Shown here piece by piece: positions 1 to 64,000 of a DNA stretch of 64,000 nt; the first letter of the stretch is position 1; the number at the start of each line of letters is the position of its first letter. The notes below the pieces were generated by a model, which did no database searches, was not told the origin of the DNA, and was given only the letters and a program-made list of their open reading frames with translations. Source of the DNA: Geminicoccaceae bacterium (GTDB lineage Bacteria > Pseudomonadota > Alphaproteobacteria > Geminicoccales > Geminicoccaceae); contig AP024683.1 of NCBI GenBank assembly GCA_025999455.1, forward strand, positions 689,501 to 753,500. The letters run 5' to 3'. Position numbers and translations under genes: made by a program.

Positions 1-105
1 GGACAACCGGAAGGCCCGACCCGGCACCGTTCCTCGGCGGCGCGCGGCCCCGCGCGGACAACCGCGGCGCGCCGGGTCCGAGCGACACCAACCACGAGGA
101 TGCCG

Positions 106-924
106 ATGTCGACGAGCATCGATCAAGCCTTCGTCAAGCAATTCGAGCGTGAGGTCCACGCCGCTTACCAGCGGCAGGGCTCCAAGCTGCGACCGACCGT
201 TCGCAACAAGACCAACGTCCGCGGCAGCACGACCGTCTTCCAAAAGGTCGGCAAGGGCATGGCCGGCACGAAGGCGCGCCACGGCCTCGTTCCGGTGATG
301 GACCTCGAGTTCGACAACGTCGAGGCCGTCCTGGTCGATTATTACGCCGGCGAGTGGGTCGATCGGCTGGACGAGCTCAAGACCAACATCGACGAGCGTC
401 AGGTTCTCGCGAGCGCCGGTGCCTACGCGCTCGGCCGCAAGACCGACGAACTCATCATCGCGGCGCTGGCCCAGAGCCCCCACTCGGTGGGTTCGCCCAG
501 CGAGGGCCTGACCAAGCAGAAGGTCCTCGCCGCCTTCGAGCTCTTGGGTAGCCACGACGTCCCTGACGACGGTCAGCGCTTCGCCGTCGTCGGCTGGAAG
601 CAGTGGTCGGAACTCCTCGCGCTGCCGGAGTTCGCGAGCGCCCAGTTCGTCGGCGAAGATCAGCTGCCCTGGCGCGGTGCCCAGGCCAAGACCTGGCTCG
701 GTACGGTCTGGATCGCCCATTCGGGCCTGCCGATCCAGGGCGGTGTCCGCACCTGCTTCTGGTACCACCGCAGCGCCGTCGGCCATGCGGTCGGCCAGGA
801 AGTGACCACCGACATCACCTGGCACGGCGATCGCGCCGCCCACTTCGTCGCCAACTGGATGTCCCAGGGCGCCGTGCTGATCGACGCCCAGGGCGTCGTC
901 AAAATGCCCTGCCTGGAGGCGTGA
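106..924 (+). CDS. Phage major capsid protein (T7-like/podovirus prophage type)
   Basis: The 272-residue protein would be the main shell subunit of a podovirus-like head. It carries blocks I associate with this capsid family: FQKVGKGMAGTKARHG near residue 46, then VDYYAGEWVDRLDELKTNIDER, then ALGRKTDELI. There is no signal peptide or membrane segment. I start at ATG 106 because GAGG at 96-99 lies six bases ahead; an in-frame ATG at 100 is too close to that site. The next gene follows after two bases and tail tubular genes lie downstream, which supports a virion role. The 105 bases before it hold no gene. Family recognition is from memory of conserved motifs, not a search. Confidence 0.85.
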   Translation: MSTSIDQAFVKQFEREVHAAYQRQGSKLRPTVRNKTNVRGSTTVFQKVGKGMAGTKARHGLVPVMDLEFDNVEAVLVDYYAGEWVDRLDELKTNIDERQVLASAGAYALGRKTDELIIAALAQSPHSVGSPSEGLTKQKVLAAFELLGSHDVPDDGQRFAVVGWKQWSELLALPEFASAQFVGEDQLPWRGAQAKTWLGTVWIAHSGLPIQGGVRTCFWYHRSAVGHAVGQEVTTDITWHGDRAAHFVANWMSQGAVLIDAQGVVKMPCLEA

Positions 925-926
925 TC

Positions 927-1196
927 ATGGCCTTCGACCCGAAAAACCTGAGCGCTCTCGCCTACGCCAACGGCTTCACGCTCTGGCACTACCGCACCGC
1001 CGACACGATGGCCGACGTGAGTGCCGCCGGTTACTTCAACGCCGCCTCGGCGATGCTCCGGGTGGGCGATTTCGTGATCGCCAACGCGGGCATCGGGGTG
1101 GTGCCCACGCACGGCCTGCTCGTCGTGCGCGGTAACGCCGGCGGGGTCGTCGACCTCTCCGACGTGACCCCGGTCGGCTCGACCAACGCCACCTGA
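927..1196 (+). CDS. Small phage head-associated protein, conserved, unknown role
   Basis: This 89-residue protein starts with ATG two bases after the capsid stop. It opens MAFDPKNLSALAYANG and contains GFTLWHYRT and AGYFNAASAMLRVGD. I recall proteins of this type directly after the capsid gene in related prophages. No enzyme motif, signal peptide or membrane helix is visible. The Gly/Val-rich, beta-prone second half would fit a head decoration or head-fibre protein, but that is inference. The tight spacing to the capsid suggests co-translation and a stoichiometric role in the particle. Confidence 0.7.
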   Translation: MAFDPKNLSALAYANGFTLWHYRTADTMADVSAAGYFNAASAMLRVGDFVIANAGIGVVPTHGLLVVRGNAGGVVDLSDVTPVGSTNAT

Positions 1197-1224
1197 ACCG
1201 CAGGGTCCAGCGGACCCGATCCGG

Positions 1225-1265
1225 CCGGCACGGTCGCGGCCGCCGACCCGGCGCGGCCGTGCCGG
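1225..1265 (+). other. Strong stem-loop between phage head genes and the secreted-protein gene
   Basis: The arms 1225-1238 and 1252-1265 pair over 14 base pairs, with one G-T pair, around a 13-base loop. No T-run follows directly (TTTT appears only at 1281-1284), so it is not a canonical terminator. It could be an RNA processing or stability element separating abundant head transcripts from the next gene. The pairing is seen directly; the role is inference. Confidence 0.5.
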
Positions 1266-1288
1266 CTCACCCATCGGAGGTTTTCGCC

Positions 1289-1666
1289 GTGGGACCGACA
1301 GCTCGTCGCTCTTGGCGCGCGGTGTCGTGCCTCGTCGTCGCGCTCGCCGCGGCCGTGCCCTCTCCGTCGCGGGCGGACGAGGCATCGTCTTGCGAGGGGC
1401 CCGGGCTCGAGGCGCTCGCCCGGCACCTGCCGCAGGCGAACCGCTTCGTCGCGGCGCGCGACATGCTCCCGGCTCTCGTGGGCCTTTGGCCGGTCGATCC
1501 GGCCCTGGCCGCCCGCCTCGAGCCCGACGGCGCCACGATCTTCGCCCGCGACGGCCGGCCCCTCCTCGTCGCGCTCACCCGCGGGGACTGCCTCGTGGCT
1601 GCCTTCGAGACCGATCCCGCCGCCCTCTGGCGTCGCCTTCGCGAGACGCTCGGACCGGCGATCTGA
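1289..1666 (+). CDS. Small secreted protein of unknown function inside the phage module
   Basis: I do not recognise this 125-residue protein. GTG 1289 is chosen because GGAGG at 1276-1280 lies eight bases ahead; an upstream in-frame GTG at 1259 has no such site. The N-terminus looks like a Sec signal peptide: basic residues, a hydrophobic stretch SCLVVALAAAVPS, then SRADEA with likely cleavage after SRA. The mature part is about 95 residues with two cysteines (in SSCEG and GDCLVA) that could form a disulphide. It lies between head and tail genes. A cargo gene or a periplasm-acting virion factor are the options; neither is proven. Confidence 0.6.
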   Translation: MGPTARRSWRAVSCLVVALAAAVPSPSRADEASSCEGPGLEALARHLPQANRFVAARDMLPALVGLWPVDPALAARLEPDGATIFARDGRPLLVALTRGDCLVAAFETDPAALWRRLRETLGPAI

Positions 1667-1694
1667 GCCGCTCCCGCGTGAAACGGAGCCTGCC

Positions 1695-2267
1695 ATGCCG
1701 CAAACCGACGTGACCTTGTGCGCGACCGCGCTCGCCAAGCTCGGCGCGCGGCCGATCACCTCGTTCGACGAGCCCACGGCCGAGGCCGAGACGGCGGCAC
1801 GATTGTACCCCGTCGTCCGCGATGCGACGCTCATGGCGCATCCCTGGACCTTCACGTTGGCCCAGGCGTGGCTCGAGCGGGATCCGGAGCCTCCGGCGGG
1901 CGATTTCTCCTTCGCGTTCCGCCTGCCGCCCGACATCTTGCGCACCCTGTCGGCGGGCAGTGGTGGCAGCGGGCGGGGTTTGGTCTACCGCGTCTTCGGT
2001 GGGCGGCTGCACGCCGACGCCGCGAGCGTTCTTCTCACCTATCAGCGTCGCCCGAGCGAAGCCGAATTTCCGGCCTACTTCGTGCCGGTGCTCGTCGCTC
2101 GCCTGGCCGCCGAGTTCTGCTTGCCCATCACCGAAAACGCCGTGCGCGCCGAAGTCCTCACGCGTCTGGCCAACGCCGAGCTCAAGCTCGCCAAGCTCGT
2201 CGACAGTCAGCAATCGACGCCGCAGCGGGTCGAGGACTTCACCCTCGTGCAGGCTCGCCTCGCATGA
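1695..2267 (+). CDS. Phage tail tubular protein A (gp11-like)
   Basis: The 190-residue protein matches the usual length of tail tubular protein A, the ring that joins portal to nozzle in T7-like phages. It begins with the typical head-completion helix layout (DVTLCATALAKLGARPI), followed by AAARLYPVVRDATLMAHPW-type helices (here TAARLYPVVRDATLM). It ends in a helical region containing VLTRLANAELKLAKL. Its stop overlaps the start of the next gene as ATGA, the common arrangement for tail tubular A and B. Assignment rests on these motifs and the neighbour order. Confidence 0.85.
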   Translation: MPQTDVTLCATALAKLGARPITSFDEPTAEAETAARLYPVVRDATLMAHPWTFTLAQAWLERDPEPPAGDFSFAFRLPPDILRTLSAGSGGSGRGLVYRVFGGRLHADAASVLLTYQRRPSEAEFPAYFVPVLVARLAAEFCLPITENAVRAEVLTRLANAELKLAKLVDSQQSTPQRVEDFTLVQARLA

Positions 2268-4219
2268 CCCGGCAGCTCCTCGTCAAGACGAGCTTCACCT
2301 CGGGCGAGCTCGACCCGTTGATGCTCGGACGCATCGACCTGCGCGCCCAAGAGGACGGCGCGCGTCGTCTGCGCAACGTCTTCGTCCACGCCGGCGGCGG
2401 CGTGTCACGGCGGCCGGGCACGAAGATCCTCGCCGAGATCCCGGACGCCGTGCGACTGGTACCGTTCGACGACACGGACACGGCTTTTCTTCTGGTGCTC
2501 GCGCCGGGGCGGGTCGTGGTTCTCCGCGAAGGTGAGGTGGTCGCCGATCTCGAGGCCCCGTGGACGGCTGCCCAGCTCGGCGGGCTCGATTGGGCCCGCT
2601 ACCGCGACCGGCTTTACCTCGTTCATCCCGAGGTCAGGGGTGTCGAGATCATCCGACGCCGGGGTGGGGCCGACACGGGCGACCTTTGGCAGTTGCGCTA
2701 CTGGCAATTCGACTCGGTCGAGGTCGAGCCCGGGGTGGTTCGGCCACTCGCCCCCTTTGCCAAGATCGCCCCTCCCGACACGGCGCTCCGGGTCCGCCGC
2801 GACGGCACGAACCCACCGCCCGGTGCGTCCGCCGGCGAATTCGTGATCGTCGACGCGCGGCACACCGAAGGTGCTTCCGCCGATCGGGTCTTCGAGCCGA
2901 GCCATTACGGGGTCTGGCTGCGGATCGAGGGCCGGCACGTCCGGATCGTCAATTACGTGGCACCGAACCAGGTGCTGGCGAAAGCCTACGACAACTTCCC
3001 CGACAGCGCTTGGACACTCCGGTGGGAGGAGGAGGCCTTCAGCCCCGCGCGCGGCTGGCCGCGATCGATCACCTTCCACCAGGATCGCATGGTGATCGGT
3101 GGCTCGCGCGACTTGCCGGACTGGGTCTGGATGTCGCGCACCGGCCGACCGATGAACTTCGATCCGGGAAGCGGCCTCGACGACGAAGCGATCTCGTTCC
3201 GCCTCTCGGACGACAGCAGTCACGTCGTCACCGCCCTCGTCCCGGGCCGCAACTTGCAGATCTTCACCTCGACGGGGGAATGGATCGTCAAGGGCTTTCC
3301 CGTCACGCCGACGGGAACGCAGGTCGAACGCCAGACGCGCATCGGCTCGCGGGTCTCCCCGCGGATCCGCCCCGTCGACGTGGACGGCGCCACGCTCTTC
3401 GTCGCGACGAGCGGCCGGGAGCTCCGCGAGTTCCTCTACACCGAAGTCGAGCAGGCCTACCAAGCGGCCGACATCGCGACGCTCTCCCGCCATCTCCTGC
3501 TCGATCCGGTCGACGCGACGTTCGACGGAAGTCGGCGTCTACTCTGGATCGTCCGTGGCGACGGCCGCATCGCGACCTTGACGATCGACCGCAACGCCAA
3601 CGTCGCCGCCTGGAGCTTGCAAGAGCTCGAGGGCCGGGCCCTCGCCGCGACGACCCTGCGCGACCGGCTCTTCCTGCTCGTCCGGTGGCGGGACCGAACC
3701 TTCGTCGAGGCGGTGGTCGACGGGTGCTGGCTCGATCACGCCCGAGAAGACGAGGCCTCGACCCCGACCTCCACCTGGTCGGGTTTCGCCCGGTACGTGG
3801 GCGCCGAGGTCGCGGTGCTGGCCGACGGGCGCGAGGTGTTCCGCGGTACGCTGACCTCGGACACGATCCAGCTCCGGAACCCGGCTTCGCGGCTCGCGGT
3901 GGGCGTTCCCTACGCGCACGAAATCGAGCCCGCACCGCCTTCCGTGGCGTCGCGGGGCGTGGCGCTCGATGCGCTGCACCGCCCCATTCGCCTCACTTTC
4001 AGGTTGCTGGAGAGTCGGAGGCTGGTGGTCGACGCCGGCGACGGTGCGCGTGTCGTCCCGCTCGCGACCGCCGAAGCGGCGCCCTTCACCGGTGACCACG
4101 TCCTGCGCGCGACCGGCTGGCGGCGTGGGCACGATGCGTTCCTCTGGCGGATCCGCGACGACTCCGCCGCTCCTTTCACCCTTCTCGCAGCGCAAACCGA
4201 ACTCAAGGTGAACGACTGA
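2264..4219 (+). CDS. Phage tail tubular protein B-like nozzle protein (gp12-like)
   Basis: This 651-residue beta-rich protein would form the tail nozzle. It opens with TSFTSGELDPLMLGRIDL, then GARRLRNVFVHAGGGVSRRPG. That opening (short N-terminal hook, then a GG-RRPG turn) is typical of phage stabilisation and tail tubular B proteins. Repeated beta-propeller-like strands follow, for example SSLSD-type and TGEWIVKG segments. The start at ATG 2264 overlaps the preceding stop by four bases. It is shorter than T7 gp12 (about 794 residues), but the family varies in length. The next gene begins at the last base of its stop codon. Confidence 0.8.
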   Translation: MTRQLLVKTSFTSGELDPLMLGRIDLRAQEDGARRLRNVFVHAGGGVSRRPGTKILAEIPDAVRLVPFDDTDTAFLLVLAPGRVVVLREGEVVADLEAPWTAAQLGGLDWARYRDRLYLVHPEVRGVEIIRRRGGADTGDLWQLRYWQFDSVEVEPGVVRPLAPFAKIAPPDTALRVRRDGTNPPPGASAGEFVIVDARHTEGASADRVFEPSHYGVWLRIEGRHVRIVNYVAPNQVLAKAYDNFPDSAWTLRWEEEAFSPARGWPRSITFHQDRMVIGGSRDLPDWVWMSRTGRPMNFDPGSGLDDEAISFRLSDDSSHVVTALVPGRNLQIFTSTGEWIVKGFPVTPTGTQVERQTRIGSRVSPRIRPVDVDGATLFVATSGRELREFLYTEVEQAYQAADIATLSRHLLLDPVDATFDGSRRLLWIVRGDGRIATLTIDRNANVAAWSLQELEGRALAATTLRDRLFLLVRWRDRTFVEAVVDGCWLDHAREDEASTPTSTWSGFARYVGAEVAVLADGREVFRGTLTSDTIQLRNPASRLAVGVPYAHEIEPAPPSVASRGVALDALHRPIRLTFRLLESRRLVVDAGDGARVVPLATAEAAPFTGDHVLRATGWRRGHDAFLWRIRDDSAAPFTLLAAQTELKVND

Positions 4220-4656
4220 TGGGTGCCCTGAGCAGTCTCGCCACGCTCGGTCTGGAGCTCGCGCTCGCCCAGAAGGCGCGCGACGAGCAGCAGGACCAGC
4301 TCGAGGACCAGCGCCGACGCGAGATCCGCCGTCTGCGGATCGCCGAGGCCGAAGAACAGCGTCGCCAACAGGCCGCTCTCGCGCGCCGTCTCGCCCAGGA
4401 GCGGGCCCGGGCCGGTGCCATGGGGATCGCGAGCTCGGGTGGCTCGATCGATGCGGTGTTGCGCGGTCTCGAGGAGGAGAGCCGCGCCCTCCGCGACGCG
4501 CGACGGCGAGAAACCGGGGCGCGGATCGACGCGATTCGCGAGCGCTACGAGGCGCGCGGGCGGCGCAACCTCCTCGAAACCGCCGCGCATCTCGGTGAGA
4601 TCGGTTCCCGGGCTTGGAGCGACCTCGGTTCCTCGCGCCGTAGCCTGCTCGACTGA
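4219..4656 (+). CDS. Coiled-coil phage internal virion-type protein
   Basis: The 145-residue protein starts on the last base of the preceding stop (TGATG). Residues about 15-70 form a very charged Arg/Glu/Gln coiled coil (runs such as QDQLEDQRRREIRRLR). A short Gly/Ser-rich break follows (MGIASSGGSID), then a second charged helix. No catalytic motif is visible. Its size and position after tail tubular B recall the small internal virion protein of T7-like phages (gp14), which helps DNA ejection. That is an assignment by position and composition only. Confidence 0.55.
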   Translation: MGALSSLATLGLELALAQKARDEQQDQLEDQRRREIRRLRIAEAEEQRRQQAALARRLAQERARAGAMGIASSGGSIDAVLRGLEEESRALRDARRRETGARIDAIRERYEARGRRNLLETAAHLGEIGSRAWSDLGSSRRSLLD

Positions 4657-4657
4657 G

Positions 4658-6208
4658 ATGCGCGCGAGCCGACGTGCGGCGTTCGCGGGAAGGCGGGCCG
4701 GACCGGGCTCGGTCGCACCCGCCTTCCCACCGATGAATTTCATGCAATTCGTCATGGGCTGGAATTCTTCTCAAGGTCGTGAGACGCCGCGGCTCCATCT
4801 GGAAATTTGTCAATGGCTCGACGAATGCTGGCGCGCCAACGAGCGGCGGCTCCTGCTCCTGGTTTTCCGGAATTCCGGCAAATCCACGCTCGCCGCACTT
4901 TATTGCGCCTGGTTGTTGCGCGGCGATCCCGACCTGCGCATTCTCGTCCTCTCGGCCGACCATGCGCTCGCCACGAAGATGACGCGGAACGTGCGCGGCG
5001 TGCTCGAGCGGCATCCGGCGACGATCGGCCTGCTCGACGATCGTCCGGAATGTTGGGCGGCCGATCAGCTGACGGTGCGGCGACGGCGCGTCTCGCGCGA
5101 CCCTTCGCTCCTGGCGCGCGGCATTGGTGGCAACGTCACGGGCTGTCGGGCCGACGTCCTCGTCTGCGACGACGTCGAAGTCCCCAACACCGCGGATACC
5201 GAGGAAAAGAAGCGATCACTTCGGGAGCGGTTGCGCGAGTTGAGCTTCGTGTTGGTGCCGGACGGTCTCCAACTCTACATCGGCACCCCGCACAGCTACC
5301 ATTCGATCTACGCCGAGACACCGCGTCGCGAGCTCAACGAGTCGGAGCCGTTCCTCGCCGGTTTCCGTAGGCTGACGCTCCCGCTTCTGCGACCCACGGG
5401 CGAACAACGGTGGAAGGAGCGCTTCCCCGACTCGGTCGTCGATCGCCTCTTGGCCGAGGCCGGGCCCGCCAAGTTCCGAAGCCAGATGCAGCTTCTCCCG
5501 ACGCGGCCCGAGGACGTGCGCCTCGATCCCGACCGGCTCCTGCCTTACGACGCCCCTCTCTCGATCGTCTCCGTCCAGGGCCGCGACGAGCTCCGGATCG
5601 CCGAGCGGCGCATGGTCTCGGCGGCAGCCGCCTGGGATCCGGCCTATGGCCGCCCGGAGCGCGGCGATTCGAGCGTGGTGGCCGCCGTGTTCGTCGACGG
5701 CGAGGGCCATTATTGGCTCCATGCGATCGAATACCTCGTGCTCGGACCCGAGACGGAGGCCGAGGTGGACGATGCGACGCGGCTTTGCCGCGCGGTCGTC
5801 CGTTTCCTCGCGCGCCACCATCTCCCCGCGATCACGGTGGAGACGAACGGGATCGGCGCTTTCCTCCCGGCCTTGCTGCGTCACGAGCTGCGCCGGGCGG
5901 GGGTCGGTGCCACGGTGATCCAGCGGGCGAACGCGGTCCCCAAGGAGCGACGGATCCTCGAGGCGTTCGATCCCCTGTTGGCAGCTCGCCGCTTGCACGT
6001 CCACCGGAGCGTTCTCCTCACGCCCTTCTCGGACGAGATGCGCGAGTGGCGTCCGGGGCGGCGGTGCCGCGACGACGGCCTGGATGCCGTCGCGAGCTGC
6101 CTCCTCGCCGAGCCGGTCCGCCTGCCGCCCGTGGCGGTCCGTTCGTCCGTGCCGAGCTGGCGTGGTGCCGCGCGGAGCTTTCAGGCACCGACCGACTTCG
6201 TGCCGTGA
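4658..6208 (+). CDS. Phage terminase large subunit (packaging ATPase-nuclease)
   Basis: The protein of up to 516 residues would drive genome packaging and cut the concatemer. An atypical Walker A, FRNSGKST with Lys near residue 75, is followed by Walker B-like ADVLVCDDVE and the coupling motif IGTPHSY. The nuclease half shows acidic positions in AAWDPAYGR, ITVETNGIG and RDDGLDAVASC, so the active sites look intact. The start may be ATG 4658, one base after the previous stop, or ATG 4733 (MNFMQFVMGW), which better matches relatives. It is the last phage gene before the bacterial operon. In many tailed phages terminase precedes the head genes, so its place after the tail genes follows the T7 scheme. 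Confidence 0.85.
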   Translation: MRASRRAAFAGRRAGPGSVAPAFPPMNFMQFVMGWNSSQGRETPRLHLEICQWLDECWRANERRLLLLVFRNSGKSTLAALYCAWLLRGDPDLRILVLSADHALATKMTRNVRGVLERHPATIGLLDDRPECWAADQLTVRRRRVSRDPSLLARGIGGNVTGCRADVLVCDDVEVPNTADTEEKKRSLRERLRELSFVLVPDGLQLYIGTPHSYHSIYAETPRRELNESEPFLAGFRRLTLPLLRPTGEQRWKERFPDSVVDRLLAEAGPAKFRSQMQLLPTRPEDVRLDPDRLLPYDAPLSIVSVQGRDELRIAERRMVSAAAAWDPAYGRPERGDSSVVAAVFVDGEGHYWLHAIEYLVLGPETEAEVDDATRLCRAVVRFLARHHLPAITVETNGIGAFLPALLRHELRRAGVGATVIQRANAVPKERRILEAFDPLLAARRLHVHRSVLLTPFSDEMREWRPGRRCRDDGLDAVASCLLAEPVRLPPVAVRSSVPSWRGAARSFQAPTDFVP

Positions 6209-6226
6209 GAGCGCGCGACGCGCCGC

Positions 6227-6254
6227 TTGCTTTTCGACGATCCTGGCCTACGAA
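6227..6254 (+). promoter_or_regulatory. Possible sigma-70 promoter of the nucleoside operon
   Basis: TTGCTT at 6227-6232 and TACGAA at 6249-6254 are 16 bases apart in the only non-coding stretch before the binding-protein gene. The -10 match is weak, so this is a guess from position. Confidence 0.25.
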
Positions 6255-6280
6255 GGGGCAAGGGGCGAAGGGAGGTCGAG

Positions 6281-7267
6281 ATGATCCGGGTCTTGGGTGC
6301 TGTCGTTCTGGCGCTTACGGCGGCCGTTTCCACGGCCGCGGCGCAAAAATTCCAGCCGGCCGTCATCTTCGACATGGGCGGCAAGTTCGACAAATCCTTC
6401 AACGAGGCGGCTTACAACGGCGCCGAGCGGTTCAAGAAGGAGACCGGGATCGACTATCTCGAATTCGAGGTGACCCAAGAAGCCCAGCGGGAGCAGGCCA
6501 TGCAGCGCATGGCCCGCCGCGGTGCCGACATCATCGTCGTCCTCGGGTTCCAGAACGGCACGCCGCTCCAGAAAGTAGCCGCCGAGTATCCCAACAGCAA
6601 GTTCACGATCATCGATGCGGTCGTCGATCTCCCCAACGTCCAATCGGTGATCTTCAAAGAACACGAGGGCAGCTTCCTCGTCGGGATGGCCGCAGCCCTC
6701 GTGAGCAAGACCGGCAAAGTGGGTTTCGTGGGTGGGATGGACATCCCCCTCATCCGAAACTTCGCCTTTGGCTACGAGCAGGGAATCAAATACGTCAACC
6801 CGAAGGCCGAGCTGTTCGTCAACATGACCGGCACGACGCCAGCGGCCTGGAACGATCCGGCCAAGGGTGCGGAGCTCGCCATAAGCCAGTTCGACCGCGG
6901 TGCCGACGTGGTCTACGCCGCGGCGGGAGGTACCGGGATCGGCGTGCTCCAGGCCGCCAAGGACAAAGGAAAATTCTCGATCGGCGTCGACAGCAACCAG
7001 AACTACCTCCATCCGGGTAGCGTCTTGACCTCGATGCTCAAGCGGGTCGACGTGGCGGTCTACAACGCGTTCAAGGATGCGCGCGCCGGGACTTGGAAAC
7101 CCGGGCGGCTCGACCTCGGTCTCGCGGAGGACGGCGTCGGTTACGCGCTCGACGAGCACAACCGGTCCGTCCTGACCCCCGACATCGTGGCCAAGCTCGA
7201 AGCGGCGCGTGCCGACATCATCGCCGGCCGTCTCGTCGTCAAGGACTACTACTCGACGCAAAAATAA
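6281..7267 (+). CDS. BMP-family (PnrA-like) nucleoside ABC transporter substrate-binding protein
   Basis: This 328-residue periplasmic protein would capture nucleosides for the transporter encoded next. ATG 6281 has GGAGG five bases ahead. A Sec signal peptide (IRVLGAVVLALTAAVSTAAA) precedes QKFQPA. Family marks include DMGGKFDKSFNEAAYNG near the N-terminus, the hinge EGSFLVGMAAAL, KVGFVGGMDIPLI and FDRGADVVYAAAGGTG. BMP proteins bind purine or other nucleosides. The downstream deaminase, phosphorylases and aldolase make nucleosides the likely ligand here. It is the first gene of a seven-gene operon reaching 14202. Confidence 0.92.
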   Translation: MIRVLGAVVLALTAAVSTAAAQKFQPAVIFDMGGKFDKSFNEAAYNGAERFKKETGIDYLEFEVTQEAQREQAMQRMARRGADIIVVLGFQNGTPLQKVAAEYPNSKFTIIDAVVDLPNVQSVIFKEHEGSFLVGMAAALVSKTGKVGFVGGMDIPLIRNFAFGYEQGIKYVNPKAELFVNMTGTTPAAWNDPAKGAELAISQFDRGADVVYAAAGGTGIGVLQAAKDKGKFSIGVDSNQNYLHPGSVLTSMLKRVDVAVYNAFKDARAGTWKPGRLDLGLAEDGVGYALDEHNRSVLTPDIVAKLEAARADIIAGRLVVKDYYSTQK

Positions 7268-7285
7268 CGCACAGCGGCTCGTTCC

Positions 7286-8799
<1,514 letters not shown>

Positions 8800-8800
<1 letters not shown>

Positions 8801-9900
8801 TGGGCTGTGCGAGCCGGCTTCCCGCCTGGGTCGAGCTCGCCCTTCTGCCGGCTCTGAACCTGGCGATCGCGGCCCTGATCGCCGGCCTCGTCGTGGTCCT
8901 GATCGGCGAAGATCCGCTCGAAGCCGTGGGCCTCCTCGTCTACGGCGCCTTCGGTTACGGGGAGGCGATCGGCTACACGCTCTTCTACACGACGAACTTC
9001 CTCTTCACGGGGCTCGCCGTCGCACTGGCGTTCCATGCCGGTCATTTCAACATCGGCGGCGAGGGCCAAGCCTATCTGGGCGGCCTGGGCGCGACGTTGG
9101 TCGCCCTGCATTGGGGCCAGCTTCCGAGCCCGATCTCGATCCCGCTCGCGGTCGCCGGTGCCGCGTTGTTCGGTGGGGCTTGGGCCTTCGTTCCCGGCTG
9201 GCTCTACGCCCGACGTGGCAGCCACGTCGTCATCACGACGATCATGATGAATTTCGTGGCCGCTGCGTTGATGACCTATCTCGTGGTCAACGTCCTCATC
9301 AAACCCGGTCAGCAGATCCCCGAAACCGACATCTTCGCGCCAACCGTCTGGGTTCCGCCTCTGGCGCCACTTTCGGCGTCGCTCGGTCTCGACCTCGGTC
9401 GCGCACCTGTCAATCACTCGCTGTTCCTCGCTCTCGTCTGCTGTCTCGCCTTTTGGGCTTTCGTCTGGCGGAGCCGCTTCGGCTACGAGCTTCGGGTGGT
9501 AGGCAAGAGCGAGGCGGCGGCGATCTATGCCGGCATCGCCCCCGGCCGGGTGACCATCGTCGCCATGACGCTCTCGGGCGCGCTCGCCGGCCTCCTCGCG
9601 GTCAACGAGATCCTGGGCAGCCAGCACCGCCTCGTCCTCGGCTTCACGGGCGGCTACGGCTTCGTCGGCATCGCCGTCGCCTTGATGGGCCGCAACCATC
9701 CGGTCGGGATCGTGCTGGCCGCGCTCCTGTTCGGGGCGCTCTACCAGGGCGGCTCCGAACTCGCTTTCGACATGCCCGAGATCAGCCGCGACATGGTGGT
9801 CGTGATCCAAGGCCTCGTCATCCTGTTCGCGGGCGCCCTCGAACATCTGTTCCGCGCGCCGCTCGAAAACCTGGTCTCGAGGCTGCAGGTCGCGCGCTGA
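8800..9900 (+). CDS. Nucleoside ABC transporter permease 1 (NupP-like)
   Basis: The 366-residue integral membrane protein has about eight to ten hydrophobic segments and belongs to the BPD-transp-2 permease group used by BMP systems. Family-like stretches are AFHAGHFNIGGEGQ, ITTIMMNFVA and GLLAVNEILGSQH. The ATG at 8800 overlaps the ATPase stop by one base (TGATG). With the next permease it would form the heterodimeric channel through which nucleosides pass. It is about 40 residues longer than its partner, as in other BMP transporters. Confidence 0.9.
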
Positions 9901-9901
9901 A

Positions 9902-10876
9902 ATGGACGCGATCTGGCTGCAGACCCTCCTTCTGGCCGACAGCACGGTGCGGCTCGCCACCCCGCTCGTCTTCTGCGCTCTTGCGGGTCTTCTTTCGGAA
10001 CGGGCCGGTGTCGTGAACATCGCCCTCGAGGGCAAGATGCTGGGCGGGGCCTTCGCGGCCGCTGCCGCCGCTGCCGTCACCGGCTCGGCCTGGATCGGTC
10101 TTCTGGCCGCGTGTACCTTCGCCTGTGCGCTCGCGCTCCTCCACGGCTTCGCCACGATCACCCACCGAGGCGAGCAGGTCGTGAGCGGGGTGGCGATCAA
10201 CATCGTCGTGGCAGGGCTCGGCCCGACCCTCGCCGATGCCTGGTTCGGGCAAGCCGGCCGCATTCCGCTTCCCGGCAGTGACGCCCGCTTCGCGCCGATC
10301 GAGCTCCCGGGCGCAGGTGGAGCCCCAGCGATACCCGTCCTGGGCCCGCTCTACGCGGAGGTCGTGAGCGGCCACAATTTGCTCGTCTATCTCGCCGTCG
10401 CCGCCGTTCCGACCGTGGCGTGGATCCTGGCCAAGACGCGGTTCGGCCTGCGTCTGCGCGCCGTGGGGGAAAGCCCCGAGGCGGTCGACACCGCTGGTAT
10501 CGGCGTCGAAGCGCTGCGCTACGCCGCGCTCCTGTCGGCCGGCCTGCTCTGCGGGCTCGCGGGTGCCTACCTCTCGATCGCCCAGAACGCCGGGTTCATC
10601 CGCGACATGACCGCTGGCAAGGGCTTCTTGGCGCTCGCGGCCTTGATCTTCGGCAAGTGGCGGCCGGTGCCCGCGGTCCTCGCTTGCCTCCTGTTCGCGT
10701 TCGCCGACGCGGCCCAGGTGCGCCTGCAAGGCACGCCCCTGCCGTTCGTCGGCACGGTTCCCACCCAGGCCATCCAAGCCCTTCCCTATCTCCTCACGCT
10801 CCTGTTGCTCGCCGGGTTCGTGGGCCGCGCCGTGGCACCGCGGGCGCTCGGTCGACCCTACGTGAAGGACCGATGA
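9902..10876 (+). CDS. Nucleoside ABC transporter permease 2 (NupQ-like)
   Basis: This 324-residue permease is the second channel subunit. The N-terminal LATPLVFCALAGLLSERAG and VVNIALEGKMLGG motif is typical of this half. Later family marks are TGIGVEALRYAALL-like and GKGFLALAALIFGKW. Around eight membrane helices are evident. ATG 9902 follows the partner's stop by one base. Its own stop overlaps the deaminase-phosphorylase start as ATGA, so uptake and breakdown genes are translationally coupled. Confidence 0.9.
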   Translation: MDAIWLQTLLLADSTVRLATPLVFCALAGLLSERAGVVNIALEGKMLGGAFAAAAAAAVTGSAWIGLLAACTFACALALLHGFATITHRGEQVVSGVAINIVVAGLGPTLADAWFGQAGRIPLPGSDARFAPIELPGAGGAPAIPVLGPLYAEVVSGHNLLVYLAVAAVPTVAWILAKTRFGLRLRAVGESPEAVDTAGIGVEALRYAALLSAGLLCGLAGAYLSIAQNAGFIRDMTAGKGFLALAALIFGKWRPVPAVLACLLFAFADAAQVRLQGTPLPFVGTVPTQAIQALPYLLTLLLLAGFVGRAVAPRALGRPYVKDR

Positions 10877-12096
10877 ACGACCTCGTGACCGCCGCCGCGC
10901 TGGCCCGCACGCGGGCTTGGGCTCCCTATTCGGGTTTCGCCGTCGGCACCGCCCTGCGTGCCGCGAGTGGACGCGTGGTGGCGGGCTGCAACGTCGAAAA
11001 CGCGGCCTACCCACTCGGCCAGTGCGCGGAGGCCAACGCCTTGGGTGCGCTGGTCGCCGCCGGCGAGCGGCGTGTCGTCGAGGTCCTCGTGATGGCCGAG
11101 GGCCCACCACCCTGCACGCCGTGCGGTGGGTGTCGGCAGCGGCTCGTCGAATTCGCCGAACCGTCGACGCCGGTGCACGTCGCCGCCCCGGACGGCTCCC
11201 TCCTCCTCTCGACGACCTTGGGTGAGCTTTTGCCGGCGGCCTTCCGTCTGCCGTCGCGGACGGTGCCCGCCCCCGCCGATCCGGTCGCGCTCGTCCGCGA
11301 CCGCGCGGTAGGCTTCGGCCCCGAGGTCGGGCTGGTCTTGGGCTCCGGCCTCGGCGCGGTCGCCGACCGGATCGCACCGATCGTCGACCTCGACACGCGG
11401 GAATTGCCGGGCTTTCCCGTACCGGCCGTCGAGGGGCATCGGGGCCGGCTCCGGCTCGGGGAGCTGGCCGGTGTGCCGGTCGCCTGCCTCGTCGGACGTC
11501 CCCACCTCTACGAAGGCCATCCACCCGCCACGCTCGCGCAACCGATCCGACTGCTCCGCGCCCTCGGCTGTACGCGGGTGATCCTGGTGAGCGCCGTGGG
11601 CTCGCTGCGGCCGGAGCTCGGCCCGGGGACCCTGGCCCTGGTGACCGACCACCTCGATTTCCACGGGACCAACCCGCTGGTCGGGCCCAACGACGATCGG
11701 ATCGGGCCGCGCTTTCCCGACCTCGTGGACCTCTACGATCCGGTGCTGCGCCGTGCCCTGGCGGACGCGGCCCGATCGTCGGGGACACCCTTGGCCGAGG
11801 GTGTGCTCGCCGGCCGGCTCGGCCCGTGCTTCGAGACGCCCGCCGAAATTCGGATGCTCCGCCTTCTGGGCGCCGACCTCGTCGGGATGTCGATGGTGCC
11901 CGAAGCCATCGCCGCGCGCCATTGCGGGTTGCGCGTGCTCGGGATCGGGGTTGTCACGAACTTGGCTGCCGGCCTCGCGCCAGCACCCCCGAGCCACGCC
12001 GAGACGCTCGCCCAGGCCGCAGCGGCCGCCGACCGGCTCGCCACGCTGTTGGAGGCCGCCCTGCCGGAGCTCGCCCGATGCCCTCGAGCCCTCTGA
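10873..12096 (+). CDS. Cytidine deaminase-purine nucleoside phosphorylase fusion
   Basis: One 407-residue frame encodes two salvage enzymes. Residues about 1-130 are a tetrameric-type cytidine deaminase. It has NVENAAYP, zinc ligands Cys51 (CAE, Glu53 as proton shuttle), Cys84 and Cys87 (PCGGCRQ). Residues about 140-405 are a trimeric-type purine nucleoside phosphorylase, with LGSGLG at 156-161, EGHRGRL, GRPHLYEGH, LVTDHLDFHGTNPL, GPCFETPAEIR, GMSMVPEA and VTNLAAG. The linker is roughly ten residues and the frame has no stop or shift. The product would deaminate cytidine to uridine and phosphorolyse inosine or guanosine to base plus ribose-1-phosphate. It overlaps the permease by four bases and deoC by 19. 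Confidence 0.93.
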   Translation: MNDLVTAAALARTRAWAPYSGFAVGTALRAASGRVVAGCNVENAAYPLGQCAEANALGALVAAGERRVVEVLVMAEGPPPCTPCGGCRQRLVEFAEPSTPVHVAAPDGSLLLSTTLGELLPAAFRLPSRTVPAPADPVALVRDRAVGFGPEVGLVLGSGLGAVADRIAPIVDLDTRELPGFPVPAVEGHRGRLRLGELAGVPVACLVGRPHLYEGHPPATLAQPIRLLRALGCTRVILVSAVGSLRPELGPGTLALVTDHLDFHGTNPLVGPNDDRIGPRFPDLVDLYDPVLRRALADAARSSGTPLAEGVLAGRLGPCFETPAEIRMLRLLGADLVGMSMVPEAIAARHCGLRVLGIGVVTNLAAGLAPAPPSHAETLAQAAAAADRLATLLEAALPELARCPRAL

Positions 12097-12863
12097 CCGA
12101 AGCCCTCGAGAAGGCTCGTCGCGCCCGAGCCGATGCCGCGATCGCCCGTCGAATCGTCCCGCTGCTCGATCTCACGAGCCTGCGCGGCGACGAAAGCGCC
12201 ACCGAAATCGAGACCCTGTGCGCCCGCGCCGTCCGCTACGGGGTCGCGGCGGTGTGTATCCTTCCCGCTCGTCTCGGCACGGCGCGGACGGCCCTCGCGG
12301 GCTCGTCGGTCCGGCTCGCCACCGTGGCGGGCTTCCCCGAAGGCGGCGACGACATCTCTGCCACCGCGGCCGAAGTCTCGGCGGCGGTTCGGGAGGGTGC
12401 GCAGGAAGTCGACATCGTGGCGCCCCTCGCGGCCCTGCGCGAGGGCGACGTGGCGAGCGTGAGCGAGCTCGTCGAAGCCTGTCGCGCGGTGGCGGGACCG
12501 GAAGTGACGCTCAAGATCATCCTCGAGACCGGGCTGCTCCGCGACCCGGCACTGATCACCGCGGCGGCGCGGGCTGCGGTGATGGGGGGTGCGGATTTCT
12601 TGAAGACCTCGACCGGCAAGATCGCCGAGGGCGCCACCCTCGAGGCGGCCGCCCTCTTGTTGCAGGTCGTCGAGGAGACGGGGGGCCGCGTGGGTGTCAA
12701 GCTGTCCGGCGGCATTCGCACGGCGGACCAGGCGGCGCCTTATCTCGTGCTCGTCGAGTCCACCCTCGGGGCCGCTCGGATCTCCCCCGCCCGTGTGCGC
12801 TTCGGTGCTTCGGCCCTGCTCGACGATCTCCTGCGGGTCGCCGGTGTCGATCCGGTCGGCTAG
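12078..12863 (+). CDS. deoC: Deoxyribose-phosphate aldolase
   Basis: The 261-residue class I aldolase splits 2-deoxyribose-5-phosphate into acetaldehyde and glyceraldehyde-3-phosphate. The Schiff-base lysine sits in DFLKTSTGK and the second active-site lysine in GVKLSGGIRT. PLLDLTSLRGDE near the N-terminus is the usual opening strand. ATG 12078 lies inside the end of the preceding fusion gene (19-base overlap), indicating coupling. It would consume deoxyribose phosphate made by the phosphorylases, although the phosphopentomutase step has no gene in this operon. Confidence 0.95.
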   Translation: MPSSPLTEALEKARRARADAAIARRIVPLLDLTSLRGDESATEIETLCARAVRYGVAAVCILPARLGTARTALAGSSVRLATVAGFPEGGDDISATAAEVSAAVREGAQEVDIVAPLAALREGDVASVSELVEACRAVAGPEVTLKIILETGLLRDPALITAAARAAVMGGADFLKTSTGKIAEGATLEAAALLLQVVEETGGRVGVKLSGGIRTADQAAPYLVLVESTLGAARISPARVRFGASALLDDLLRVAGVDPVG

Positions 12864-12873
12864 GCCGAGCCCG

Positions 12874-14202
12874 ATGTTCCTGCCGCAGGAGATCATCCGC
12901 AAGAAACGCGACGGCGGCGAGCTCGGGCCCGACGAGATCGAGGCCTTCGTCGCGGGACTGGTCGACGGCCGGGTGGCCGACGCGCAGGCCGGCGCGTTCG
13001 CCATGGCCGTGTGCCTGCGCGGCATGAGCGTCGCCGAGACCGTCGCCTTGACCCGGGCCATGGCTCGGTCGGGCCGAGTCTTGTCGTGGCCGGACCTTCC
13101 GGGCCCGGTCGTCGACAAGCACTCGACCGGCGGGATCGGCGACAAGGTGAGCCTGATCCTCGCACCCCTCGTCGCCGCGTGTGATGCCTACGTGCCGATG
13201 CTTTCGGGCCGCGGGCTAGGCCACACGGGCGGCACGCTCGACAAGCTCGAGAGCATCCCGGGCTATCGCGCCGAGGTCGACCTCGAGCGTTTCCGCTCCG
13301 TCGTCCGCGAGGTCGGCTGCGCGATCGTCGGGGCGACGGGGGACCTCGCACCGGCCGACCGCCGCCTCTACGCCATCCGCGACGTCACGGCGACGGTCGA
13401 ATCGATCCCGCTCATCACCGCCTCGATCCTCTCGAAGAAGCTGGCCGCCGGCCCCTCCGCCCTCGTCATGGACGTGAAGGTCGGATCGGGAGCGTTCCTG
13501 CCCGGTCTCGACCAGGCTCGCGCGCTCGCCCGCTCGATCGTCGAGGTCGCGGAAGGGGCCGGGCTCGCGTGCCGGGCGCTATTGACCGACATGAGCCGCT
13601 GTCTCGGCCGGGCGGCAGGCAACGCCCTCGAAGTGGCGGAAGCGATCTCGGTTCTGCGCGGCGAGCCGGCCGATCCGGCCTTGCTCGAGGTGACGATGGC
13701 TCTCGCGGCCGAGCTCCTCGTCATGGGCGGCTCGGCGGAGCACGAGGCGGCGGCCCGCGACACGCTCGCGAAGGCGCTCTCGGACGGCCGCGCCGCCGAG
13801 CGTTTCGCCCGGATGGTGACGGCGCTCGGCGGGCCTAGCGATCTTCTCGAACGGCCCGAGCGGCGGCTCCCGATGGCGCCCGTCCGGGAGCCTTTGGATC
13901 CGCCGCGGCCCGGATGGGTGGCGCGGATCGACGGGCGGGCCCTCGGTGTCGCCATCGTCCGGCTCGGCGTCGGCCGAGCGCTGCCCGGTGCGCCGATCGA
14001 CCCGGCGGTCGGCTTGTCCCGTGTCGTGGCACCGGGCGAACGGGTAGGTGACGGCGTTCCCCTCTGCTTCGTCCACGCCCGCGATCGCGCGGACGTCGCT
14101 GCACTGCACGCCGAGCTCCGGGCGGCCTTCGAGATCACGGAGACACCGCCCGTGCCCACGCCCCTGGTCTACGAGAAACTCGCGCCGTCCGCGCGGCCTT
14201 GA
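12874..14202 (+). CDS. deoA: Thymidine phosphorylase
   Basis: The 442-residue enzyme phosphorolyses thymidine (and deoxyuridine) to base and deoxyribose-1-phosphate. The signature KHSTGGIGDKVSL binds phosphate and nucleoside. MLSGRGLGHTGGTLDKLESIPG, DVTATVESIPLI and VGSGAF are further family blocks. Length is as expected (about 440). ATG 12874 follows deoC by ten bases. Paired with the cytidine deaminase domain upstream, it lets imported pyrimidine nucleosides enter central metabolism. It is the last operon gene; a hairpin terminator follows at 14240-14263. Confidence 0.95.
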   Translation: MFLPQEIIRKKRDGGELGPDEIEAFVAGLVDGRVADAQAGAFAMAVCLRGMSVAETVALTRAMARSGRVLSWPDLPGPVVDKHSTGGIGDKVSLILAPLVAACDAYVPMLSGRGLGHTGGTLDKLESIPGYRAEVDLERFRSVVREVGCAIVGATGDLAPADRRLYAIRDVTATVESIPLITASILSKKLAAGPSALVMDVKVGSGAFLPGLDQARALARSIVEVAEGAGLACRALLTDMSRCLGRAAGNALEVAEAISVLRGEPADPALLEVTMALAAELLVMGGSAEHEAAARDTLAKALSDGRAAERFARMVTALGGPSDLLERPERRLPMAPVREPLDPPRPGWVARIDGRALGVAIVRLGVGRALPGAPIDPAVGLSRVVAPGERVGDGVPLCFVHARDRADVAALHAELRAAFEITETPPVPTPLVYEKLAPSARP

Positions 14203-14227
14203 CGAACGGTCGGGCGCCGGCCTAGAT
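14199..14227 (+). promoter_or_regulatory. Sigma-70 promoter of rpmB
   Basis: TTGACG at 14199-14204 and CTAGAT at 14222-14227 are 17 bases apart, close to the alphaproteobacterial pattern of TTGAC and CTATAT-like boxes. The -35 box overlaps the deoA stop region. Predicted transcription begins near 14234, just before the terminator hairpin. Confidence 0.55.
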
Positions 14228-14239
14228 CGCGACCCAGCC

Positions 14240-14263
14240 GGCGGGCCCCGAGGCCCGCCTTTT
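14240..14263 (+). terminator. Rho-independent terminator after deoA, inside the rpmB leader
   Basis: A perfect 8-bp stem (GGCGGGCC at 14240-14247 with GGCCCGCC at 14252-14259) and a four-base loop are followed by TTTT at 14260-14263. It should end the nucleoside operon. Because the likely rpmB promoter lies upstream, it also sits at the very 5' end of the rpmB message. Confidence 0.75.
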
Positions 14264-14288
14264 CGTTGTTGCGTGAGAGGATCTTCCG

Positions 14289-14573
14289 ATGGCCAGGCGC
14301 TGCGTGCTTTCCGGCAAGGGCCCGATGACCGGCAACAACGTCAGCCACGCCAACAACCGGACCAAGCGCCGGTTCCTGCCGAACCTGCAATATCGCCGGC
14401 TCTACAGCGAGGTGCTCGGCGAGACGGTGGCGCTCCGGATCGCCACGAGCACGCTCCGCACGATCGAGAAGCGCGGCGGCATCGACGGTTATCTGCGCTC
14501 GGTCTCCGAGGCCGACTTGCCGTCGGAGCTGGTTCGGTTGAAGCGGCGGATCGAGGCCCGCGCCAACGCTTGA
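14289..14573 (+). CDS. rpmB: 50S ribosomal protein L28
   Basis: The 94-residue protein starts [20 protein letters not shown], the classic L28 opening, and contains [12 protein letters not shown]. The C-terminal extension to 94 residues is typical of alphaproteobacteria (about 78 in E. coli). ATG 14289 is preceded by GAGAGG. It has its own promoter at 14199-14227. Its last 85 bases overlap the end of the convergent lipoprotein gene on the other strand. Confidence 0.97.
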
Positions 14574-15598
14574 GGCGTCCACTCGAGCGTCAACAACAGG
14601 GTCCGCTGCAGCGGGCTGTAATTGTCGTCCGACACGAGCCAGACCCGCACGGGTCCGCCGGGCTCGACCGGTTCGACCGCGACCGCCTCGATATTGTCGA
14701 CCGTCGGCGAACCGCCGAGCCGGGCGAGCTCGACGAGCGGCTCGATGGGATCGGGAAGGTCGGCCGGGTCCCCGACCGGGGTCGCCGTAAGCCGCGCGGC
14801 GAACCCGGACAAGGCCGACAACCGACGCTCCACCACGTAGAGCCAGCCCTCGTGCCAAGCCGCGCCGGTCGGCGCGAAGCCCGCGGCGGATCGGTAGGTC
14901 AGGAACCGAGGCCCCCCGGGAGCGAGGAGGGCGGCCGGATGCAGGTCGCCTGGGCCGTGCTCGGCGATCGCGAGAACCGTGTCGCCCGGCAGGCCGGCCA
15001 AGGCTTCGATCCCGCGATTGGCAGGCAACCGGGTCAGTGGGGCGGGGAGTGGGCGAGGCTCGAGCTCGAGGGCCCGTCCGTTCGCCGGCTCGACACGCGG
15101 CAGCTGCGCGAACGCGTGGCGTCCCTCGAGGGCGATCAGGATCCGGCCGTCGTTCGAACGCGCCAGCTCCTCGGCATCGGGCGGCCGTCCCTCGACCCGT
15201 AAGGCTCGCACCTGCCACGATCCGCTTCGAAAGGGCGGTGCCGCACGCAGGTCCCGCTCTGCCGACCAGAGCCAACCGCGATCGCTCAACAAGAGGAACC
15301 GATCCCGGTCCACGAGCAGGCCCGAGAAGCCACCGAACCGCGCATCGGCCGAGCGGAGCAACCAGCCGGCTCCGATCGCGGCACTCGGATGGAGCCGCGC
15401 CGCCGAGGTCAACTCGCCGCTGTCGAGAGCTCGGACCCGAACGAGCGGGGCCCCCTCGCGGTCGGCGGCCGGTCCCGCACATGCCGGTAGGGTCCCGAGG
15501 ACGGCCGCGGCAACCAGGGCCCCGAGAAAGCGTCGGCACGAACGAAAAGGGCCCGCCTCGCGGCGGGCCCTCGGCATTCGAACGACGGTTCGGCTCAC
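14489..15598 (-). CDS. Esterase-like phytase-family lipoprotein
   Basis: The protein of up to 369 residues has a hydrophobic leader ending in a lipobox-like LPAC ([15 protein letters not shown]), so it is probably an envelope lipoprotein. The mature part reads as a beta-propeller-like esterase-like activity of phytase domain, with [39 protein letters not shown] and [12 protein letters not shown] 15598 overlaps the stop of the upstream Bax1-type gene (GTGA); ATG 15577 is an alternative. A terminator hairpin sits inside its first codons. The last 85 bases overlap rpmB on the opposite strand. Its substrate cannot be told from sequence. Confidence 0.75.
15545..15570 (-). terminator. Rho-independent terminator of the Bax1-type gene, inside the next gene
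   Basis: Reading the minus strand, a perfect 9-bp stem (arms 15570-15562 and 15557-15549) with a four-base loop is followed by TTTT (15548-15545). It lies 25 bases after the Bax1-type stop, within the leader-peptide codons of the downstream lipoprotein gene. Confidence 0.7.
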
Positions 15599-16314
15599 TC
15601 GCGGTTCTGGCCGAACAGCTGGAGCAGCATCATGAAGAGGTTGATGAAGTTCAGGTAGAGGCTGAGAGCGCCCATGATCGCCTGTTTGGCGACGAGCTCG
15701 CCGCTCGCGCTCTCGACGTACTCCTCCTTGAGCCGCTGCGTGTCCCAGGCGGTGAGGCCGGTGAACACGAGTACGCCGATGACGCTGATCGCGAATTGGA
15801 GGGCCGAGCTGCCGAGGAACAGATTGACGAGGCTCGCGATCACGATGCCGATCAGACCCATGATCAAGAACGAGCCGAACTGCGACAGATCACGCTTCGT
15901 CGTGTAGCCGTAGAGGCTGACCGCGCCGAAGGTCGCCGCCGTGATGAAGAAGACCCGCGCGATGCTCGTTCCAGTGAACACCAGGAAGATGCTCGCCATC
16001 GACAGGCCCATGACGATGGCGAACGCCCAGAACGCGAGCTGCGCGGCGCTCACGCTCATCCGGCTAACGCGCGCGCTCAAGAAGAACACGAAGGCGAGCG
16101 GCGCCAGCATGACGACCCACTTGAGGGGCGTGCCGAAGATCGCCGCCATCAGGGGCGGCGAAGTGGCAACCACGAACGCCGTGAGCCCGGTGATGGCGAG
16201 GCCCAGGCCCATGTAATTGTAAATGGCCAGCATGTAGCTGCGCAGGCCTTCGTCGATGCGCTCGATCGCGACACCGCGGGCTTGCGCCACCCTGGGGTCC
16301 ATTCGAAACGCCAT
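15595..16314 (-). CDS. Bax inhibitor-1/YccA-family membrane protein
   Basis: The 239-residue protein has seven hydrophobic segments and belongs to the Bax1-I family of inner-membrane proteins; bacterial members are linked to FtsH control (YccA) or calcium leak (BsYetJ). Family marks are YMGLGLAITGLTA, GYTTKRDLSQFG and the C-terminal LTAWDTQRLKE with its conserved Asp, then LYLNFINLFMMLLQLFG. ATG 16314 follows GGAGGG by nine bases. A hairpin terminator lies just past its stop. Confidence 0.93.
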   Translation of the reverse strand: MAFRMDPRVAQARGVAIERIDEGLRSYMLAIYNYMGLGLAITGLTAFVVATSPPLMAAIFGTPLKWVVMLAPLAFVFFLSARVSRMSVSAAQLAFWAFAIVMGLSMASIFLVFTGTSIARVFFITAATFGAVSLYGYTTKRDLSQFGSFLIMGLIGIVIASLVNLFLGSSALQFAISVIGVLVFTGLTAWDTQRLKEEYVESASGELVAKQAIMGALSLYLNFINLFMMLLQLFGQNRE

Positions 16315-16616
16315 GGCTGTCGTCCCTCCGCGAGGCGCCGGGCTTACCGGTCAAGCGAACGATATGTGCCGACGGGCGCCGGCCGCAAGGGCTCGCCGGC
16401 ACCCGCTCGTTATTTGCCCGATCGACCCTTTGCCCGGCTTTCGAGAAGATGAAACCTCGTTCATGGCGTACGGCGGTGGCCGCTTCGCTCGTTCGTCGAG
16501 CGCGCGCCTTCGCCCCGCGCCCGTCGTCGCGTCCGGTTCGATTTCGAGGTGAGCGGCTTGCGCGAATGCACTCCCTGTGATTGTAGACTGCAACGAGAAA
16601 ACCGGGGGAGGCAGCG
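16315..16616. other. Intergenic region between divergent genes
   Basis: About 300 bases separate the divergent Bax1-type and lysozyme-fusion genes. I see no gene-like frame. The right-hand end is less GC-rich than its surroundings and holds a possible promoter at 16558-16586. A ribosome site GGGGGAGG at 16604-16611 serves the rightward gene. Nothing else stands out. Confidence 0.5.
16558..16586 (+). promoter_or_regulatory. Possible promoter of the lysozyme-peptidase-hydrolase fusion
   Basis: TTGCGC at 16558-16563 and TTGTAG at 16581-16586 are 17 bases apart, within a locally AT-richer stretch. The -10 box is poor, so confidence is low. Confidence 0.3.
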
Positions 16617-19442
16617 ATGGCTCGATCCGCGAGAACCGGAAGTCGCCGGTCGGTCCGATCGAAAGAGGAGCCGCCGCGAACCGGCGGTCTCGCCGAAGCA
16701 CCGAGTCCCTTCCTCGGCGCCCCCGCCGGCTCCGGACCTTGCCGGCAAGTTTCACCCGCGGCACGGGAGCTCGTGATCCGCCACGAGAGCGGCGGCCGCG
16801 ACTATTATGAAAAGGTCCTCGAGAGCCGGCCACATTGGCCCGGCTACGCGTCGGGTCTGACGATCGGGTTCGGTTGGGATCTCGGCTACCACAGTCGGGC
16901 CGAGCTCGAGCGCGTCTGGCGGCCCTATCTCGGCCCGACCGCCACGGACCGCCTGGCGGCCGCCGTCGGCCTGCGTGCGGTCGAACCCGGCCGCGCCACC
17001 AAGGTCGTGCGCTTGAAGGCGCTGCGCCGCGCGCTCGCCGACATCCGGATACCCTGGGAGATCGCCGAAGCCGTTTTCGACCGCGAGACGCTCCCGGCCA
17101 CGGTCGCTCTGACCGAACGCGCCTTGCCGCACACCGACGAGCTGCCCGACGATTGCTTCGGTGCCCTCGTTTCCCTCGTTTTGAACCGGGGCGCGGGTGG
17201 ATTCGACCATCCGGCCCCCCGGTACGCGGAAATGCGGGCGATCAAGGCCTGCATGGCGGCCCGCGACTTCGATCGGATCCCGACCGAGCTCCGCAACATG
17301 GCACGGCTCTGGCCGGAGAGCTCGGGTCTCCGGACACGACGGGAGGAGGAGGCGGCGCTCTTCGAAAGCGGCCTCGCGTCGGGCGCTCTGCCGGGCCTCG
17401 TCGCGGCCCGGGCCGGAGCGGCGACCACCGCCGCTCCGCCGCTGCCGGTCTTGGACGTCGCGCCGGACCGAGTGGACCTGCGCGATCTTCTCTATCGTCC
17501 GCCCCTCGTCCCTCTGCCCGAGCAATGGCCGCCGCCGGACCTCGTCGCGAAACATCTCGAAACCTATCGTGCCGACGGTATGATCCTCGATCAGGGCCGG
17601 GAAGGTGCATGCACCGGCTACGGCCTCGCCGCTTGCATCAACTTCCTCTACTGGCGCCGGTGGGTCGCGGCCGGACGGCCGGAGGATCGGAGGCCGGCTC
17701 GGGTCAGCCCGAAAATGCTCTACGAGCTCGCCCGGCTCTACGACGAGTGGCCGGGCGAGGACTACGAGGGCTCCTCCTGCCGCGGTGCCATGAAGGGTTG
17801 GCACAAGCACGGCGCTTGTGCGGAGGCGCTCTGGCCCAAGGAGGGTCGGCCGGATCCCCGCTGGGCCGAGGACGCGGCCGAGCGCCCGCTCGGCGCCTAT
17901 TACCGCATCGACCGCAGCCAGATCGGTGATTTGCAGGCGGCGATCCACGAAGTCGGGGCCGTCTACGTCTCGGCCAAGGTACACGCGGGATGGCGCCTCG
18001 GGCCGGCCCGCGAGCTGCCGCGGATCCCCTGGAGCGGGCAGCGTCTGGAAGGCGGCCACGCCTTCGCGCTCGTGGGCTACGAACGACGCGGGTTCATCGT
18101 CCAGAACTCTTGGGGAGAGGGCTGGGGCTATCACGGCTTCGCCCTGCTCGGCTACGACGATTGGCTCGCCAACGGCATGGACGCCTGGGTCGCGGTCACC
18201 GGAGCGCCGATCGCGCGGCGTGATGCCGTCGGGCTCGCCCCCGCAGCGATCGGCCGATCCTTGCAGGTCCGCGCGGGTCTCGCCGGTCGCGGGCCCGCCC
18301 TCGACGATCCGCGCTGGGACGAGGCCCGTGCCCGGCGGCACACCCTCGTCCTCGGCAACGACGGCCGACCGCTCCGGCGCCAGCCGGATGCGTCCGATCC
18401 GGCGGACGAGGTGGACCTCCTTTGCCGACGGCTACCGGGCCCGGGGCTCAGCGAGCTCGGCAGCCGCAAGCTCCTCCTCTACGCGCACGGCGGCCTCAAC
18501 GACGAGGAAGCGGCGGTTCGACGCGCCCAGATCCTGGGACCGCTCATGCTCCGCAACGGGATCTGGCCGATCTTCGTGGCGTGGCGGTCGGGCCTGGGCG
18601 AAACGCTGTTCGCGCAAATCGAGGATTTGGGTCGCAAGATCCTCGACGGGCTCGGGCTGCGCACGGGGCGGACCGCCCTCGAGCGGTTCGAACCCACCCT
18701 CGGCGAGATCCGAGATCTGTCGATCGAATGGCTGGCCGCCCACGGCATCCCTCGCGCGCTTTGGGCCGAGATGAAAGAGAACGCGACGGCCGCCTCCGAA
18801 CCGGAGGCCGGTCTGACGCTGGCCGCCGCCGCGTTCGAGCGTTTGCGTGCCGAGCTCCCCGAGCTCGAGCTGCATCTGGCGGGTCATTCCGCGGGCTCGA
18901 TCCTGCTCGGCCGCTTTTCGTCGCCGCTTGCCGACCGGGGCCTTTCCGTCGCGAGCACCAATCTCTTGGCGCCGGCTTGCACCATGGGCTTCGCCGCCCG
19001 AACTTTCGGGCAGACCGCCGGTCGTGGTCGGCGCAAGGTGTTCGACAAGCGGCGGTTCGCGATCTGGGTGCTGAGCGATCGGAACGAGCGCCGCGACACC
19101 GTAGGTCCGTACGGCAAATCGCTCCTCTACCTCGTGAGCCGTGCGCTCGAACGAACCCGCCGCGCGCCGCTTCTCGGTCTCGAAGCGGCATGGGATCCGA
19201 GCGTCGCACCCGAACGTGAGCCCGTCGACCTCGACGATCGAGGACGCCTCGAATGGCTCGAGCTCTGGGCCGACGGGCCGCCACCCGAGGTTCTGCGCGA
19301 GCCGCAGGTTAGCACGGGCCCCACCGCGATCCCGGCCGGGCACGGTGCGTTCGACAACAGTGTCGAGGTCGTCAACGCGATCCTGCGCAACGTCCTCGGC
19401 GAGGAGCCGACGGTCCCGGCGACCGATCTAACGGGCTTCTGA
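16617..19442 (+). CDS. Lysozyme-like + papain-like peptidase + alpha/beta hydrolase fusion
   Basis: This 941-residue protein joins three hydrolase domains. Residues about 46-260 are lysozyme-like, with IRHESGG (Glu57) and SGLTIGFGWDLGY. Residues about 290-540 are papain-like: Gln326 and Cys332 in ILDQGREGACTGYG, His481 in GGHAFALVGY, and Asn497 in QNSWGEGWG, so the catalytic set is complete. Residues about 590-930 are an alpha/beta hydrolase, with YAHGGLN as a possible oxyanion strand, nucleophile Ser758 in GHSAG and a candidate His909 in GHGAFDN. The N-terminus is basic and Ser/Pro-rich, with no Sec leader or membrane segment. ATG 16617 has GGGGGAGG ahead. A secreted antibacterial or effector toxin is plausible; no secretion or immunity gene is adjacent. 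Confidence 0.82.
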   Translation: MARSARTGSRRSVRSKEEPPRTGGLAEAPSPFLGAPAGSGPCRQVSPAARELVIRHESGGRDYYEKVLESRPHWPGYASGLTIGFGWDLGYHSRAELERVWRPYLGPTATDRLAAAVGLRAVEPGRATKVVRLKALRRALADIRIPWEIAEAVFDRETLPATVALTERALPHTDELPDDCFGALVSLVLNRGAGGFDHPAPRYAEMRAIKACMAARDFDRIPTELRNMARLWPESSGLRTRREEEAALFESGLASGALPGLVAARAGAATTAAPPLPVLDVAPDRVDLRDLLYRPPLVPLPEQWPPPDLVAKHLETYRADGMILDQGREGACTGYGLAACINFLYWRRWVAAGRPEDRRPARVSPKMLYELARLYDEWPGEDYEGSSCRGAMKGWHKHGACAEALWPKEGRPDPRWAEDAAERPLGAYYRIDRSQIGDLQAAIHEVGAVYVSAKVHAGWRLGPARELPRIPWSGQRLEGGHAFALVGYERRGFIVQNSWGEGWGYHGFALLGYDDWLANGMDAWVAVTGAPIARRDAVGLAPAAIGRSLQVRAGLAGRGPALDDPRWDEARARRHTLVLGNDGRPLRRQPDASDPADEVDLLCRRLPGPGLSELGSRKLLLYAHGGLNDEEAAVRRAQILGPLMLRNGIWPIFVAWRSGLGETLFAQIEDLGRKILDGLGLRTGRTALERFEPTLGEIRDLSIEWLAAHGIPRALWAEMKENATAASEPEAGLTLAAAAFERLRAELPELELHLAGHSAGSILLGRFSSPLADRGLSVASTNLLAPACTMGFAARTFGQTAGRGRRKVFDKRRFAIWVLSDRNERRDTVGPYGKSLLYLVSRALERTRRAPLLGLEAAWDPSVAPEREPVDLDDRGRLEWLELWADGPPPEVLREPQVSTGPTAIPAGHGAFDNSVEVVNAILRNVLGEEPTVPATDLTGF

Positions 19443-21092
19443 CCCGCTCGCAGCGGCGAGCGCGCGGGCCCGCTCGCGCAGCTCGAACTTTTGGATCTTG
19501 CCCGTCGAGGTCTTGGGCAAGGGTCCGAAGACCACGGTCTTGGGTGCTTTGTAATGCGCCATGTGCTCGCGGCACCAGCGGATGATCTCGGCTTCGTCGA
19601 CCGCCGGGGCGTCCGGCTTCAGCGTCACGAACGCGCAGGGTGTCTCACCCCAGAACGGATCCGGTTTGGCCACGACGGCCGCTTCCATGACGGCCGGGTG
19701 ACGGTAGAGGACTTCTTCCACCTCGAGCGAGCTGATGTTCTCGCCGCCGCTGATGATGATGTCCTTCGAGCGGTCCTTGACCTCGACGTAGCCGTCCGGG
19801 TGGACGACCGCGAGATCGCCCGTGTGGTACCAGCCGCCGCGGAACGCCTCGGCCGTGGCCGTGGGGTTCTTGAGATAGCCCTTCATCACCGTGTTGCCAC
19901 GCAACAAGAGCTCGCCCATGGTGCGAGCGTCCGCGGGCACCGGCTCGAGCGTCTCGGGGTCGGCCACCATCAGCTCCGACATCGTCGGGTAGCGGACCCC
20001 CTGCCGGGCGATCAGCGCCGCCCGCCGGCGCGAATCGAGCTCGTCCCAGGAAGGTTGCTCGACGCAGACGGTGGCGGGGCCGTAGACCTCGGTGAGGCCG
20101 TAGAGGTGCACGACGTGGAAACCCATCGCGGCCATCGCCTCGATGACCGCCGAGGGCGGGGCGGCACCGCCCGTGCCGACGACGACGCGCTGGGGGAAAC
20201 GCCGGCGCACCTCGGGCGGGCTGTGGATCAGCATGGTGAGGACGACGGGCGCCGCGCAGAGGTGGGTCACACCTTCTTCCGCGACGAGGCGGAAGATCTC
20301 GGCCGGGTCGACCTTGCGCAGGCAGACATGCGTCCCGCCGGCGGCCGTGACACCCCAGGTGTAGGTCCACCCGTTGCAGTGGAACATCGGCAAGGTCCAG
20401 AGATAGACCGACCGTGGCGACAGGCCGAGCACGAGGGCGTTACCGAGCGCGTTCAAGAACGCGCCGCGATGATGGTAGACGACGCCCTTGGGATTGCCCG
20501 TCGTCCCCGAGGTGTAGCAGAGGGAGAGGGCATCCCATTCGTCGGCCGGCTCGCTCGGGGTGAAGCTCGGATCGCCCTCGGCGAGAAGAGCCTCGTAGTC
20601 GAGCCACCCCGTGGGCTCGCCCGGGGCGTGAGGGTCGACGATCTCGACGAGTTCCGGCGCGCGCGCGAGCCTCGACACGGCCGCACGCGCGAGCGGGGCG
20701 AGCTCCCGGTCGACCAGGAACAACTTCGCTTCGCCGTGTTCGAGGATGAACGCGATCGTCGCCGCGTCGAGACGAGTGTTGAGCGCGTTGAGGACCGCTC
20801 CCGCCATCGGGATCCCGTAATGGGCCTCGAGCATGGCCGGGGTGTTGGGGCACAGGATCGCCACCGTGTCGCCGCGGCCGATACCGCGTCGCACCAGAGC
20901 CGATGCGAGCCGTCGACAGCGCGCCGCCACCTCGCCCCAGCTCCACCGCCGATCCCCGTGGACGACACCGACGCGGTCGCGGAACACGTCGCCCGCTCGC
21001 AACAGGAAATCGATCGGCGTGAGCGGTCGAAAATTGGCCGGATTCCGGTCGAGCGCCACGTCGAAGATGGTCGAGGCTCGTGCTCCACTCAT
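19428..21092 (-). CDS. Acyl-CoA synthetase (AMP-dependent, medium/long-chain)
   Basis: The 554-residue ANL-family enzyme activates a carboxylic acid to its CoA thioester via an acyl-adenylate. The P-loop YTSGTTGNPKGV, the YGLTEVYGP motif, GWYHTGDLA and KDRSKDIIISGGENI are intact, and PKTSTGKIQK supplies the adenylation lysine. The subgroup (LPMFHCNGW) resembles acyl-CoA synthetases of fatty or methylmercaptopropionate type; substrate is undetermined. ATG 21092 has GGGAGG ahead. It converges on the fusion gene with a 15-base overlap and has a close paralogue at 32836-34482. Confidence 0.93.
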   Translation of the reverse strand: MSGARASTIFDVALDRNPANFRPLTPIDFLLRAGDVFRDRVGVVHGDRRWSWGEVAARCRRLASALVRRGIGRGDTVAILCPNTPAMLEAHYGIPMAGAVLNALNTRLDAATIAFILEHGEAKLFLVDRELAPLARAAVSRLARAPELVEIVDPHAPGEPTGWLDYEALLAEGDPSFTPSEPADEWDALSLCYTSGTTGNPKGVVYHHRGAFLNALGNALVLGLSPRSVYLWTLPMFHCNGWTYTWGVTAAGGTHVCLRKVDPAEIFRLVAEEGVTHLCAAPVVLTMLIHSPPEVRRRFPQRVVVGTGGAAPPSAVIEAMAAMGFHVVHLYGLTEVYGPATVCVEQPSWDELDSRRRAALIARQGVRYPTMSELMVADPETLEPVPADARTMGELLLRGNTVMKGYLKNPTATAEAFRGGWYHTGDLAVVHPDGYVEVKDRSKDIIISGGENISSLEVEEVLYRHPAVMEAAVVAKPDPFWGETPCAFVTLKPDAPAVDEAEIIRWCREHMAHYKAPKTVVFGPLPKTSTGKIQKFELRERARALAAASGSEAR

Positions 21093-21127
21093 CCTGCGCC
21101 TCCCTGGCCGCCTTTCGGCGGGAGCTT

Positions 21128-22378
21128 TTAGGCCACCCTCCGACCGTCCGGAAGATCGCCCCGAAGTTGGTTGTCGCGGGGCACCACGGCGGGTCTCGAC
21201 GCCGTTTCGACCGAGGCGGCCGAAGTCGTCAACACGAGGAGCAGGCCGACCGCGTAGTAGATGCTGTTGAAATAGTTCTGGAACGCCGATTGCGCCAACA
21301 TGTCGGCCGTGATCGCCAACATCGTCGCGCGGCGCAGCGGGCGGTCGTCGGCCCGGGCGGCCCGCATCGCGAGGCGGACGAGCTCGAAAAGGAGCAGGCC
21401 AACGAACAAGAGCCCGGGCAACCCCGCCTCGATGTAGAAGCGGAGGGGCTCGTTGTGCGGCCATTCCAGCCAACGTGTGCCGTCGAGCGCCGGCCGCCCC
21501 TCCGCGAGCCGCTCGCGCACGACCCCGAAGCCGAGGCCCAAGGGCTCGTCGAGGGCGAGCGCGAGCCAGTGGAGCTGACTGACCGCACGCCCGGACGACC
21601 AATCTTCCGTGCTGCCGGGCAACCAGCGCTCGAGGAAATCGTCGCTGACCAGGATCGTGTAGACGGCGAGCAGACCGAGCGCGCCCGCGATCGCGGGTAG
21701 GAGCCGCACGAAGCGGTCGCCGGGCCGCTCCGCCGTCGCCACGTCGAGGACGAGGTGGATCGCACAAGTGACGAGGGCGGTGCGCGTGCCCGTGAGAAGC
21801 ACCATCGCTCCCGCCGTGCCGGCGAGGCAGAGGTGGCCGGCGGCCAGGACGGGCTGCGCCGAGGTTCGGACTTTGGCCAGGGTCGCGAGCAGGTAGATGG
21901 TGCAGAGGCCGGCGTGGGCGACCAACGAGCCCGTGAAATCGACCCGCGTGAGATCGGGACGACCGCGGCGCAAGAAATCCGGGACGACGAAAACGGCGAT
22001 CAGAGCCGTCGCCACCACGTAGAGCGTGAGCAGACGCCAGACGAGTTCGCTCGGATCCCGCCCGTCGAGCGCGCGCGCGACGTTCGGTGCGAACAAAAAG
22101 AGCGGGACGACGAGCGCCACCTTGTAGTCGATGGGCTCGACCTCGCCTCGAACGACGTCGGCGAGAAGGATCGGGACGAGCAGGAGCGCCAAGAGCGCCG
22201 GTGTGCGGGCGTCGATCGGCTCGAGGCGCGGCTCGCGGAGGAGGGCGGCGAGGACGAGCCCCCCATAAGCCGCGAGGAAGGCGAGGATCCGGACCCGATC
22301 GAGGCTCCAGAGCCCGGCGGCTTCGGACGACACGCAGGCGAAACCGAAGAGGATCGCGAAGAGGAGCCGAACGGGCAC
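21128..22378 (-). CDS. O-antigen ligase/polymerase-family membrane protein
   Basis: The 416-residue protein has around ten membrane helices and a large periplasmic loop. The motif EWPHNEPLRFYIEAGLPG contains the HN pair typical of WaaL/Wzy-type O-antigen ligases. The start is GTG 22378 with only a weak ribosome site. It would attach or polymerise surface sugar chains in the periplasm. It is divergent from, and only 54 bases from, a three-gene polysaccharide cluster, which supports the role. Whether it is ligase or polymerase cannot be told. Confidence 0.82.
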   Translation of the reverse strand: MPVRLLFAILFGFACVSSEAAGLWSLDRVRILAFLAAYGGLVLAALLREPRLEPIDARTPALLALLLVPILLADVVRGEVEPIDYKVALVVPLFLFAPNVARALDGRDPSELVWRLLTLYVVATALIAVFVVPDFLRRGRPDLTRVDFTGSLVAHAGLCTIYLLATLAKVRTSAQPVLAAGHLCLAGTAGAMVLLTGTRTALVTCAIHLVLDVATAERPGDRFVRLLPAIAGALGLLAVYTILVSDDFLERWLPGSTEDWSSGRAVSQLHWLALALDEPLGLGFGVVRERLAEGRPALDGTRWLEWPHNEPLRFYIEAGLPGLLFVGLLLFELVRLAMRAARADDRPLRRATMLAITADMLAQSAFQNYFNSIYYAVGLLLVLTTSAASVETASRPAVVPRDNQLRGDLPDGRRVA

Positions 22379-22432
22379 GAGCCGGAGCCGACGGTGTTGC
22401 GCCGAATTTCAATTTATGGTTGATATCGACCC

Positions 22433-23104
22433 GTGTCGAGCACCTTGTCGCCGTCGCGTCCCAAGGCCAAGGCCTTTCCGATCGCCCAGCGCTCGCCGTG
22501 GCTCGCTGCGCTCCTGCAGAGCTGCCCCGTCATCCTCGCCATCAATTGGTGCCTTCAGGGGATGCGTGGCATGGACCGTGGCGAACTCGCCTTCCGGCTG
22601 ATGCTCGAAGTCGTTCTCTTCGCCGCGCTGGTCCCCGTGGTGGGGGCCCTCGGCGCGCTCCTCCTCGCGCACAGCTTCAATTTCACCTTCAACGGCCAGG
22701 TTTGGGTGTGCGCACGCTATTGTCTCTGTTGGCGACGGTCGCCGGCCGCGGTCGAGCGCTTCCTTCACGACGTGGCGGGCGAGCTGCGCGAGCTGTCTTG
22801 GCTCGACGAGGCCGTGTGCATCGGTTCACGCGCAACCGGCGTCGAGGTCCGGCACGACCGAGCCGACATCGATCTCCGCTTGATCGCCCCCGGCGGTACC
22901 TGGGGTTGGCTCAAAGTCAACCTGCTCCTGCTCGCGCTCCGGACCCGAGCGTTCTTGAGGCTCGTGCCGCTCGACCTCTACGCCTACGACGGTCCGGACT
23001 CGCTCGCGCGGTTCCGGCAGGACGAGCCGCTCCTCGTGATCCTCGACCGGCGGGGCCGCATCGCCCGGCGGTTCGCCGAGCGGCAGCTGGTCCCACTCAG
23101 ATGA
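22433..23104 (+). CDS. Membrane-anchored nucleotidyltransferase-like protein of a polysaccharide cluster
   Basis: The 223-residue protein has two hydrophobic segments (around residues 24-40 and 55-80). A soluble part follows, with VCIGSRATGVEVRHDRADIDLRL; the GS...DIDLR pattern recalls the MNT nucleotidyltransferase active site. I do not know a defined function. It overlaps the Alg14-like gene by four bases, so it probably works in the same sugar-transfer step. GTG 22433 lacks a clear ribosome site, and AT-rich sequence directly upstream may hold the promoter. Substrate and activity are unproven. Confidence 0.55.
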   Translation: MSSTLSPSRPKAKAFPIAQRSPWLAALLQSCPVILAINWCLQGMRGMDRGELAFRLMLEVVLFAALVPVVGALGALLLAHSFNFTFNGQVWVCARYCLCWRRSPAAVERFLHDVAGELRELSWLDEAVCIGSRATGVEVRHDRADIDLRLIAPGGTWGWLKVNLLLLALRTRAFLRLVPLDLYAYDGPDSLARFRQDEPLLVILDRRGRIARRFAERQLVPLR

Positions 23105-23571
23105 CCGCGCCGCGTCACGTCGAGACCCGGCGGACCTGCCTCGCTTACTCCCCGGGTGGGCATCTCGCGGAACTCGAACGGGCCCTCGACGGGATCGAGT
23201 TCACGGATTGCTTCCACGTCACCTACGGGCCCGGTCGGCCGACGACGCTCCCGGCCCGGCGGATCTATCGCCTGTGCCATCCCCGCCGGTCGGTGATCCG
23301 CACCTTCTTGAACGCGTTGGGGGCGTTGTGGGTGCTCCTGCGCGAGCGGCCGCGGCTCGTCGTTTCGACGGGCGCCGACGTCGCCGTGCCGACCGTGGTG
23401 TTGAGCAAGCTCTTCGGGGCCCGGATCGTCTACATCGAGACCGCGGCCGCTCTCGAGGGCTCGCTCTCCGGGCGGCTTTGCCATCCGGTGGCGGATCTCT
23501 TCATCGTGCAATGGCCGGAGCAGCTCGCCCGCTATCCCCGAGCCGCGCTCGCCCGAGGACCGCTGCTTTGA
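23101..23571 (+). CDS. PssD/Alg14-like glycosyltransferase membrane-anchor subunit
   Basis: The 156-residue protein resembles Alg14/PssD, the subunit that recruits the catalytic Alg13/PssE partner to the membrane for transfer of a sugar to a lipid-linked acceptor. AYSPGGHLAELERAL, VVSTGADVAVPTVVLSKLFG and IETAAALEGSLSGRL are the typical blocks. ATG 23101 overlaps the previous stop, and its own stop is overlapped by the TTG start of the next gene. Together the two make one split GT-B enzyme. Confidence 0.85.
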   Translation: MTAPRHVETRRTCLAYSPGGHLAELERALDGIEFTDCFHVTYGPGRPTTLPARRIYRLCHPRRSVIRTFLNALGALWVLLRERPRLVVSTGADVAVPTVVLSKLFGARIVYIETAAALEGSLSGRLCHPVADLFIVQWPEQLARYPRAALARGPLL

Positions 23572-24110
23572 GCGAAACGGCCGGACTCCTGGTCGCCGTG
23601 GGAACGTTCGTGAACGGCTTCGACGAGCTCGTCGAGGCCGCCGACCGAGCTGCGGCGGATTTGGGCATCGGCGGCTTCGCCCAGATCGGCGGCTCGCGTG
23701 TCAGACCGCGACACCTCGACTGGGCGCGCTTCCTGCCGCCCGCCGAGCTGCGTGCCCGGATCGCGGGGGCGCGGGTCGTGGTGTGCCACGGCGGGGTGGG
23801 GATCTTGGGCGATGCGATGCGGGCCGGGCGGCCGATCGTCGCGATGCCGCGGCGTGGACCGACGACCTTCGACAATCCGAGCGACGACCAGTTGCCCTTC
23901 CTGCGTCGCCTGACGGAACGCTATCCGATCGGTTTTTGCGAGCGGGCCGAGGACCTGTGTGCGGCCATCGCGCGGGCGCTCACCGGGCCGACGACGGTCG
24001 TTTACCCGCTCGGAAGCGACGTGCCCGAGATCGTGGCACGGTTCCTCGCCGCGGATCAGGCTCGGGACGTCCCGGTCGTCGGCGCCGGCCGGCCGAGCCG
24101 GTGGACGTAG
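23568..24110 (+). CDS. PssE/Alg13-like glycosyltransferase catalytic subunit
   Basis: The 180-residue protein corresponds to the nucleotide-sugar-binding half of a split GT28 enzyme (Alg13/PssE). VAVGTFVNGFDELVEA is its N-terminal strand-loop, and VVCHGGVGILGDAMRAGRPIV is the C-terminal donor-binding region. I take TTG 23568, which overlaps the preceding stop as TTGA and has GAGG nine bases ahead. It pairs with the Alg14-like protein. Its last 55 bases overlap flhB on the other strand. Confidence 0.85.
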   Translation: MSETAGLLVAVGTFVNGFDELVEAADRAAADLGIGGFAQIGGSRVRPRHLDWARFLPPAELRARIAGARVVVCHGGVGILGDAMRAGRPIVAMPRRGPTTFDNPSDDQLPFLRRLTERYPIGFCERAEDLCAAIARALTGPTTVVYPLGSDVPEIVARFLAADQARDVPVVGAGRPSRWT

Positions 24111-25147
24111 GCGATGAGCTCCGCCACGGCTTTGTAATGTTCGGGCCGGATCGTGTCGCCGGGCTCGAGGGCGGCGTGGAGAGCTCGCGCCAGGGGCGGG
24201 TTCTCGACGACGGGCACACCGTGCCGACGCGCGAGGTCGCGGATCGCGAGGGCGAGGCTGTCGACGCCCTTGGCCACCACTTTCGGTGCGGGCATGGTCG
24301 CCGCCTCGTAACGCAGGGCCACCGCGTAGTGCGTGGGGTTCGTCACGACCACGGTGGCTTTCGGCACTTCGGCCATCATCCGCCGCCGCGCCCGCTCGAG
24401 ACGCAACTGACGAAGCCTCTGTTTGACGACGGGATCGCCTTCGGTTTCCCGCAGTTCTTCTTTGAGCTCCTGGCGGGTCATGCGCAGGCGCCGGCGATGG
24501 TCGAGCCGCTGCCAGAGCGTGTCGACCGCCGCGAGGACCGCCACGATCGCGAGCACCCAGCCGACCAGGCGCGCCGAGAGGTCGACCAGTCGGCTCGTCA
24601 ACTCGGCCGGACCGAGTTCGACGAGGCGGCCGACCTCGAGCGGCAACGGCCGGAGCACGAGGAGGGTCACGACCGCCACGATCGCGAGCTTGAGGAGCCC
24701 CTTCGCGAATTCCACCAACGTCGCGAGCGCGAACAAGCGCTTGACGCCGGCGATCGGCGAGATCCGTTCGAGCTTGGGCAGGAGAGGGTGAGCGCTCCAG
24801 ACGACGGCACCTTGGAGGAACGGGCCGGCGAGCGCGGCGAGGAAAAGCGCGAGCAGCCAAGCGAGGAGGATCAACGACGCCTCGCCCGAAGCCGAGACGA
24901 GTTCGGCCGACCCCGCGAGCCCGGCGCCGGAGGGTGCCGCGGCGCCGGCGAGCAAGGCGCGGAGGGCGTGTACGAGCCGCTCGGCGCTCCACGGACCGGC
25001 CCAGAGGACGAGCAGCAGCCCCGAGCCCAAGAGCAGGACGTGACCGGGTTCGCGCGAGGCGGCGACCTGCCCACGCTCGCGCGCCTGCTCCAACCGCCGT
25101 TGCGACGGTTCTTCGGTCCGGTCGGCGTCGTCGCGTTCCTCGGCCAC
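24056..25147 (-). CDS. flhB: Flagellar type III export switch protein FlhB
   Basis: The 363-residue protein has the FlhB layout: acidic N-terminus (TEEPSQRRLEQARERGQV), four membrane helices and a cytoplasmic domain with the autocleavage site NPTH (VVVTNPTHYAVAL). It switches export from rod/hook to filament substrates. It is the last gene of a minus-strand flagellar block and starts six bases after fliR. The C-terminal tail is slightly longer than the minimum and overlaps the Alg13-like gene. Confidence 0.95.
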   Translation of the reverse strand: MAEERDDADRTEEPSQRRLEQARERGQVAASREPGHVLLLGSGLLLVLWAGPWSAERLVHALRALLAGAAAPSGAGLAGSAELVSASGEASLILLAWLLALFLAALAGPFLQGAVVWSAHPLLPKLERISPIAGVKRLFALATLVEFAKGLLKLAIVAVVTLLVLRPLPLEVGRLVELGPAELTSRLVDLSARLVGWVLAIVAVLAAVDTLWQRLDHRRRLRMTRQELKEELRETEGDPVVKQRLRQLRLERARRRMMAEVPKATVVVTNPTHYAVALRYEAATMPAPKVVAKGVDSLALAIRDLARRHGVPVVENPPLARALHAALEPGDTIRPEHYKAVAELIAYVHRLGRPAPTTGTSRA

Positions 25148-25153
25148 GGCCGG

Positions 25154-25915
25154 TCAGTCCACGAGCCAAGCCGAACTCTGGTCGAGGAACCGCAGCCCGG
25201 CCGCGATGCCGGCCCCGAGCGCCAACCCCGAGGCAGAGATCGCGAGCAGGATCTGCAACGGAAGCGCGATGAACAGCACCTGCAGCGCGGGGACGAGCCG
25301 CGCGAGGAGGCCGACCGCCAGATTGGCCAAGAAGGAGGCGACCAGGACCGGTGCGGCGATCGCGAGGCCGACGCCGAGTGCCGCGTTCCCGAGCCGCGCC
25401 GCGAGTGCGGAAAGATCGCCCGGGTCGGGAAGGCGTCCGGGTGGCAGGCTCGCGTAGCTCGCGACGAGCCGTTCGAGCAGCGCGTGATGCCCGTCGCTCG
25501 CGACGAGGACGACCAAGAACAGTGTGGAAAGGAGCGCGCCGGGTACGGTCCCCTGCGTCGCCTCGGACGGGTCGAAGAACGAGGCTGCGGCGAGACCCGA
25601 CTGCATCGCGACGATCGACCCGGCCCAGTGCAACGCCGCGAGGACGAGCCGGAGCAGGGCGCCGATGGCCAGCCCCGTCACGACTTCGCTGCCGACCGTC
25701 GCCACGAACGAGCCGGCTTCGACGGGCGGCAGTGGAAGTCGCTCGCCGAGTGCCGTGGCGACGAGCACGCTCGTGAAGAGGGCGAGCCAGAGCCGCAGTC
25801 TCGGATCGACGTAACTCTCGCCGAACGCCGGGAGCAGCAGGAGCGCGCTTCCGAGCCGCGCGAAGACCAAGAGTACGGCGAAGCTTTCCCCGACGAGGAA
25901 ATCTTGCAGCGTCAC
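25154..25915 (-). CDS. fliR: Flagellar export apparatus protein FliR
   Basis: The 253-residue, six-helix membrane protein is part of the FliPQR export gate. It opens MTLQDFLVGESFAVLLVFARLGSALLLLP and includes VGLLARLVPALQVLFIALPLQI, a FliR hallmark. Length is normal. It lies between fliQ and flhB in the order common to Rhodospirillales flagellar operons. A gap of 43 bases separates it from fliQ. Confidence 0.93.
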   Translation of the reverse strand: MTLQDFLVGESFAVLLVFARLGSALLLLPAFGESYVDPRLRLWLALFTSVLVATALGERLPLPPVEAGSFVATVGSEVVTGLAIGALLRLVLAALHWAGSIVAMQSGLAAASFFDPSEATQGTVPGALLSTLFLVVLVASDGHHALLERLVASYASLPPGRLPDPGDLSALAARLGNAALGVGLAIAAPVLVASFLANLAVGLLARLVPALQVLFIALPLQILLAISASGLALGAGIAAGLRFLDQSSAWLVD

Positions 25916-25958
25916 GCGGGAACCTCCACGACCCGCACGGTGACGCAGGAGCCGGTCC

Positions 25959-26234
25959 TCATGGGATCGACGGTACGGCCGCGATCCGGCCGAAGAGGCT
26001 CACGGTGAAGCTGCGCAGCACCTCGAGCGTCCAGGGCATGGCGACGACGAGCGCGAGCGCCACACCCAAGAGCTTCGGCACGAAGGCGACGGTCGCTTCC
26101 TGGACTTGCGTCAAGGCCTGGAGGATCGCGATGCCGAGGCCGAGCACGAGCGCACAGGCCATGCTCGGCGCGCCTACGAGCATCGTGACCCAGATCGCCT
26201 CACGGCCGATGTCGAGGATCTGGTCGGGGCTCAA
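25959..26234 (-). CDS. fliQ: Flagellar export apparatus protein FliQ
   Basis: The 91-residue protein has two membrane helices separated by the conserved loop LTQVQEATVAFVPK, and opens MSPDQILDIGREAIWV. It assembles with FliP and FliR to form the export pore. fliP is not in this window. Length and helix layout match the family. Confidence 0.95.
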   Translation of the reverse strand: MSPDQILDIGREAIWVTMLVGAPSMACALVLGLGIAILQALTQVQEATVAFVPKLLGVALALVVAMPWTLEVLRSFTVSLFGRIAAVPSIP

Positions 26235-26246
26235 GACGCGCTCCGC

Positions 26247-26561
26247 TCAGACCGGCATCCGCATGATCTCTTGGTAAGCGGCGATCACCCGGTCGCGGAC
26301 CGCGGTGAACTTCTGCAGCGAAAGCTCCGCCGCACTCACGGCTTCCACGACCTCCTGGACGCTCGCTTTGCCGAGAAGGCCGGCGACCGCGGTCGATTCG
26401 CTTCGCGCGAGCGCACCCACCGTCGCGGCGAGTTGTTCGCGGACGAGCTCGGCGAAGCCGATGTCGCCACCGGCCGGGCCGTCGGCCGGCGCGAGGGTCG
26501 CCCGACCCCGCGCGACGGCGGCCGTGTAGGCCTCGAGCGCCTGTCCGAGTGTCGCTTTCAT
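26247..26561 (-). CDS. fliE: Flagellar hook-basal body protein FliE
   Basis: The 104-residue protein is the adaptor between MS-ring and rod. The C-terminal part carries family marks: VVEAVSAAELSLQKFTAVRDRVIAAYQEIMRM-type helix, seen here as SLQKFTAVRDRVI and AYQEIMRMPV. The N-terminal 40 residues are variable. It lies 12 bases ahead of fliQ and 31 after flgC. Confidence 0.9.
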   Translation of the reverse strand: MKATLGQALEAYTAAVARGRATLAPADGPAGGDIGFAELVREQLAATVGALARSESTAVAGLLGKASVQEVVEAVSAAELSLQKFTAVRDRVIAAYQEIMRMPV

Positions 26562-26592
26562 GGCTGGATCTCCGAACGTTCACGCGGTTCGA

Positions 26593-27000
26593 TCACCGCA
26601 AGATGTCCAAGGTCCGCTGAACCATCGTCCGGGCCATTTGCATCGCGTTCAGATTGGCTTCGTAGGACCGCTGCGCCTCGCGCATGTCCATGAGCTCGAT
26701 CAGCGGGTTGACGTTGGGGAACCGGACGTAGCCGGCGGCGTCGGCCGCCGGATGGCCGGGCATGTAGCGCAGGGGCAACTCGCGTCGGTCGACCGTCCAC
26801 CGCCGGACCGTGGCGACGAGGGCGCCGGTTTCGCGGTCGCGGCGTGCCGCGACTTCCAAAAGCTTGCGCCGGTAGGGCTCGCCGTCGGGCGTGCGGGCGG
26901 TCGACTCGGCGTTCGCGAGGTTCTCCGCGACGACCCGCAATCGCGCCGCCTGCAGCTTCATTCCGGCGCTCGCGACGCGCATGGCGACATCGAGGTCCAT
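26593..27000 (-). CDS. flgC: Flagellar proximal rod protein FlgC
   Basis: The 135-residue rod protein shows the N-terminal [21 protein letters not shown] and the C-terminal [21 protein letters not shown], which form the rod coiled coil. YVRFPNVNP is characteristic of FlgC. It follows flgB with a 34-base gap. Length matches the family. Confidence 0.95.
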
Positions 27001-27034
27001 GGTTCCGTCGTCCTCCTACAGGAGCGAATTCGGC

Positions 27035-27448
27035 TCAGGCGGCCGAGGTGCCGAGCGCGGTTCGCAGCATCGCCACGTGCCGGGTGTAGAGGCTCGTCGC
27101 GAGCTGGTGGTCGAGCTGGGTTCGCGCGAGCTTTTCCATCTGCTCCTCGAGCACGACCGCGTTCCCCGACGGTGCCACCTCCCACGAGCCCGTGCGGCGG
27201 CCGCGCGGTTCGTCGGCGCGCGGCACCGTCGTTCCGGGCAGATGCGCCGGCATCGTCCGGGCGAGGGTCGGGGCATCCGGCGGCCGCAGCGCGGCGAACG
27301 TGCGGTCGAAGGGAACGAGGTCGCTCGGCCGAAATCCCGGCGTGTCGGCGTTCGCGACGTTCTGCGCGAGCACGCCTTGGCGGGCGGCGAGCCAAGCCGT
27401 CTTCCGCGACAGCAAGGCGAAGAGCAGCGAATGGACTGGGGCGCTCAC
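27035..27448 (-). CDS. flgB: Flagellar proximal rod protein FlgB
   Basis: The 137-residue rod protein has the conserved N-terminal [19 protein letters not shown] and the C-terminal [20 protein letters not shown] choose GTG 27448 because GGAGGAG lies five to six bases ahead; upstream in-frame starts lack a ribosome site and would add an Arg-rich tail atypical of FlgB. It is the first gene of the minus-strand flagellar block, divergent from csrA. A CtrA-like box lies about 60 bases upstream. Confidence 0.92.
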
Positions 27449-27506
27449 GGGCTCCTCCGCGGTCCGGCGCCGTGCCGGGGCGGTTGCCAAGCTAGGCGCG
27501 GAACGG

Positions 27507-27521
27507 TTAACAGATCCTCAA
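27507..27521 (-). promoter_or_regulatory. CtrA-like box upstream of flgB
   Basis: The plus strand reads TTAA, seven bases, TCAA (TTGA-N7-TTAA on the coding strand of flgB). This differs at one base from the CtrA consensus TTAA-N7-TTAA. A CTAGCT that could be a -10 lies at 27495-27490, placing the box over the -35 region. CtrA control of flagellar operons is well known in alphaproteobacteria; binding here is inference. Confidence 0.4.
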
Positions 27522-27575
27522 CGACTTCGGCCCTAATCTCGTCTCAGGCGACGACGCGGCGGAGGGTCGGTCGGT

Positions 27576-27824
27576 ATGCTCTACCTCACTCGGCGTCAGG
27601 GCGAGGCGGTGATCATCAACAACGAGATCGCGGTCCGCGTGGTCGAACTGCGCGGCCGCTACGTGAAGCTCGGCTTCAGCTTTCCGCCCGGGGCCTCGGT
27701 CTTGCGCGAAGAAGTGTTCGTGCAGATCCGCGCCGCGAACGAGGCGGCCTCGCGTTCGGCCGCGGCGCTCGGGTCCTGGGACGAGGCGGGGTCGGCGGAC
27801 GAATCCGCCGGAACGGCGCGGTGA
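27576..27824 (+). CDS. csrA: Carbon storage regulator CsrA
   Basis: The 82-residue RNA-binding regulator begins [16 protein letters not shown], with the RNA-contacting LTRR segment and the C-terminal LREEVFVQI strand-helix intact. Bases GGAGGG precede ATG 27576. The tail after about residue 55 is longer and Ala/Ser-rich compared with the 61-residue E. coli protein. CsrA commonly tunes flagellin or carbon-flux mRNAs. It is divergent from the flagellar block, and its stop overlaps the purE start as GTGA. Confidence 0.95.
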
Positions 27825-28330
27825 GCGGTTCGCCGCCGCTCGTCGCGGTCGTCATGGGCAGCCGCTCCGATTGGTCGACGATGCGGCACGCCGCGGCGGT
27901 CCTCGAGGAGCTCCAGGTGCCACATCTCGTTCGGATCGTCTCGGCGCACCGCACGCCCGAGCGGCTGTTCGAGTTCGCCCGCTCGGCCGTCGCCCGAGGC
28001 CTCAAGGTGATCGTCGCGGGAGCCGGTGGGGCGGCGCATCTGCCGGGCATGATCGCCGCACTCACGCCGCTGCCGGTCCTGGGCGTCCCGGTGGCGAGCC
28101 GCGCGCTCAACGGCCTCGACAGCTTGCTCTCGATCGTCCAGATGCCGGCCGGCGTACCCGTCGGCACGCTCGCCATCGGCGAAGCCGGGGCGACGAACGC
28201 CGGCCTGCTCGCCGCCGCCATCCTCGCCTCGAGCGATCCCGCCCTCGCCGAGCGACTCGTCGCCTGGCGCGCGCGGGCCACGGCATCGGTCGGCGAGCAC
28301 CCGGAAGAGCCCTCGCCGGAGGCGCGATGA
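27821..28330 (+). CDS. purE: N5-carboxyaminoimidazole ribonucleotide mutase
   Basis: The 169-residue class I PurE moves the carboxyl group from N5-CAIR to C4 in purine synthesis. [34 protein letters not shown], and the GVPV...[11 protein letters not shown] region match the family. The start GTG 27821 overlaps csrA by four bases, and its stop overlaps purK by four bases. This is an unusual csrA-purE-purK arrangement. The C-terminal Glu/Pro/Ala tail is variable. Confidence 0.95.
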
Positions 28331-29406
28331 TCGCACCCGGCGCGACGATCGGGATCCTGGGCGGCGGTCAGCTCGGTCGGATGACGGCCCTCGCCGCGGC
28401 ACGGCTCGGCTACGCCTGTCACGTCTTCGCCCCCGAGGCCGACAGTCCGGCCTTCGCCGTGGCGCGTCACACCTGCGCGTCCTGGGCGGATCGCGCCGCC
28501 CTCGCGGACTTCGCGGCTGCCGTGGCGGTCGTGACGCTCGAGTTCGAGAACGTCCCGGTCGACGTCCTCGACTTCCTCGCCGGTCGTGTGCAGGTGCGAC
28601 CGAATGCCGCAGTCTTGGCGGTGACGCAAGATCGCCTCGCCGAGAAGCGGTTCCTCGAAAGTCGCGGCTTTCCCGTGGCTCCCTTCCGCGAAGTTCGTAG
28701 CCCCGAAGAGGCCGCCTCGGCGCTGGTCGAACTGGGTGGCCGCGGTGTCCTCAAAACGACCCGGTTCGGCTACGACGGCCGAGGCCAGCGGATCGTCGCG
28801 AGCCCGGAGGAGGCGGTCGCGGCCTTCGCAGCCCTCGGCCCCGGCACCAAGGTCCTCGAAGTGTTCGTGACGTTCGAGCGGGAGATCTCGGTCGTCACCG
28901 CACGCCGGGCCGATGGCACGCGGGCGAGCTTCCCGGCGGTCGAGAACCGTCACGAGCACCACATCCTACGAACAACGATCGCGCCGGCTCCGATCCCCCC
29001 GGCACTCGCGCAGGAGGCCGTGGCGCTGGCCGAGGGGGTCGCCGAAGCGCTCGGTGTCGTCGGGCTCTTGGCCGCCGAGATGTTCGTGACGGGCGAAGGG
29101 CGGCTGCTCGTCAACGAGCTCGCGCCGCGGCCGCACAATTCCGGCCACTGGACGATCGACGCCTGCCCCGTGAGCCAGTTCGAGCAACTCGTCCGGGCCG
29201 TCTGCGACCTACCGCTCGGCGATCCCACGCCCTTCGCCGCCGCGGTCATGGAAAATCTCTTGGGCGACGAGGTCGCCGCGTGGCCGCGCCTGTTGGCCGA
29301 GCCGGGCGCCCGGCTGCACCTCTACGGCAAGCGGGAGGTGCGGCCCGGGCGGAAGATGGGCCACGTGACCCGGCTGTTCCCGACCCTCGACGGCATCAAG
29401 CGATGA
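28327..29406 (+). CDS. purK: N5-carboxyaminoimidazole ribonucleotide synthase
   Basis: The 359-residue ATP-grasp enzyme makes N5-CAIR from AIR, bicarbonate and ATP, supplying Pur[12 protein letters not shown] opens the N-terminal domain; [36 protein letters not shown] and [18 protein letters not shown] are diagnostic. ATG 28327 overlaps purE (ATGA). Its last 11 bases overlap the end of the convergent ydcH-like gene. Confidence 0.96.
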
Positions 29407-29605
29407 TGTCGGGCAGCCGCTGCCGCTCCAGGAAGGCGATCCGATCCTTGAGGGCGAGCTTCTGCTTCTTCAGCCGCTGGAGTTCCAACGCGTCGGAGAA
29501 TCCCTCGGCGATCAGTTGGCGGATCCGATCGTCGAGTGCCCGGTGGGCCGCTTTGAGGGTCGCGAGCCGGGTGTCGATGTCGGTGGCGGTGCCGTGCTCG
29601 CCCAT
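29396..29605 (-). CDS. YdcH-family (DUF465) small coiled-coil protein
   Basis: The 69-residue acidic/basic helical protein has the YdcH pattern: LATLKAAHRALDDRI followed by LQRLKKQKLALKDRIAFLER. Function is unknown for the family. I use ATG 29605; an in-frame GTG at 29644 would add 13 residues without a clear ribosome site. It converges on purK with 11 bases overlap and is divergent from pfkA. A second family member lies on the other side of pfkA. Confidence 0.8.
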   Translation of the reverse strand: MGEHGTATDIDTRLATLKAAHRALDDRIRQLIAEGFSDALELQRLKKQKLALKDRIAFLERQRLPDIIA

Positions 29606-29707
29606 GCCTGTCGCTTCCAACGCGAGACGATCTACGGGTAGCACGTTTTCGACGCGCCTTCAGCCCCGGCGTCTGCGGCCTGCGCGGGGTGACGACGGAG
29701 GAGAGCG

Positions 29708-30778
29708 ATGCGGATCGGTTTGCTGACCTCCGGAGGCGACTGCGCCGGGCTCAACGCGGTGATCCGCGCCGTCACGCTGCGCGCCGTGCTGGGCTACGGG
29801 TTCGAAGTCTGGGGGATCCGCGAGGCGACCCACGGGCTCTTGAAGCGACCGGTGGCCGCCGAGCGGCTGACCCCGGACAGCGTGAAAGGCATCCTTCACC
29901 TGGGTGGTACGATCCTCGGCACCACCAACCGCGGGAACCCGTTCGCTTACCCGTCGCTGGACGGGGTGCCGGTCGACCGGTCCGACGAGATCGTCGCGGG
30001 CTATCACGAACTCGGCCTCGACGCGCTCATCGGGGTGGGCGGCGACGGTAGTCTCGCGATCCTCCGCCGTCTCGCCCAGAAGGGCGGTTGGAACCTGGTC
30101 GGTATCCCGAAGACGATCGACAACGATCTGGGCCACACCGAACGGTCGGTCGGTTTCTCGACGGCGGTCGACATCGCCACCGAAGCCGTCGATCGGCTCC
30201 ACGTCACCGCCGCGAGCCACAATCGGGTCATGGTGCTCGAAGTCATGGGCCGGGATGCGGGCCACATCGCCCTGCACGCGGGGATCGCCGGCGGCGCCGA
30301 CGTGATCCTCATCCCCGAGATCCCCTACGACATCGAGAAGGTGTGCGCCAAGATCGAGGCGCGGCGGGCGAGCGGGCGGAATTTCAGCCTCGTGGTCGTG
30401 GCCGAATCCGTTCGTGCCGTCGACGGTGAGGTGCAAACCTACACCGATGCGCACGGCCAATCCCGCTACGGCGGGATCGGGCGGGTCATCGCCGAAGCGA
30501 TCGCCCGGCGAACCGGCGCCGAAAGTCGGGTCACCGTCCTCGGCCACGTGCAGCGGGGTGGCTCGCCGGTCGCTCTCGATCGCGTCCTCGCCGCCGCGTT
30601 CGGCGTGCACGCGGTCGACCTCGTCGCCCAGCGCCGCTTCGACCGGGTCGTCGGCTGGCAGAACCGCAGGGTGGTCGACCTGCCGCTCGCCGAGGCCTGT
30701 GCGGCCTTCAAGGCCGTCGACCCGCACGATCCCCTGGTCTGGACCGCCCGCGGGCTCGGCATTTCCTTCGGCGACTGA
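29708..30778 (+). CDS. pfkA: 6-phosphofructokinase (ATP-type, mixed group III signature)
   Basis: The 356-residue enzyme phosphorylates fructose-6-phosphate. The active-site blocks TSGGDCAGLNAVIR, GVGGDGSL, PKTIDNDLGHTERSVGF and MGRDAGHIA are present. Gly114 in GGDG favours ATP, while Lys135 in PKTIDND is the residue usual in pyrophosphate enzymes. This mix is known in group III ATP-dependent PFKs such as that of Streptomyces, so ATP is the likelier donor. The gene is flanked by two ydcH-like genes. Confidence 0.92.
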   Translation: MRIGLLTSGGDCAGLNAVIRAVTLRAVLGYGFEVWGIREATHGLLKRPVAAERLTPDSVKGILHLGGTILGTTNRGNPFAYPSLDGVPVDRSDEIVAGYHELGLDALIGVGGDGSLAILRRLAQKGGWNLVGIPKTIDNDLGHTERSVGFSTAVDIATEAVDRLHVTAASHNRVMVLEVMGRDAGHIALHAGIAGGADVILIPEIPYDIEKVCAKIEARRASGRNFSLVVVAESVRAVDGEVQTYTDAHGQSRYGGIGRVIAEAIARRTGAESRVTVLGHVQRGGSPVALDRVLAAAFGVHAVDLVAQRRFDRVVGWQNRRVVDLPLAEACAAFKAVDPHDPLVWTARGLGISFGD

Positions 30779-30883
30779 CGCCGAGCCGGATCGACCCCCT
30801 GGGCATCGAGCGGCGGCCCGAAGCTCGGCCCACGAAGGCGCGCGGCTACGCCTACTTGTCGCGAGGGTTTAGCCGTCCGCGGC

Positions 30884-30909
30884 AGAAAGCTACTCCCCGG
30901 CTTTCTTTC
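30884..30909 (+). terminator. Possible terminator after pfkA
   Basis: AGAAAGC (30884-30890) pairs with GCTTTCT (30900-30906) around a nine-base loop, followed by a T/C-rich run. The 7-bp AT-containing stem is modest, so this is tentative. Confidence 0.35.
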
Positions 30910-30912
30910 CCT

Positions 30913-30941
30913 CTGGCGAGCCGTCGGTCGGATCACTAAAC
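30913..30941 (+). promoter_or_regulatory. Possible promoter of the second ydcH-like gene
   Basis: CTGGCG at 30913-30918 and CTAAAC at 30936-30941 are 17 bases apart, resembling other likely promoters in this window (for example the tRNA-Glu one, which also has CTAAAC). Confidence 0.35.
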
Positions 30942-30978
30942 TGCCACATTGTAGGGTCAGCCGGGAGGTAGTGCGACC

Positions 30979-31176
30979 ATGCCCATGCAGGAGCATGTCG
31001 AGAGCCTGCGCTCCAAGCACGCGCGCCTGGAACAGCTCATCGAAGAGGAGCTGCACCGACCGCTCCCCGATCAAGGCGTGATTTCCCGCCTGAAGAAAGA
31101 GAAACTCAGGATCAAGGAGCAGATCGAGCGGATCCGCGGCGCGAGTGACCGGTCCGACCCGGTTCCGACGCACTGA
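30979..31176 (+). CDS. Second YdcH-family (DUF465) small coiled-coil protein
   Basis: This 65-residue protein has the same helix pattern as the gene at 29396-29605: VESLRSKHARLEQLIEEEL, then VISRLKKEKLRIKEQIERI. GGGAGG lies about ten bases before ATG 30979. Function is unknown. It probably has its own promoter just upstream. A hairpin separates it from the convergent FAH-family gene. Confidence 0.82.
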   Translation: MPMQEHVESLRSKHARLEQLIEEELHRPLPDQGVISRLKKEKLRIKEQIERIRGASDRSDPVPTH

Positions 31177-31182
31177 TCGAGC

Positions 31183-31202
31183 GGGGCCGGATCACCGGCC
31201 CC
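31183..31202. terminator. Hairpin between convergent genes, likely bidirectional terminator
   Basis: A perfect 8-bp GC stem (GGGGCCGG with CCGGCCCC) around a four-base loop sits midway between two convergent stop codons. Neither side has a T-run, so termination strength is uncertain. Confidence 0.4.
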
Positions 31203-31211
31203 GATCTCCAT

Positions 31212-32396
31212 TCAACGCGGGCCCAACAGGCCTCGCGCCGCCAAGTTGCGCATCAACGCCCCGGTACCGAAGGTCCAGGGCTCCGCTCGATCGCTCGTCG
31301 TCACCCGGTTGACGAGCGTCCCGAACCGCTCCGATCGGATCGCCACGACGTCACCGATCTCGTGGGTGAAGCCCATGCCCGGCGCCCGCCGGTCCTTAGT
31401 CGGCGCGAACATCGTCCCACAGAAGAGAAGCGCCCCGTCCGGATAGCGGTGATGCGGGCCCACGAGCTGGGCCACGAGTTCCGTCGGATCGCGGCTGATC
31501 TCGCGCATCGAGCTCCGCCCCTCGAGGCGGAAGCCGTCGGGCCCCTCGATTTCCATGACGAGCTCCGCCGACCGGACGGCGTCGAGATCGAAATCGTCGT
31601 CGAGGAGCCGGATGAAGGGGCCGATCGCGCACGAAGCGTTGTTGTCCTTCGCCTTGCCGAGGAGGAGTGCGCTGCGACCTTCGAAATCGCGCAAATTGAC
31701 GTCGTTGCCGAGTGTGGCGCCGACGATCTCGCCACGCGAGTTCACGACGAGCACGACCTCGGGTTCGGGATTGTTCCAGGTCGAGGCCGGGTGAATGCCG
31801 ACTTCGGCACCGTGACCCACGGCCGACATGGGCTGAGCCTTGGTGAAGATTTCGGCGTCGGGCCCGATCCCGACCTCGAGATATTGCGACCACAGACCTT
31901 CGGCCAAGAGATGTTCCTTGACCCGCGCCGCTTCGGGTGAGCCCGGCCGCACGTCGCGCAGCGAACCGCCGATCGCCGCCTCGAGCCGGGTGCGGATGGC
32001 CTCCGCGCGGCTCGCATCGCCTCGAGCCCGCTCCTCGATGACGCGTTCCAACATGCTGCGCACGAAGGTGACGCCGGCCGCCTTGAGCGCCTGCAGATCG
32101 GCGGGCGCCAACAGCCAAGGCGCCTGCGCTCGCCGCCGATCGAACCGGGAATTCGCGAGGATTTCGGCGAGCGCGCCGAGCCGCCGCGCCGGGGCCTCGC
32201 GGACGATCTCCAGCCGATCGGGTCGTTCGAGGAGGAAGCTCACGGTCGGCACGATCGGCGTCAGATCGAAGAGCTCGCCGCCCCTCACGGCGACGACGGC
32301 CGGCCCCTCCGCGTCCGGCAGCCAGACCCGCCCCACCAACGTCGCCGCCTGCGCGTCGACCGGCAAGGTGGCTTCGACCTCGAGATGGCGATCCAT
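31212..32396 (-). CDS. Fumarylacetoacetate hydrolase-family protein
   Basis: The 394-residue protein has the FAH fold C-terminal domain with metal-binding style motifs NNPEPEVVLVV and LGNDVNLRDFEGRSALLLGKAKDN, and LFCGTMFAPT near the end. The N-terminal 130 residues form a separate helical region, as in longer FAH members of sugar-acid pathways. The exact reaction (hydrolase, dehydratase or decarboxylase) cannot be told. ATG 32396 starts it; the gene converges on the second ydcH-like gene. Confidence 0.8.
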   Translation of the reverse strand: MDRHLEVEATLPVDAQAATLVGRVWLPDAEGPAVVAVRGGELFDLTPIVPTVSFLLERPDRLEIVREAPARRLGALAEILANSRFDRRRAQAPWLLAPADLQALKAAGVTFVRSMLERVIEERARGDASRAEAIRTRLEAAIGGSLRDVRPGSPEAARVKEHLLAEGLWSQYLEVGIGPDAEIFTKAQPMSAVGHGAEVGIHPASTWNNPEPEVVLVVNSRGEIVGATLGNDVNLRDFEGRSALLLGKAKDNNASCAIGPFIRLLDDDFDLDAVRSAELVMEIEGPDGFRLEGRSSMREISRDPTELVAQLVGPHHRYPDGALLFCGTMFAPTKDRRAPGMGFTHEIGDVVAIRSERFGTLVNRVTTSDRAEPWTFGTGALMRNLAARGLLGPR

Positions 32397-32481
32397 GTGG
32401 CGTCTCCCCCGGGCTTGCCTGGCGCGGCATAGCTAAGCCGCGGCGCACGAGGCGCCTAGAGGCAGCCGGCGAGGAGAGGCC

Positions 32482-32805
32482 ATGCCGATCGACATCACCG
32501 CCTTCGAGAACGCGCTCGCTTCGGACGTCCCGCCCGCGGGGCTCGAGCCGCCGCTGCTCGCGCTCTGGCACGGGTTGAAGGGTGCGTGGGAAGAGGCGCA
32601 CGCGATCGTTCAGGCGGGCGAGGGGGATCCCGCCTGCGACTGGGTGCACGCTTGGCTGCACCGGATCGAGGGCGACCACGCCAACGCCGCCTACTGGTAC
32701 CGGCGGGCCGGCCGTTCGCCGGGAAAGGGCTCGTTCGAAAGCGAAGGCCGCTCGATCGCCGCGAGCCTACTCGCCGGCCGCTCTGCCGGCGGACGCTCGA
32801 CCTGA
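32482..32805 (+). CDS. Small conserved-looking protein, unknown function
   Basis: The 107-residue soluble protein starts at ATG 32482 after GGAGAGG. It is helical with several Trp and His (LLALWHGLKGAWEEAH, CDWVHAWLHRIEGDH, AAYWYRRAGR). The last block looks like one Sel1/TPR-type helix pair. No catalytic pattern is visible. It is divergent from the FAH-family gene and converges on the second acyl-CoA synthetase. I make no functional claim. Confidence 0.65.
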   Translation: MPIDITAFENALASDVPPAGLEPPLLALWHGLKGAWEEAHAIVQAGEGDPACDWVHAWLHRIEGDHANAAYWYRRAGRSPGKGSFESEGRSIAASLLAGRSAGGRST

Positions 32806-32835
32806 AGGACCGGTCGGTCGACCGAGGCGCGGCGC

Positions 32836-34482
32836 TCAGAGCGTCTTCGCCCGCTCGCGCAACAGGAACTTCTGGATCTTGCCGGTCGAGGTCTTCGGCA
32901 GGGGACCGAAGACGATCGTCCGCGGCACCTTGTAGTGGGCGATCTCGTTGCGGCAATGGGCGATGAGATCTTCGGCCGTGGTGGTCGAGCCTTCTTTGAG
33001 GGCCACGAACGCGCAGACCGACTCGCCCCACTTCTCGTCGGGCTTGGCGACGACCGCCGCCTCGAGGACGTCGGGATGCCGGTAAAGGGCGCTCTCGACT
33101 TCGATCGAGGAGACGTTTTCGCCGCCCGTGATGATGATGTCCTTCGAGCGATCCTTGATCTCGAGGTAACCGTCGGGGTGGACCACCGCGAGGTCACCCG
33201 AGTGGAACCAGCCGCCGGCCAGCGCTTCCTGCGTGGCGGTCGGGTTCTTCAGATAGCCGCGCATGACGATGTTGCCGCGGAACATGACCTCACCGAGCGT
33301 CGTGCCGTCGCGGGGGACGGGCCGGAGCGTCGTCGGGTCGAGCACGTCGAGTTCTTCGAGGACGGGGTAGCGCACACCCTGCCGGGCGAGCCGTTCGGCA
33401 CGGGTGCGCGGATCGAGCTGCTCCCAGGCCGGCTGCGGCTCGCACACGACGGCCGGGCCGTAGACCTCGGTGAGGCCGTAGACGTGGGTCACCTCGATGC
33501 CGAGCGCCGCCATCCGCTCGAGGACCGCGGCCGGCGGTGCCGCGGCCGCCGTCATCATGTGCACTTTCTGGGAGAAGGGGCGGCGTGCCTCGGGCGGCGC
33601 GTTGACGATCATCCCCATGACGATCGGTGCGCCGCAGAGATGCGTGACGCCGTGCTCGGCGAAGGCGCGATAGATCGTCTCCGAGCTCACCTTGCGCAGG
33701 CACACGTGGACGCCGGCCTGGAGCGTCACGGTCCAGGGGAAGCACCAGCCGTTGCAGTGGAACATCGGCAGCGTCCACAGATAAACGGGTGCCTTCGGCA
33801 GGCTCCAGACCAGGATGTTGCCGATCGCGTTCAGATACGCGCCGCGATGGTGGTAGACGACGCCCTTCGGATTGCCGGTCGTGCCGGAGGTGTAATTGAG
33901 CGCGATCGCCTGCCACTCGTCCTCGGGCAGAAGAGGCGTGAACGAAGGATCGCCCTCGGCGAGCAGGGCTTCGTAATCGAGACTGCCCAGTCGCTTTCCG
34001 CCCGGGCCCTCGGGATCGTGGATGTCGACCACGAGCGGCTTGCGCGCCGAGCGGGCCAGGGCCTCTTCGACGACCGGGGCGTACTCGGTGTCGGTGAGCA
34101 GCACCTGAGCTTCGCCGTGCTCGAGGATGAAGGCGATCGTGCCCGGATCGAGCCGGGTGTTGAGCGCGTTGAGGACCGCACCGGCCATCGGTACGCCGAA
34201 ATGCGCCTCGAGCAGGGCGGGGATGTTGGGCGCCATCACCGCCACCGTCTGCCCGGGACGCACGCCGCGGCGGACCAAGGCCGAAGCCAGCCGGCGGCAA
34301 CGCTCCCGGAGTGTGCGGTAATCCATCCGCAGGTTGCCGTGGACGACCGCGAGCGTGTCGGGGCGGACGTCCGCGGTCCGCTCGAGGAAGAGGATCGGAG
34401 TCAACGGCGCGTGGTTGGCCTCGCAGCGGTCGAGGCCCGTGGCGAAGATGCCCTCCTCGGCGTAGCGGTTCGCTGCGGCCAT
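32836..34482 (-). CDS. Second acyl-CoA synthetase (AMP-dependent)
   Basis: The 548-residue ANL enzyme has YTSGTTGNPKGV, YGLTEVYGP, GWFHSGDLA, KDRSKDIIITGGENV and PKTSTGKIQK, so both half-reactions should work. It is strongly similar along its length to the enzyme at 19428-21092, sharing blocks such as LPMFHCNGW and GVVYHHRGA. Acyl substrate is unknown. ATG 34482 follows GGGAGG by four bases. It sits alone between a small unknown gene and manC. Confidence 0.93.
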   Translation of the reverse strand: MAAANRYAEEGIFATGLDRCEANHAPLTPILFLERTADVRPDTLAVVHGNLRMDYRTLRERCRRLASALVRRGVRPGQTVAVMAPNIPALLEAHFGVPMAGAVLNALNTRLDPGTIAFILEHGEAQVLLTDTEYAPVVEEALARSARKPLVVDIHDPEGPGGKRLGSLDYEALLAEGDPSFTPLLPEDEWQAIALNYTSGTTGNPKGVVYHHRGAYLNAIGNILVWSLPKAPVYLWTLPMFHCNGWCFPWTVTLQAGVHVCLRKVSSETIYRAFAEHGVTHLCGAPIVMGMIVNAPPEARRPFSQKVHMMTAAAAPPAAVLERMAALGIEVTHVYGLTEVYGPAVVCEPQPAWEQLDPRTRAERLARQGVRYPVLEELDVLDPTTLRPVPRDGTTLGEVMFRGNIVMRGYLKNPTATQEALAGGWFHSGDLAVVHPDGYLEIKDRSKDIIITGGENVSSIEVESALYRHPDVLEAAVVAKPDEKWGESVCAFVALKEGSTTTAEDLIAHCRNEIAHYKVPRTIVFGPLPKTSTGKIQKFLLRERAKTL

Positions 34483-34661
34483 GATCCCTCCCTTTCGACA
34501 CCGCCGCCGCGAGTTTCGAGAGGGGCGGCGGGGCCCTCCGCATGTCGCAGCGGCGCGCTCCGGGTCAAGGCGCCAGCCAAGGACCGCTTGCAGGGTCGGC
34601 CAGGGCCCGACTATGAGGCGAGATCGAAGTCCAGCTTTGCTACTATTCGGAGAGAGCCGCC

Positions 34662-36089
34662 ATGGACCGCGCAACCGAGAGGGGCCCGCTCGTGCCGGTA
34701 TTGCTGGCCGGTGGTTCGGGTACCCGGCTCTGGCCGGTGAGCCGCGCGGCCTTCCCGAAGCACCTGGTCGAGCTCGTCGGCAGCGAATCCCTCCTGCAGA
34801 CGACGGCCCGGCGCGTTCTGCGTGCCGCCCCGGCCGAGCGGGTCGTGACGGTCGCCGCGGCCGGGCAGGCCGTGCTGGTCCGCCGCCAGCTCGCCGAGAT
34901 CGACGGCGCGCTCCTCCGCCACCTTTTGCTCGAGCCCGAGCCGCGCAACACCGCCGCGGCGGTCGGCCTGGCGGCCCGTCACGTCGCCCGTCGGATCGCG
35001 CCCGAGGCGATCCTCTGGGTCTGCCCCTCCGACCATCTCGTGCGGATGCCCGAGGTCCTGCTCGGCGCGCTCGAGCGGGCGCTGCCGCTCGCCGCGGCCG
35101 GGCGCATCGTGACCTTCGGCATCGCGCCGAGCCGTCCCGAGACCGGCTTCGGCTGGATCGCCCGCGGCGAGCCGCTCGAGGTGCCGGGCGCCTTCGCCGT
35201 GCGCCGGTTCGTCGAGAAGCCGCCCCGGGCCGAGGCGGAAGCGATGCTCGCGGCCGGCGGGCACGATTGGAACAGTGGCATGTTCGTCATGCGGGCCGAC
35301 GTCCTGCTCGAGGAGCTTTCCCGCTTCGAACCCGCGCTCGCCCGTGATCTCGAGGCGATCGAGGCGAGCCTCCGCGGCGATCCGGACGGGGTCGTGGACG
35401 CCGCGCTCTTCGCACGCCTCCCCTCGCTCCCGATCGACAAGGCGGTCATGGAACGGTCGGCGCGGATGGTGGTCGTGCCCTGCGATCCGGGCTGGTCGGA
35501 CGTCGGCTCCTGGCACGCGCTCTGGGAGCTCATGGCCAAGGACGAGCAGGGCAACGTCGCGGTCGGCGACGTGGCCTTGGTGGGCGCGCGGGACAATCTC
35601 GTGAAGGCCGATCACCGGCTCGTGGCCCTCGCCGGCGTCCGCAACCTCGCCGTGATCGAGACCGCGGATGCGATCCTCGTCGCCGACCGCTCGGACGGCG
35701 AGACGGTGAAGCAACTCGTCGCCTCGCTCGCCAAGGTCGGGCGCCGCGAGACCGTCCGTCACGCCCGCGAGGTTCGGCCTTGGGGCGGGTTCACCATTCT
35801 TCTCGAACGGCCGGGTCTCGAGATCCGCGAGGTCGAAGTCGACCCCTCGGCCGCCCTCACGCTGCAGCGTCACGGCGGCCGGACCGAGCATTGGCTCGTG
35901 GTGAGCGGGCGCGCTTCGGTCCGGCTCGGCGAACGGCAGCTCGAGCTCGGGCCCGGGCAATGGCTCGAGGTGCCGCGCGGCGTGCTGCACCGTTTGGCCA
36001 ATCCGGGCGCCGAGCCGCTCCGCTTGGTCGAGATCCGTCTCGGCGCCATCCTCGACGAGAGCGCGACCGAGCGCCTCGCCGACGACTGA
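34662..36089 (+). CDS. manC: Mannose-1-phosphate guanylyltransferase/mannose-6-phosphate isomerase
   Basis: The 475-residue bifunctional-type protein makes GDP-mannose for surface polysaccharide. The N-terminal nucleotidyltransferase shows LLAGGSGTRLWPVSR, FPKH, LEPEPRNTA and VEKPPRAEA. The C-terminal cupin has RPWGGFTILLERPG, the metal-ligand region LTLQRHGGRTEHWLVVSG and PRGVLHRLANPG. Bases GGAGAGAG precede ATG 34662. It likely serves the same envelope polysaccharide route as the genes at 21-24 kb, although it is 10 kb away. Confidence 0.95.
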   Translation: MDRATERGPLVPVLLAGGSGTRLWPVSRAAFPKHLVELVGSESLLQTTARRVLRAAPAERVVTVAAAGQAVLVRRQLAEIDGALLRHLLLEPEPRNTAAAVGLAARHVARRIAPEAILWVCPSDHLVRMPEVLLGALERALPLAAAGRIVTFGIAPSRPETGFGWIARGEPLEVPGAFAVRRFVEKPPRAEAEAMLAAGGHDWNSGMFVMRADVLLEELSRFEPALARDLEAIEASLRGDPDGVVDAALFARLPSLPIDKAVMERSARMVVVPCDPGWSDVGSWHALWELMAKDEQGNVAVGDVALVGARDNLVKADHRLVALAGVRNLAVIETADAILVADRSDGETVKQLVASLAKVGRRETVRHAREVRPWGGFTILLERPGLEIREVEVDPSAALTLQRHGGRTEHWLVVSGRASVRLGERQLELGPGQWLEVPRGVLHRLANPGAEPLRLVEIRLGAILDESATERLADD

Positions 36090-36104
36090 GGCTGCCGGCC
36101 GGAA

Positions 36105-36132
36105 TCGACGTCGCCGCCGCGCTCGGCTAGAT
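36105..36132 (+). promoter_or_regulatory. Possible promoter of the aminotransferase-hom-glpX-recJ operon
   Basis: TCGACG at 36105-36110 and CTAGAT at 36127-36132 are 16 bases apart; the -10 is identical to that of rpmB. A 7-bp GC hairpin at 36133-36149 follows immediately and may end manC transcription or shape the new 5' leader. Confidence 0.4.
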
Positions 36133-36186
36133 GCGGGGCGGCGCCCCGCAGACGCCCCGAGGCCCGCCCGTCCCAGCGAGCGAACG

Positions 36187-37416
36187 ATGAGAGAGCCGGA
36201 GTTCCACCGTATCCGCCGCCTGCCGCCCTACGTGTTCGCCGAAGTGAACCAGATGAAGGCGAAGGCGCGCGCGGCCGGCCGCGACATCATCGATCTCGGC
36301 ATGGGCAATCCGGACAGTCCGACACCCCGCCACATCGTCGACAAGCTGATCGAGACGGCGCGGGATCCCAAGGCCCACCGCTATTCCACCTCGCGCGGGA
36401 TCCCGGGTCTGCGCAAAGCTCTGGCGGGCTATTACGCGCGCCGGTTCGGTGTCCAGCTCGACCCCGAAACGGAAGTCTGCGTGACCTTGGGATCGAAGGA
36501 GGGCCTCGCCAATTTGGCCCAGGCGATCACCGCCCCCGGTGACACCATCCTCGTGCCCAACCCGTCCTACCCGATCCATCCCTACGGCTTCATGATCGCC
36601 GGGGCCGCGATCCGTCACGTGCCGTTCGGGCCGGGGATCGATCTCGTCACCGAGTTCGCGCACGCCTACGAGCACACGGTCCCCCGGCCCTCGGTGATGG
36701 TCTTGAATTTTCCCTCGAACCCGACCGCGCTCACCTGCGACCTCGCCTTCTACAAAGAAGCGGTGCGCTTCGCGCGCGAGCGCGACATGTTCATCCTCTC
36801 CGACATCGCCTACGCCGAGATCTGGTTCGAGGGACCCCCGCCACCGTCGGTCCTCGAGGTCGAGGGGGCCAAGGACGTGGCCGTCGAGTTCAGCTCGCTC
36901 TCCAAGACCTATTCGATGCCCGGCTGGCGGATCGGCTTCGCGGCGGGGAATCGGCGCCTGATCGCGGCGCTCGCCCGGATCAAATCGTACCTCGATTACG
37001 GGGCCTTCACGCCGATCCAGGTCGCCGCCACGGCCGCGCTCAACGGCCCGCAGGATTGCGTCGAACAGCTCCGCAACCTTTACCGGGAGCGGCGCGACGT
37101 CCTGGTCGACGGGCTCGCCAAGGCCGGCTGGCCGGTGCCGCGACCCTCGGCGTCGATGTTCGTCTGGGCGCCGATCCCCGAGCCCTTGCGGGCCATGGGC
37201 TCGCTCGCCTTCGCCAAGCTCCTGCTCGAGGAGGCGGACGTGGCCGTGGCCCCGGGGATCGGCTTCGGCGAATACGGCGAGGGCTACGTGCGGATGGCCC
37301 TCGTGGAGAACAAACATCGCCTGCGCCAAGCGGTCCGCTCGATCCGCGCGGTCTTGGCCCGGCACGGGGTCGGCGCGCCCGCGCGTGCCAAGGCCCCCGC
37401 GCTCGCGATGGCCTGA
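36187..37416 (+). CDS. Class I aminotransferase, AlaC/LL-DAP aminotransferase-like
   Basis: The 409-residue PLP enzyme has IDLGMGNPDSPTP, the HRYSTSRGIPGLRKA motif, the NFPSNPTA loop, DIAYAEIWF and the Schiff-base lysine in SLSKTYSMPGWRIGF. Members next to hom in alphaproteobacteria are usually glutamate-pyruvate (AlaC-like) or diaminopimelate aminotransferases. The sequence alone does not decide. It ends three bases before hom, so it probably feeds amino-acid synthesis with it. Confidence 0.88.
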   Translation: MREPEFHRIRRLPPYVFAEVNQMKAKARAAGRDIIDLGMGNPDSPTPRHIVDKLIETARDPKAHRYSTSRGIPGLRKALAGYYARRFGVQLDPETEVCVTLGSKEGLANLAQAITAPGDTILVPNPSYPIHPYGFMIAGAAIRHVPFGPGIDLVTEFAHAYEHTVPRPSVMVLNFPSNPTALTCDLAFYKEAVRFARERDMFILSDIAYAEIWFEGPPPPSVLEVEGAKDVAVEFSSLSKTYSMPGWRIGFAAGNRRLIAALARIKSYLDYGAFTPIQVAATAALNGPQDCVEQLRNLYRERRDVLVDGLAKAGWPVPRPSASMFVWAPIPEPLRAMGSLAFAKLLLEEADVAVAPGIGFGEYGEGYVRMALVENKHRLRQAVRSIRAVLARHGVGAPARAKAPALAMA

Positions 37417-37419
37417 GCC

Positions 37420-38712
37420 GTGAGCGAGCCGCTGCGCGTCGGGATCGCCGGCCTCGGAACGGTCGGCTGCGGGGTCGTCGACCTCCTCGAGCGCAATCGT
37501 GAGCTCGTGGCGTCGCGGACCGGCCGTCCGATCCGGATCGTCGCGGTCGCCGCCCGTGATCGGAACCGGCCCCGGCCGGTCGCGATCGACGGCTATCGCT
37601 GGTACGCCGACGCGCGTGCGCTCGCCGAAGACCCCGAGATCGACGTGGTCTGCGAGCTGATCGGCGGGTCGGAGGGGGTCGCGCTCGAGCTCGCGCGGCG
37701 GACCTTGGCGGCCGGACGGTGCCTCGTCACGGCCAACAAGGCCATGCTCGCCCACCACGGCGCGGAGCTCGCGCGCCTCGCCGAAGCCCGCGGTGTGGCC
37801 CTCGGCTTCGAGGCGGCGGTCGCGGGCGGCATCCCGATCGTCAAGGCCCTGCGCGAAGGGCTCGCGGCCAATCGCATCCGCCGCGTCTACGGCATCTTGA
37901 ACGGGACCTCGAATTACATCTTGACCGTGATGCGGGAGACGGGCCGCGATTTCGCGGACGTACTCGCCGAAGCGCAGGCCCTGGGCTATGCCGAGGCCGA
38001 TCCGAGCTTCGACGTCGACGGGATCGACGCGGCCCACAAATTGGCGCTCCTGGCGGCCCTCGCCTTCGGCGGTCGACCGCGCTTCGATGCCATCCACGTC
38101 GAGGGGATCCGGCACGTCGCGGCGGCCGACATCGCCTACGCCGACGAGCTCGGCTACCGGATCAAGCTCTTGGCCGTGGCCCGGATGACCGAGGCCGGGC
38201 TCGAGCAGCGCCTCCATCCCTGTATGGTGCCCAAGGACGCGCCGATCGCCCAGGTCGAGGGCGTCTTCAACGGTGTCGTCGTGGAATGCGAGGATGCCGG
38301 CCCCGTGGTCCACGAGGGACGCGGCGCCGGCGCCGGCCCGACCGCGTCGGCGGTCGTCGCCGACCTGATCGACATCGCCCGCGGCCAGCGCCTGCCCGTG
38401 TTCGGTGTGCCCGCGTCGGCCCTCGCCGACCACCGTCCGGCGCCCATGAGCGCGCACCGCGGGAGTTATTACATCCGCTTGATGGTGGTCGACCGGCCGG
38501 GGGTGCTGGCGGACATCGCGGCCGTGCTCCGCGACCACGAGGTCTCGATCGAAGCCCTGATCCAGCGGGCGCGGAATCCGGGGCAGGCCGTGCCGATCGT
38601 CTTGACCTCGCACGAGACGACCGAGGCGGCGATGACCGCGGCACTCGCTCGGATCGGCACGCTCGCGGCGGTGCTGGAGCCGCCCAGGATGATCCGTATC
38701 GAGCGGCCTTGA
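37420..38712 (+). CDS. hom: Homoserine dehydrogenase
   Basis: The 430-residue enzyme reduces aspartate semialdehyde to homoserine. GIAGLGTVGCGVVDLL is the NAD(P)-binding loop, VTANKAMLAHHG carries the catalytic lysine region, and NGTSNYIL and GYAEADPSFDVDGIDAAHKL bind substrate. The C-terminal 80 residues form an ACT domain (YYIRLMVVDRPGVLADIAAVL), the usual site of threonine feedback. The start is GTG 37420, right after the aminotransferase. Confidence 0.96.
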   Translation: MSEPLRVGIAGLGTVGCGVVDLLERNRELVASRTGRPIRIVAVAARDRNRPRPVAIDGYRWYADARALAEDPEIDVVCELIGGSEGVALELARRTLAAGRCLVTANKAMLAHHGAELARLAEARGVALGFEAAVAGGIPIVKALREGLAANRIRRVYGILNGTSNYILTVMRETGRDFADVLAEAQALGYAEADPSFDVDGIDAAHKLALLAALAFGGRPRFDAIHVEGIRHVAAADIAYADELGYRIKLLAVARMTEAGLEQRLHPCMVPKDAPIAQVEGVFNGVVVECEDAGPVVHEGRGAGAGPTASAVVADLIDIARGQRLPVFGVPASALADHRPAPMSAHRGSYYIRLMVVDRPGVLADIAAVLRDHEVSIEALIQRARNPGQAVPIVLTSHETTEAAMTAALARIGTLAAVLEPPRMIRIERP

Positions 38713-38756
38713 GCCGCCGAGCCGCACCCGCGCGGTCGGCGCAGGGAGGGGAGAGG

Positions 38757-39749
38757 ATGGACGAGTATCAGGTGAGCGATCGGAACCTGGCGCTCGACAG
38801 CGTGCGGGTCACCGAGGCGGCGGCGCTGGCGAGCGCCCGGCTCATGGGACGCGGCGACGAGAAGGCGGCCGACCAGGCGGCGGTCGACGCGATGCGCCGG
38901 GCGCTCAACGTGCTCGACATCGACGGCACGGTCGTGATCGGCGAGGGCGAGCGCGACGAGGCGCCGATGCTCTACATCGGCGAGAAGGTCGGGACCGGAC
39001 GCGGACCCAAGATCGACATCGCGCTCGATCCGCTCGAGGGCACGACGATCACCGCCAAGGGCGGCTCGAACGCGATTTCTTGTCTGGCCATGGCCCCGGC
39101 CGGCGGGTTCTTGAACGCCCCCGATATCTACATGGACAAGATCGCGGTCGGCGGGGGGCTGCCGCCGAAGCTCATCGACATCACGAAACCGCCGGCCTGG
39201 AACCTCGGCCGTCTCGCCGAGGCCAAGGGCGTCGCGGTCGAAGACCTCGTCGTCCTCATCCTCGATCGGCCGCGGCACCAGGAGCTGATCGCAGCCGTGC
39301 GGGCCGCCGGTGCTCGGATCCGGCTCATCAGCGACGGTGATGTGGCGGGCGTGATCGCCACCGCCCGGCCGGAGAGCGGGATCGACATCTACATGGGCAT
39401 CGGCGGGGCGCCCGAGGGGGTCCTCGCTGCCGCTGCACTGCGCTGCATCGGCGGCCAATTCCAGGGCCGTCTCGTGTTCCGCAACGACGACGAGCGGGCG
39501 CGAGCGCGGCGCATGGGCATCACCGACTTCGACCGCGTCTACGATCTCGAAGACCTCGCCAAGGGCGACGTCATGTTCGCCGCGACGGGTGTCACCGACG
39601 GCACGATGCTCAAAGGTGTGAAGCGGATCGGCCAGAAGATCGTGACGCAGTCGATCGTCATGCGCTCCAAGACCGGGACGGTCCGCTTGATCGAGGCCGA
39701 GCACAACATCTCGCTCAAAGCCGGCGTCGTTCCCCATTTCGCGCGCTGA
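38757..39749 (+). CDS. glpX: Class II fructose-1,6-bisphosphatase
   Basis: The 330-residue GlpX-type enzyme performs the gluconeogenic step opposite pfkA. TVVIGEGERDEAPMLYIGE and DIALDPLEGTT hold the metal ligands, and GIGGAPEGVLAAAALRC is the substrate loop. The start at ATG 38757 has GGAGGGGAGAGG ahead. The hom-glpX-recJ order is common in alphaproteobacteria. The enzyme is Mn-dependent in known relatives. Confidence 0.96.
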   Translation: MDEYQVSDRNLALDSVRVTEAAALASARLMGRGDEKAADQAAVDAMRRALNVLDIDGTVVIGEGERDEAPMLYIGEKVGTGRGPKIDIALDPLEGTTITAKGGSNAISCLAMAPAGGFLNAPDIYMDKIAVGGGLPPKLIDITKPPAWNLGRLAEAKGVAVEDLVVLILDRPRHQELIAAVRAAGARIRLISDGDVAGVIATARPESGIDIYMGIGGAPEGVLAAAALRCIGGQFQGRLVFRNDDERARARRMGITDFDRVYDLEDLAKGDVMFAATGVTDGTMLKGVKRIGQKIVTQSIVMRSKTGTVRLIEAEHNISLKAGVVPHFAR

Positions 39750-39762
39750 GCGGTCGGGCGGG

Positions 39763-41505
39763 GTGATCGTCGAAGGTACCGTCTCGGGGCGGAGCTGGCG
39801 GTTCCGCCCGGCCGACCCCGAACGGGTGGCGGCGATCGCGCAGCGCCACGGGCTGCCGGAGATCCTGGGCCGCGTCCTCGCCGGGCGGGGGCTGGAGCCC
39901 GCCGAGGTGCCGGGATTCTTGGAGCCGCGCCTCAAGGACGTGCTGCCCGATCCCTCGCATCTGGCCGATCTCGACCGCGTCGCAGCTCGGCTCGCCGAGG
40001 CGGTGATCGCCGGTGAGCGGGTCGGGATCGTCGGCGATTACGACGTCGACGGCGCCACCTCGAGTGCGCTCGCCGCGAGCTGGCTCGGAGCCCTCGGGGT
40101 GCCGCACGAGATCGCCATCCCCGACCGGCTGGCCGAGGGTTACGGCGCCAACGTCGCGATCCTGGAACGCCTCGCCGCGGCTGGTTGCCGCCTCGTGCTG
40201 ACGCTCGACAACGGCACGAGCGCCTTCGACGCCTTGGCCTTCGCCGCCGCCCGGGGGCAGGAGGTCGTCGTCGTCGACCATCACGCGGCCGAGCACCGGC
40301 TGCCGCCCGCCTACGGGATCGTGAACCCGAACCGGCCGGATCAAGACAGCCCGCTCGCCCACCTCGCGGCCGTGGGCGTCACCTTCGTCGTCCTCGCGGC
40401 CGCGGCCCGCGAGCTGCGCCGTCGTCGCTTTCCGCGGCCGCTGCCCGATCTGCTCTCGCTGCTCGACCTCGTGGCACTCGGCACGGTCTGCGACGTCGTC
40501 CCGCTCGACGGGATCAACCGCGCGCTGGTGCGCCAGGGGCTCAAGGTCGCAGCACGCGGTGAACGTCCCGGGCTCGCCGCCCTCGCCCGGCTGGCCGGCA
40601 TCGAGACGATCGAGCAGAGCTGGCATCTGAGCTTCTTGTTGGGACCGCGGCTGAACGCCGGTGGTCGGCTCGGCGAGCCGATGCTCGCGACCCGCCTCCT
40701 GCTCGCTTCGGATCCGGCCGAGGCCGAGGCGCTGGCGAGCCGACTGCACGAAATGAACGCGCGCCGCCAGGCGCTCGAACGGGCCTTGACCGCGACCGCC
40801 GAGGCCGCGGTCCAACCCCAGCTCGACCGCGACGCCCCGATCCTGGTCGCGGCGGGGGAAGCGTGGCACCCGGGCGTGCTCGGCATCGTCGCGAGCCGGC
40901 TCGTCGAGCGCTACGCCCGGCCGGCCTTCGTCGTCGGGATCGAGGGCGGTGTGGCCAAAGGCTCGGGCCGCTCGATCCCGGGCGTCGACCTGGGTGCGCT
41001 CGTCATCGCCGCCAAACGCGCCGGCCTCCTTCGCGAAGGCGGTGGGCACGCCATGGCCGCCGGTATCACCACGACCGCCGACCATCTCGCCGAATTCGCC
41101 GCGTTCGCCGCCGAGCGGGTGGGACCGCTCGCCTTCGACGAGCCGGAGCCGCTCGATCTCGACGGTGCGCTCGCGGTGGCCGGGGTCACGGCGGAACTGG
41201 CGCAAGCCCTCGACCGGCTCGCACCGTTCGGGCCGGGCAACGCCGAGCCGCGCTTTTGCTTGACCGATGCGCGGATCGTCGAGGCGCGTGAGGTGGGCCG
41301 CGGCCACGTCGCGTGTACGATCGCGGGTGCGACCGCGGGCCGCGTCCGCGGCATCGCCTTCCGCGCCGGGGAGGGTGCGCTCGCCGGAGCCCTCGCCCGG
41401 CGTGGGGAACCGCTCCGGCTCGCCGGCCGGATCAAGCTCGAGCGTTGGCGGGGCGAGGTCCGCGCGAGCTTCGAGATCGAGGATGCCGCACCCGGCGGAG
41501 CGTGA
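39763..41505 (+). CDS. recJ: Single-strand-specific 5'-3' exonuclease RecJ
   Basis: The 580-residue DHH-family nuclease degrades single-stranded DNA in recombination and mismatch repair. Motif GDYDVDGATSSA, the DNGTSA motif, DHHAAEH, and the C-terminal DHHA1 region with GGGHAMAAGI are intact. An OB-like domain closes the protein (HVACTIAGATAGRVRGIAF). The start is GTG 39763, a short gap after glpX. tRNA-Glu follows downstream. Confidence 0.95.
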   Translation: MIVEGTVSGRSWRFRPADPERVAAIAQRHGLPEILGRVLAGRGLEPAEVPGFLEPRLKDVLPDPSHLADLDRVAARLAEAVIAGERVGIVGDYDVDGATSSALAASWLGALGVPHEIAIPDRLAEGYGANVAILERLAAAGCRLVLTLDNGTSAFDALAFAAARGQEVVVVDHHAAEHRLPPAYGIVNPNRPDQDSPLAHLAAVGVTFVVLAAAARELRRRRFPRPLPDLLSLLDLVALGTVCDVVPLDGINRALVRQGLKVAARGERPGLAALARLAGIETIEQSWHLSFLLGPRLNAGGRLGEPMLATRLLLASDPAEAEALASRLHEMNARRQALERALTATAEAAVQPQLDRDAPILVAAGEAWHPGVLGIVASRLVERYARPAFVVGIEGGVAKGSGRSIPGVDLGALVIAAKRAGLLREGGGHAMAAGITTTADHLAEFAAFAAERVGPLAFDEPEPLDLDGALAVAGVTAELAQALDRLAPFGPGNAEPRFCLTDARIVEAREVGRGHVACTIAGATAGRVRGIAFRAGEGALAGALARRGEPLRLAGRIKLERWRGEVRASFEIEDAAPGGA

Positions 41506-41522
41506 CGTCGCGCTCGCCGTCC

Positions 41523-41550
41523 TTGATTTCGCCCGGCCGGGTGCCTAAAC
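41523..41550 (+). promoter_or_regulatory. Promoter of tRNA-Glu
   Basis: TTGATT at 41523-41528 and CTAAAC at 41545-41550 are 16 bases apart, with the tRNA starting ten bases later, the expected spacing. Confidence 0.5.
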
Positions 41551-41559
41551 CGGGCCGCG

Positions 41560-41634
41560 GTCCCCATCGTCTAGAGGTCAGGACGCCACCCTTTCAAGGT
41601 GGAAACACGGGTTCGAGTCCCGTTGGGGACGCCA
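41560..41634 (+). tRNA. tRNA-Glu (anticodon TTC)
   Basis: The 75-base cloverleaf has a 7-bp acceptor stem (GTCCCCA with TGGGGAC), a T-loop GGGTTCGAGTCCC and an anticodon stem CCACC/GGTGG with loop CTTTCAA, giving TTC at 41593-41595. CCA is encoded at 41632-41634. A short hairpin (41635-41653) follows without a T-run. Confidence 0.97.
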
Positions 41635-41776
41635 TCCGCCCGAACGAGGCGGAGAAATTCGGCCGGCGCGGCGATGTCGGCCGCTGCGTGTCCAGCCGGC
41701 GCGCGGTTTCCGGCCGGGTACCGACCGAGCGGTCGACGACGCCGGAAGACCGGTCGAAACGTCGAGATGGCACGCG

Positions 41777-42253
41777 ATGAACCTCACGAACGCGGCCGCT
41801 TTCGTCGCGTTTCTCGGGCTCAACGTCCTGGCGGCGCTCTCCGGCGCCTATTTTCGCCCGGGTGCCTGGTACCGCGCGCTCGCGAAGCCGCGCTGGCAAC
41901 CCCCCGACCAACTTTTCGGGCCGGTCTGGGCCGTTCTCTACACGGCGAATGCGATCGCCGGCTGGCTCGTCTGGCAGGAAGCCGGCATCGGGATCGAATT
42001 GCTGGTCTATCTCGTGAGCCTCGTCTTCAATGCCGGGTGGTCGGCGATCTTTTTCGGCTTGAAGCGGATCGAGATGGCACTCGGCTGGATCGTCGTCCTC
42101 TGGCTTTCGATCCTCGTCCAAGTCGTCCTTTTCTGGCCGATCTCGAAGCTCGCTGCGTTGGTGCTCCTGCCTTATCTCGCCTGGGTCACCTTCGCCGTGA
42201 TGTTGAACGCCGTTCTCTGGCGGTTGAACCCGACGCCGATTCGGGGGACCTGA
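41777..42253 (+). CDS. tspO: TspO/MBR-family membrane protein
   Basis: The 158-residue protein has five membrane helices. The family marks are AKPRWQPPDQLFGPVWAVLY after helix 1, the VFNAGWSAIFFGL helix, and a late WVTFAVMLNAVLWRLNP. TspO binds porphyrins and is implicated in stress and photosynthesis gene control; no such genes are nearby. ATG 41777 starts it, about 140 bases after the tRNA. Confidence 0.95.
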   Translation: MNLTNAAAFVAFLGLNVLAALSGAYFRPGAWYRALAKPRWQPPDQLFGPVWAVLYTANAIAGWLVWQEAGIGIELLVYLVSLVFNAGWSAIFFGLKRIEMALGWIVVLWLSILVQVVLFWPISKLAALVLLPYLAWVTFAVMLNAVLWRLNPTPIRGT

Positions 42254-42291
42254 CCCGGGCCGTTCGGCTCCGAGCCGACCCGGGTCGACGA

Positions 42292-42320
42292 CTGGCACGA
42301 TCGGCCCCGCGCGCCTATCT
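42292..42320 (+). promoter_or_regulatory. Possible promoter of the MBL-fold gene
   Basis: CTGGCA at 42292-42297 and CTATCT at 42315-42320 are 17 bases apart and resemble other candidate promoters here. Confidence 0.35.
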
Positions 42321-42365
42321 CGGGGGCGTGGGCGGCACGGATCGCCCGGTTCGAAGGAGTTGTCG

Positions 42366-43043
42366 ATGGCCGGGCTCAAGGCCGCGATCCTTCCGGTCAC
42401 ACCGTTCGAGCAGAATTGCACGGTCCTCTACGACGAGCGGAGTCGGCGGGGTGTGGTCGTCGACCCGGGTGGCGAGGTTGAACGGATCGCCGGGCTCGTC
42501 GCCGAGCGCGGCATCACCGTCGAACGGATCCTCTTGACCCACGGCCACATCGACCACGCGGCCGGTGCCGCCGGGCTCAAGGCCACGCTCGAGCGGGTGA
42601 TCCTGCCGGGCGCTGCACCCCCGGAACCGGTGCCGATCGAGGGACCGCACGAGGCCGACCGCTTCCTCCTCGAAGCTCTGGAGCAGCAGGGCCGCATGTA
42701 CGGCATCGTGGGCGCGCGCAACGTCGAGCCCGACCGCTGGCTCCGGGAAGGGGAGCAGGTCCGGATCGCCGACTATCTCTTCGACGTCTTCCACTGCCCC
42801 GGGCACACGCCGGGCCACGTCGTGTTCTTCAACGCCGAGCTCCGGCTCCTCGTGGCCGGCGACGTCCTGTTCCGCGGCTCGATCGGCCGCACCGACTTTC
42901 CCTACGGCGATCACGAGGCCCTGCTCGCCTCGATCCGCGACAAGCTCTACCCCTTGGGCGACGACGTGAAAGTGCTCTGCGGCCACGGCCCCGGCACCAC
43001 GATCGGCCAGGAGCGCCGCAGCAACCCCTTCGTGCGCGGCTGA
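42366..43043 (+). CDS. MBL-fold hydrolase (glyoxalase II-like)
   Basis: The 225-residue metallo-beta-lactamase-fold protein has the metal motif THGHIDHAAG, then HCPGHTPGHVVF, VAGDVLFRGSIGRTD, and a final GHGPGTTIG. This matches the YcbL/glyoxalase II-like group that hydrolyses thioesters such as S-lactoylglutathione. ATG 42366 has AAGGAG six bases ahead; a TTG at 42360 is not needed. The precise substrate is open. Confidence 0.9.
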   Translation: MAGLKAAILPVTPFEQNCTVLYDERSRRGVVVDPGGEVERIAGLVAERGITVERILLTHGHIDHAAGAAGLKATLERVILPGAAPPEPVPIEGPHEADRFLLEALEQQGRMYGIVGARNVEPDRWLREGEQVRIADYLFDVFHCPGHTPGHVVFFNAELRLLVAGDVLFRGSIGRTDFPYGDHEALLASIRDKLYPLGDDVKVLCGHGPGTTIGQERRSNPFVRG

Positions 43044-43050
43044 GCTCGGC

Positions 43051-43527
43051 TCAGCCGGGCCCGAAGATCGGGTGGCGCACGCGATCGCCCACGGCGATCC
43101 CGAGCCGCCGGGCGCTGCCGCCCGCGATCTCCAGAACCGCGCGAACGGGATAGCGGGAGGGGATGGCCTCTTCCGAGAGCGGGGTCGCGTTCTCGTGGAG
43201 GTGGCGGACGACGCCGTCCGCCCCGATGAACAGCATGTCGAGCGGGATCAGCGTGTTCCGCATCCAGAACGCGACCTCCTGCTCGCGGCCGAAGTCGAAC
43301 AGCATGCCGTGCCGTTCGGGCAGGCTCGCGCGGAACATGAGCCCGCGGGCGAGCTCGTCGGGTGTGATCGCGAGTTCGATCGTGAACGACACGGTTCCGA
43401 TGCGCGTGACGATCTCGAGCGTCCGCTGGAGCTCGGGCCGCCTTTGGGCCCGGGCCGGGCGGCCCACGGCGGCGCCCGCGACGACCGCGAGGACGAGCGC
43501 GCGACGGCTCGGCTGGGGCACGGTCAC
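43051..43527 (-). CDS. Secreted DUF192 protein
   Basis: The 158-residue protein has a Sec-type leader (RRALVLAVVAGAAVGRPARA) and a DUF192 domain with LARGLMFRASLPERHGMLFDF, VAFWMRNTLIPLDMLFI and VLEIAGGSARRLGI. Function is not established. The start GTG 43527 overlaps the TPR lipoprotein stop as GTGA, so the two are co-translated envelope proteins. It converges on the MBL-fold gene with a 7-base gap. Confidence 0.88.
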   Translation of the reverse strand: MTVPQPSRRALVLAVVAGAAVGRPARAQRRPELQRTLEIVTRIGTVSFTIELAITPDELARGLMFRASLPERHGMLFDFGREQEVAFWMRNTLIPLDMLFIGADGVVRHLHENATPLSEEAIPSRYPVRAVLEIAGGSARRLGIAVGDRVRHPIFGPG

Positions 43528-44786
43528 GCTCCGCGGCCGCGCTCGCGTTCGAGCCGCTCGAGCGCGTCGCGCGCGATGGTGAGCCCGGGATCGGCGGCGA
43601 GCGCTCGTTTGAGATCGGCGACCGCACGGTCGAGCTCGCCGAGCTGCTGGAGCGCGCGGGCCCGGTTGTAGAGGAACCAGGGTTCGGCGGCACCGCCGCG
43701 GATCGCCCGGTCGAGATCGGCCAAGGCGCCACGGGGATCGTTCCGACGCAGCCGAGCGATGCCGCGGGTGGCGAGCGCGTCCATCCGGGCCGGGTCCCGG
43801 CGCAGCGCCTCGGAGAGGTCGCGCTGGGCTCCGGCGTGATCCTCGAGCCGCATCCGCACGAGCCCGCGGATGTGCCAGGCATCGGCTCGCGACGGGTCGA
43901 GCGCGACCGCTCGGTTCAGAGCTGCGAGCGCGGGACGGGGCCGGCCGAGCGCCAGGAGGGCGCGGCCGCGGCCGAGCTGCGCTTCGAACGAGTCCGGATC
44001 GGCGGCCGATACGGCATCGAAGGTCGCGAGCGCGCGGGCCGGTTCGCCGGCGCGCAGGAGTGCTCGACCGAGCGCGAGCTGGAGCTCCCGATCATCGGGT
44101 GCCCGGGCTCGGGCCGCCTCGAGGTCGGCGACCGCCGCGCGGGCATCGCCCCGCTGCAGCTTGGCGCGTGCCCGGCCGGCCAAGAGATCGGCGCGGTCGG
44201 GCTCGCCGGCCAGCGCGGCATCGTAGTCGGCGATCGCGCCGGCCGCGTCCCCGAGCTCGAGCCGCGCACGCGCGCGCAAGGCGAGCGCGTCGACCCGTCC
44301 GGGGCTCCGCGCCAGAACCGGCTCGAGGAGGCGCACCGCCTCCTGGGGTTCGCCACCGCGCAACGACAAGCGAGCGAGGTTCGTGGCGACGTCCGGATCG
44401 TCGGGCGAGCGAGCGCGCGCGGCGCGCAAGTCGGCGACGGCACCTTCCCGATCACCCAGGCGCTCGCGGACCAACGCGCGCGCGGCCAAGGCGCCGCCGT
44501 CCTCGGGCCGGATCGCCAAGAGCTCGTCGAGGTCGCGGCGGGCCGCCTCGAGCTCGCCGGCGCGTCGTAAGAGCGTGGCCCGGGTCGCGAGCGCGTCGGC
44601 CCGACGTCCCGGTTCGAGCGTCGGTCGGGCGAGGAGCCGATCGCAGGCGGCACGGGCCGCGTCCGCATCCGGCTGGCGTGTCGAGCAGGCGGCGAGGTCC
44701 GGGTCGACCGACGGGCGTGACGGCGATCCCTCCCCGGTGCAGCCGATCAGTAGCGCGAGCCAGGCGAGCAGCCGGATGGAGCGCAG
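43524..44786 (-). CDS. TPR-repeat lipoprotein with a likely CTG start
   Basis: The mature protein is a string of about eleven tetratricopeptide units (for example ALRARARLELGDAAGAIADYD). Standard start codons begin only at TTG 44519, inside a repeat. Upstream in the same frame lies a full lipoprotein leader, RSIRLLAWLALLIGC with lipobox LIGC. The only plausible initiator for it is CTG 44786, with GGGGGAG seven bases ahead. This gives 420 residues. It would be an outer- or inner-membrane scaffold, with partner unknown. It overlaps the DUF192 gene by four bases. Confidence 0.72.
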   Translation of the reverse strand: MRSIRLLAWLALLIGCTGEGSPSRPSVDPDLAACSTRQPDADAARAACDRLLARPTLEPGRRADALATRATLLRRAGELEAARRDLDELLAIRPEDGGALAARALVRERLGDREGAVADLRAARARSPDDPDVATNLARLSLRGGEPQEAVRLLEPVLARSPGRVDALALRARARLELGDAAGAIADYDAALAGEPDRADLLAGRARAKLQRGDARAAVADLEAARARAPDDRELQLALGRALLRAGEPARALATFDAVSAADPDSFEAQLGRGRALLALGRPRPALAALNRAVALDPSRADAWHIRGLVRMRLEDHAGAQRDLSEALRRDPARMDALATRGIARLRRNDPRGALADLDRAIRGGAAEPWFLYNRARALQQLGELDRAVADLKRALAADPGLTIARDALERLERERGRGA

Positions 44787-44858
44787 CGTCCTTCTCCCCC
44801 GAAAGTCGCCACGAGCGTAGCGTTCGTTCCGGCCCGGCTGAAGGGGGGCGGCGCCGGC

Positions 44859-45368
44859 TCAGCCCACCGTGGCGATCCGCGCCTCGGTCGGGACCGGTGT
44901 GCGCAGCGTCTGGAGGACGACGCAGTAGCGCTCGGTCAGCGTGAGCAGCCGCTCGAGCTGCTCGGGGCCGGCATCGGTGTCGAGCTCGAAGGTGAGCCGG
45001 ATCGCCCGGAAGCCGACCGGGGCTTCCTTGTCGACGCCGAGTGTGCCACGGAAATCGAGATCGCCCTCGGCGCGCACGGTGCCGCCGCGCAAGGCGATCC
45101 CGAGGGCGGTCGCGACCGCCGTCAGGGTGACGCCGGCACAAGCGACCAGCGCCTCGAGCAACATGTCGCCCGAACAGGCCTGCAACCCGCTGCCACCCGT
45201 GGCCGGGTGGAGCCCGGCCTCGACGAGACCTTTGGCGGTGTCGACCCGGCAGCTCACGCCCTCGCCGAGCACGCCTTCGGCACGGAGCGTGATCAGCGCC
45301 GCCTCGGGATTCTCGCGATAGCGCGACTTCAGAGGTGCCTGGAGGGCTTTGAGCTGGTCGGGGGTCAA
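44859..45368 (-). CDS. OsmC-family protein
   Basis: The 169-residue protein has the OsmC/Ohr fold, with GSGLQACSGDMLLEALVACAGVTL holding one conserved cysteine, and a second in the C-terminal ERYCVVLQTL. OsmC proteins reduce organic hydroperoxides using two cysteines; both are present. The start is TTG 45368, with GGAG eight to nine bases upstream. It follows the SsuB-like gene by 24 bases and may be co-transcribed. Confidence 0.85.
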   Translation of the reverse strand: MTPDQLKALQAPLKSRYRENPEAALITLRAEGVLGEGVSCRVDTAKGLVEAGLHPATGGSGLQACSGDMLLEALVACAGVTLTAVATALGIALRGGTVRAEGDLDFRGTLGVDKEAPVGFRAIRLTFELDTDAGPEQLERLLTLTERYCVVLQTLRTPVPTEARIATVG

Positions 45369-45392
45369 CGCAGGATCTCCGGGGCGGGTCGG

Positions 45393-46136
45393 TCAGGCGG
45401 CGAGGAGGTTGGCGGACGGCAAGGCGGAGAGCAACCGCGCCCGCAGCATCTGGAACGCCGATTCCCGCGGGTCTCGCGGGCGCGGGAGAGCGATCTCGAG
45501 GCGGCTCACGACCCGCCCCGGCCGGCCACCGAGGACGACGACCTCGTCGGCCAGGAGCACGGCTTCGTCGAGATCGTGGGTGACGAGTAGCAAGGTCGGG
45601 CGGTCCTCGCTCCAAAGGCGCAAGAGCTCGACTTGGAGCTGGGCGCGCAAGATCGCGTCGAGCGCGCTGAACGGCTCGTCCAAGAGCAGGACGGGCGGCC
45701 GCCCGACCAGGGCCCGAGCGAGGGCGGCGCGCTGGGCCATCCCCCCGGAAAGCTGCTTCGGCAGAGCTTCGACCGCCGAGCCGAGGCCGACCCGTTCGCA
45801 GGCGTCGAGGGCGAGCGCCCGGCGTTCCCGCCAGGGAAGGCGCCGCGACAGCCCGAAGGCGACGTTGTGCAGGACGTCGAGCCAAGGAAAGAGGCGCGGC
45901 TCTTGGAAGACGACGCCGATCCGAGGTGACGGTCCGTGGAGTTCTTCCCCGTCGAGCAGGATCCGGCCGGAGGTGGGTCGCTCGAGGCTGGCGAGCAGAC
46001 GGAGGAGCGTGCTCTTGCCGCATCCCGACGGGCCGATCACGACCGTGATGCGGCCGGCGGGCAGGGCGAGATCGACGCCGTCGAGGGCGAGGTGACCGTT
46101 GGCGTAGCGCTTGCCGATGCCGACGAGTTCGAGCAT
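45393..46136 (-). CDS. ABC transporter ATPase, SsuB/TauB-like
   Basis: The 247-residue ATPase has Walker A GPSGCGKST, signature LSGGMAQRAALARAL, Walker B LLLDEPFSAL and switch VTHDLDEAVLLADEV, the last typical of nitrate/sulfonate/taurine importers. ATG 46136 lies four bases after the permease stop. It would drive the permease encoded next. Substrate is inferred from the binding protein only. Confidence 0.92.
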   Translation of the reverse strand: MLELVGIGKRYANGHLALDGVDLALPAGRITVVIGPSGCGKSTLLRLLASLERPTSGRILLDGEELHGPSPRIGVVFQEPRLFPWLDVLHNVAFGLSRRLPWRERRALALDACERVGLGSAVEALPKQLSGGMAQRAALARALVGRPPVLLLDEPFSALDAILRAQLQVELLRLWSEDRPTLLLVTHDLDEAVLLADEVVVLGGRPGRVVSRLEIALPRPRDPRESAFQMLRARLLSALPSANLLAA

Positions 46137-46140
46137 CGCA

Positions 46141-46989
46141 TCACCCTCCGCTCTTGAAACCGTCTTGCCAAGCGACGAGCCGACGGGTCGCGAGCACGAG
46201 AAGCGCGTCGCTCGCCTTGCCGAGCACGGCGAAAAGGAGAAGCGCGCCCAGGATGACGGCGGCGTTACCGCTCATCTGCCCGTCCATCAGCAGGTAGCCG
46301 AGCCCCTCGGACGCGCCCATGAGCTCGGCGGCGATGACGAACATCCAGGCGAGGCCGAGACCGCCGCGCACGCCCGTGAGCCAGGCGGGCAGGGCCGCGG
46401 GCAAGAGGATCCGGCCGATCATCGCGAGCGGGCCCAGATGATAGACGCGCCCCACCTCGACGAGCTTGCGATCGACGCCGCGGATTCCCGCCTCGAGGCC
46501 GAGATAGACCGGAAAGAAGGCGCCCACCGCGATCAAGAGCACCTTCGGCGTCTCGAAGATCCCGAACCAGAGAACGAACAACGGCACCCAGGCGATCGAA
46601 GGAATGGCCCGCAGCGCCTGGAGCGTCGGATCGAGCAGCCGGCGGAGGAGGTCGAAGGTTCCGGTCACCGCGCCGAGGAGCGTCGCGACCGTGACCCCGA
46701 GCGCGAAGCCGAGCACCACGCGGCGCAAGGTGGCCTCAAGGTGGCGCAGGAGCTCACCCGAGGCGGCGAGCTCCTGCAATTGCACGAGGATCGTGCTCGG
46801 CGGCGGGAGCAGCCGGCGGGCGATCCAGCCCTGGGCGGCGGCGAGCTCCCAGGCCAGAGCCACCCCCACGGGTAAGACGAGCCCGAGAAGCGCCGGCGGG
46901 ACGCGCGGCGTTCGCGCGGGCGAGCCCTCGGGTGTCGCTCGGGCCGCCGGCTCGGCCGGCCGCCCGAGACGTTCGATCGCGGTCGCCAT
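46141..46989 (-). CDS. ABC transporter permease, SsuC/TauC-like
   Basis: The 282-residue inner-membrane protein has about six helices. It carries the EAA loop region LGASEGLGYL-type (here LMGASEGLGYLLMDGQ), preceded by LPAALPAWLTGVRGGLGLAW. The N-terminus of about 40 residues is Pro/Arg-rich and variable. ATG 46989 shares one base with the binding-protein stop. Together they form an SsuABC-type importer. Confidence 0.92.
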   Translation of the reverse strand: MATAIERLGRPAEPAARATPEGSPARTPRVPPALLGLVLPVGVALAWELAAAQGWIARRLLPPPSTILVQLQELAASGELLRHLEATLRRVVLGFALGVTVATLLGAVTGTFDLLRRLLDPTLQALRAIPSIAWVPLFVLWFGIFETPKVLLIAVGAFFPVYLGLEAGIRGVDRKLVEVGRVYHLGPLAMIGRILLPAALPAWLTGVRGGLGLAWMFVIAAELMGASEGLGYLLMDGQMSGNAAVILGALLLFAVLGKASDALLVLATRRLVAWQDGFKSGG

Positions 46990-47969
46990 CAGCCGATCGT
47001 CAAGGTCGCGGTGAAGCGGCGATCGAGCAGCTCGCGGGTCGCCGCCTCGACGTCGACCTCCGGCCGGATCACGCCACCGGCCTGCAGCGCCCGACCGGCG
47101 GCCACGATCGAGGCGTGCTGCGCATCGCCGACGCGCGGGTCGGCGAGCCCGGTGCGTTCGAGCTGGCGAGCCGCGACGGCCTCGCTGATCCGCGCCGTCT
47201 TGGCGAGCAAGGCGCGGAGCTCGTCGGGGTTGGCCAGAGCGTGGCGCCGGCCGCGCTCGTAGAGAGCGACGACCGCCTCGACGATCTCGGGATGCTCGGC
47301 GATCAGGCTCTCCGGCGCGTTCAAGACACCCCAGGTGTTGGCTTCCGGGTCGCGATAGAAGATCCGATTGCCGGCCTCGAGCTCGGTCTGCGCCATCATC
47401 GGATCGAGGCCGGCCCAGGCGTCGACGTCGCCGCGCTCCAGGGCCGCCTTGCCCTGGTCGTGCTGGAGAAGGACGAGCTGGACGTCCTTCTGGCCGAGCC
47501 CGTGCCGCTCGAGGGCACGTAGGAGAAAGATGTAAGGGTCGGTGCCCTTGGTGGCGGCCACCCGGCGGCCGCGCAGATCCTCGACCTTCGTGATGCCGGT
47601 GTCGGGGCGGGTCACGAGGGCGGTCCATTCGGGCTTGGAAAACACGTACACCGTCCGGATCGGGTTGCCGTTGATCCGCCCGAGCAAGGCCGCCGCGCCG
47701 GCCGTGGAGCCGACATGCAAGGATCCGGCATTCAGGAACTCGAGCGCCTTGTTCGAGCCCAGCGATTGGACCCAATGGACTTTCCGGATGCCGAGCTTGC
47801 CGAACGTCTCCTCGGCCCAGCCCTTTTCGCGGAGCACGAGGCTCACCGGGTTGTAGGTCGCCCAATCGAGGACGAGCTCGGTGGGGCGGGCGGCCCGGCT
47901 CGTTCGTGTCACCGAGAAGAGAGCAAGTCCAGATCCGGCAGCGATCAGATGACGACGAGAAACTCGCAT
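46989..47969 (-). CDS. Aliphatic sulfonate-type ABC substrate-binding protein
   Basis: The 326-residue periplasmic protein begins MRVSRRHLIAAGSGLALFSV, a Tat-like or Sec leader. The mature part has DWATYNPVSLVLREKGWAE, GSTAGAAALLGRINGN, VAATKGTDPYIFLLRALE and DAWAGLDPMMAQTEL, typical of SsuA-like proteins. I use ATG 47969; ATG 47984 is also possible. Sulfonates are likely ligands, but related nitrate or taurine binders cannot be excluded. Confidence 0.88.
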   Translation of the reverse strand: MRVSRRHLIAAGSGLALFSVTRTSRAARPTELVLDWATYNPVSLVLREKGWAEETFGKLGIRKVHWVQSLGSNKALEFLNAGSLHVGSTAGAAALLGRINGNPIRTVYVFSKPEWTALVTRPDTGITKVEDLRGRRVAATKGTDPYIFLLRALERHGLGQKDVQLVLLQHDQGKAALERGDVDAWAGLDPMMAQTELEAGNRIFYRDPEANTWGVLNAPESLIAEHPEIVEAVVALYERGRRHALANPDELRALLAKTARISEAVAARQLERTGLADPRVGDAQHASIVAAGRALQAGGVIRPEVDVEAATRELLDRRFTATLTIG

Positions 47970-48299
47970 GGCAACCCCCGACATTCGGTGAGTCCGAGAC
48001 TCGTGTTCGATGTCGAGCGGGCCAGCTTTTCTACGGATCGCGAGGATCTTTCGAAGCGAGCCCGCCGCAGCCGACGTACGGCGAACCGCCGGACGCTTTA
48101 GCTGCATTTGTAACGCGCCCGCAAGCTGTCAGCTCAAATCGGCGCGACACGGCCATCCTGATTTCATCAAAAGCCGCTGTCAATAACCTTTTTATACAAA
48201 CAACTTTTGTATTTTATCCGACCTCGGCGGTCTTGACGGCCCGCCCGGGCTTGGATCAGAAAAGACTGAAGTTCGGGTGACCGGGGAGGCCGACCGACG
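47970..48299. other. Divergent AT-rich intergenic region
   Basis: The 330 bases between the binding-protein gene and the flavoprotein gene hold no frame that looks coding. The segment about 48150-48220 is conspicuously AT-rich for this genome and contains the inverted repeat at 48194-48212. A TTGACG at 48233-48238 could be a -35 box for the rightward gene, with a poor -10 at 48256-48261. Confidence 0.55.
48194..48212. promoter_or_regulatory. Perfect inverted repeat, candidate operator
   Basis: ATACAAA (48194-48200) and TTTGTAT (48206-48212) are exact reverse complements around a five-base spacer. The site lies between divergent transport and oxidoreductase genes in an AT-rich island, a typical place for a shared regulator site. 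The regulator is unknown. Confidence 0.5.
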
Positions 48300-49565
48300 A
48301 TGAACCGAACCGTTCGACGCGTTCCTCGGGGGATCGGGCGTCGGGCCGTGCTCGAAGGGGCCGCAGCCGGGCTCGCGCTGGTCGCCGCACCCCGCATCGC
48401 GCGGGGCGCCCGCGCGAGGGTGGTCGTGGTCGGCGGCGGCTGGGGTGGGCTCGGGGCGGTCCGCGGCTTGGCCCGCAAAGGTGCCACGGAGCTGACGCTC
48501 GTCGAACCGCACCCGGCGTTCGTCTCCTGCCCCCTCAGCATCCACTACATCGTGGGCGAGCGGCCGTTCGCCGAGTTCGAACACGGCTACGGCGCGATCG
48601 AACGCCTCGGCGTGCGGCGTGTGGCCGAGGCGGCCGTCGCGATCGACCGCGACCACCGCGAGGTCGTCACCGCGAGCGGGCGGCTCGGCTACGACTTCCT
48701 GATCCTCTCACCCGGCGTCGAGTACGCCGAAGAGGCGATCGCGGGCTACGCGGAAGCACGCGCCGCGCTCCCGGTCGGCTTCCGCCCCTTCGAGCAGCAC
48801 GCGGTCAAAGCCCTGGTCGACCGCTTCCTCGCCGAGGGCGGGACGTTCCTGATCTCGGTCCCGAAGCCTCCCTATCGCTGCCCACCGGCACCGTACGAGC
48901 GGGCTTGTCTGATCGCCGAACGGATGGCGCGGCACGGGACCAAGGGGAAGGTCGTGATCGCCGACGCCAATCCCCAGCCCATGCCGCCACCGATCGCCCG
49001 GCCGATCCTCGAAGCGATGCGCACGGTGCACGGCGCGCGGATCGACTATCTCCCCGACCACGAAGCGAAGGCGGTCGACCCCGCCAAGGGCACGCTCGAC
49101 TGCGGGGTCGCCGAGGTGCCCTTCACCCACGCCAACCTCGTCCTGCCGATGCGCGCGCCCAAGCTCTTGCGCGACGCCGGCCTCGCCGAACGGTGGGCGG
49201 TGGTCCGCTTGCCCGAGTTCCGCTCGCAGGTCGACGACCGGATCTGGATCGTCGGCGATTCGGCCGGAACGCCGTTGCCGAAGAGCGGCCACGTCGCCTT
49301 CAACGCCGGGCTCGTCGTGGCCGAGGCGATCGGCCGGCGCCTCGACGGTCAGCCGGAACCCCAAGCGGGTCCGACCGCGCTCCCGGCCGGGATCTGCTTC
49401 GCCGCCGTGACCAGCGAGCGGGCCATCATGATCAACGTGGGCGCCGACTTCGTCCCGGGAGAGGGCGCCAAGCTGCGCTTCGAGGTCGATCCCGCCCCGA
49501 CCCGCGAATCGAGCGAGGCGGCTCTGAACTGGGGCCGCTCGATGTGGGAGAGCATGCTCGGCTGA
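48300..49565 (+). CDS. FAD-dependent sulfide dehydrogenase (FccB/SoxF)-like flavoprotein
   Basis: The 421-residue protein has a Tat-like leader (GRRAVLEGAAAGLALVAA) and an FAD-binding fold with VVVGGGWGGLGAVRGL. It carries FVSCPLSIHYIVG and RCPPAPYERACLIAE, the cysteine regions used by flavocytochrome c sulfide dehydrogenases and sulfide:quinone reductases. WIVGDSAGTPLPKSGHVAFNAG is the second FAD motif, and the C-terminal part resembles the FCSD flavin-binding domain. No cytochrome c partner gene is adjacent. ATG 48300 follows GGGGAGG. Confidence 0.82.
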   Translation: MNRTVRRVPRGIGRRAVLEGAAAGLALVAAPRIARGARARVVVVGGGWGGLGAVRGLARKGATELTLVEPHPAFVSCPLSIHYIVGERPFAEFEHGYGAIERLGVRRVAEAAVAIDRDHREVVTASGRLGYDFLILSPGVEYAEEAIAGYAEARAALPVGFRPFEQHAVKALVDRFLAEGGTFLISVPKPPYRCPPAPYERACLIAERMARHGTKGKVVIADANPQPMPPPIARPILEAMRTVHGARIDYLPDHEAKAVDPAKGTLDCGVAEVPFTHANLVLPMRAPKLLRDAGLAERWAVVRLPEFRSQVDDRIWIVGDSAGTPLPKSGHVAFNAGLVVAEAIGRRLDGQPEPQAGPTALPAGICFAAVTSERAIMINVGADFVPGEGAKLRFEVDPAPTRESSEAALNWGRSMWESMLG

Positions 49566-49602
49566 AGGCGCCCGCTCGAGCTTGAGCCGGTGGAGCCGGC
49601 CG

Positions 49603-50805
49603 TCAGAACGCCACATCGTTGACGGCGACCACCGCGGCCAGGATCGACACGACGATCCCGCCCACGAGGAGCCCGAGCGTCACGATGACGAGCGGCTCGA
49701 TCAGCGCCACGAGGCGGGTGAGGCGGGTGGCGAGCCGCTCCTCGAACGCTTCGGCCAGGTGCTCGGCGACCGCGGCGAGCCGGCCGCTCTCTTCGCCGAC
49801 CCGAACGAGCCGCACGGCGAGCGGCGAGACGAACCCGGCCTCGCCGAGGCAACTCCAAAGAGGGCGGCCCTGGCGCACGCCCACGAGGACGCCGTCCATG
49901 GCGGCGCGCGCCGCACGGTTGGCGAGGAGGTCGCGCACGAGACCGAGCCCGTTCGCGAGATCGAGCCCGCCGCCGAGCACCGTCGCGAGGCCGCGCATGG
50001 CCTGCGCCGTCGCGCGCTCGCGGGCGATCCGGCCGAAGACCGGCAGCGCGAGGACCATGCGGTCGAGGATCGCGCGCAGGGCGTCGCTGCGCCGGGCGAC
50101 CAACAGGCCCGAAAGCGTCGCCGCGAGCCCCAGCAGGAGAAAATCGCCCCGTTCGGCGAGGAAGCCCGCGAGTGCCAGGGTCAAGCGGGTGCTCGCGGGG
50201 AGTTCCGCCTCGGCCTGGGCGAAGAGCGGCGCGAAGCGCGGCACCACGACGAGCAGCAGCACGGCGAGCGCCCCGAGCGAGGCGAGGAGCAGCACCGAGG
50301 GATAGATCATCGCGGAGACGAGCTTGCGCTCGAGCTGCTCGGTCCGCTCGCGCAACTGGACGAGCTTCTGCAGGCTCTCGCTCAGGCTACCCGCGGCCTC
50401 GCCGGCTCGCACGATCCCGACGTAGGCGCGCGGAAACGCCTCGGGGTGCGCAGCGAGCGCTTCGCTCAACGACTTGCCGCCGCGGACCGCCTCTCGCACG
50501 CTCGCGAGCACGGCTCGCAGCCGGGGATGCTCGCCGGTCTCGACCAGGAGCCCGAGGGCCGCCTCGACCGGCTGGCCGGCGCCCAGGAGCGTGGCGAGCT
50601 CGCGAGTGGCCTCGGTGACCGCGCGGGCGAGGCCGCGGCCCGCCACGGGCGCCGCGAGGGGCCGGGTCGCCACGGGTTCGGCGCTGATCGGGATCAGCCC
50701 GCGATCCTGCAGACGCGCGACGGCACTCCGGTCGTCGGCCGCCTCGATCTCGCCCGAGACCCGTTCTCCCGACGGCGTCAGTGCTCGATAGACGAACTGC
50801 GGCAC
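49603..50805 (-). CDS. gspF: Type II secretion/type IV pilus inner-membrane protein GspF
   Basis: The 400-residue protein has two T2SSF domains, each with a helical cytoplasmic part and long membrane helices. ASVREAVRGGKSLSEALAAHP and its repeat GVRQGRPLWSCL are the duplicated motif, and FPRAYVGIVRAGEAAGSL is diagnostic. GTG 50805 fits the canonical opening VPQFVYRALTPSG. It follows gspE directly (14 bases). No other secretion or pilin gene is visible. Confidence 0.92.
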   Translation of the reverse strand: MPQFVYRALTPSGERVSGEIEAADDRSAVARLQDRGLIPISAEPVATRPLAAPVAGRGLARAVTEATRELATLLGAGQPVEAALGLLVETGEHPRLRAVLASVREAVRGGKSLSEALAAHPEAFPRAYVGIVRAGEAAGSLSESLQKLVQLRERTEQLERKLVSAMIYPSVLLLASLGALAVLLLVVVPRFAPLFAQAEAELPASTRLTLALAGFLAERGDFLLLGLAATLSGLLVARRSDALRAILDRMVLALPVFGRIARERATAQAMRGLATVLGGGLDLANGLGLVRDLLANRAARAAMDGVLVGVRQGRPLWSCLGEAGFVSPLAVRLVRVGEESGRLAAVAEHLAEAFEERLATRLTRLVALIEPLVIVTLGLLVGGIVVSILAAVVAVNDVAF

Positions 50806-50819
50806 GCGGCCCGCGGCTC

Positions 50820-52577
50820 CTACCAGTCCTCGGTGACGCGGCGGACCTCGTCGAGGGTGGTGACGCCGGCGAGCGCCTTGGCCACCCCGTCCTGCCACAT
50901 GGTCCGCATGCCGGCGGCCTCGGCGGCCGCCTGGATCGCCTGGGTGGGAGCTCGATCGCGGATCAGGGCGCGGATCCGATCGTCGACCTCGAGGAGCTCG
51001 AAGATCCCGACCCGGCCCACGATCCCGAGCCCGTCGCAGCGGCTGCAGCCCGGCGCGCGGTAGAGGATCGGCACGCTCGGCGCGTGGCGACCCAAGAGCG
51101 CACGCTCGTCGGGTTCGGCGGGCCGCGGCTCGCGGCAATGCGGGCAGAGCACGCCCACGAGCCGCTGGCCGATCACCGCGCGCAGGACCGAGGCCAAGAG
51201 GTAAGGCTCGACGCCCATGTCGAGCAGCCGCGCCACGGCCCCCGCCGCGCTGTTGGTGTGCAGGGTCGAGAGCAGGAGATGCCCGGTGAGCGCCGCGTGC
51301 ACGGCGATGTCGGCGGTCTCGGGGTCGCGCGTCTCGCCGACCATCACGACGTCGGGATCGTGACGGACCACCGAGCGGAGCACGCGGGCGAAGTCCAACC
51401 CGATGTCGGCGCGGACGTGGATCTGGGTCACCCCGTCGATCTGGTATTCGACCGGGTCCTCCACACTCACGACCTTGAGCGTGTCGCGATCGAGCGTGCG
51501 CAGGGCGGCGTAAAGCGTCGTCGTCTTGCCGGAGCCCGTGGGTCCGGTGACCAGGAGCATGCCGTGCGGCGAGCGGAGGATCGCCCGCAGCCGCGCCTCG
51601 ACCTCGGGGGCGAGGCCCAGCTCGTCCAGCCCGACACCCCGGCGATCGCTTTCGAGCAGCCGGACGACGAGGCTCTCGCCGTGCACGGTGGGTGCGGTCG
51701 CGACGCGCAGATCGACCCGCCGCCCGTCGAGCTCGAGGCGGGCGCGCCCGTCCTGCGGCAATCGGCGTTCGGCGATGTCGAGCTTGGCCAGGATCTTGAT
51801 CCGCGAGACGATCGCCGCGGCGTAGCGGACCGGCGGCGAGGCGATCTCGCGCAGCCGCCCGTGCACGCGGTAGCGGACCCGGAGATGGTCCGGGAACGGC
51901 TCGATGTGCACGTCCGACGCCTTCATGTGCAACGCGTCGGTCAAGAGCTGGTTCACGAGCCGGACGACCGGCGCCTCCTGGGCGCTGTCGAGCAGCCGTT
52001 CGACCTCTTCACCGCTCGCCTCGCCCTGGCCGTCGAGGTCGGAAACGAGGCGCTGGAGGGCCGCGGCACCGCGATCGAACCAGCGGGCGAGCGCCGACTC
52101 GACGTCCTGGAGCGTGGCCGCGACCGGCACGGGCTCGAGCCCGCTCGCGAGCCCGATCGCCTTGAGCCCGTAGGCATCTGTCGGATCGACCATCGCCACG
52201 CGGACGCGCGCTCCGTCGACGGCGATCGGCGCCATCCCGGCGTGGCGGAGGAACCGAGGTGCGACGATCTCGCCGAGGGGTGGGCTTTCCGGGAAATCCT
52301 CCGGTCCGGCCCGCTCGAGGCCCAAGAGTTCGGCCGCCGCTTCGGCCCAGGTCGCCCCGTCGATCACGCCGTCGCGCAGGAGTCGGACGGCCAGTGGCTC
52401 GTTCCGCTCGGCAGCCGTCGCCGCGACCCGCTCGACGCGCAGCGGATCGACGCGACCGATCGCCACGAGATGGCGGAGCACGGGATGACCCTCGACGATC
52501 GCGGGAAGGGTCGGCTCGTCGGGAACGGGCTGCGACGTCGTCGGAGGCAGCGCCGAGATCGGGGGATCGAGGGGCAC
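50820..52577 (-). CDS. gspE: Type II secretion/pilus assembly ATPase GspE
   Basis: The roughly 585-residue ATPase powers pseudopilus or pilus assembly. Walker A GPTGSGKTTTL, Asp box VVSVEDPVEYQ, Walker B HDPDVVMVGETRD and the His box LLSTLHTNSA are intact. The C-terminal zinc site is CPHC with CSRC. An N-terminal MshEN-like region precedes. The start is uncertain: GTG 52577 or GTG 52628, neither with a strong ribosome site. It pairs with gspF only. Confidence 0.92.
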   Translation of the reverse strand: MPLDPPISALPPTTSQPVPDEPTLPAIVEGHPVLRHLVAIGRVDPLRVERVAATAAERNEPLAVRLLRDGVIDGATWAEAAAELLGLERAGPEDFPESPPLGEIVAPRFLRHAGMAPIAVDGARVRVAMVDPTDAYGLKAIGLASGLEPVPVAATLQDVESALARWFDRGAAALQRLVSDLDGQGEASGEEVERLLDSAQEAPVVRLVNQLLTDALHMKASDVHIEPFPDHLRVRYRVHGRLREIASPPVRYAAAIVSRIKILAKLDIAERRLPQDGRARLELDGRRVDLRVATAPTVHGESLVVRLLESDRRGVGLDELGLAPEVEARLRAILRSPHGMLLVTGPTGSGKTTTLYAALRTLDRDTLKVVSVEDPVEYQIDGVTQIHVRADIGLDFARVLRSVVRHDPDVVMVGETRDPETADIAVHAALTGHLLLSTLHTNSAAGAVARLLDMGVEPYLLASVLRAVIGQRLVGVLCPHCREPRPAEPDERALLGRHAPSVPILYRAPGCSRCDGLGIVGRVGIFELLEVDDRIRALIRDRAPTQAIQAAAEAAGMRTMWQDGVAKALAGVTTLDEVRRVTEDW

Positions 52578-52685
52578 CGAGGACCTGTCGGCTGGCGTGG
52601 GCCGTACTCCGCTGCCATCTTCTGCCACAGCCGGGCGACGCTGCCAAATCCGGCGGGGTCGGGTGCGGCGGAGCGGGCGCGGACG

Positions 52686-53915
52686 ATGGACGCCGACGAG
52701 TCGAGCGCCGACGATCCCCGGGCGTCGCGGGTGGCGCGCGCGATCGTCGAGGCCGGCATCGGCGTCGCCGATCCGGGCGAGCTCGTCCGCCGCGTCGCCG
52801 AGTGCCTGCGTGCCGAAGGTGTTCCGCTCGGTCGCCTCTGGGTCGGCGCCGACATCCTGCATCCGACGATCGGTGCGCGAACCGTGAGCTGGGCGCACGG
52901 CCGAGGCCTCGAGGCGACGGGGTTCGGCCGCACGGAACGACACGATTTCGACAACCCGATCTGGCGGGCGACGCCGCTGCGGGTCCTTCTGAGCGAGCGA
53001 CTTCCCGAACTGCGCCGGCGGCTCGCGGTCGATTACGAGCCGGGCGAGTTCGCGCTGCTCGACGCGCTGCGCGAGGCCGGGCTCACGGATTATTTCGCGC
53101 GGGCGGTCCGCTTCCCGCCGGGTACGACGGTGGGTGAAGACGCCGGCATGGTCGTCACCTTCGCGAGCACGGCACCCGCCGGCTTCACGGAAGGCGAAAT
53201 CGCGCTCCTGCGGGCCGTCACCCAGCCGCTCGCCCTCGCTTGGCGTTCGATCATCTTGCTCGACGCGTTGCGCGCCGTCACCGCGACCTATCTGGGTGCC
53301 GATCCGGCGGCGCGCGTGCTCGCGGGTCGGATCGCCCGCGGCGAGGTCGAGGCCATCCGCGCCGTCATCTGGTTCAGCGACCTCGAAGGCTTCACCGCGC
53401 TGAGCGACAGCTTGCCGCGCGACCGCCTCGTGGCGCTCCTCAACGTCTACGCCGGTACGGTGCTCGACACACTCACCCGCCACGGTGGCGAGGTCTTGAA
53501 GCTCATGGGCGACGGCGTGCTCGCGATCTTCCCCTTCGCGGCCGATCGCGCGCCTTGCGGCCGGGCCCTCGATGCCGCCACCGCCACCCTGCGCGCGATC
53601 GACGAGCTTTCCGCCGCCCGGCGAGCCGCCGGGGAACCCGTGACCCGGCTCTTCGTGGGCTTGCACCTGGGTGAGGTCCTCTACGGGAACATCGGCAGCG
53701 CCGACCGGCTCGACTTCACCGTCCTCGGGCCGGCGGTGAACGAGGCCGCGCGCATCGAGCGGATGTGCCGGTCGCTGGAGCAGCCGGTGGTGGTCTCGGC
53801 GAGCTTCGCGGCCGAGGCCGGGCCCGACCGCGGCCGGCTGGTCTCGCTCGGCCGCTACGCGCTCCGCGGTGTGGCCCGGGCGCAGGAGCTCTTCACCCTC
53901 GACCCGGTCGTCTGA
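52686..53915 (+). CDS. GAF-domain class III adenylate/guanylate cyclase
   Basis: The 409-residue soluble protein has an N-terminal GAF-like sensor (about residues 20-190) and a C-terminal class III cyclase domain. The metal aspartates lie in WFSDLEGFTALSD and KLMGDGVLAIFP, and the rest of the core has FTVLGPAVNEAARIE. Product (cAMP or cGMP) cannot be assigned by eye. It is divergent from gspE, 108 bases apart. No membrane segment is apparent. Confidence 0.9.
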   Translation: MDADESSADDPRASRVARAIVEAGIGVADPGELVRRVAECLRAEGVPLGRLWVGADILHPTIGARTVSWAHGRGLEATGFGRTERHDFDNPIWRATPLRVLLSERLPELRRRLAVDYEPGEFALLDALREAGLTDYFARAVRFPPGTTVGEDAGMVVTFASTAPAGFTEGEIALLRAVTQPLALAWRSIILLDALRAVTATYLGADPAARVLAGRIARGEVEAIRAVIWFSDLEGFTALSDSLPRDRLVALLNVYAGTVLDTLTRHGGEVLKLMGDGVLAIFPFAADRAPCGRALDAATATLRAIDELSAARRAAGEPVTRLFVGLHLGEVLYGNIGSADRLDFTVLGPAVNEAARIERMCRSLEQPVVVSASFAAEAGPDRGRLVSLGRYALRGVARAQELFTLDPVV

Positions 53916-54022
53916 GGCGCGGGCGGCACCTGCGCCCGTGGTCGGTTGCGACCGCGGCCCGGCTCTGCCACCTCCTCGGCGAGCCGGGCGGGGTCGCACC
54001 GCACGAGCCGGGGAGAGAGGCC

Positions 54023-55231
54023 ATGCCGTTCGCCGATGCCGGAGGAATTCGCCTGCACTACGAGCTCACGGGTCCGGACGACGCGCCGGTCGTCCTCTTC
54101 GCCAACTCGCTCGGCGCCGACCTCTCGATGTGGGATCGGCAAGCCGCGGCGCTCGCCGGCCGTTTCCGGGTCCTCCGCTACGACATGCGCGGTCACGGCC
54201 GCTCCGAGGTCCCGCCCGGCCCCTACCGGCTCGACGGACTGGCGCGCGACGCGGTCGCCCTGCTCGACGCGCTCGGCATCGACCGGGTCCATTTCTGCGG
54301 CCTGTCGCTCGGCGGCGCGGTGGGTCAATGGCTCGGCATCCACCGGCCCGAACGGTTGCGCTCGCTCGTCTTGTGCGCCACCGCCTGCAGCTTCGGCGCG
54401 GCCTCGACCTGGGACGAACGGATCGCCGCGGTCCAGCGAGGTGGTGTCGAGGCGATCGCCGATGCCGTCCTCGAACGCTGGCTCGGCGCCGACTTCCGGG
54501 CCCGCCGGCCGAGCGAGGCGGCGCGTCTCCGGGCCATGCTCTGCGCGACCCCGGCCGAGGGCTACGCCGCCGCGGCCGCCGCGGTCCGCGACACCGACCT
54601 CTGCGCCGAGGTCCACCGCATCGCGGTCCCGACGCTCCTGATCGCCGGCAGCGCCGATCCGGCGACGCCGCCCGCCCGGCTCGAGGAGCTGCGGGCTCGC
54701 ATTCCCCGCGCCGAACTCGTCGTGCTCGAAGGTGCGCACATCGTGAACGTCGAGGCCGCGGACGCCTTCGACCACGCGCTCCTCGCCTTCCTCGACGAAC
54801 AGGAGCGGAGCGCCTCGGGCCTGCCCCGCGAGCTCTACGCCCGGGGGCTCGAGATCCGCCGCGCCGTTCTCGGCGATGCCTGGGTCGACCGCGCGCTCGC
54901 CCGGACGACCGAGCTCGACCGCGCCTTCCAGGAGATGCTCACGACCTGGTGCTGGGGGGCCGTTTGGGGCCGGCCGGGCCTGCCGCGCCGGACGCGCTCG
55001 CTCCTCAATCTCGCGATGCTCGCAGCCCTCGGCCACCACGAGGAGCTCAAGCTCCACATCCGCGGCGCGCTGCGCAACGGGGTGAGCGAGGCCGAGATCG
55101 GCGAGGTGTTCCTTCAGGTCGCGGTCTACGCGGGCGTGCCGGCGGCCAACAGCGCGTTCCGGATCGCCAAGGAAACCTTGCGCGAGATCGCCGCCGAGGG
55201 GTCCGCACCCGAGCGCGAAGGGTCACGATGA
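54023..55231 (+). CDS. pcaL: 3-oxoadipate enol-lactonase/4-carboxymuconolactone decarboxylase fusion
   Basis: The 402-residue protein joins two beta-ketoadipate pathway enzymes. Residues about 1-260 are an alpha/beta hydrolase (PcaD), with RYDMRGHGRSEVP, nucleophile in CGLSLGGAVGQW, an Asp in AGSADPATPP and His in LEGAHIVNVE. Residues about 275-395 are a PcaC-type domain (TWCWGAVWGRPGLPRRTRSL and LGHHEELKLHIRGALRNG). Such PcaL fusions are known. No other pca gene is in the window. GGGGAGAGAGG precedes ATG 54023. Confidence 0.9.
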   Translation: MPFADAGGIRLHYELTGPDDAPVVLFANSLGADLSMWDRQAAALAGRFRVLRYDMRGHGRSEVPPGPYRLDGLARDAVALLDALGIDRVHFCGLSLGGAVGQWLGIHRPERLRSLVLCATACSFGAASTWDERIAAVQRGGVEAIADAVLERWLGADFRARRPSEAARLRAMLCATPAEGYAAAAAAVRDTDLCAEVHRIAVPTLLIAGSADPATPPARLEELRARIPRAELVVLEGAHIVNVEAADAFDHALLAFLDEQERSASGLPRELYARGLEIRRAVLGDAWVDRALARTTELDRAFQEMLTTWCWGAVWGRPGLPRRTRSLLNLAMLAALGHHEELKLHIRGALRNGVSEAEIGEVFLQVAVYAGVPAANSAFRIAKETLREIAAEGSAPEREGSR

Positions 55232-55448
55232 CGCAACTTTCGGTAGATGGGCTTCGGACGATTTTCCGATCGTGGCCCGCGGTCGGCCCCTCTTCCCCGG
55301 GATTCGGCGAGGTTTCGTCGAGACTTGGCGCGGTTCGCCTCGCGCGTTCCACGACCCGACGCACAGACTCGTCCACGAACCTGTGGATAGTGCTCGGCCG
55401 AGCCGCGACCGCCCTGCATCGAAGCCGGCCTCGGACCGCGCACCGGCC

Positions 55449-56375
55449 GTGATCCCGAACGACCCCGACGCCCTCAAGCGGCTCGCCGCGACGGCGAGCC
55501 TGGTCGTGGCGATCGCCTTGACGCTCGCGAAGCTCGTCGCGGCGGTGGCGAGCGGCTCGGCTGCGATCCTTTCCTCGCTCGTCGATTCGATGGCCGACAT
55601 CGCCGCTTCCGCCGTGACCTGGCTCGCCGTGCGGATCGCCCAGCAGCCCCCCGACCGGCGCCACCGGTTCGGGCACGGCAAGGCCGAATCGCTCTCGGCC
55701 CTGGGCCTCGCCGCGCTCGTGACCGGCTCGGCCCTCTTCGTCTTGGTGGAAGCCGCCCGCCGGCTCTTGGACCCTCGGCCTCTCCAAGCGACCGGGCTCG
55801 CCGTCGCGGTCATGGTCGTCTCGATCCTCGCCACCGCGGGCCTCGTGGCGTTCCAGCGCGAGGTGATCCGGCGCACCCGTTCCGAGGCGATCGCCGCGGA
55901 TCGCCTGCATTATGCGAGCGATTTCCTCTCGAACGTCGCGGTGCTCGTCTCGCTCCTGCTCGTCGAGCGGCTGGGCCTTTTCTGGCTCGATCCGCTCGTC
56001 GCGGTCCTGGTCGCGGCCTGGCTCGTGAAAGCGAGTTGGACGATCGGCCGCCGCTCCATCGACACGCTCATGGACCACGAACTCCCGACCGTCGACCGCG
56101 CACGGATCGAGGCGATCGTCCGCGCCCATCCCGAGGTCGTGGGCTTCCACGATCTGCGCACCCGCGAGGCGGGCGGGGTGCGGTTCATCGAGTTCCACAT
56201 CGAGCTCGACGGCGAGATGACCGTCCGCGAGGCCCATCACGTCACCGACGCGCTCGAGCACGAGCTGCGCGCCGCCTTCCCCGAAGCCGAGATCATCATC
56301 CACCAAGAGCCGGCCGGCCTCGAGGATGCGCGCCTCGACCATCGGATCCGGGCACCCAAGGCAGCCGGCCGATGA
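55449..56375 (+). CDS. CDF-family divalent metal exporter (FieF-like)
   Basis: The roughly 308-residue protein has six membrane helices. The metal-binding motifs SLVDSMADIAAS (helix 2) and HYASDFLSN (helix 5) are FieF/YiiP-like, and FGHGKAESLSA is the conserved loop. The cytoplasmic domain includes DLRTREAGGVRFIEFHIELDG. I prefer GTG 55449; an upstream ATG at 55272 would add a 59-residue Arg/Pro-rich tail unlike relatives. The region 55232-55448 before it holds nothing else convincing. Confidence 0.88.
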   Translation: MIPNDPDALKRLAATASLVVAIALTLAKLVAAVASGSAAILSSLVDSMADIAASAVTWLAVRIAQQPPDRRHRFGHGKAESLSALGLAALVTGSALFVLVEAARRLLDPRPLQATGLAVAVMVVSILATAGLVAFQREVIRRTRSEAIAADRLHYASDFLSNVAVLVSLLLVERLGLFWLDPLVAVLVAAWLVKASWTIGRRSIDTLMDHELPTVDRARIEAIVRAHPEVVGFHDLRTREAGGVRFIEFHIELDGEMTVREAHHVTDALEHELRAAFPEAEIIIHQEPAGLEDARLDHRIRAPKAAGR

Positions 56376-56519
56376 GCTCGGAGCGGGTGCGGGACGTGCT
56401 CGGAGCCCGGCGCGATCGCCCGATCCGGCGACGTTGCAGCCCCTTGGCGGCAGGTGTTAAGGTTCGGCGCCGGCGGTGTGGCGCCGCCGGGACGGCCGCG
56501 CGCAACCATCCGGGCTCAA

Positions 56520-57710
56520 ATGTGGAACGACCGTCTCGACCGGCTGCAGGAATTCCCTTTCCGCCGGCTCGCCCAGCTCCTGGCCGGGATCGACCCGCCA
56601 CCCGGCGAGACCTTCGATCTCACGATCGGTGAGCCCCAGCATCAACCACCGCCGCTGCTCGCCGAGGTCGTGGCCCGGTACGCGCACGAATGGAACCGCT
56701 ACCCGCCGCTCAACGGTACGGCGGCCTTTCGCCGCGAGGTCTGCGCCTGGCTCGCCCGGCGCTACCACCTCCCGGCGGGGGCACTCGATCCGGAGCGTCA
56801 CGTGCTGCCGGTGGCCGGGACCAAGGAGGCCCTCTTCCTCCTTCCCGAGGTGCTGGTTCCGGAACGATCGGGCGGGCCGCGGCCGGCGGTCCTCGTCCCC
56901 AACCCGGTCTACGCGGTCTACGTGGGCGCGGCCGTCCTCGCCGGGGCCGAGCCGGTCTATCTGGCGGCGACCCGTGAGACCGGCTTCCTGCCCGACCTCG
57001 ACGCGCTCGAGCCCCGGCTCCTGGAGCGGACGGCGGCACTCTACCTCTGCTCGCCCGCGAACCCGCAAGGTGCCGTGGCCGACCTCGCCTATTGGCGCAA
57101 GGCGATCCGCCTCGCCCGACGCTACGGCTTCGTCCTGCTCGCCGACGAATGTTACACGGAGCTCTACGACCGCGAGCCGCCGCCCGGCGTGCTGGAGGCG
57201 GCCTGGGCGGAGGACCGGAGCTTTTCGAACGTCGTCGCCTTCCACTCGCTCTCCAAGCGGTCGAACGCCGCCGGCCTGCGCTCCGGCTTCGTGGCCGGGG
57301 ACCCGGCGGTGCTGGCGCGTTTCCTGCGGCTTCGGGCCTATGCGGCGGCCGTCCAGCCGCTGCCGCTCATGGCCGCGGCGACCGCGCTCTGGGCCGAAGA
57401 GAGCCACGTCGAGGCCAACCGCGCACTCTACCGTCGCAAATTCGACCTCGCCGAGCGTCGTCTCTCCAACCGGTTCGGCTTCTACCGGCCGGCCGGCGGC
57501 TTCTTCCTCTGGCTCGAGGTCGGCGACGGCGAAGCGGCCACGGTCGAGCTCTGGCGACGCGCCGGGGTCAAAGTCTTGCCCGGTGGCTATCTGGCGGTTC
57601 CCGACGAGCACGGCCGCAACCCGGCGGCGAGCTACGTCCGCCTGGCCCTGGTCCACGACGAGCCGGTGATCGCGCGGGCCCTCGATCGGCTCGTCGACGT
57701 CCTGGGCTGA
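56520..57710 (+). CDS. DapC-like PLP aminotransferase
   Basis: The 396-residue fold-type I enzyme opens WNDRLDRLQEFPFRRL and has EPQHQPPPL, YPPLNGTAAFRREV, SPANPQG, LADECYTELY and the lysine loop HSLSKRSNAAGLRSGF. The opening and SKRSN loop resemble succinyldiaminopimelate transaminase (lysine route). ATG 56520 is chosen since the start of conserved sequence is here. It lies 22 bases ahead of ftsK. Confidence 0.85.
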   Translation: MWNDRLDRLQEFPFRRLAQLLAGIDPPPGETFDLTIGEPQHQPPPLLAEVVARYAHEWNRYPPLNGTAAFRREVCAWLARRYHLPAGALDPERHVLPVAGTKEALFLLPEVLVPERSGGPRPAVLVPNPVYAVYVGAAVLAGAEPVYLAATRETGFLPDLDALEPRLLERTAALYLCSPANPQGAVADLAYWRKAIRLARRYGFVLLADECYTELYDREPPPGVLEAAWAEDRSFSNVVAFHSLSKRSNAAGLRSGFVAGDPAVLARFLRLRAYAAAVQPLPLMAAATALWAEESHVEANRALYRRKFDLAERRLSNRFGFYRPAGGFFLWLEVGDGEAATVELWRRAGVKVLPGGYLAVPDEHGRNPAASYVRLALVHDEPVIARALDRLVDVLG

Positions 57711-57732
57711 GCGGCTCGCGGGAACGCACGGG

Positions 57733-60288
57733 ATGGGCATGGCCACCGACGCGCTGCCGGCCCGGGACGACCACCCGCTGCGCCGCTGGCTCACGGGTGC
57801 GGGCCGGCTCGTGGCGGGTCTCGCCCTCGTGGCCCTCGGCATCTGGCTCGCGCTGGCACTCTTCGGCTTCGACCCCGCCGACCCGACCTTCAACCACGCC
57901 ACCCGCCCGGGCACCGTCGTGCGGAACCCGGCCGGCCGGCTCGGCGCCACGGTCGCCGACCTGCTCCTCCAAACCCTGGGTCTCGCCGCCTGGCTCCTGC
58001 CGCTCGTGGCCTTCTCTCGGGGCGCGCGGTTCGCGCTCGACCGGCCGCTCGCTTGGCCGTGGCTCCCGACCTTGGCCTTGCCCGTGGCGCTGCTGGCCGC
58101 GAGTGCTGCGCTCGCCGATCGGCCCCTGCCCGAGCCCGCCGAGTGGCCGTTCCGCGCCGGGCTCGGCGGTGTCGTCGGCGACTATCTCTTGAACCATCTC
58201 CGCGTCTGGCTCGATGGCCAGCTCTACACCTGGCTCACCGGGCTCCTGGCGCTCGTGGCCGGGATCGCTTCGCTTGGCCTGCGCTGGGGCGAGTCGCGCC
58301 GAGCGCTCGGGCAGGTCGCGGCCGTTTCGCTCCGCGCCGGGGAACGGATCGGCGCCGCGGCCCGCCTGACCGGCGATTGGTCGCAACGTCAGCTCCGGCG
58401 GATCGGCGCCGGCTGCGCCGGTTCCTCGACCGACCTCGGACCCCGGGCCGCGGCTCGGGGCTCGGCCGGGCCGAGCCTCCTCGAGAAGCTGCTCGAGCCC
58501 CTCCGACGCTTCGTTCCGACGGCGAAACGAGAGGAGCCCGAACCGGGAAGCACGCTCCGGCCCCTCCGCCCGCGCCGCACGAGCCGGGCGGCCGAGGCGC
58601 CCCGGGCCGCGGAAGGTGCGGAGGTGCTGCCGACGGAGCGCGTCCAGCGCCCGCTTCCGCCCGCTTCGCCGTCGCCGCTCGCCGAGGATCCCGAGCCCGA
58701 GGAACGTCGGCCCAGCGAACTCGCACTCGCCGGCCGCGACGGGTTCGTCCTGCCGTCGCTCGATCTCTTGGCGGCACCGAAGCCGTCGGGCGATCCGGGC
58801 CTGTCGCGGGCGGCCCTCGCCGAGACCGCCCGGCGGCTCGAGGCGGTGCTCGACGATTTCGGCGTCAAGGGTCAGATCGTCGACGTCAAGCCGGGCCCGG
58901 TCGTGACGCTCTTCGAGCTCGAGCCCGCCCCCGGCACGCGCTCGCAGCGGGTCATCAGCCTCGCCGACGACATCGCCCGCTCGCTCTCGGCGGTCTCGGT
59001 CCGAGTCGCGACCGTGCCGGGCCGCAACGTCATCGGCATCGAGCTCCCGAACGAGCGGCGCGCCACGGTCTATCTGCGCGAGCTCCTCGAATCGCCGACC
59101 TACGTCAACAGCGACGCGCCGCTGGCACTCACCCTCGGCAAGGACATCGCCGGCCAGCCGGTGATCGTCGACCTTTCGCGGATGCCGCATCTCTTGATCG
59201 CCGGCACCACGGGCTCGGGCAAGTCGGTCGCGATCAACGCGATGATCCTTTCGCTCCTCTACCGGCTGACCCCGGCCCAGTGCCGGATGATCATGATCGA
59301 CCCCAAGGTCATCGAGCTCTCGGTCTACGAGGACATCCCGCACCTCTTGGCGCCCGTCGTCACCGAGCCGCACAAGGCGGTGGTCGCCCTCAAGTGGGTG
59401 GTCCGCCAGATGGACGAGCGCTACCGGCTCATGTCGCATCTCGGCGTGCGCGACATCTTCGCCTTCAACCGCCGCATCCAGCAGGCCCTGGCGCGCGGCG
59501 AGAAGCTCGTCCGTCGGGTCCGCACCGGCTTCGAGCCCGGCACGGGCCTGCCGATCATGGAAGATCAGCCGATCGAGATGCGGCCCTTGCCGCTCATCGT
59601 CGTGATCGTCGACGAGGTCGCCGATCTCATGCTCACCGCCGGCAAGGAGATCGAGCATTGCATCCAACGGCTCTCGCAGAAAGCGCGTGCCGCGGGTGTG
59701 CATTTGATCGTCGCGACCCAGCGTCCCTCGGTCGACGTCTTGACCGGCGTCATCAAAGCCAATCTCCCCTCGCGGATCAGCTTCCGTGTCTCCTCCAAGA
59801 TCGACAGCCGGACCATCCTCGGCGAATCGGGCGCCGAGCAGCTCTTGGGTCAGGGCGACATGCTCTGCTTGATGACCGGCGACCGCATCGTCCGCGTGCA
59901 CGGGCCGCTCGTCACCGAGAGCGAGGTCGAGGCGGTGGTCCGCCACCTCAAGAGCCAAGGGCCGCCGGACTATCAGGACGGGGTCACCGAGGAGCCCGAG
60001 GAGGGCGAGGGCGGCGGCCCCGGCCCAGCCGGGCCGTTGTTCGGCGCCGCAGCCGAAGCCGGCGAGGCCGATCGTCTCTACGCCCAGGCGGTCGAGATCG
60101 TGGCCCGCGACGGCAAGGCCTCGACGAGCTACCTGCAGCGCAAGCTCGCGATCGGCTACAACAGTGCCGCCAAGCTCATCGAGCGGATGGAGAAGGAAGG
60201 CCTCGTGAGCGCCGCCGACCATGTCGGCCGCCGCCAGGTCCTGATCGGCCGGGGTGGGGTCGATGGCACCGAGCCGACCCGCCTCTGA
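57733..60288 (+). CDS. ftsK: DNA translocase FtsK
   Basis: The 851-residue septal DNA pump has four membrane helices in the first 190 residues, then a Pro/Arg/Glu-rich linker to about residue 350. The RecA-like motor has Walker A GTTGSGKSV (Lys497) and Walker B LIVVIVDEVADLM. VHLIVATQRPSVDVLTGVIK is highly conserved. A C-terminal winged-helix gamma domain (LQRKLAIGYNSAAKLIERM) reads KOPS sites. ATG 57733 starts it. lolA follows after 77 bases. Confidence 0.97.
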   Translation: MGMATDALPARDDHPLRRWLTGAGRLVAGLALVALGIWLALALFGFDPADPTFNHATRPGTVVRNPAGRLGATVADLLLQTLGLAAWLLPLVAFSRGARFALDRPLAWPWLPTLALPVALLAASAALADRPLPEPAEWPFRAGLGGVVGDYLLNHLRVWLDGQLYTWLTGLLALVAGIASLGLRWGESRRALGQVAAVSLRAGERIGAAARLTGDWSQRQLRRIGAGCAGSSTDLGPRAAARGSAGPSLLEKLLEPLRRFVPTAKREEPEPGSTLRPLRPRRTSRAAEAPRAAEGAEVLPTERVQRPLPPASPSPLAEDPEPEERRPSELALAGRDGFVLPSLDLLAAPKPSGDPGLSRAALAETARRLEAVLDDFGVKGQIVDVKPGPVVTLFELEPAPGTRSQRVISLADDIARSLSAVSVRVATVPGRNVIGIELPNERRATVYLRELLESPTYVNSDAPLALTLGKDIAGQPVIVDLSRMPHLLIAGTTGSGKSVAINAMILSLLYRLTPAQCRMIMIDPKVIELSVYEDIPHLLAPVVTEPHKAVVALKWVVRQMDERYRLMSHLGVRDIFAFNRRIQQALARGEKLVRRVRTGFEPGTGLPIMEDQPIEMRPLPLIVVIVDEVADLMLTAGKEIEHCIQRLSQKARAAGVHLIVATQRPSVDVLTGVIKANLPSRISFRVSSKIDSRTILGESGAEQLLGQGDMLCLMTGDRIVRVHGPLVTESEVEAVVRHLKSQGPPDYQDGVTEEPEEGEGGGPGPAGPLFGAAAEAGEADRLYAQAVEIVARDGKASTSYLQRKLAIGYNSAAKLIERMEKEGLVSAADHVGRRQVLIGRGGVDGTEPTRL

Positions 60289-60365
60289 GCCGACCACGCT
60301 CCCGGCCCTCCGCTCCGAGCACGACGCCCCGATCGTCGCGGCTCCGACCGCGCGAAGGTGAGAGG

Positions 60366-60986
60366 ATGCCGACCCGTCGCTGCCTTCTTTTGGCTGCCGC
60401 CGCGAGCTTTTGCGCGGGTTCGTCGCTCGCCGCTCTGCCCCCACCGGAGCGGGAGACCGTGGCGCGGATCGAGGCGTGGCTGCAGCGCGTGACGACGCTC
60501 CGCGCCCGCTTCACCCAGCTCGCCCCGGACGGGCGGATGAGCACCGGCCGCGTCTTTCTCCACCGGCCCGGCCGGCTGCGCTTCGACTACGACCCGCCGT
60601 CGCGGGTCCAGCTCATCGCCACCGACTGGCGGCTGATCTTCGTCGATTGGGCGGCGCGTCAGGTCAACGTGCTGCCACTCTCGCAGACCCCGCTCGCCTT
60701 CCTGCTCGACGAGCAGGTCCGGCTATCGGGCGAGCTCGAGGTCCGCTCCGTGCAGCGGCGGGCCGGGGAGATCGCGCTCGAGGTCGTGCGCGCCAAGGAG
60801 CCGGACCAGGGCCGCGTCGTCATGGTGTTCGCCGAGCAGCCGATCGAACTCCGCCGCTGGGCGGTGACCGACCCGCAGGGCCTCACCACCACCGTCCTCA
60901 TCGAGGAACCGGAATACGGCGTGCCCCTCGATCCGGAACTTTTCCGCTTCCGCGATCCGCAGATCTTCGGCTGGCCGGAGGGGTGA
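60366..60986 (+). CDS. lolA: Outer-membrane lipoprotein carrier protein LolA
   Basis: The 206-residue periplasmic chaperone shuttles lipoproteins to the outer membrane. The leader RRCLLLAAAASFCAGSSLAA is followed by the LolA fold: YLQRVTTLRARFTQ-like LQRVTTLRARFTQLAPDG, GRVFLHRPGRLRFDYDPP and DPELFRF. The ftsK-lolA adjacency is frequent in proteobacteria. GAGAGG precedes ATG 60366. Confidence 0.92.
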   Translation: MPTRRCLLLAAAASFCAGSSLAALPPPERETVARIEAWLQRVTTLRARFTQLAPDGRMSTGRVFLHRPGRLRFDYDPPSRVQLIATDWRLIFVDWAARQVNVLPLSQTPLAFLLDEQVRLSGELEVRSVQRRAGEIALEVVRAKEPDQGRVVMVFAEQPIELRRWAVTDPQGLTTTVLIEEPEYGVPLDPELFRFRDPQIFGWPEG

Positions 60987-61010
60987 GAACGTGGCGGCCG
61001 GTCGGCAGCC

Positions 61011-61442
61011 TCACCACAGCCGCTCGGCGATGATGTGCTCCTCTTCGAGCTCGCGGGCCATCCGGCCGACCTCCTCGTAGGGCAGGTCGCGGGCGGTCAG
61101 GATCCCCACGAGCTCGCCACGCTCCACGACCGGTAGGCAGCGGAAGCTGCCCTCGTCCATGACCCGGATCGCCTCGCGGATCGGCGCGGCCGCGTCGATC
61201 GTCACCGGGTTCGGCGTCATCGCCTTCTCGACCGGGAAGCGCGCCGGGTCGTGGCCCGCCGCCACCACCCGCATCAAGAGGTCGCGCTCGGTGAAGATCC
61301 CCACGAGCCGCTCGCCCTCGCAGACCAGCGCGTGGCCGCAGCGGTTCTCGGCCATCTTCCGGCAAGCTTCGCGCACGCTCTCGCCGGGCGCGCAGCGGAC
61401 CGTCGCTTGCGACATGATCTCGCGGACGGGACGAAGGGGCAC
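61011..61442 (-). CDS. CBS-pair protein
   Basis: The 143-residue protein consists of two CBS motifs forming one Bateman module: VREACRKMAENRCGHALV and LVGIFTERDLLMRVV, then IREAIRVMDEGSFRCLPVVE and LVGILTARDL. Such modules bind adenine nucleotides and act as regulators. GTG 61442 has GAGGAG seven bases ahead; upstream in-frame ATG 61472 is less likely. Target is unknown. It converges on lolA. Confidence 0.88.
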   Translation of the reverse strand: MPLRPVREIMSQATVRCAPGESVREACRKMAENRCGHALVCEGERLVGIFTERDLLMRVVAAGHDPARFPVEKAMTPNPVTIDAAAPIREAIRVMDEGSFRCLPVVERGELVGILTARDLPYEEVGRMARELEEEHIIAERLW

Positions 61443-61534
61443 GGGCGTTCTCCTCGGGCGTTTCCGGTCCATCCGGCAGCATGCACCGTCCCGACGAGAC
61501 TGCCAACGCGGCCGCGGCGCGCGGCAGCCGGCGC

Positions 61535-63091
61535 CTAGGCTCGGTGCCGTCGGTTGTAGGCGAGCAGGCGCAAGAGGGCGTGCCCGGTGATCGCGAAGAG
61601 GAGGACGGCCATGCCCGTGAGGAGGGCCCGATCGAGCCAGAGGGGCCGCGTCGCCGCCGGTACGTAGCTTTCGGCCAGCAGCCCCGCGTTCGTGAACCCG
61701 CCGCGTGTCGCGGGAGCGTCCGGCACGAACCGCCAAAGGCCCGTGAGCAGTGCGCTTTCGGATCGGTGGCAGTCGACGCAGCCCTCGGCCGAGGCGCCGT
61801 TCAGAAGGTCGTGGGCGATCGGTCGATCGCGGCTCGCATGGCAGTCCACGCAGCGGACCGTGCCGAGATGGCGCTCCGCCCGCGGGATGCGCGCGTGCGC
61901 CCGCACGAGGTCGGGCTCGACGGGGTCGGCGAGCGGCCCCGCGGCACCGACGGCGTGGCAGCTGCGGCAGGGCGCGTCGTGCACGGCGCGGAGACGGGCG
62001 GGTAGGGCGAGCTCGGCACTTTTCCCAAGGTAGTGCGGGTGGTGGCAGGCCTCGCAGTCCCGTTCCCCGCGAACCTTGCGGAAGGCTGCGGCGTGGGCGG
62101 TCGTCGCGTGCTCGCGCTCGAGACGCGCGAAGTCGTAGGGCGCGTCCGCCGCGGCGGCCTCGGGCGGCGAGGTTCGGGGATGGCAGTCGCGGCAGGCCGG
62201 GAACCGTCGTTGCGCCGGGGCGCGGTGCGGGAAGCGTTCGAAGCCGCGGTCGTGACAGCTCGCGCAGGCGAGCTCGGCGTGCACGCCCTCGGCCATGCGG
62301 CCGAGCTCGACGGTCACGTCCTTGCGCGTGCCCGAGCGTGGGTCCACGACGATGCGGCGCGAACTCGGCGTACCGGAATGGCAGCCGAAGCAGGGAAGCG
62401 GCGGAAGCCGGCGCTCGACGGCGGGCTCAGCGGCCACCGTCTCCGTCGGCATCGAGATCGCGACGAGGGCGGCGAGCCCGATCAGCCGACCGGTGCGTCG
62501 CAAGCGCATGCGGCCCGGCTCGGCGAGCGTCGCCAGGTAGAGATGGCCGACGAAAAAGAGCGTCGCGAGGAGGGCGAGCCCGGCGTGCGTCGTGGCGAGG
62601 AGCGCGCGCAGCCGAGGCTCGGCCGCGATCCCGAGACCGAAGGCCGGCGCCAGGAGCAGGAGGCCGGTGAGCGCGGTCCCGGGCAGAACCATGAGCAGGA
62701 GGGGCGCGTAGACGAGGCGCTGGAGCGCGTTCAACCGCGCCCCGTCGCTTCCGCCGGCAGCCGGTCGTTCGCCGCGCACGACGCCGAGGGTGTAGCGGGC
62801 GAGCTCGGCCCGCAGGGCAGGGCCGAGCCCACGTCGCGGCGGCAGATAGTCACGAACGCGTCGTGTCGCGAAGAGTGCCACGAGGTGGAGCAGGGCGAGC
62901 GTCGCCGCGGCGATGCCGAGGCCTTCGTGCCACCGGAGCGAGTGGGCGTAACCCCAGAGCTCGATCGTGCCGTAGTGGAGGTGCCAGCCGGTCGCGGCGA
63001 GCGGCAGGAAGAGCGCGGCGTGCAGGAGATGCCAGAGGCGGATCCAGAGAGGCACGCGCTCGTCGCGCACGGCCGCCGACCGCCCCCTCAC
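61535..63091 (-). CDS. Cytochrome b561-type/heptahaem cytochrome c fusion
   Basis: The 518-residue protein begins with a four-helix b-type cytochrome region (RLWHLLHAALFLPLAATGWHLHYG and later histidine-bearing helices such as LLATTHAGLALLATLFFVGHLY). A periplasmic segment carries seven CxxCH haem sites: CFGCH, CASCH, CRDCH, CEACH, CRSCH, CVDCH twice. A final membrane helix anchors the C-terminus. It would pass electrons between quinol and a periplasmic acceptor; partners are unknown. GTG 63091 overlaps the upstream endonuclease stop as GTGA. Confidence 0.88.
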   Translation of the reverse strand: MRGRSAAVRDERVPLWIRLWHLLHAALFLPLAATGWHLHYGTIELWGYAHSLRWHEGLGIAAATLALLHLVALFATRRVRDYLPPRRGLGPALRAELARYTLGVVRGERPAAGGSDGARLNALQRLVYAPLLLMVLPGTALTGLLLLAPAFGLGIAAEPRLRALLATTHAGLALLATLFFVGHLYLATLAEPGRMRLRRTGRLIGLAALVAISMPTETVAAEPAVERRLPPLPCFGCHSGTPSSRRIVVDPRSGTRKDVTVELGRMAEGVHAELACASCHDRGFERFPHRAPAQRRFPACRDCHPRTSPPEAAAADAPYDFARLEREHATTAHAAAFRKVRGERDCEACHHPHYLGKSAELALPARLRAVHDAPCRSCHAVGAAGPLADPVEPDLVRAHARIPRAERHLGTVRCVDCHASRDRPIAHDLLNGASAEGCVDCHRSESALLTGLWRFVPDAPATRGGFTNAGLLAESYVPAATRPLWLDRALLTGMAVLLFAITGHALLRLLAYNRRHRA

Positions 63092-63999
63092 GCCTCGAGG
63101 AAGAAGTCCTCGTCGATCTTCTTGATGTGCAGCGTCTCGGCGATCCGCACGCCCACGTCGTGGCGGATCATGAGCTGCGCGAGGCGGTCGCCGTCGATGA
63201 GGACGATCCGCTGCGGCAGCCGCTCCGCGGTCCGCAGGGCGTCGTCGGTGAAGCGGGAGGTCGTGATGAACACGCCACGCGTGGCGCCGCGTTGCGCGAG
63301 CGCCCCGGAAAACTGGAGGATCGCCGGCGAACTCACCGGATTGTCGGCAGCGTAGCGCTTCGCCTGGACGTAGACCCGGTCGAGCCCGAGCGGGTCCTGA
63401 TCGATCAATCCATCGATCCCGCCGTCGCCGCTTCCGCCGATCGCGGCAGCCGTTCCGCCCCGCTCGCTGCCGTAGCCCATGGCCACGAGGAGCTGAACGA
63501 CCGCGCGCTCGAAAAATACGGGTTCCGTACGCCGCAGCCGCTCCAAGAGCTCGCTGCGGAGTGCGGCCTCGAGTTCCGCAGCGGCTGCGCGGATACGCTC
63601 TTCGGGTATTTGCTCGAGCCCGGACTCGGTGTCTTCCGCCGGCCGCTCGTGGCGCGATCGGAGCCTGAACGCGACGAACTCCGGGAACTGCACGAGAAAG
63701 TCGTTGTCGATCCGCTCCGGAGCCCTGGCGAGTACCTCACGGCCGCGTTCCGTCACGCGCACGAAGCCACGGCGACTGCGTCGGAGGAGGCCAGCCTGCG
63801 CCATGTAAGTGATCGCCCAATGTGTGCGGCTCGCGATCACCGTCGTTGTGCCGGACGGCAATACTTGTGTGCGTTCGACATCGCTGAGCTGGAAAAGCGC
63901 GGCCATTTCGTTTCCGAGCTCGGCGGTGGCGTGCTCCTGTCCGTCGGCGCATGCCCTGAGAACGGGAAGCATCAGGGTCTGAAAGTCGGGGATCGGCAT
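63088..63999 (-). CDS. mrr: Mrr-type restriction endonuclease
   Basis: The 303-residue protein has an N-terminal winged-helix Mrr_N domain (WAITYMAQAGLLRRSRRGFVRVTERG) and a C-terminal PD-(D/E)XK domain with GGSGDGGIDGLI and YVQAKRY, the catalytic D...QxK. Mrr enzymes cut DNA carrying methylated bases. ATG 63999 is at the window edge, so any upstream gene is out of view. The stop overlaps the cytochrome gene by four bases, an odd partnership. Length is normal for the family. Confidence 0.93.
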   Translation of the reverse strand: MPIPDFQTLMLPVLRACADGQEHATAELGNEMAALFQLSDVERTQVLPSGTTTVIASRTHWAITYMAQAGLLRRSRRGFVRVTERGREVLARAPERIDNDFLVQFPEFVAFRLRSRHERPAEDTESGLEQIPEERIRAAAAELEAALRSELLERLRRTEPVFFERAVVQLLVAMGYGSERGGTAAAIGGSGDGGIDGLIDQDPLGLDRVYVQAKRYAADNPVSSPAILQFSGALAQRGATRGVFITTSRFTDDALRTAERLPQRIVLIDGDRLAQLMIRHDVGVRIAETLHIKKIDEDFFLEA

Positions 64000-64000
64000 G

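Follow-up and report, generated by a model that had tools for sequence, protein, structure and literature searches.

Can one bacterial protein hold the enzymes for taking apart a cell's wall, proteins and perhaps lipids, and if so, whose cell would it attack? The question is raised by a 941-codon gene in the window, i.e. the whole stretch of 64,000 nucleotides of Geminicoccaceae DNA analysed here. A preliminary description had read the product as a lysozyme-like domain, a papain-like peptidase and an alpha/beta hydrolase in one chain, as a combination without known parallel, and as a toxin delivered by a secretion or phage-derived device.

Three predicted enzymes in one reading frame

The source genome is a single contig of 3.76 Mb, its closest named relatives being MAGs of Geminicoccaceae, and the frame shows a coding-like G+C content by codon position (0.74/0.55/0.82). 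Orthologues in three other genomes of the genus (G001, G002 and G003) keep a single frame through the three parts, with about 69-76% identity. The frame is one gene, neither a chance opening nor an assembly join, and its product consists of three predicted enzymes, identified by sequence motifs and structure models: a GH24/pesticin-like muramidase, a xylellain-like papain and an alpha/beta hydrolase (Table 1).

Profile libraries recognise little of this arrangement. Over the whole protein the sole Pfam match above cut-off is PF00112, by a margin of 0.2 bits, NCBIfam returned zero matches to the 941 residues, and PADLOC gave none for the three-domain gene. EAD1, a domain looked for as a mark of effectors coupled to NucA-trypsin System 3, has a Pfam model, and no Pfam match to an EAD domain was obtained in the window protein up to E 10. 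Within residues 1-45 the highest 9-residue Kyte-Doolittle mean is 0.73, so that no Sec leader is recognisable by hydrophobicity. An ending similar to TDLTGF closes 19 of 82 family ORFs, the window protein counted, when a loose pattern is used.

Table 1 Features of the three-domain gene and its neighbours (positions in the window; residues numbered in the protein).
Feature	Position	Strand	Basis
Whole gene, 941 codons + stop	16617..19442	+	Uninterrupted ATG frame; single-frame orthologues in G001-G003
Residues 1-45, basic N-terminus, no hydrophobic leader	16617..16751	+	Low pLDDT; poor conservation
GH24/pesticin-like muramidase domain, residues 46-252	16752..17372	+	Invariant residues; fold model; viral relatives
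Predicted catalytic Glu57, Thr82, Asp88	16785-16787; 16860-16862; 16878-16880	+	Muramidase alignment
Residues 253-277, variable linker	17373..17447	+	High dN; pLDDT <50 at 257-272
Xylellain-like papain (C1) domain, residues 278-531	17448..18209	+	Conserved pro-like segment PDxxDxRD
Predicted papain catalytic set Gln326, Cys332, His481, Asn497	17592-17594; 17610-17612; 18057-18059; 18105-18107	+	
Alpha/beta hydrolase domain, residues 575-927	18339..19397	+	Motif residues; pLDDT mostly >90
HGGL 624-627; Ser758; His909; candidate acids Glu824, Asp827	Ser758 18888-18890; His909 19341-19343	+	Invariant residues
C-terminal tail, last residues TDLTGF	19398..19439	+	Similar ending in other family ORFs
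Divergent neighbour, Bax inhibitor-1 family membrane protein	15595..16314	-	PF01027 E 7e-65
Convergent neighbour, AMP-binding enzyme gene	19428..21131	-	PF00501 in frame 19428-22412

In the muramidase domain, Glu57, Thr82, Gly86 and Asp88 are invariant in 60/60 aligned domains, of which 57 come from viral contigs, and the remainder of the TIGxG motif is nearly so. Relatives of this domain are encoded by 378 viral-contig stretches; identity to phage endolysins and plasmid-borne genes is 30-42%, and one plasmid-borne match is annotated as a pesticin-C-terminus-like muramidase. Because the full-length model is poor in the muramidase region, the domain was modelled alone, with a mean pLDDT of 95.1. 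The top five Foldseek matches of this model are muramidases, a peptidoglycan hydrolase or endolysins, at probability 1.00, TM 0.46-0.72 by target and E 0.002-0.010, none reaching 0.001 or below. Its nearest folds are thus GH24 muramidases, endolysins and T4 lysozyme, at modest E-values of 0.002 and worse, and pesticin is absent among the 50 fold matches listed. A sequence profile run against the PDB found lysozymes, muramidases and endolysins only, pesticin again being absent, at E 0.015 and worse. The domain accordingly has the catalytic Glu-Thr-Asp set of the GH24/pesticin group and, in the model, the T4-lysozyme-type fold, while scoring 12.8 bits against the 22.3-bit cut-off of the phage lysozyme family PF00959.

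For the papain domain, Gln326, Cys332, His481 and Asn497 are invariant in all 60 aligned relatives, and both the Gln-Cys-His-Asn set of family C1A and the papain fold were found, from sequence and model respectively. Its best match in sequence and in structure is xylellain (3ois), the segment ahead of the catalytic domain included. The papain part fills the fold-search lists obtained with the full-length model.

The hydrolase domain has the GxSxG elbow, a distal His, an acid (E824 or D827) and an oxyanion-type GGL. Residues 625-627, 757-760, 824, 827 and 909 are invariant in 60/60 aligned relatives, the first Gly of GHSAG being the exception among the motif residues, and the motif residues are also invariant in a 28-row alignment that includes L009, a caspase-linked relative. 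No Pfam model rises above cut-off over this region, the nearest being Thioesterase here and DUF900 in relatives; in our judgement the order of strands and helices in the confident model fits an alpha/beta fold. Lipid would be a guess at its substrate. The preliminary description thus holds for the protein itself: three hydrolases share one frame, Glu57, the four papain residues and Ser758 stand where it had placed them, and the leader it reported missing is indeed not there.

An apparently leaderless papain-hydrolase core

Relatives were searched in one genome per species (84,980 species), which gave 173, and the best 80 of these were read; two of the six search patterns were drawn from the muramidase part, biasing the set towards muramidase-bearing loci. 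Most of the best 80 of 173 match from about residue 278 to near the end. The core family therefore consists of papain-hydrolase proteins with two domains, most of them 630-800 residues long, in which Pfam names the papain part alone. It occurs in Pseudomonadota, Verrucomicrobiota, Planctomycetota, Bacteroidota, Campylobacterota, Acidobacteriota and others, with rows from 11 phylum-level groups as judged by record titles, many of them of MAGs. Of 387 genomes sampled evenly from the window's class, 11 have the hydrolase domain, one of the matches being weak and without further support. The family is widespread yet patchy. Neither the trio nor the two-domain core was described in the literature searched, which comprised open-licence papers and is weak evidence on this point.

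The papain-hydrolase core is also present on L099, a contig labelled as viral. A location of the gene as a whole on a phage was considered and rejected, the 13 matches in phage records covering the muramidase part alone (2) or the papain part alone (11). N-terminal extensions were also seen in L053, L065, L082 and L091, in part from doubtful start calls; L065 has a stretch of about 90 residues in common with L051, at 33% identity.

When the longest frames were judged by hydrophobicity, one doubtful leader was seen among the 82 family ORFs and none in the window protein, and the core family is apparently leaderless. This bears on whether the protein is a digestive enzyme, acting outside after lysis or leaderless export and feeding its producer on dead or neighbouring cells. 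Its domains could deal with wall, protein and perhaps lipid, and xylellain is the closest papain relative with a solved structure; however, a cytosolic enzyme without a Sec-type leader is a poor feeding tool, and we consider a digestive role improbable.

Different wall hydrolases joined to the same core

A GH19 domain lies ahead of the core in 12 of the best 80 of 173 loci (L062 and L063 being near copies) and the muramidase in 4 (L019-L022; in L022, at a contig end, it is partial, from about residue 128 on). Five of the GH19 domains exceed the PF00182 cut-off (L052, L053, L067, L074 and L091), L044 falls below it (16.9 vs 25.5 bits) and was also found by our own GH19 profile at E 5e-26, and the other six loci were assigned by that profile, built from L052, L064, L067, L074 and L093. 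In L044 a PG_binding_1 domain precedes GH19. A third arrangement is seen in L009 of genome G007, where a relative of the hydrolase domain lies between Amidase_2 and caspase domains in one protein.

A core tree of 80 sequences was computed by quick search with SH-aLRT supports, leaving out L063 as a near copy of L062, L035 since its core is split over two frames, and duplicate genes. On it, the presence of a wall hydrolase takes three changes: the muramidase once, in Geminicoccaceae, and GH19 in two other places. A single clade for the 11 distinct GH19 rows was rejected (p-AU 1.9e-8), in a test whose group was named after inspection of the tree and includes L044 on a long branch. Muramidase parts from another genus (G024) are 54-60% identical to that of the window, against at most 50% for the 57 aligned viral rows, and since they are closer than any aligned viral row, the muramidase fusions fit one apparent capture within the family.

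The search for the same domain order in other genomes, proposed at the outset, finds the trio kept in the genus and, in other branches, GH19 in the position of the muramidase; a wall hydrolase, a protease and an alpha/beta hydrolase recur together with other wall hydrolases, and the trio is not unique in this sense. Since the wall cutter attached to this protease-hydrolase core differs among relatives, the pattern points to a recurrent cell-dismantling tool and not to a one-off oddity.

Genes beside the core

Clustering of the ORFs around the best 80 of 173 loci brought out a caspase gene at most 25 bases upstream in 5/80, all in one clade of four Campylobacterota and one unassigned MAG, and reading of adjacent ORFs brought out a trypsin-NucA fusion gene at most 40 bases downstream in 3/80 (L028, L034 and L040). 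Together these partners are present in at least 8/80 loci, with none seen in the rest, and the counts are lower bounds because several loci end at contig ends. An operon partner common to the whole family was sought by the same clustering of 80 loci and not found. Many ORF clusters are the shared background of near relatives, e.g. in Steroidobacter, or apparent anti-sense ORFs.

Eight loci in the even class sample lie outside the window's genus. A GDSL-lipase-like gene is directly upstream in two of them (above the Pfam cut-off in L294, below it in L295), one has trypsin and peroxidase genes upstream, and in the remaining five the trypsin, NucA, caspase and GH19 profiles found nothing. The G009 stretch combines trypsin-NucA, two further trypsin genes, Amidase_2 and a weak GDSL match with pieces of the core gene in two frames. 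Two plasmid copies of the core have ordinary annotated neighbours and one hypothetical protein without a Pfam match. No linked sensor was seen at the gene in the window's genus, and Endonuclease_NS (PF01223) was found in 0/6 of its genomes.

A settled gene in the genus

The gene is present in 6/6 genomes of the genus. Besides the single-frame orthologues, the first part in G004 (L021) is in a different frame from the rest, and the G005 copy is badly broken by several stops. Comparison of four members of the genus gave dN/dS ratios of 0.15-0.19 (muramidase part), 0.07-0.18 (papain) and 0.19-0.27 (hydrolase), values that are rough because dS is about 0.7-1.5; in the linkers the ratio is higher than in the domains or saturated. 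Each of the three domains is under purifying selection. The Bax-inhibitor-1-like neighbour is kept in L019, L020 and L003 and was not found in L021, while the AMP-binding neighbour is kept in all four. Selection and kept neighbours together indicate a settled chromosomal gene in the genus, not a recent arrival.

Such stability would suit a housekeeping role, with the papain and hydrolase domains processing some substrate of the cell and the muramidase as a wall-binding or recycling part: the syntenic place is stable, the neighbours are ordinary, and selection acts on all three domains. Set against this are the patchy occurrence across the class, the muramidase catalytic residues, which are kept fully and beyond what a mere binding groove would need, and the caspase or trypsin-NucA genes next to some relatives, and we regard housekeeping as improbable.

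The proposed delivery into other cells

The delivery proposed at the outset was followed in the window and across the genus. T6SS, eCIS and phage-tail genes were searched for among 17 window frames and none was found; VgrG and PAAR domains have no Pfam match in the 941-residue protein, no VgrG, PAAR or Hcp gene was seen beside it, and the flanking BI-1 and AMP-binding genes include no recognised immunity gene. VipB matches were obtained in 2/6 genomes of the genus, G000 (two pieces, in different frames) and G002 (with one stop), and VgrG in the same two, the G000 VgrG lying about 380 kb from the three-domain gene. G001, G003, G004 and G005, which are 95-99% complete, gave no match to either. 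The PF04984 sheath was found in 0/6, and this model may miss eCIS sheaths.

A T6SS antibacterial effector, entering neighbouring cells and cutting the victim's wall, protein and lipid, would nevertheless have some parallels. One class of T6SS effectors includes proteins with GH19 and with pesticin-like lysozyme domains, and two toxic domains are given as possible for this class in the part of that paper cited here (PMC12135965), and G000 itself has VipB and VgrG. In a survey of 30 hand-chosen genomes (all 11 distinct GH19 loci, 3 muramidase loci and 16 others), VipB was present in 7/11 GH19-fusion and 1/3 muramidase-fusion genomes vs 3/16 others, a difference confounded with taxonomy; 4/11 GH19-fusion genomes, some of them MAGs, gave no VipB match. 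Against it, four of six genomes of the genus lack the T6SS markers yet all six have the gene, which in G001 and G003 of those four is a single frame. T6SS or eCIS delivery, our first reading, was demoted after the VipB, VgrG and sheath searches, and delivery by T6SS now seems unlikely. A T6SS link may hold, above all for the GH19 branch; the window gene does not require one. Of the delivered toxin first proposed, the anti-cell role is plausible from the company that some relatives keep, and the secretion or phage-derived device is not supported.

A proposed latent effector acting in its own cell

We tentatively favour, while stopping a little short of calling it probable, the reading that the protein is a lineage-specific elaboration of the widespread papain-alpha/beta-hydrolase family and serves as a latent cytosolic effector that would dismantle the producing cell from within. 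Several observations argue for it: the active-site residues are invariant and a leader is lacking; different wall hydrolases joined the core in separate branches; caspase, trypsin-NucA and lipase-like genes adjoin a minority of core genes; the distribution of the core is patchy; and the conflict-system effectors predicted by Kaur et al. 2020 are comparable, as far as the cited sections go (eLife, PMC7159879). Once activated, the papain domain would cut cell proteins and perhaps its own linkers too, the alpha/beta hydrolase would attack lipids of the membrane or else other esters, and the wall would then be reached and cut by the phage-type muramidase, so that the infected or stressed cell would be lysed and degraded. 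Enzyme activity, substrates, trigger and the producer as target are all things that we infer here.

A sharper form of the idea, which we hold to be somewhat unlikely, is suicide lysis by one protein: a lipid-attacking hydrolase would act as the holin, a captured phage-type muramidase as the endolysin, and papain would activate the system and destroy the proteome; such proteins would have arisen repeatedly, by fusion of one protease-hydrolase core to different wall hydrolases.

Some features sit less easily with the favoured latent effector. The gene stands alone in the window's genus; a mobile defence gene would typically not show its synteny there or its absence from PADLOC; partners of the caspase or trypsin-NucA kind were found in the few loci counted above, some of the 80 being cut short by contig ends; and the route from cytosol to wall is an unproven step.

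What the locus brings to light is an apparently unnamed papain-alpha/beta-hydrolase family, coupled to unrelated wall hydrolases in separate branches. It provides a testable case that bacteria may possess enzymes assembled in advance for the demolition of an entire cell, and a possible single-gene model in which to study how bacterial cells are dismantled when no multi-gene signalling is involved.

Comparison with known systems

Among GH24/pesticin muramidases and phage endolysins, the window muramidase has its counterparts in fold type and in the Glu-Thr-Asp set. In pesticin the catalytic residues are given as E178, T201 and D207 (PMC9927483, in part), and the Thr-to-Asp spacing of six is also that of Thr82 and Asp88. 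It differs from these enzymes in being fused to two others and in lying below the PF00959 cut-off. Xylellain, a short bacterial papain-family peptidase, differs in a similar way, its solved chain being the papain domain alone.

The two-enzyme T6SS effectors TseP and the WHIX group (e.g. Awe1) likewise bring several anti-cell enzymes together in one polypeptide; as far as the sources cited here describe them, their targets are predominantly peptidoglycan and they are T6SS-linked, whereas no T6SS link was found here. Alpha/beta hydrolases are listed among effectors as acting on membrane lipids (PMC8195603, in the part cited).

Closer parallels come from predicted conflict systems. In the sections of Kaur et al. 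2020 cited here, caspases are accompanied by alpha/beta hydrolases in some systems (PMC7159879), as in the MoxR-vWA (VMAP) pairs. There too a cysteine peptidase is paired with an alpha/beta hydrolase, and L009 fuses a relative of the window's hydrolase domain to a caspase; in the window protein, however, the peptidase is a papain, and no MoxR, vWA or VMAP gene was seen beside its gene.

The same sections describe NucA-trypsin conflict systems, mostly alphaproteobacterial, with lysozyme and papain as predicted effectors (PMC7159879), which also weighs against the uniqueness of the trio. To their System 3 our family is tied by these effector types and by the 3/80 core relatives that adjoin a trypsin-NucA gene. 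It is set apart by the lack of a NucA match in the window's genus, by the fusion of three enzymes here, and by the alpha/beta hydrolase, which the System 3 section does not name; nor did we see the core family named in the cited sections (PMC7159879). By the tests made the protein falls outside System 3, yet on the favoured reading it would work in the manner predicted for NucA-trypsin effectors.

Gene neighbourhood of the main gene

Divergently oriented to the main gene lies a Bax inhibitor-1 family gene, which is retained in 3 of the 4 genus loci compared. Although this adjacency is probably due to chance, the neighbour merits attention in view of the role proposed for the main gene, that of a latent cytosolic effector dismantling the cell from within. 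Further upstream in the window, a 597-residue frame gives a weak terminase RNaseH-like match, under the Pfam cut-off. Separately, a papain-hydrolase core (41% identity) is encoded on a contig labelled viral in IMG/VR (L099).

Features and their coordinates
Feature	Location	Strand
Frame with weak terminase RNaseH-like match	window 4415-6208	+
Bax inhibitor-1 family gene	window 15595-16314	-
DL[ST]GF-type ending of main gene	window 19398-19439	
Amidase_2, alpha/beta hydrolase and caspase protein (L009, G007)	370-3273	-
Trypsin-rich stretch (L195)	G009:C66:1-20000	
Animal-haem-peroxidase-domain gene (L298)	6816-8714	+
Caspase-domain frame (L199)	G000:C1:321216-325068	

Terminal segments of the core family

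The main gene and 18 other family ORFs share a C-terminal ending of DL[ST]GF type, which belongs to the half of the core family that includes the main gene and is possibly a targeting or regulatory element. In the other half, a number of ORFs terminate near SxSSLRxxR. At the opposite end, the proteins of loci L051 and L065 have in common a stretch of about 90 residues (33% identity), N-terminal to the core, where the wall hydrolase would stand.

Related enzyme repertoires at other loci

The trypsin-rich stretch encodes a trypsin-NucA protein, a trypsin with TPR-S and another trypsin, together with Amidase_2 with PG_binding_1, a weak GDSL match and a papain-hydrolase gene in pieces. The haem-peroxidase-domain gene is flanked by a trypsin gene and a papain-hydrolase gene. 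In the genome that holds the window, and outside the latter, a 951-residue caspase-domain frame with a hydrophobic N-terminus is directly followed downstream by a VgrG match; here a T6SS may have this caspase as its cargo or as a neighbour. Finally, the L009 locus unites in a single protein Amidase_2, an alpha/beta hydrolase of the main-gene type and a caspase domain, and is a further combination of wall hydrolase, protease and hydrolase, in a domain order that differs from that of the main gene.
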